Shown here piece after piece: positions 1 to 14,167 of a stretch of 14,167 bases of DNA (position 1 is the first letter of the stretch; every line of letters starts with the position of its first letter). The stretch comes from a bacterium (lineage in GTDB: Bacteria > CSSED10-310 > JAJRTK01), in NCBI GenBank assembly GCA_024278345.1, contig JAJRTK010000548.1, positions 1 to 14,167 of the forward strand, in the 5' to 3' direction. The translations under genes were made by a program, and so were the position numbers. The notes beneath the pieces are model-generated. The model searched no databases. It was not told the origin of the DNA and saw only the letters and a list, made by a program, of their open reading frames with translations.

Positions 1-396
1 GAAGCCTGCGAGTCCTCCCGCCAAGAAGCCAGCCGTCAAGGCGGTGCAGACGGCTCCAATCCCATCAGAAAAGAAGGGGGTCCACCTCATCGCCCAAGCT
101 CCGGCCAAGGTGCCGAGGAGCAATTGCCCTCCGGACCCCGGATTCCACAACCCCGCTCGCAAGGAGAGCGCCACGCCCAGTCCCGAAAAAAGCAACGGCA
201 GGGATCGAAGAAGGACCGCCTGGATAAAGAGCGACACCTTTTGGGGGAGGCCCCGGGCCCCTAACCAGGCGTCCCACGCCTCTGGAATCGGCAGCCCCAT
301 GGCCCAGGCGGAGGCCACCACCAACAAGAGGCAAGCCGCGCCGCCAAACAGAAGTGCCGCAACTCTATCGCTCTTCCATGGACGCGGGTTCAGCAT
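1..396 (-). CDS. ABC transporter permease, nucleoside/simple-sugar type (YufP/NupP-like), partial at left edge
   Basis: This is the N-terminal 132 codons of an inner-membrane permease; the rest lies outside the window. Reading the minus strand from the ATG at 396-394 gives a short basic start (MLNPRPWKSDR), a hydrophobic first membrane segment (about residues 13-32), a second hydrophobic stretch (about 52-65), then RAGLWNPGSGGQLLLGTLAG. That last block matches the family signature of an Arg-Ala-Gly-Leu/Phe-Asn-x-Gly-x-x-Gly-Gln core followed by small hydrophobic residues, known from BPD_transp_2 permeases such as YufP/NupP. The start overlaps the stop of the ATPase gene by 7 nt (ATGCTGA), so the two are probably translationally coupled and work as one importer. 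The substrate (nucleoside, purine or other small solute) cannot be told; no BMP-family binding protein is visible here. The family call is good, the substrate is inference. Confidence 0.82.
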   Translation of the reverse strand, partial: MLNPRPWKSDRVAALLFGGAACLLLVVASAWAMGLPIPEAWDAWLGARGLPQKVSLFIQAVLLRSLPLLFSGLGVALSLRAGLWNPGSGGQLLLGTLAGAWAMRWTPFFSDGIGAVCTALTAGFLAGGLAGF

Positions 397-2036
397 TCGC
401 TATCGATTCCTCTCACACACCCGTCGGGCGCCCTGATCAATCTTCGTAGATCCTCAGCTCCTCCCGCGGGTTCCGCCAGTTGCCACCGTCCATTCCGGAG
501 TACCGCAACACGATGGGATAGTTCAAGAAGAAACTCTGGATTCGTTGAGGCGAACAAGATTGCGGCACCGGCCTCCGCCAGCCTGGCCAGCCGCCTGTGT
601 AGTGCCGCGGCAAGCTCGATCCCCAAGCCATCCTCCGGCTCTAGGGCGACAATGAGGGCCGGGGAAAATGATAGATCCCGAGCCCATAGCAACTTGGCGC
701 ACTGGGCGGCGGGCAGGTCTCGGACGGCATTCTCCAGCTCCAAATGGCCACATCCGATACTCTTCAGTAGCCCTCTGGCCAAGCTCCAGGCCCGCCGCTT
801 CCGAAAAAAAGGACCTACCCGCAAGCCAGGCCGAGAGGCCAGGCGAAGAAGCAAGTTTTCCCCCACGGAAAGTTCCCAAGCCAGTGCATCTGGGGCGGAA
901 GCAGGAAGAAGAAAGCGGGAGATCGCCCTCAATTCTCTGGCGGCCCTGGCCCCAAAAAGCCAATGCCGCGATCCACCACACCGAATACGCCCGTTCTCTA
1001 CCTGAACGATGCCCGCAGCCACGAAGCAGAGGATCTCCAATTCCCGCCGGTCCAGGGCGGCTACCCCCAGAACCTCACCCTGGCGGAGCACGAAGGAAAC
1101 ATCCCGAAGCTCCACACCCTCCAGACAGGCGCTCCCCCGGTCGATCTCTAGGATACCCTTTTCGTGGGTACGGCGCGGCTGTATCTCCCTATTCTCCGCC
1201 GAGAAGCCATTAGTTTTGGGATTGGTTTCCCCCAGCCAGGCACGGACCCTCTTGACAACGTTGCCCCGCTTGGGGGCCTGCAGCTCTTCCGGCGACACTC
1301 GGCCAGCCAAGACTCCGCCCCGAAGCACTGATATCCGGTCCGCAAAGGCCAACTCCTCTCTCAAGATGTCGTCGTGGAGAAGAAAGCCACCGCCCTGACT
1401 TCTCACTTGTCTCATGAGGCGCGCCAGAGCTTCCGCCTCACCGTGGCTCAGCCTGGAAAGCGGTTCGTAAAGGATAAATGCCCGGCAGCCCGCGGAAAAC
1501 GCCAGGAAGAGCTCGAACCTCTGTCTCTCCCCAGGTGTACAGGCACTCACAAGGCGACCGGGCAACAGCTCGAGGCCCAGATTTTCGGCTGCAAGCTGCA
1601 TCTCTTTGCGAAGGCGGCGATTCACCCAGAATCTGGAATGGCGGAGCGCCCAGTTTCCCAGCAGTGTCAACGAAGGCACCAGGGAGGAAACGCCGTCCAC
1701 CAGCCTGACCTTCGAGGCGGCGTCATCATGCCCGGCATTCCCGGGTGCGGAGGATCCGGCCCAGATTACATCCCCTTGGTCGGGCTGTTCAGTCTTGGAC
1801 AAGATCCTGACAAGTGTGGCCCTTGCCACAGGGTCTTTTCCTAAAAGAAGGTGGATTTCCGATGTTCGGAGAGCAACGGAAACCTCGGAAAGGACGCCAC
1901 CGCCCTGGAGCCGCTTGCTCAATCGTCTGCCCTGGACCAGTGGAATCCGCCTCTCCTTGTCCAATGAAAGGTGCTGGATGTCTGGTTCCCAGTCTTCTTC
2001 GGATTCAGGGGAAAGCATGATAAAGCGGCGCGTCAT
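390..2036 (-). CDS. ABC transporter ATPase with two NBD halves, YufO/BmpD-like, both halves degenerate
   Basis: This is a 548-residue protein with the two-domain architecture of nucleoside/simple-sugar importer ATPases. The family layout is clear: a VPSLTLLGNWAL stretch after the Q-loop site, a QR-containing signature area (167-173), ELSVGENLLL in the second half (about 388-397), and ASTNPEFLLELSHRVAVLRNG near the end (partial LSD/R-x-AV motif). The catalytic motifs are badly altered. The first P-loop reads GKDPVARAT (66-74), with Arg for the Walker A Lys and Ala for Ser. Walker B reads FILYEP, with Tyr190 for Asp, although Glu191 and the H-loop His221 remain. The second half lacks the usual GNGQ P-loop, and its LSGGNQQK signature is LPAAQCAK. 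ATG at 2036 is chosen over the TTG at 2039 because GGAG at 2044-2047 sits 7 nt upstream. It is the first gene of a minus-strand pair with the permease. The frame is open throughout, so it is not an obvious pseudogene, but ATP hydrolysis is doubtful. Confidence 0.8.
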   Translation of the reverse strand: MTRRFIMLSPESEEDWEPDIQHLSLDKERRIPLVQGRRLSKRLQGGGVLSEVSVALRTSEIHLLLGKDPVARATLVRILSKTEQPDQGDVIWAGSSAPGNAGHDDAASKVRLVDGVSSLVPSLTLLGNWALRHSRFWVNRRLRKEMQLAAENLGLELLPGRLVSACTPGERQRFELFLAFSAGCRAFILYEPLSRLSHGEAEALARLMRQVRSQGGGFLLHDDILREELAFADRISVLRGGVLAGRVSPEELQAPKRGNVVKRVRAWLGETNPKTNGFSAENREIQPRRTHEKGILEIDRGSACLEGVELRDVSFVLRQGEVLGVAALDRRELEILCFVAAGIVQVENGRIRCGGSRHWLFGARAARELRAISRFLLPASAPDALAWELSVGENLLLRLASRPGLRVGPFFRKRRAWSLARGLLKSIGCGHLELENAVRDLPAAQCAKLLWARDLSFSPALIVALEPEDGLGIELAAALHRRLARLAEAGAAILFASTNPEFLLELSHRVAVLRNGRWQLAEPAGGAEDLRRLIRAPDGCVRGIDSEC

Positions 2037-2043
2037 CAAACAT

Positions 2044-2047
2044 CTCC
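2044..2047 (-). promoter_or_regulatory. Ribosome binding site deciding the ABC ATPase start
   Basis: GGAG on the minus strand lies 7 nt before the ATG at 2036 and only 4 nt before the TTG at 2039. The spacing favours the ATG. Confidence 0.5.
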
Positions 2048-2230
2048 GACGGCGGTGATCTCACTGGCTCTTCCAGCGCGAATCAACCGTTATTATCACG
2101 AATTGGCATGTTGTGCTGGATTTTCACCGAAAACCCATCGTAAACTCCGGGCGGATCGGAGGAACAGTCGCAATTCTCCAGAAGCGGCGGACAAAGTCGG
2201 GAAAGGTTCCAGAATCAAACCACCCGCGTA

Positions 2231-2237
2231 GGGAGGG
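2231..2237 (+). promoter_or_regulatory. Ribosome binding site of speA
   Basis: GGGAGGG lies 7 nt upstream of the ATG at 2245. The open frame extends further upstream to 2113, but this site and the family N-terminus (WSVRDALDLYGFHRWGDGYF) fix the start at 2245. The region 2037-2244 between the divergent ABC and speA genes must hold both promoters; no convincing -35/-10 pair was found in it. Confidence 0.7.
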
Positions 2238-2244
2238 CGAATGG

Positions 2245-4173
2245 ATGAAACAATGGTCCGTCCGAGATGCCTTGGACCTCTATGGCTTCCATCGCTGGGG
2301 TGATGGTTATTTCGGAGTCAGCTCAAGGGGAACGGTGAGCGTTTACCCCACGGGCGATCCAGCGCACTCGGTGGACCTTGCAAGCGTCGTGGAAAAAACT
2401 CAGGGTCCAGCACCGCAACCGCCGATCCTAGTGAGGTTTCCACAAATCCTTGGAGCTCGCGTCGCTCGACTGCGACAGTCGTTCGTGAGTGCGTTTGAGG
2501 CAACGGGCCTCGCGGGGCATTACCGGCCACTCTACCCTATCAAGGCGAACCTGCAGTCCAGGGTGGTGGAAGACATCCTCCACTACGGGCGTCCATTCGA
2601 CCTGGGTCTGGAAGTGGGTTCCAAGGCGGAGCTCGTGGCCGCCGCTCTCATGTCGGCAAAGCAGCGGCTGCTCATTGTCTGCAACGGTTACAAGGACCCC
2701 GACTATATCGACTGCGCGCTCCTGACTAGCAGACTTGGCACCGAGGTCGTTATCGTCGTAGAAAAACTTCGGGAACTGAGGATCATTGCCGAGGCCTCCC
2801 GACGCCTGGGAATCGAGCCGAAACTGGGGATTCGGATGCGATTGTCGAGCAGAGGTGTGGGGCGTTGGCGCTGGAGCGCCGGGGACCGCTCGAAGTTCGG
2901 CCTCGGCCCGGAGGAACTCCTGGAAGCGATGAGCTTTCTCCGGAGGCATGGTCTTTTGTGCCGACTAGAGCTGCTGCATTTCCATCTTGGGAGCCAGATC
3001 GCGGATATTTCGTGCATCAAGACGGGAGTTCGGGAGGCGCTGCGCTACTACACCGAGCTACAAAAAATGGGAGCGGCGCTGCAGTTTTTCGATGTTGGCG
3101 GTGGGCTCGCCGTGGATTACGACGGAACGCGCTCACGGACGGGTCCTTCCACGAATTATGCCATGGAGGAATATGCTCTCGCTGTCGTGACCTCACTGGC
3201 GGAGGTGTTTGCCGGCAACGAAAAAGAAGCGCCGGTGATTCTGTCTGAGTCGGGTAGGGCACTAACGGCCCATCACGAGGTCTTGGTTTTCGGAGTCCTT
3301 GACAGCACTGAATATGGCTCGAATCTGCCGCCACCGCCAAAGAGAAGGGAAGAGAAGATCATTGCATCGCTGGAGGAGATCCTGCATGGGGTGGGTGAGG
3401 AAAACTGTCAGCAAGCCTATCACGAGGCGTTGCGGCTCAAGGAAGACTCGCTCCAGCGCTTTGCCCTGGGCTACCTGAACCTTCACGAGCGGGCACATGC
3501 TGAGTCCCTCTTCTGGTGCATTTGTAGGAAAATCCTCAATCTTCTGGCGGAAACTGATTACATACCTCCGGAGCTTCGGAAGTTGGAAACTAAGATTTGC
3601 GACACCTATTCCTGCAACGTATCATTTTTTCAATCGCTTCCCGATGCCTGGGGTGTGGGACAGATCTTCCCGGTCACGCCGCTCCAGCGGCTGGACGAAG
3701 AGCCGAAACGACGGGCCATCCTGACGGATATCACATGTGATTCGGACGGCCGCCTCGATAGATTTGCCTCGTTGCGGCGCTCGAAAAGAGCGCTGGAGGT
3801 CCACTGCCTCGAGTCCGGGGAAACCTATCGAATGGCGGCGTTTCTCGTGGGGGCTTACCAAGAAAGCCTTGGCACCCTCCACAACCTGTTTGGTCCCACG
3901 GCTGTTCTAGAGGTGTTGGTGGATGAAAATGGGGGCGACTTACGGCTTCGTTCGGTTCCGGAGAGCCATGTCCAAGGCCTCCTCCGGCTCGTGGGCTTCG
4001 ATGCCAAAGAGGCTCGGCAGAGGGCATTGGAGTTCTTGTTGAGGGGGCAACCGTTAGGAGATCTCGAGCCAGGGCTGAAACAGGTTTTCGAGCAGTATGG
4101 CAAGATCCTGGAGTCATCTCCCTACCTGAGCCAAGTCGTGTGCCCCAAAGGGAGATGGGATCGGGAAGATTGA
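2245..4173 (+). CDS. speA: Biosynthetic arginine decarboxylase (PLP-dependent)
   Basis: SpeA converts L-arginine to agmatine and CO2 in the cytoplasm, the first step of the agmatine route to putrescine and spermidine; it needs pyridoxal phosphate and Mg2+. The product is 642 residues, close to the family norm (658 in E. coli). Visible motifs include YPIKAN with the PLP Schiff-base Lys100, then a GLEVGSKAEL block. HFHLGSQ has His245 and His247. The glycine-rich phosphate loop is DVGGGLAVDYDG (283 onward). ESGRALTAHHEV is followed by the family's mid-protein helical insertion. TCDSDGRLDRF carries the conserved catalytic Cys498-Asp pair of the second active-site half. All key residues are present, so it should be active. 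It is transcribed divergently from the ABC pair and is followed after 160 nt by an unknown small gene on the same strand. Family assignment is very secure. Confidence 0.97.
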   Translation: MKQWSVRDALDLYGFHRWGDGYFGVSSRGTVSVYPTGDPAHSVDLASVVEKTQGPAPQPPILVRFPQILGARVARLRQSFVSAFEATGLAGHYRPLYPIKANLQSRVVEDILHYGRPFDLGLEVGSKAELVAAALMSAKQRLLIVCNGYKDPDYIDCALLTSRLGTEVVIVVEKLRELRIIAEASRRLGIEPKLGIRMRLSSRGVGRWRWSAGDRSKFGLGPEELLEAMSFLRRHGLLCRLELLHFHLGSQIADISCIKTGVREALRYYTELQKMGAALQFFDVGGGLAVDYDGTRSRTGPSTNYAMEEYALAVVTSLAEVFAGNEKEAPVILSESGRALTAHHEVLVFGVLDSTEYGSNLPPPPKRREEKIIASLEEILHGVGEENCQQAYHEALRLKEDSLQRFALGYLNLHERAHAESLFWCICRKILNLLAETDYIPPELRKLETKICDTYSCNVSFFQSLPDAWGVGQIFPVTPLQRLDEEPKRRAILTDITCDSDGRLDRFASLRRSKRALEVHCLESGETYRMAAFLVGAYQESLGTLHNLFGPTAVLEVLVDENGGDLRLRSVPESHVQGLLRLVGFDAKEARQRALEFLLRGQPLGDLEPGLKQVFEQYGKILESSPYLSQVVCPKGRWDRED

Positions 4174-4333
4174 AAGGTAAGGTCTTCGCAAGGGGCTGCC
4201 CGTTTTGATACAAGGGGACTATGGGACTGTTGGACCGACTTGGGTGTCCCTGCCACGCATGACGCCACCTGCAACCGCGCCACATTCCCCTCTAATCCGG
4301 GGCCATCGAACTAACCTTGAACGGAGAACCAAC

Positions 4334-4843
4334 ATGAATAGTGAAGCTGGCGGACGAGGCTCCGTCCCCAAATTTAGTGTCGATCAATACCGTGGTGCGC
4401 CACCGGAGATTCGCAGGATCCTTGAAGAAGCCTTTGTGGCCCCGGTTTCGGGAGATCCGGTGGGAAAAATCACGCCAGAGTATGTCACCGATCCCAAGGA
4501 CCTCGATTCATTTGTCATTCGTGGCAGCGGCAAGAGCATGAAGGTGGTGAGCTTCGAGCCCCTTCTGGACAAGCTTCTTGTGCAATATGAAGCGCCTGGC
4601 GGAAAAACCGAGCAAGCCGAGGCATCAGTGGACCTGCTCCAGGTTTTCCAAAACCGGAACCGCGCCGTGACGCGATTGGAAGCTTTTTTGGAAAAACAGC
4701 TCGAATCCAGCGGAGCCTCTGAGCAGGGAAAAGAGAAGCTCAAGCAGATCCTCCAATCCGTCGCTGAGTATCAGAAAAAACTCATGCTGAGCGTGGATCA
4801 GGAGCTTCGGCTTTCCCATCAGATCCTTGGTGACAAAGAGTAA
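4334..4843 (+). CDS. Unrecognised 169-residue soluble protein downstream of speA
   Basis: I do not recognise a family. The start is the ATG at 4334, preceded by GGAG (4323-4326) at 7 nt spacing; the frame is open further upstream to 4205 but has no better ribosome site there. The protein has no signal peptide and no membrane segment. Residues 1-60 are mixed polar with several prolines; 60-105 look like alternating beta strands (VIRGSGKSMKVVSFEPLL, LLVQYEAP); 105-169 look strongly helical and charged (KQILQSVAEYQKKLMLSVDQ), plausibly a helical hairpin or short coiled coil. Codon use and GC level resemble the neighbours. It follows speA by 160 nt on the same strand and may be cotranscribed, but no functional link can be claimed. 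Existence as a gene is well supported by the start signal and open frame. Confidence 0.75.
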   Translation: MNSEAGGRGSVPKFSVDQYRGAPPEIRRILEEAFVAPVSGDPVGKITPEYVTDPKDLDSFVIRGSGKSMKVVSFEPLLDKLLVQYEAPGGKTEQAEASVDLLQVFQNRNRAVTRLEAFLEKQLESSGASEQGKEKLKQILQSVAEYQKKLMLSVDQELRLSHQILGDKE

Positions 4844-4913
4844 TTGCTCGTGCTCACAGCCCACCGTGATTTTCAGAAAACCCATTGCTTTCTATTGGTT
4901 ACGTTCCGCTCCC

Positions 4914-4937
4914 AGCGGCGGCAGTCCGTCCGCCGCT
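4914..4937. repeat. Perfect inverted repeat, candidate terminator of the speA unit
   Basis: AGCGGCGG (4914-4921) pairs perfectly with CCGCCGCT (4930-4937) around an 8-nt loop. It lies 70 nt after the stop of the 169-residue gene. On the plus strand it is followed only by GTTCGCC, so a classical T tract is missing; it could act with Rho or as an mRNA 3' stabiliser. Confidence 0.45.
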
Positions 4938-4975
4938 GTTCGCCATCATCACCGCTCTCGCTATCCACCGAAGCA

Positions 4976-4992
4976 CCACCGGAAAGCGGTGG
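4976..4992. repeat. Perfect short stem-loop in convergent region
   Basis: CCACCG (4976-4981) and CGGTGG (4987-4992) pair perfectly around a GAAAG loop. It lies in the gap between two convergent transcription units. Neither strand has a T tract after it; the function is inferred only from position. Confidence 0.35.
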
Positions 4993-5136
4993 GGAACCTG
5001 TATTTAACGAGCATGATCCCGGCGACCACACCCCGGAAGATGAAAGTAAATGGCACCGAGCGCCATAACCACGCCGTCGAAGATGGATTTAGCCATGTAC
5101 TTTCATGGTAAGGGAGGCTGAGCAACACCGGAGGGG

Positions 5137-6468
5137 TCACCACCCCAGGAGCTTGGAAAGTTCCTTCTCGACGGTCTTTTCGGCCACGGCAAAAGGGGCG
5201 GCCTGCACGGTAGCTCGGACGAGGCAAAGAAGCTCTTCTGCTGGGCGGCACCAGTTCGGAAGTGGCCGCTCCGGGGAGTGCCGGTGTGCGTTTTTTGCCG
5301 TCTCGACATAAGCTCTCGCGGCCAGATCGACCCCATGGCGCTTGGCAACCAATTCCTTTGCCTGAGCGCCCATCCGCCGAAGCTGTTCGCGATCCCGGGA
5401 GAATCGGTTGAACGCCTTTTCGAGCTGCGGGACCTCCCCATGGTCCAGATCGATCCTCGGGCAGATAGACGCGGGGAATTCCATAGCTGTTCCACAGCGG
5501 GACACCAGGGCTGGCCGACCGACTCCCAAGATCCGGATGAGAGAACCTGACGTTTCTCCCATCGTGGGGTATCGAAGATTGCAAAGCAGGTCGCAGGCCG
5601 CCACGGCCCCGTGGAATTCCTTCAAGGAGACTATCCCCATACGCCGAACAGATTCCTCAAGATGCAGCTCTTCGATGAGGCTGGAAACGTCGCACGCGTC
5701 ACGGCCCACCACCAGATAAATCGATTCCGGATGGGTCTCCCTGTGGCGAGCAAAGGCACGCAGGCAGGACACGAGCCGCCGCGACGGCGTCAGATTACCG
5801 GCGGTGCCCACAATGAAGGCGTTGAGCGGCAAATCCAGCTCTCGACGCGCAGCGGCCTGGGTTGGAACCACACCCTCCAGATGGCTGAACCCCGAATGGA
5901 GCGCGACCTTCCGGACAGGAACCGCCGGGCAAACCTTCTGGATCGCCATCGCCGCGATTTCGCTGTGAACGATCACCGCACGACTCCGCTGAACTAGGCC
6001 GCGAAACAAAGGATACCTGGTATAAAGCGCTCCCGAATAAAAGCCTGAATTGATGACCCGGCCCGCACGAACTCCGTCTTTCCCGTGGCTGTACAATAGT
6101 TCATCAAAATAGGCTGCCTCCAGCCCTCGGCGCAAGAAAAAATCGGCCAACATCCTGTGTAGGTTGAGGTCATGCAGCACAACAACGCCCGGAAAACGAA
6201 ACGCCAGCGGCACCATGAAGTGGCAAGAGCGGTGGTTCGCGATTTCGTAGACGGGAAGCAGCCGGTGGTCCCGGCGGAGATCCGCCGGAAGGTGAAGATG
6301 GTGACGCCCCGGCCACGCGCCCGCTCGAATGGCGTCATCGTCGAGGTAGAGTCTCACGTCCGCCAACGCCGAAAGGGGGCCGATGAGTTCGGAACCATAG
6401 TCCACGACACCAGACTCCAGGGGCGGCCCCGGGGTGACGAAGGCGAGTTTCGGTTTTTCTCCCACCAT
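5137..6468 (-). CDS. GT4-family glycosyltransferase
   Basis: This is a 443-residue GT-B fold enzyme that would transfer a sugar from a nucleotide donor to a growing glycan in the cytoplasm. The N-terminal domain opens with FVTPGPPLESGVVDYGSELI, the usual small-residue/Gly loop of GT4 enzymes, and has VVVLHDLNLH (96-104). The donor domain begins near FIVGTAGNLTPSRRL (218-231). LRYPTMGETSGSLIRILGVG (298-317) is the nucleotide-sugar-binding helix motif; it has Glu305 but no second Glu at the EX7E position (Ile313), as in some GT4 subgroups. The C-terminal tail of about 60 residues is extra. The start ATG has GAGGAG (6478-6483) 9 nt upstream. Unlike its neighbours it does not overlap the preceding gene: a 172-nt gap separates them, so it may have a separate promoter, though none was found. 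It is the last gene of the operon. Donor and acceptor are unknown. Confidence 0.88.
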   Translation of the reverse strand: MVGEKPKLAFVTPGPPLESGVVDYGSELIGPLSALADVRLYLDDDAIRAGAWPGRHHLHLPADLRRDHRLLPVYEIANHRSCHFMVPLAFRFPGVVVLHDLNLHRMLADFFLRRGLEAAYFDELLYSHGKDGVRAGRVINSGFYSGALYTRYPLFRGLVQRSRAVIVHSEIAAMAIQKVCPAVPVRKVALHSGFSHLEGVVPTQAAARRELDLPLNAFIVGTAGNLTPSRRLVSCLRAFARHRETHPESIYLVVGRDACDVSSLIEELHLEESVRRMGIVSLKEFHGAVAACDLLCNLRYPTMGETSGSLIRILGVGRPALVSRCGTAMEFPASICPRIDLDHGEVPQLEKAFNRFSRDREQLRRMGAQAKELVAKRHGVDLAARAYVETAKNAHRHSPERPLPNWCRPAEELLCLVRATVQAAPFAVAEKTVEKELSKLLGW

Positions 6469-6640
6469 CGGTCTGCTCTCCTCGCCCAGCGCCTGGCACC
6501 GGCGATCCGTCGAACATGAACTCTGCTAGGTCTCTCCAGCCCCCAAACCGGGCAGAGACTCCGGCGACGCCCGCCAGAACTGATGGCGCCCGCTCATCGG
6601 GCGGCGCGTGTTTCACCTGTGACCATCCCCACCGTAGTGC

Positions 6641-9433
6641 CTACGAAGTTTCCCGAAGCTCCACCCTCCGTACGGCAACTCCCAAGCGCCGGAGGTCTCC
6701 GCCGCCACTCAACTCGTCAGGCACCCACGTCTCGGAATCCAGTCGTACCGCAAGCCATTCTGTTCCGAGGATTTCTGGCAACTCCAGGATCATAGAATTC
6801 CAGTCCTCGGACAAAGACAAAGTTCTGTGGAACTTTTCTCCCACCGTGACTTCGATGCTCCGAATCTTCGGACCGGGAAAGAGCTCCAGAAGTAGGTGAG
6901 CCGGTCGCTTGGGATTCGGCAGTGAGGCTGTGGCACAACCACGGGTCCAACGTGCATGGAAGCAGCGCTTGCCCCCCGAATCATGAAGCCACTTCTCCGG
7001 AACATGCCACCCTCCGCCAAGCCGCGGCAATTCCTTCCCTCCCTGCCGCCTCCGCCCCAAGGCATTCGCAATCCGGTGGACCGCCATCTGAACCCGGGCT
7101 TTCCAGGAAATAAAAGGTCCGAAGCGGACGGTTTGCGGAAGAGGTGCCATACTCTGGCGCTCCAGAATCTCGAACGCCGAAGCACCCAAAGCCCGCCAAT
7201 CAAACCGTGCTCGGCAGAGCTCTCGCCCTTCGCGGCCCAGCTCCTGAAGGCGCCCGCGATCTTCCAGTAGCCCCGTAATCAGCTCTGGCCACCGGGAAAG
7301 GGGCTCCACGATTCCATGGACCCCACTGACGATCCCCAAACCACGGGCACCCACTTCCGTGCTCAACGTGGGAAGTCCCGACGCCATATAATCGAGCATC
7401 TTGAGATTTGTCCCGCCTCCGCTGGACATGGGGTTCAAAGCGAGATCCGAAGCCGCAAAGATCTGGTGCTTGAGCTCCTCCGACACCATGCCATGGAGGC
7501 GGAGATTCGGCGGCAAGGATGCCAAATCATCCTTGAGCTCGAAAAGGCGCCGGACATCGCCCAGAACCTCGAACGCCACTTCGGGCAAAGCCACGGCGAT
7601 GGACTGGAGGGAGCGCACCGCCTCCAGGTTGGGATAGTGCCACGAGCCAAGGAATAGAGCCACAGGGCGCTGGCTGTCCCACCCCAACTCCGCCTTGGCG
7701 TGGTGGAGAGTCTCGGGATCTCTGGGCAAACGGTTTTCGACCTCCACTCCATTGGGTACTACTGCCATGGGGCGGCGGCCCAATCGGTACCGATGGCGCA
7801 ACTCGGCCGCGTCCTCCTCGCTGGTGGCTAAAACCAAGCCGGACCTCCGGGCTGCCCGCCTCTCCACTTGGCGGACCGCAGCCACCAGGCGTCGGCCCAA
7901 CCGAGAACCCGCTAAATAGCGTTTGAGCCGTGCCTCCACGTTGTGGGCCTCATAAACCAGAAGCTGATGGGAACGGAGGCGGGGCAACATCCCAACCAGA
8001 TAGGGATGGGATAAGATCACGATGGAGGCGCTTCTGGCATAGATTCTAGCGACTCCGCGATACAACGGCGTCAAAACGCCGAACCAAGGCATGGTCACAT
8101 CCCGGATTGATTCGCCAACCACTTCCTCGGCCTTCACGATCTCGCGGCAGTGGTGGGGCGCAATGGGGACGCGGACCTCCCAAAACCCCGGGGCCAGCTC
8201 TTCCTTGTCGAAGGGCTCTCCGAATTCCGTGAAAGAAAGAACCACCACTCGGTACCGCCGGGCCAGCTCCTTGTACAGATGGAAAATCCGGCATTGGCCT
8301 CCCTGGCGTGGCGGCGAGATCCGGTAAGTGCTGAGAACCAGCACCAGCTTGCGACATCGCTGTTCCGAAGTCCATTCCTCGTCAAGGCAGAAATAGAACG
8401 AGCGATGCATCTTGTCCAGGCAGTTTTTCCACCGAATCGACTCCACTCGTTTCCGCGCTTTGCTCCCCATACTCCTGGCAAGCTCAGGCCGATTGGCCCA
8501 GAGGTCGATCTTCTCCCCCAGCCGTGCGGCATCCGGGGCCACGGAGAAGCCTGTCTCCCCATGGGTCACCAGCTCGTTAGGCCCCCCCGAGTCAAGGCAA
8601 GTCAAAACCGGCTTGCCACTCTTCATCGCCTCGACGGTGATGAGACCATAATCCTCCTTGTCCGGAACGTAACCTACGAAAAGGGCATCGGCGTAAACGC
8701 GGCGAAGCTCATCATCGGTCAGCCCCCCCAAGAAACGAACCCTGGAGTCCCCCGCAGCCAGTCTTTTCAATTCCGCTTCCTGGGGCCCGGTTCCGGCAAT
8801 CCGGAGCTCCAGATCCGCTTCCACGCGCCGCCACGCCTCGATGAGAAGGTCGATCCGCTTCGGTGGATCCAAACGGCTCACCGTAAAGCCGTACCGATAT
8901 CCTCCCGTTTCAAACCGATCGGGGCTCGGAGGATGAAGAATGGCGTCCAGGAGCACTCCTTCAGGAAAATAGCCCTTCCGCCGGGCTACCGTTAGACTGA
9001 TGCAAAAGTATGCAGCCACCCTGGACGGCGAAAGAGCCCAATCGTCTAGCCAGCGAACTGCCCACCGCATGACAGGACCAGCCATGGCCCAAGGCACTCG
9101 CTTCAGCCAGGCGCCACGCCCGAAAGGCCCGCAATAGGTGTCATAGAGGCCTCGCAACCTGTGCTGCATGTAGCAAACCTTCATCGGATGGCGCACCATC
9201 CAAGCTGGGTACTTCGTCACGATGACCATGTCGAAATGCTCGAGGTCCAGGCGAAAGAAACGCCAATAACTCCGGAGCGTCCGGAAGAAGCTCGATTCGT
9301 CTGACGGGACTTTCACGAGCTCGCACTGGTGGGAAGTATGCTCATTGATGGCCTGACAGAGGCCCCAGAGAAATTTTTCCACGCCTCCCACAACGAAGGG
9401 AACAGGACTCGGCCCTACGACGGCAATCTTCAT
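6641..9433 (-). CDS. Tri-domain protein: two GT4-type glycosyltransferases plus C-terminal beta-rich domain
   Basis: This 930-residue fusion holds, in order: a complete GT4 enzyme (about 1-348) with the VGGVEK loop, TVSRLDPPKR (184-193) and an EX7E motif, Glu260 to Glu268, in EDYGLITVE; a second GT-B enzyme (about 361-760) beginning LVLVLSTYRISPPRQGGQ, with VVPNGVEVE and NPMSSGGGTNLKMLDYMASG (667-686); and a domain at about 800-930 with RWTRGCATASLP and RRLGVAVRRVEL. That last part resembles beta-sandwich tails seen on glycosyltransferases and methyltransferases of surface polysaccharide loci. Two transferase sites on one chain suggest it adds two consecutive sugars or couples two steps. The start overlaps the upstream gene's stop by ATGA, so translation is probably coupled. 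No signal peptide or membrane segment is evident. Family calls for both transferases are firm; the tail assignment and sugar specificity are inference. Confidence 0.9.
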   Translation of the reverse strand: MKIAVVGPSPVPFVVGGVEKFLWGLCQAINEHTSHQCELVKVPSDESSFFRTLRSYWRFFRLDLEHFDMVIVTKYPAWMVRHPMKVCYMQHRLRGLYDTYCGPFGRGAWLKRVPWAMAGPVMRWAVRWLDDWALSPSRVAAYFCISLTVARRKGYFPEGVLLDAILHPPSPDRFETGGYRYGFTVSRLDPPKRIDLLIEAWRRVEADLELRIAGTGPQEAELKRLAAGDSRVRFLGGLTDDELRRVYADALFVGYVPDKEDYGLITVEAMKSGKPVLTCLDSGGPNELVTHGETGFSVAPDAARLGEKIDLWANRPELARSMGSKARKRVESIRWKNCLDKMHRSFYFCLDEEWTSEQRCRKLVLVLSTYRISPPRQGGQCRIFHLYKELARRYRVVVLSFTEFGEPFDKEELAPGFWEVRVPIAPHHCREIVKAEEVVGESIRDVTMPWFGVLTPLYRGVARIYARSASIVILSHPYLVGMLPRLRSHQLLVYEAHNVEARLKRYLAGSRLGRRLVAAVRQVERRAARRSGLVLATSEEDAAELRHRYRLGRRPMAVVPNGVEVENRLPRDPETLHHAKAELGWDSQRPVALFLGSWHYPNLEAVRSLQSIAVALPEVAFEVLGDVRRLFELKDDLASLPPNLRLHGMVSEELKHQIFAASDLALNPMSSGGGTNLKMLDYMASGLPTLSTEVGARGLGIVSGVHGIVEPLSRWPELITGLLEDRGRLQELGREGRELCRARFDWRALGASAFEILERQSMAPLPQTVRFGPFISWKARVQMAVHRIANALGRRRQGGKELPRLGGGWHVPEKWLHDSGGKRCFHARWTRGCATASLPNPKRPAHLLLELFPGPKIRSIEVTVGEKFHRTLSLSEDWNSMILELPEILGTEWLAVRLDSETWVPDELSGGGDLRRLGVAVRRVELRETS

Positions 9434-10488
9434 GGGATCCCCTCGGATTCAGAAGTGAGGCGATCTACTACGTAGTCCCAGTTCAGTGGCACCACTCGCT
9501 TCCGCCCCTCCCGCCCGAGCTCTTGAGAGAGCGCCCTATCGCCCGCCAGCCGTTCGATGAGGCGTGCAATCTCCTCCTCACACGGCTCTTGGGCCACCAA
9601 CCCACCACACCCCTCTTCCACAAACTCCAAGACACCGCCAGAATCGCTGCTCGTGACGATAGGCCTCTCCGACAGCAGAGCTTCCACCGTGACGAAACCG
9701 TAATCCTCGTCAATGGGCGCGAAATAGACCATCCCTGCCTGGCTGTACAGATCCAGCAACCGCTCGTCTTCCACGAACCCCAAGAACTCCACCCTGTGGG
9801 CAACGCCACACTTCTCCGCCAATCGTTCCAGCGACTCCCGCTGCGGCCCCTGCCCCACGATCACCGCGCGGATCTCCCCTCGAACTTGAGCCATTGCCCG
9901 AATCAACAAGGCCACCCGCTTGTTCAGCTCCAGCCTACCCACCGAGAGCACGTAGTTCCCGAATTTCTCTGATCGGTACCGCTCCGAGTTCTTGGGCGGA
10001 GGGTAGAGAACCGTGCCATGGACTCCATTGTACCGCTGCAAGCGGCCCGCCACGTTCCGGGAGATCGTGTAGATTTTTTTCGCCTCCGAAAAGGCCGAGT
10101 TGTCCATCTCGAAGACCATCTGCCGGACACTCTGATCCAGATGACCCTCCCCAAACGACGAAAAACTGGTACCGTAGAAGTCGTAAACTTCCCGGTGCTG
10201 ATGAAACAGCCACAGCACCTTGCTGGGATGCTTGACCATGTAGGAGGGAAACTTCGTACAAATCACGCGGTCCACGGAGTGAAAATAAGAACCGGTCACA
10301 TCCATCAACCTCCAGGCAAGTGCATCCCTCAGAATCTGCTCCTTGGGAAACCACTTGAAGGGAAGCGTGACCCGCTCCACTTCGAAACCGCGCCACCGGA
10401 GCTTTTCCTCCAGCAAATCCACCAGGATTTCAGCTCCACCGTGAACAAAGGGCGTCAGTACACTGCATAGACAGAGACGTTTGATCAT
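9430..10488 (-). CDS. GT4-family glycosyltransferase, paralogue of the neighbouring N-terminal GT4 domain
   Basis: This is a 352-residue cytoplasmic glycosyltransferase. It shows the N-terminal FVHGGAEILV loop (14-23), LYPPPKN before the donor domain, LSVGRLELNKRVALLIRA (181-198), VIVGQGPQRESLERLA, and a perfect EX7E motif in EDYGFVTVE (Glu261, Glu269), followed by SDSGGVLEFV. It resembles the first domain of the 930-residue protein along its length, for instance TKFPSYMVKHPSKV here against TKYPAWMVRHPMKV there, pointing to duplication. The ATG at 10488 is chosen: it overlaps the upstream stop as TGATG, while the alternative start at 10500 is a TTG inside the preceding gene. It overlaps the next gene by 4 nt. 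Sugar specificity cannot be read from sequence. Confidence 0.92.
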   Translation of the reverse strand: MIKRLCLCSVLTPFVHGGAEILVDLLEEKLRWRGFEVERVTLPFKWFPKEQILRDALAWRLMDVTGSYFHSVDRVICTKFPSYMVKHPSKVLWLFHQHREVYDFYGTSFSSFGEGHLDQSVRQMVFEMDNSAFSEAKKIYTISRNVAGRLQRYNGVHGTVLYPPPKNSERYRSEKFGNYVLSVGRLELNKRVALLIRAMAQVRGEIRAVIVGQGPQRESLERLAEKCGVAHRVEFLGFVEDERLLDLYSQAGMVYFAPIDEDYGFVTVEALLSERPIVTSSDSGGVLEFVEEGCGGLVAQEPCEEEIARLIERLAGDRALSQELGREGRKRVVPLNWDYVVDRLTSESEGIP

Positions 10489-11156
10489 CAGAAATTGCAA
10501 CCATGTTCCGGCGGGTCGTCACTTTCTAAGCGACTCCGAAGGCTCAGGAGCTTCCGGTCAAGGTCATCGACCAATAGATCCAGCTTTTCATTCAAAGCGC
10601 CATCGGCCTCGTGCAACCGCTGGAGCAACAGAGCCAGGTTCTGACTCAAATTGGAAAGATGCGCCTTATAAAGCCGCTGCTTGGAGGCCACCTCATTGAC
10701 AAGCTGCGACTGGACGTTGAGATACTGTACCGCCAGGGCATTGAAGCGGCTCTGCCGGGCAAGCTGCGGCCCAATGATCATGCGGAAAAGAGGCCACAGC
10801 AGTTTTCTCGCGAACATCTTCGTCCGTCGCAACCGTGTGTTCGCCGGGAACGCGATCACCTCGTCCAAGGCAAAGTTCCGGTTGATCTGTTCGCCCTGCT
10901 CCTGGATCAAGGCAAAGAGCCGCCGCTCTTCGAGGAGCTCACCTTCGACGTCGGCATGCGCCAAGAAATGCTCGATCTCGTGGCGCAAAGCTCGGAGCAT
11001 GGGATCATCCCTGAGCTTGATCACACCCTGTACATCTTTTCCGGAAGGTCCCGTGGCATCGATCATCATTCCCCGCCTTTGCTCACCCTCAGCATGGACC
11101 CTGGCAACATTTCGTTGGAACCTCCTCGTGCGATGACCGAGGCACTCACTCTCCAT
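10488..11156 (-). CDS. Coiled-coil protein of surface-polysaccharide locus, no catalytic domain
   Basis: This is a 222-residue protein of unknown function. The middle, FARKLLWPLFRMIIGPQLAR (115-134) followed by QSRFNALAVQYLN, matches a pattern I know from methyltransferases and glycosyltransferases in exopolysaccharide loci: a basic amphipathic helix, then RQxxFNA, then a long coiled coil. The stretch 140-211 is rich in Leu and charged residues with heptad-like spacing (NLALLLQRLH, KLDLLVDDLDRKLLSLRSRL). In the known fusions a methyltransferase follows; here the chain stops soon after. It probably binds membrane or partner proteins rather than acting as an enzyme. The start is uncertain: ATG 11156 overlaps wzt by 11 nt, whereas ATG 11069, also in frame, gives 193 residues; neither has a strong ribosome site. 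The large plus-strand frame antisense to it is rejected because this one sits tightly in the operon, overlapping both neighbours. Confidence 0.72.
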   Translation of the reverse strand: MESECLGHRTRRFQRNVARVHAEGEQRRGMMIDATGPSGKDVQGVIKLRDDPMLRALRHEIEHFLAHADVEGELLEERRLFALIQEQGEQINRNFALDEVIAFPANTRLRRTKMFARKLLWPLFRMIIGPQLARQSRFNALAVQYLNVQSQLVNEVASKQRLYKAHLSNLSQNLALLLQRLHEADGALNEKLDLLVDDLDRKLLSLRSRLESDDPPEHGCNF

Positions 11157-12447
11157 GCGCTTCCCGAGGCTCCAAGATGGTTTTTCCCTCCTGCTCAGTC
11201 TCCAAAACCCACTGATGGACCGGTCGATAGATCCCAATATCCTTGATCGTGGAGCGTACCGCGAATCGGTACGAGCGGTGGTGGTAATCATAAGGCGTTC
11301 CATCCTCCTTGTGGACCGCCACATCCAGGTAATAGGAACCCTCCACCAGGTCCAGCCGCTCCAGGGGAACTGACAAACGGCCTTCTCCCTCCAACGCCTT
11401 GATCTCAAGGCGCTCCAGGTGAGTGTTGGTGCCGTAGCACAAAACTCCATCGCTCCGATAGATGGCGATCCCGAAGACCGGCTCCTCGATCCACTCCTTC
11501 GCCCGGAAGCTCATCCCTACGGTCATGGGCTCACCGGTCTGGAAAATGTGGCGCTCCCGCCCATCACCGCCCACCATCTGAACATTCCCAATCTCCACCT
11601 GCCGAGAGCCCCAGCGCTTGGCATCATCGCTGATTTCCTCAATGGCATCCTTCTCCGTGAGGGCCGCGTAGAGCTCTTCCTCTTCCTTGGCAATGTACTG
11701 CAAATAGGCATCGATGACCCGGCGAGGAGCCCCTTCAGCCGCAATCCGCCCCTTCTCGATCCAGATGACTCTGTCGCAAAACTTCTCAATCTGCCCAAGA
11801 TTATGAGAAACAAGAACAATCGACTTTCCGGTCTTCTTGAACTCCGCCATCTTGTCGATGCACTTGTGGGCAAACTTCTCGTCACCCACAGACAGAATCT
11901 CATCGATGAGAAGCACATCCGGATCGACGTGGATGGCGATGGAGAAACCCAACCGAACGTACATGCCCGAGGAGTAAGTCCGAACCGGGGCATCAATGAA
12001 ATCCTCCAACCCCGCGAAAGAGACAATCTCGTCGAACTTCAGCCGGAGAGCATCCCGGCTGAGCCCCAAGATAATCCCGTTAATGAAAATGTTCTCCCGG
12101 CCACTGATCTCAGGGTGAAAACCAGCCCCGAGCTCGATGAGAGCCGACAGCTTCCCCTTCACCGTCACCTGCCCTGTGGTGGGCTTCATAATACCAGAAA
12201 GCAACTTGAGAAGAGTCGATTTCCCTGAACCGTTCCGACCGATGATTCCCACGGTCTCCCCATGGCCAACCACCAAGTTGATCTCCTGGAGAGCATAAAA
12301 ATACTGGTCCCCGGGCGCCCTTTCTTTCCCCCTGCCCATAGCCGATCCCAGGAGCCGAAGAAAACCCGATTTCAAGGTCAAAATGCCCCTGTCGCGGTGC
12401 TTCCTAAACCGCTTCGACAAACCGACAATGGATACGGCAATCGCCAT
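11146..12447 (-). CDS. wzt: Polysaccharide ABC exporter ATPase with C-terminal glycan-recognition domain (Wzt type)
   Basis: Wzt powers export of a finished O-antigen-like or capsular glycan through its membrane partner. The 433-residue chain has a nucleotide-binding domain (about 1-250) with an intact Walker A GRNGSGKST (70-78), the signature YSSGMYVRLGFS (158-169) typical of the polysaccharide/teichoic-acid branch in place of LSGGQ, Walker B LLIDE with Asp182 and Glu183, and His215. After an acidic linker (254-275) comes a Wzt_C-type beta-sandwich (about 279-415): RWGSRQVEIGNV, FQTGEPMTV, YRSDGVLCYGTN, LVEGSYYLDVAV. In studied homologues this domain recognises the non-reducing end of the glycan. 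The ATG at 12447 is used (TGATG overlap with wzm, GGAG 8 nt upstream); a GTG at 12450 is the alternative. All catalytic residues are present, in contrast to the ABC ATPase at the left of the window. Confidence 0.94.
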   Translation of the reverse strand: MAIAVSIVGLSKRFRKHRDRGILTLKSGFLRLLGSAMGRGKERAPGDQYFYALQEINLVVGHGETVGIIGRNGSGKSTLLKLLSGIMKPTTGQVTVKGKLSALIELGAGFHPEISGRENIFINGIILGLSRDALRLKFDEIVSFAGLEDFIDAPVRTYSSGMYVRLGFSIAIHVDPDVLLIDEILSVGDEKFAHKCIDKMAEFKKTGKSIVLVSHNLGQIEKFCDRVIWIEKGRIAAEGAPRRVIDAYLQYIAKEEEELYAALTEKDAIEEISDDAKRWGSRQVEIGNVQMVGGDGRERHIFQTGEPMTVGMSFRAKEWIEEPVFGIAIYRSDGVLCYGTNTHLERLEIKALEGEGRLSVPLERLDLVEGSYYLDVAVHKEDGTPYDYHHRSYRFAVRSTIKDIGIYRPVHQWVLETEQEGKTILEPREAHGE

Positions 12448-13238
12448 CACACCAGCTCCACGAACTCATCTTTATAGCGGAGAAACATCCAGTAACTACC
12501 CAGACAGAGCGCCACGCTAAGGAACAGTAAAACGACAAGCCCCAGAGCAAACCCGGCATACCCGGCATGAAGGGTATGGTAATAGAACATCTCCTGATAG
12601 CCGCGGGTAAGGTAAGCCATGGGGTTGAGCTTGAGAGTCCATTGAAACGCGGCGGGAACGTGCTCCGATTCGTAGACGATAGGCGACAAAAAGAACCACA
12701 GGGTCAGAAGATTGGCAACAATATGCTGTGTGTCGCGATAAAACACATTCATCGTTGCAAGAAACAACACAAAGCCCACGGTGAGCAAGAGCTGGATCAA
12801 GAGCAACACCGGCAAAAAGACGACCAACCAGGAGGGAACAATTTTGTAGATCCCAAGAAAGAGAGCCAGGATAGGTAATCCTAGCAAGAAATGAACCAAG
12901 TTCGCCAAGACTGGGACCAGCGGCAAAACCTCGGCCGGGAAAAGGGCCTTGCTCACAAGATTCGAGCCCCCCACAATGGAGAGAGTCCCCTCCATCAGCG
13001 AACTCTGGAACCAAATCCAAGGCAGAAGGCCACTGCAAAGAAAAGCGGCGTACTTGTCCGTGCCTGTGCGCAAATAAAAAGAAAAAACCAGCGCGTAGAC
13101 CAGCATCAAGCAAAGGGGATTGAGAAAGGACCAGAGGAACCCCAGCACCGAGCCTCGATATCGCGCTTTGAGGTCCCGAGCCACCAGAACGCGGATGAGC
13201 ATGCCGTGGCGTTTGAGTTTGAGTATATCGCGAATCAT
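12447..13238 (-). CDS. wzm: Polysaccharide ABC exporter permease (ABC-2 type, Wzm)
   Basis: Wzm forms the inner-membrane channel for the glycan and pairs with the Wzt encoded immediately after it. The 263-residue protein begins with a cytosolic amphipathic segment and the family block RDLKARYRGSVLGFLWSFLN (21-40). It has about six hydrophobic segments (roughly 40-56, 67-80, 107-130, 137-160, 172-188, 226-250). Other family marks are KALFPAEVLPLVPVLANLVH, MNVFYRDTQHIVANLLTLWF and LNPMAYLTRGYQ. It is the first gene of the operon: the start of wzt overlaps its stop by one base. The ATG at 13238 is chosen although no clear Shine-Dalgarno precedes it; a TTG at 13247 is the alternative and is no better. 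A promoter at 13300-13328 would give a 5' leader of about 55 nt that contains a strong hairpin. Confidence 0.94.
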   Translation of the reverse strand: MIRDILKLKRHGMLIRVLVARDLKARYRGSVLGFLWSFLNPLCLMLVYALVFSFYLRTGTDKYAAFLCSGLLPWIWFQSSLMEGTLSIVGGSNLVSKALFPAEVLPLVPVLANLVHFLLGLPILALFLGIYKIVPSWLVVFLPVLLLIQLLLTVGFVLFLATMNVFYRDTQHIVANLLTLWFFLSPIVYESEHVPAAFQWTLKLNPMAYLTRGYQEMFYYHTLHAGYAGFALGLVVLLFLSVALCLGSYWMFLRYKDEFVELV

Positions 13239-13268
13239 CGCCGTCAATCGCCGTTTGTGAAGAGAAAA

Positions 13269-13288
13269 GGGCCTCTAGTCTGAGGCCC
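13269..13288 (-). terminator. Stem-loop plus T-rich tract in the wzm leader (candidate attenuator)
   Basis: GGGCCTC and GAGGCCC form a perfect 7-bp stem around a 6-nt loop. Read on the minus strand, the stem is followed directly by TTTTCTCTTC, the form of an intrinsic terminator; on the plus strand no T tract follows. No minus-strand gene ends here, since the neighbour upstream is merR on the other strand. The element therefore lies between the predicted wzm promoter and wzm, beginning about 5 nt into the transcript. It may attenuate transcription or stabilise the 5' end of the mRNA. Confidence 0.55.
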
Positions 13289-13299
13289 CGCAAAACGCA

Positions 13300-13328
13300 T
13301 TTCTAGCCCAAGGGCAAGGCAAAGTCAA
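13300..13328 (-). promoter_or_regulatory. Predicted sigma70-type promoter of the polysaccharide export operon
   Basis: On the minus strand TTGACT (13328-13323) and TAGAAA (13305-13300) are separated by exactly 17 bp. They match the -35 and -10 consensus at five and four of six positions. A start near 13293 is expected, giving about 55 nt of leader before wzm. This is the best promoter match found in the window. Confidence 0.6.
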
Positions 13329-13377
13329 TTCTCGAAGATGCGGGGAAGCAACATACCCAGAAATCCGTTCAACCCAC

Positions 13378-13409
13378 TTGACCCGGTACCTAGGTACAGG
13401 AATCATCAT
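13378..13409 (+). promoter_or_regulatory. MerR-type promoter and operator of merR
   Basis: The -35 box TTGACC (13378-13383) and a weak -10 box CATCAT (13404-13409) are separated by 20 bp, longer than the usual 17, as in promoters activated by MerR proteins through DNA twisting. The spacer holds the dyad CC-G-GTACCTAGGTAC-A-GG (13383-13400), whose core GTAC-N4-GTAC is a perfect 12-bp palindrome. The known Tn501 mer operator has the same GTAC-N4-GTAC core. This would make merR autoregulated, with the downstream cysteine protein under the same control. Confidence 0.65.
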
Positions 13410-13415
13410 GGTGGA

Positions 13416-13421
13416 AGGAGG
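13416..13421 (+). promoter_or_regulatory. Ribosome binding site of merR
   Basis: AGGAGG lies 6 nt before the ATG at 13428. It fixes the start there, although the frame is open back to an ATG at 13338 that lies upstream of the predicted promoter. Confidence 0.8.
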
Positions 13422-13427
13422 AGCCTC

Positions 13428-13841
13428 ATGGACCGTTTGAAAGTCGGCGAACTCGCAAAACTTGCCAACGTCAACATCCAGACCCTTCGCTACTACGAGC
13501 GAAGGGGGCTTCTCCCGGAGCCCCCGAGAACCGCCTCGAACTACCGCCTCTACCCTAGGGAAGCGGTGCTCCGGGTCCAATTCATCAAGCGAGCCCAAGA
13601 ATTGGGATTCACTTTGCGGGAAATCGGCGATCTCTTGGATTTGCAGGCCAAACCCGGTGCCCGATGCCAAGATGTTTACTCCCGGGCCGAGGAGAAGATC
13701 CGCGACATCGATGAGAAGATCGAGACCCTTTTCCGGATTCGCCAGGCCCTGTCGAAACTGATGACGGAATGCATGGGCCAGTCGCCCATCACCGACTGCC
13801 CCATACTAGAGGCCCTGAACCCCGAAAGGACCAGAGCATGA
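13428..13841 (+). CDS. merR: MerR-family transcriptional regulator with mercury-type cysteines
   Basis: This is a 137-residue dimeric, metal-responsive regulator. Residues 3-70 form the winged-helix DNA-binding domain, with VGELAKLANVNIQTLRYYER (6-25), then GLLPEPPRTASNYRLY and the wing. A dimerisation coiled coil follows (about 81-115). Cys80, Cys115 and Cys124 are spaced 35 and 9 residues apart, exactly as Cys82, Cys117 and Cys126 that bind Hg(II) in Tn501 MerR. The ending DCPILEAL also resembles the mercury regulator (SCPLIASL). This supports sensing of Hg(II) or a related thiophilic ion rather than Cu(I) or redox. The gene is preceded by a long-spacer promoter with a mer-like operator and overlaps the next gene by ATGA. 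No merT, merP or merA is visible inside the window, so mercury specificity is inferred. Confidence 0.88.
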   Translation: MDRLKVGELAKLANVNIQTLRYYERRGLLPEPPRTASNYRLYPREAVLRVQFIKRAQELGFTLREIGDLLDLQAKPGARCQDVYSRAEEKIRDIDEKIETLFRIRQALSKLMTECMGQSPITDCPILEALNPERTRA

Positions 13842-14167
13842 CCAGCAACAACTCCCCAAGACCACGCGCCAGACAGAGGCCCGCCTGCCCCGACTGCGGA
13901 GTTGGCGGAAGAGCTGTCAAAGCCGTAACTCTTGAATCCTTAGTGCGTCCAGAAATCTTGGGACGGCTGAGCCAACTGGACGGGTTCCGCTTCTGCGCGG
14001 AACCCACCTGCGATGTCGCCTATTACCAGCCTGAAACAGGCGACCTTGTGAAGCGGGCGGAAGTCACTGTCCGCATCGGCCAAAAAGAGACCGCCGCCCC
14101 GCGAAGGGTCTGTTACTGCTTCCAATACACTGCTGAACAAATCGAAGAAGATGTGGCAAGGACGGGA
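13838..14167 (+). CDS. CopZ-type [2Fe-2S]/zinc-binding cysteine protein, partial at right edge
   Basis: The first 110 codons of a gene that continues beyond the window are present. The start ATG overlaps the merR stop (ATGA), so the pair is probably translationally coupled. Six cysteines occur in three pairs: C-x2-C (Cys17, Cys20) in CPDCG, C-x4-C (Cys53, Cys58) in FCAEPTCDVAYY, and C-x-C (Cys92, Cys94) in VCYCF. This order and the CYCF ending match the N-terminal domain of Archaeoglobus CopZ, which binds one [2Fe-2S] cluster and one zinc; related proteins are annotated as iron-sulfur metallochaperones. It likely handles the metal sensed by MerR. Whether a heavy-metal-associated (HMA) domain or a membrane part follows cannot be seen. 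Confidence 0.8.
   Translation, partial: MTSNNSPRPRARQRPACPDCGVGGRAVKAVTLESLVRPEILGRLSQLDGFRFCAEPTCDVAYYQPETGDLVKRAEVTVRIGQKETAAPRRVCYCFQYTAEQIEEDVARTG

Follow-up and report, generated by a model that had tools for sequence, protein, structure and literature searches.

A full-length importer ATPase with both halves of its ATP site apparently dismantled, probably a retained "dead motor" rather than a case of ordinary gene decay

The window analysed here, 14,167 nucleotides in length, makes up the whole of contig C496 in a 6.06 Mb metagenome-assembled genome in 550 contigs that is 88% complete, and it carries near one end a gene for an ABC importer ATPase with two nucleotide-binding domains (NBDs) in which the motifs for ATP binding and hydrolysis are altered almost throughout while the reading frame is intact. 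This is probably a "dead motor" that has been retained rather than a gene in ordinary decay, and we hold with moderate confidence that the product is a non-hydrolysing double NBD that selection has preserved as a structural or regulatory subunit for a pair of permeases.

The gene and its landmarks are listed in the table. A preliminary description of this DNA had placed an intact, full-length frame at 390-2036; its coordinates were right, the strand, which it had left unstated, is the minus strand, and no internal stop or frameshift of the kind that marks a pseudogene was found in any of the 548 codons. Translation could alternatively begin at the TTG at 2039, and residues are numbered here from that TTG as residue 1, with motif coordinates counted as residue number x 3 from 2039. 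The protein holds two ABC NBDs in a single chain and aligns over its whole length with the RbsA/NupO class; its full-length relatives are 20-35% identical and align end to end as fused-NBD importer ATPases. The best NCBIfam model, NF047930, is matched over residues 36-518 with 198 bits against a model cut-off of 670. The one competent ATP site that belongs to this class was not found (K73R, Q116G, D191Y, H224D and LPAAQCAK in place of the signature), and thus, judged by its sequence, the ATPase is a descendant of the RbsA/NupO class which would not count as a functional member by the definition of the family.

Table. Features of the ATPase locus, in window coordinates
Feature	Position	Strand	Details
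Putative pseudo-ATPase gene, fused double NBD of RbsA/NupO class	390..2036	-	548 aa from ATG 2036, stop 392-390
Shine-Dalgarno-like GGAG	2044..2047	-	7 nt upstream of ATG 2036 (sequence)
Degenerate N-half Walker A, GKDPVARATL region (family GENGAGKSTL)	1809..1841	-	residues 67-77 (alignment)
Q-loop position, Gln to Gly	1692..1694	-	residue 116 (alignment)
Walker B region ILYEPLS	1455..1475	-	residues 189-195; Asp191 to Tyr, Glu192 kept (alignment)
H-loop position, His to Asp	1368..1370	-	residue 224 (alignment)
Second signature LPAAQCAK (family LSGGNQQK)	693..716	-	residues 442-449 (alignment)
Permease 1 (PF02653 type), N-terminal part	1..396	-	ATG 396-394 overlaps ATPase stop; continues on contig C318

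Members of the RbsA/NupO family regularly have a degenerate second ATP site that is without its Walker A lysine, and NupO lacks the second Walker B acids as well; for Bacillus subtilis RbsA and NupO, where the second site is already degenerate, the reason is stated as unclear (PMC11466899). The family thus relies on one site, formed by the Walker A, Q-loop, Walker B and H-loop of the N-half together with the signature of the C-half, and part of what looks like loss in the C-half of the present ATPase is ancestral. The residue losses given in the preliminary description (K73R, S74A, Q116G, D191Y, GNGQ and LSGGNQQK) were all confirmed in an alignment with 23 canonical relatives, and its statement that key residues are lost in both halves is true, with the qualification that the loss in the C-half is partly the norm of the family (PMC11466899). 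The elements of the normally competent site now read GKDPVARAT (Walker A, for GENGAGKST, with the E, N, G, A and G changed in addition to the lysine and serine), G (Q-loop), FILYEP (Walker B), D (H-loop) and LPAAQCAK (C-half signature); the catalytic Glu192 is the only one of these elements left unchanged, Thr75 and Gly67 being retained within the altered Walker A. Signature 1 is CTPGERQR compared to LSxGxQQR in the family, the GNGQ of the C-half has become DRRE, and further changes not listed before are H224D in the H-loop, E128G, R381S, D473G and E503F. What appears from the motifs to be new in this ATPase is the dismantling, on both faces, of the single site that is normally competent in the family, and from this the protein would be expected neither to bind nor to hydrolyse ATP. 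With 24 of the 36 strongly conserved motif residues altered and neither a frameshift nor a stop introduced, the pattern exceeds what chance or read error would give.

With the codons that this gene uses, a substitution at random would produce a stop in about 3% of cases. Neutral loss of 24 of 36 motif residues implies some 880 substitutions and 27 stops, and neutral loss of 36 of 80 conserved residues implies some 479 substitutions and 15 stops; with 15-27 stops expected and none seen, the probability of a stop-free frame under neutral motif loss is between 4e-7 and 1e-12, and a gene changing neutrally could, at the 95% limit, take up only about 97 substitutions, or some 12% of codons, before a stop appeared. 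The losses were also concentrated in the motifs, where 12 of 36 conserved columns were kept compared to 32 of 44 elsewhere (P = 0.0006 in the 23-relative alignment, which is short of most minus-strand matches; P = 0.03 and 0.11 at looser thresholds), the motif column ranges being our own choice from known ABC motifs, made after the alignment was seen. A second set of 44 other named relatives gave 12 of 36 against 33 of 51 at an 80% threshold (P = 0.005), with P = 0.013 at 70% and 0.08 at 90%, and in functional relatives the order is reversed, the motifs being the better-kept class. Hydrophobic character was kept at 98 of 106 core columns (92%), compared to a neutral expectation of 71-83 and an overall hydrophobic fraction of 45%. 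Signs against retention are that the ATPase has the lowest codon-usage score among the genes compared, more polar positions turned hydrophobic (25 of 141) than any relative, and an extremely long tree branch (8.8 against a median of 0.75, a figure unreliable as a number). The absent stops, the motif-biased loss and the kept core are nevertheless at odds with simple neutral decay of the ATPase.

The structure prediction that the preliminary description had proposed as a check returned both NBDs (AlphaFold2 with a 45-row alignment, mean pLDDT 81, pTM 0.71), a prediction which relatives inform and which does not prove the protein's own folding, and the best PDB matches of the model by Foldseek were fused-NBD importer ATPases such as 8wdb_D (from the DppABCD complex) and also 8j5q_D. 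Together with the motif-biased loss, the absence of stops and the hydrophobic core, the predicted fold indicates, indirectly, that the fold has been kept under selection.

The ATPase gene lies in an operon-like arrangement, with an arginine decarboxylase gene divergent upstream of it and permease 1 following directly, the ATPase stop and the permease start overlapping in ATGCTGA (396-390, 7 nt). Permease 1 runs off the end of the contig, where positions 1-286 of the window overlap the end of contig C318 in an exact dovetail with 275 of 286 bases identical (96%); most probably, therefore, C318 continues the locus as it stands in a slightly different strain. On C318 lie the remainder of permease 1 and then permease 2, both members of PF02653, and through this 286-bp link the two permease genes that follow the ATPase in BMP-type importers are present. 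The Bmp/PnrA-like binding-protein gene of such operons was not found, and no substrate-binding protein gene of any kind was found at the locus, in keeping with a system that has given up active import. A single Bmp-family gene was found in the genome, on C285, where it neighbours a large hybrid histidine kinase, and its product may serve sensor input rather than transport; within L058, 314-6455, this Bmp/PnrA-like gene overlaps the open frame of the kinase (a frame of 1720 aa), and it is away from the permeases seen.

Both ends of the window overlap other contigs at 96-98% identity (1-286 with C318 and 13777-14167 with C500), which suggests that the metagenome contains variant strains. The window also holds an element of about 107 bases at 5004-5110 and a related stretch at 4870-4968, with dozens of copies in the genome that are 91-98% identical, some of them accompanied by the second, related stretch; this is possibly a miniature mobile element or another kind of dispersed repeat. 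Two more dispersed repeat families, of dozens of copies each, lie at the left ends of C318 (L057, 1-130) and C285 (L058, 1-235), so that both contigs terminate in such repeats, and many repeat matches fall at other contig ends. The left ends of C318 and C285 were considered as further control overlaps and were rejected as dispersed repeats.

The alternative that survives best, though we consider it rather unlikely, is that the whole transporter is decaying after long rapid evolution and a recent release of selection, with stops still to appear. The two permeases keep 15 of 20 and 16 of 24 of their conserved residues at a 90% threshold, fewer than their relatives do, so that the earlier statement that the permease retains its own motif was right in part only; the missing binding-protein gene and the weak codon-usage score of the ATPase point the same way. 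For permease 1 the strain comparison gave 7 nonsynonymous and 4 synonymous differences, one of them a leucine to proline change beside a conserved motif, but a control overlap at the other end of the window gave a similar ratio (4 nonsynonymous and 3 synonymous in a CopZ-like gene, the count beginning at its likely start). This makes the strain ratio uninformative, and dN/dS from the overlaps was dropped as evidence. Against decay stands the limit of about 97 substitutions for stop-free neutral change, far below what the motif loss requires. Of the two options that the preliminary description had offered, early decay or conversion to a non-hydrolysing subunit with a new role, we favour the second because the 15-27 stops are absent and the core is not scrambled; the first may still apply as recent decay, and selection may have been relaxed recently on a gene that had earlier been retained.

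A second alternative is that ATP is still bound and hydrolysed through a rewired, non-canonical site, with Arg73 in place of the lysine and Glu192 kept, and that the importer is active. The retention of Glu192, Thr75 and Gly67 and the intact frame and predicted fold would agree with this, but the Walker A glycines, the glutamine, the Walker B aspartate, the histidine and the opposing signature are all changed, and among 128 relative loci no variant resembling this degenerate site was found, which makes such a site quite improbable. The Walker A lysine was kept in all 128 (126 by pattern, L073 and L148 on inspection), a set of which the genome-contig part was chosen through Walker A/B patterns and 48 genome-search loci are free of that bias. 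A close homologue was not found by protein search of the genome contigs or by genome searches; the alignment scan gave canonical relatives only, partly because its patterns contain the Walker A and B motifs. No closer relative was found in the phyla of two of the better-matching genomes, where the relatives obtained have normal motifs, and only seven other genomes from the same phylum surfaced in the search. The check for a second, canonical copy of the ATPase, also proposed earlier, found no other double-NBD protein of the RbsA class in this genome (88% complete, so that some 12% may be missing). Its other ABC ATPases, for example a Wzt-like one in the window, have normal motifs, and thus the genome is not generally degenerate.

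It is very improbable that the frame has been kept solely by translational coupling to permease 1, with the ATPase product unused and stops selected against as they would silence the permease: the overlap of 7 nt between permease start and ATPase stop is suggestive of coupling, but coupling alone would not preserve the hydrophobic core (98 of 106) or the motif-specific pattern of loss. An assembly or sequencing artefact is hardly credible, as even in a contig of a fragmented genome with strain-variant contig ends, read errors could not place dozens of in-frame substitutions in 1.6 kb and leave the frame and the core undisturbed, and the assembly holds no competing copy.

For the retained pseudo-ATPase that we prefer, descent would be from an importer ATPase of the NupO/RbsA class in which the ATP site was lost while the fold remained under selection. 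The protein would be made together with the two permeases, as the Shine-Dalgarno-like site and the overlap with the permease start suggest; it would adopt the double-NBD fold typical of the class and lie beneath the permeases, and without a nucleotide site it could not power alternating access with ATP. Its likeliest use would be in assembling or stabilising the permease pair, held together at the coupling surface, with the complex no longer a pump but a passive or regulatory unit that works without ATP; we infer the loss of hydrolysis, the binding to the permeases and the use of the complex alike. By descent, nucleosides may be the substrate. A more specific proposal, which we offer only tentatively, is that an importer of the nucleoside/ribose class has with the loss of ATP hydrolysis become an ATP-independent channel, facilitator or sensor in which the fused NBD pair is purely structural or regulatory.

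Transport driven by ATP is what defines ABC transporters, in which a degenerate site is mostly known as one member of a pair: degenerate-site transporters, the OppABCD/DppABCD type included, have one degenerate and one working site. Heterodimeric exporters likewise have one degenerate site beside a working one (PMC7756269). No known importer ATPase degenerate at both sites was found in the literature, which is weak evidence as open-access papers only were covered. The present protein is like NupO (YufO) of the B. subtilis NupNOPQ guanosine importer and related BMP-type ATPases in having two NBDs in one chain of the same length and domain order, two PF02653 permease genes downstream and a degenerate second ATP site; unlike NupO, which retains one competent site, it has that site dismantled too, and its locus has no binding-protein gene. 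RbsA and NF047930 (putative B6 ABC transporter ATP-binding protein) give its best match among NCBIfam models, from which it departs in its score and its lost motifs. With the degenerate-site transporters, such as the fused NBDs of the M. tuberculosis OppABCD/DppABCD type and the heterodimeric exporters, it shares the loss of catalytic residues in an NBD retained for structure or regulation, and its predicted fold matches such systems (8wdb_D and 8j5q_D); it differs from them in having no recognisable site at all. If our reading is correct, a full-length importer NBD pair that lacks any recognisable site would be a test case supplied by nature for the non-hydrolytic roles of NBDs in assembly, gating or signalling, and would stand at the extreme of the series of fused RbsA/NupO NBDs with one degenerate site (PMC11466899).
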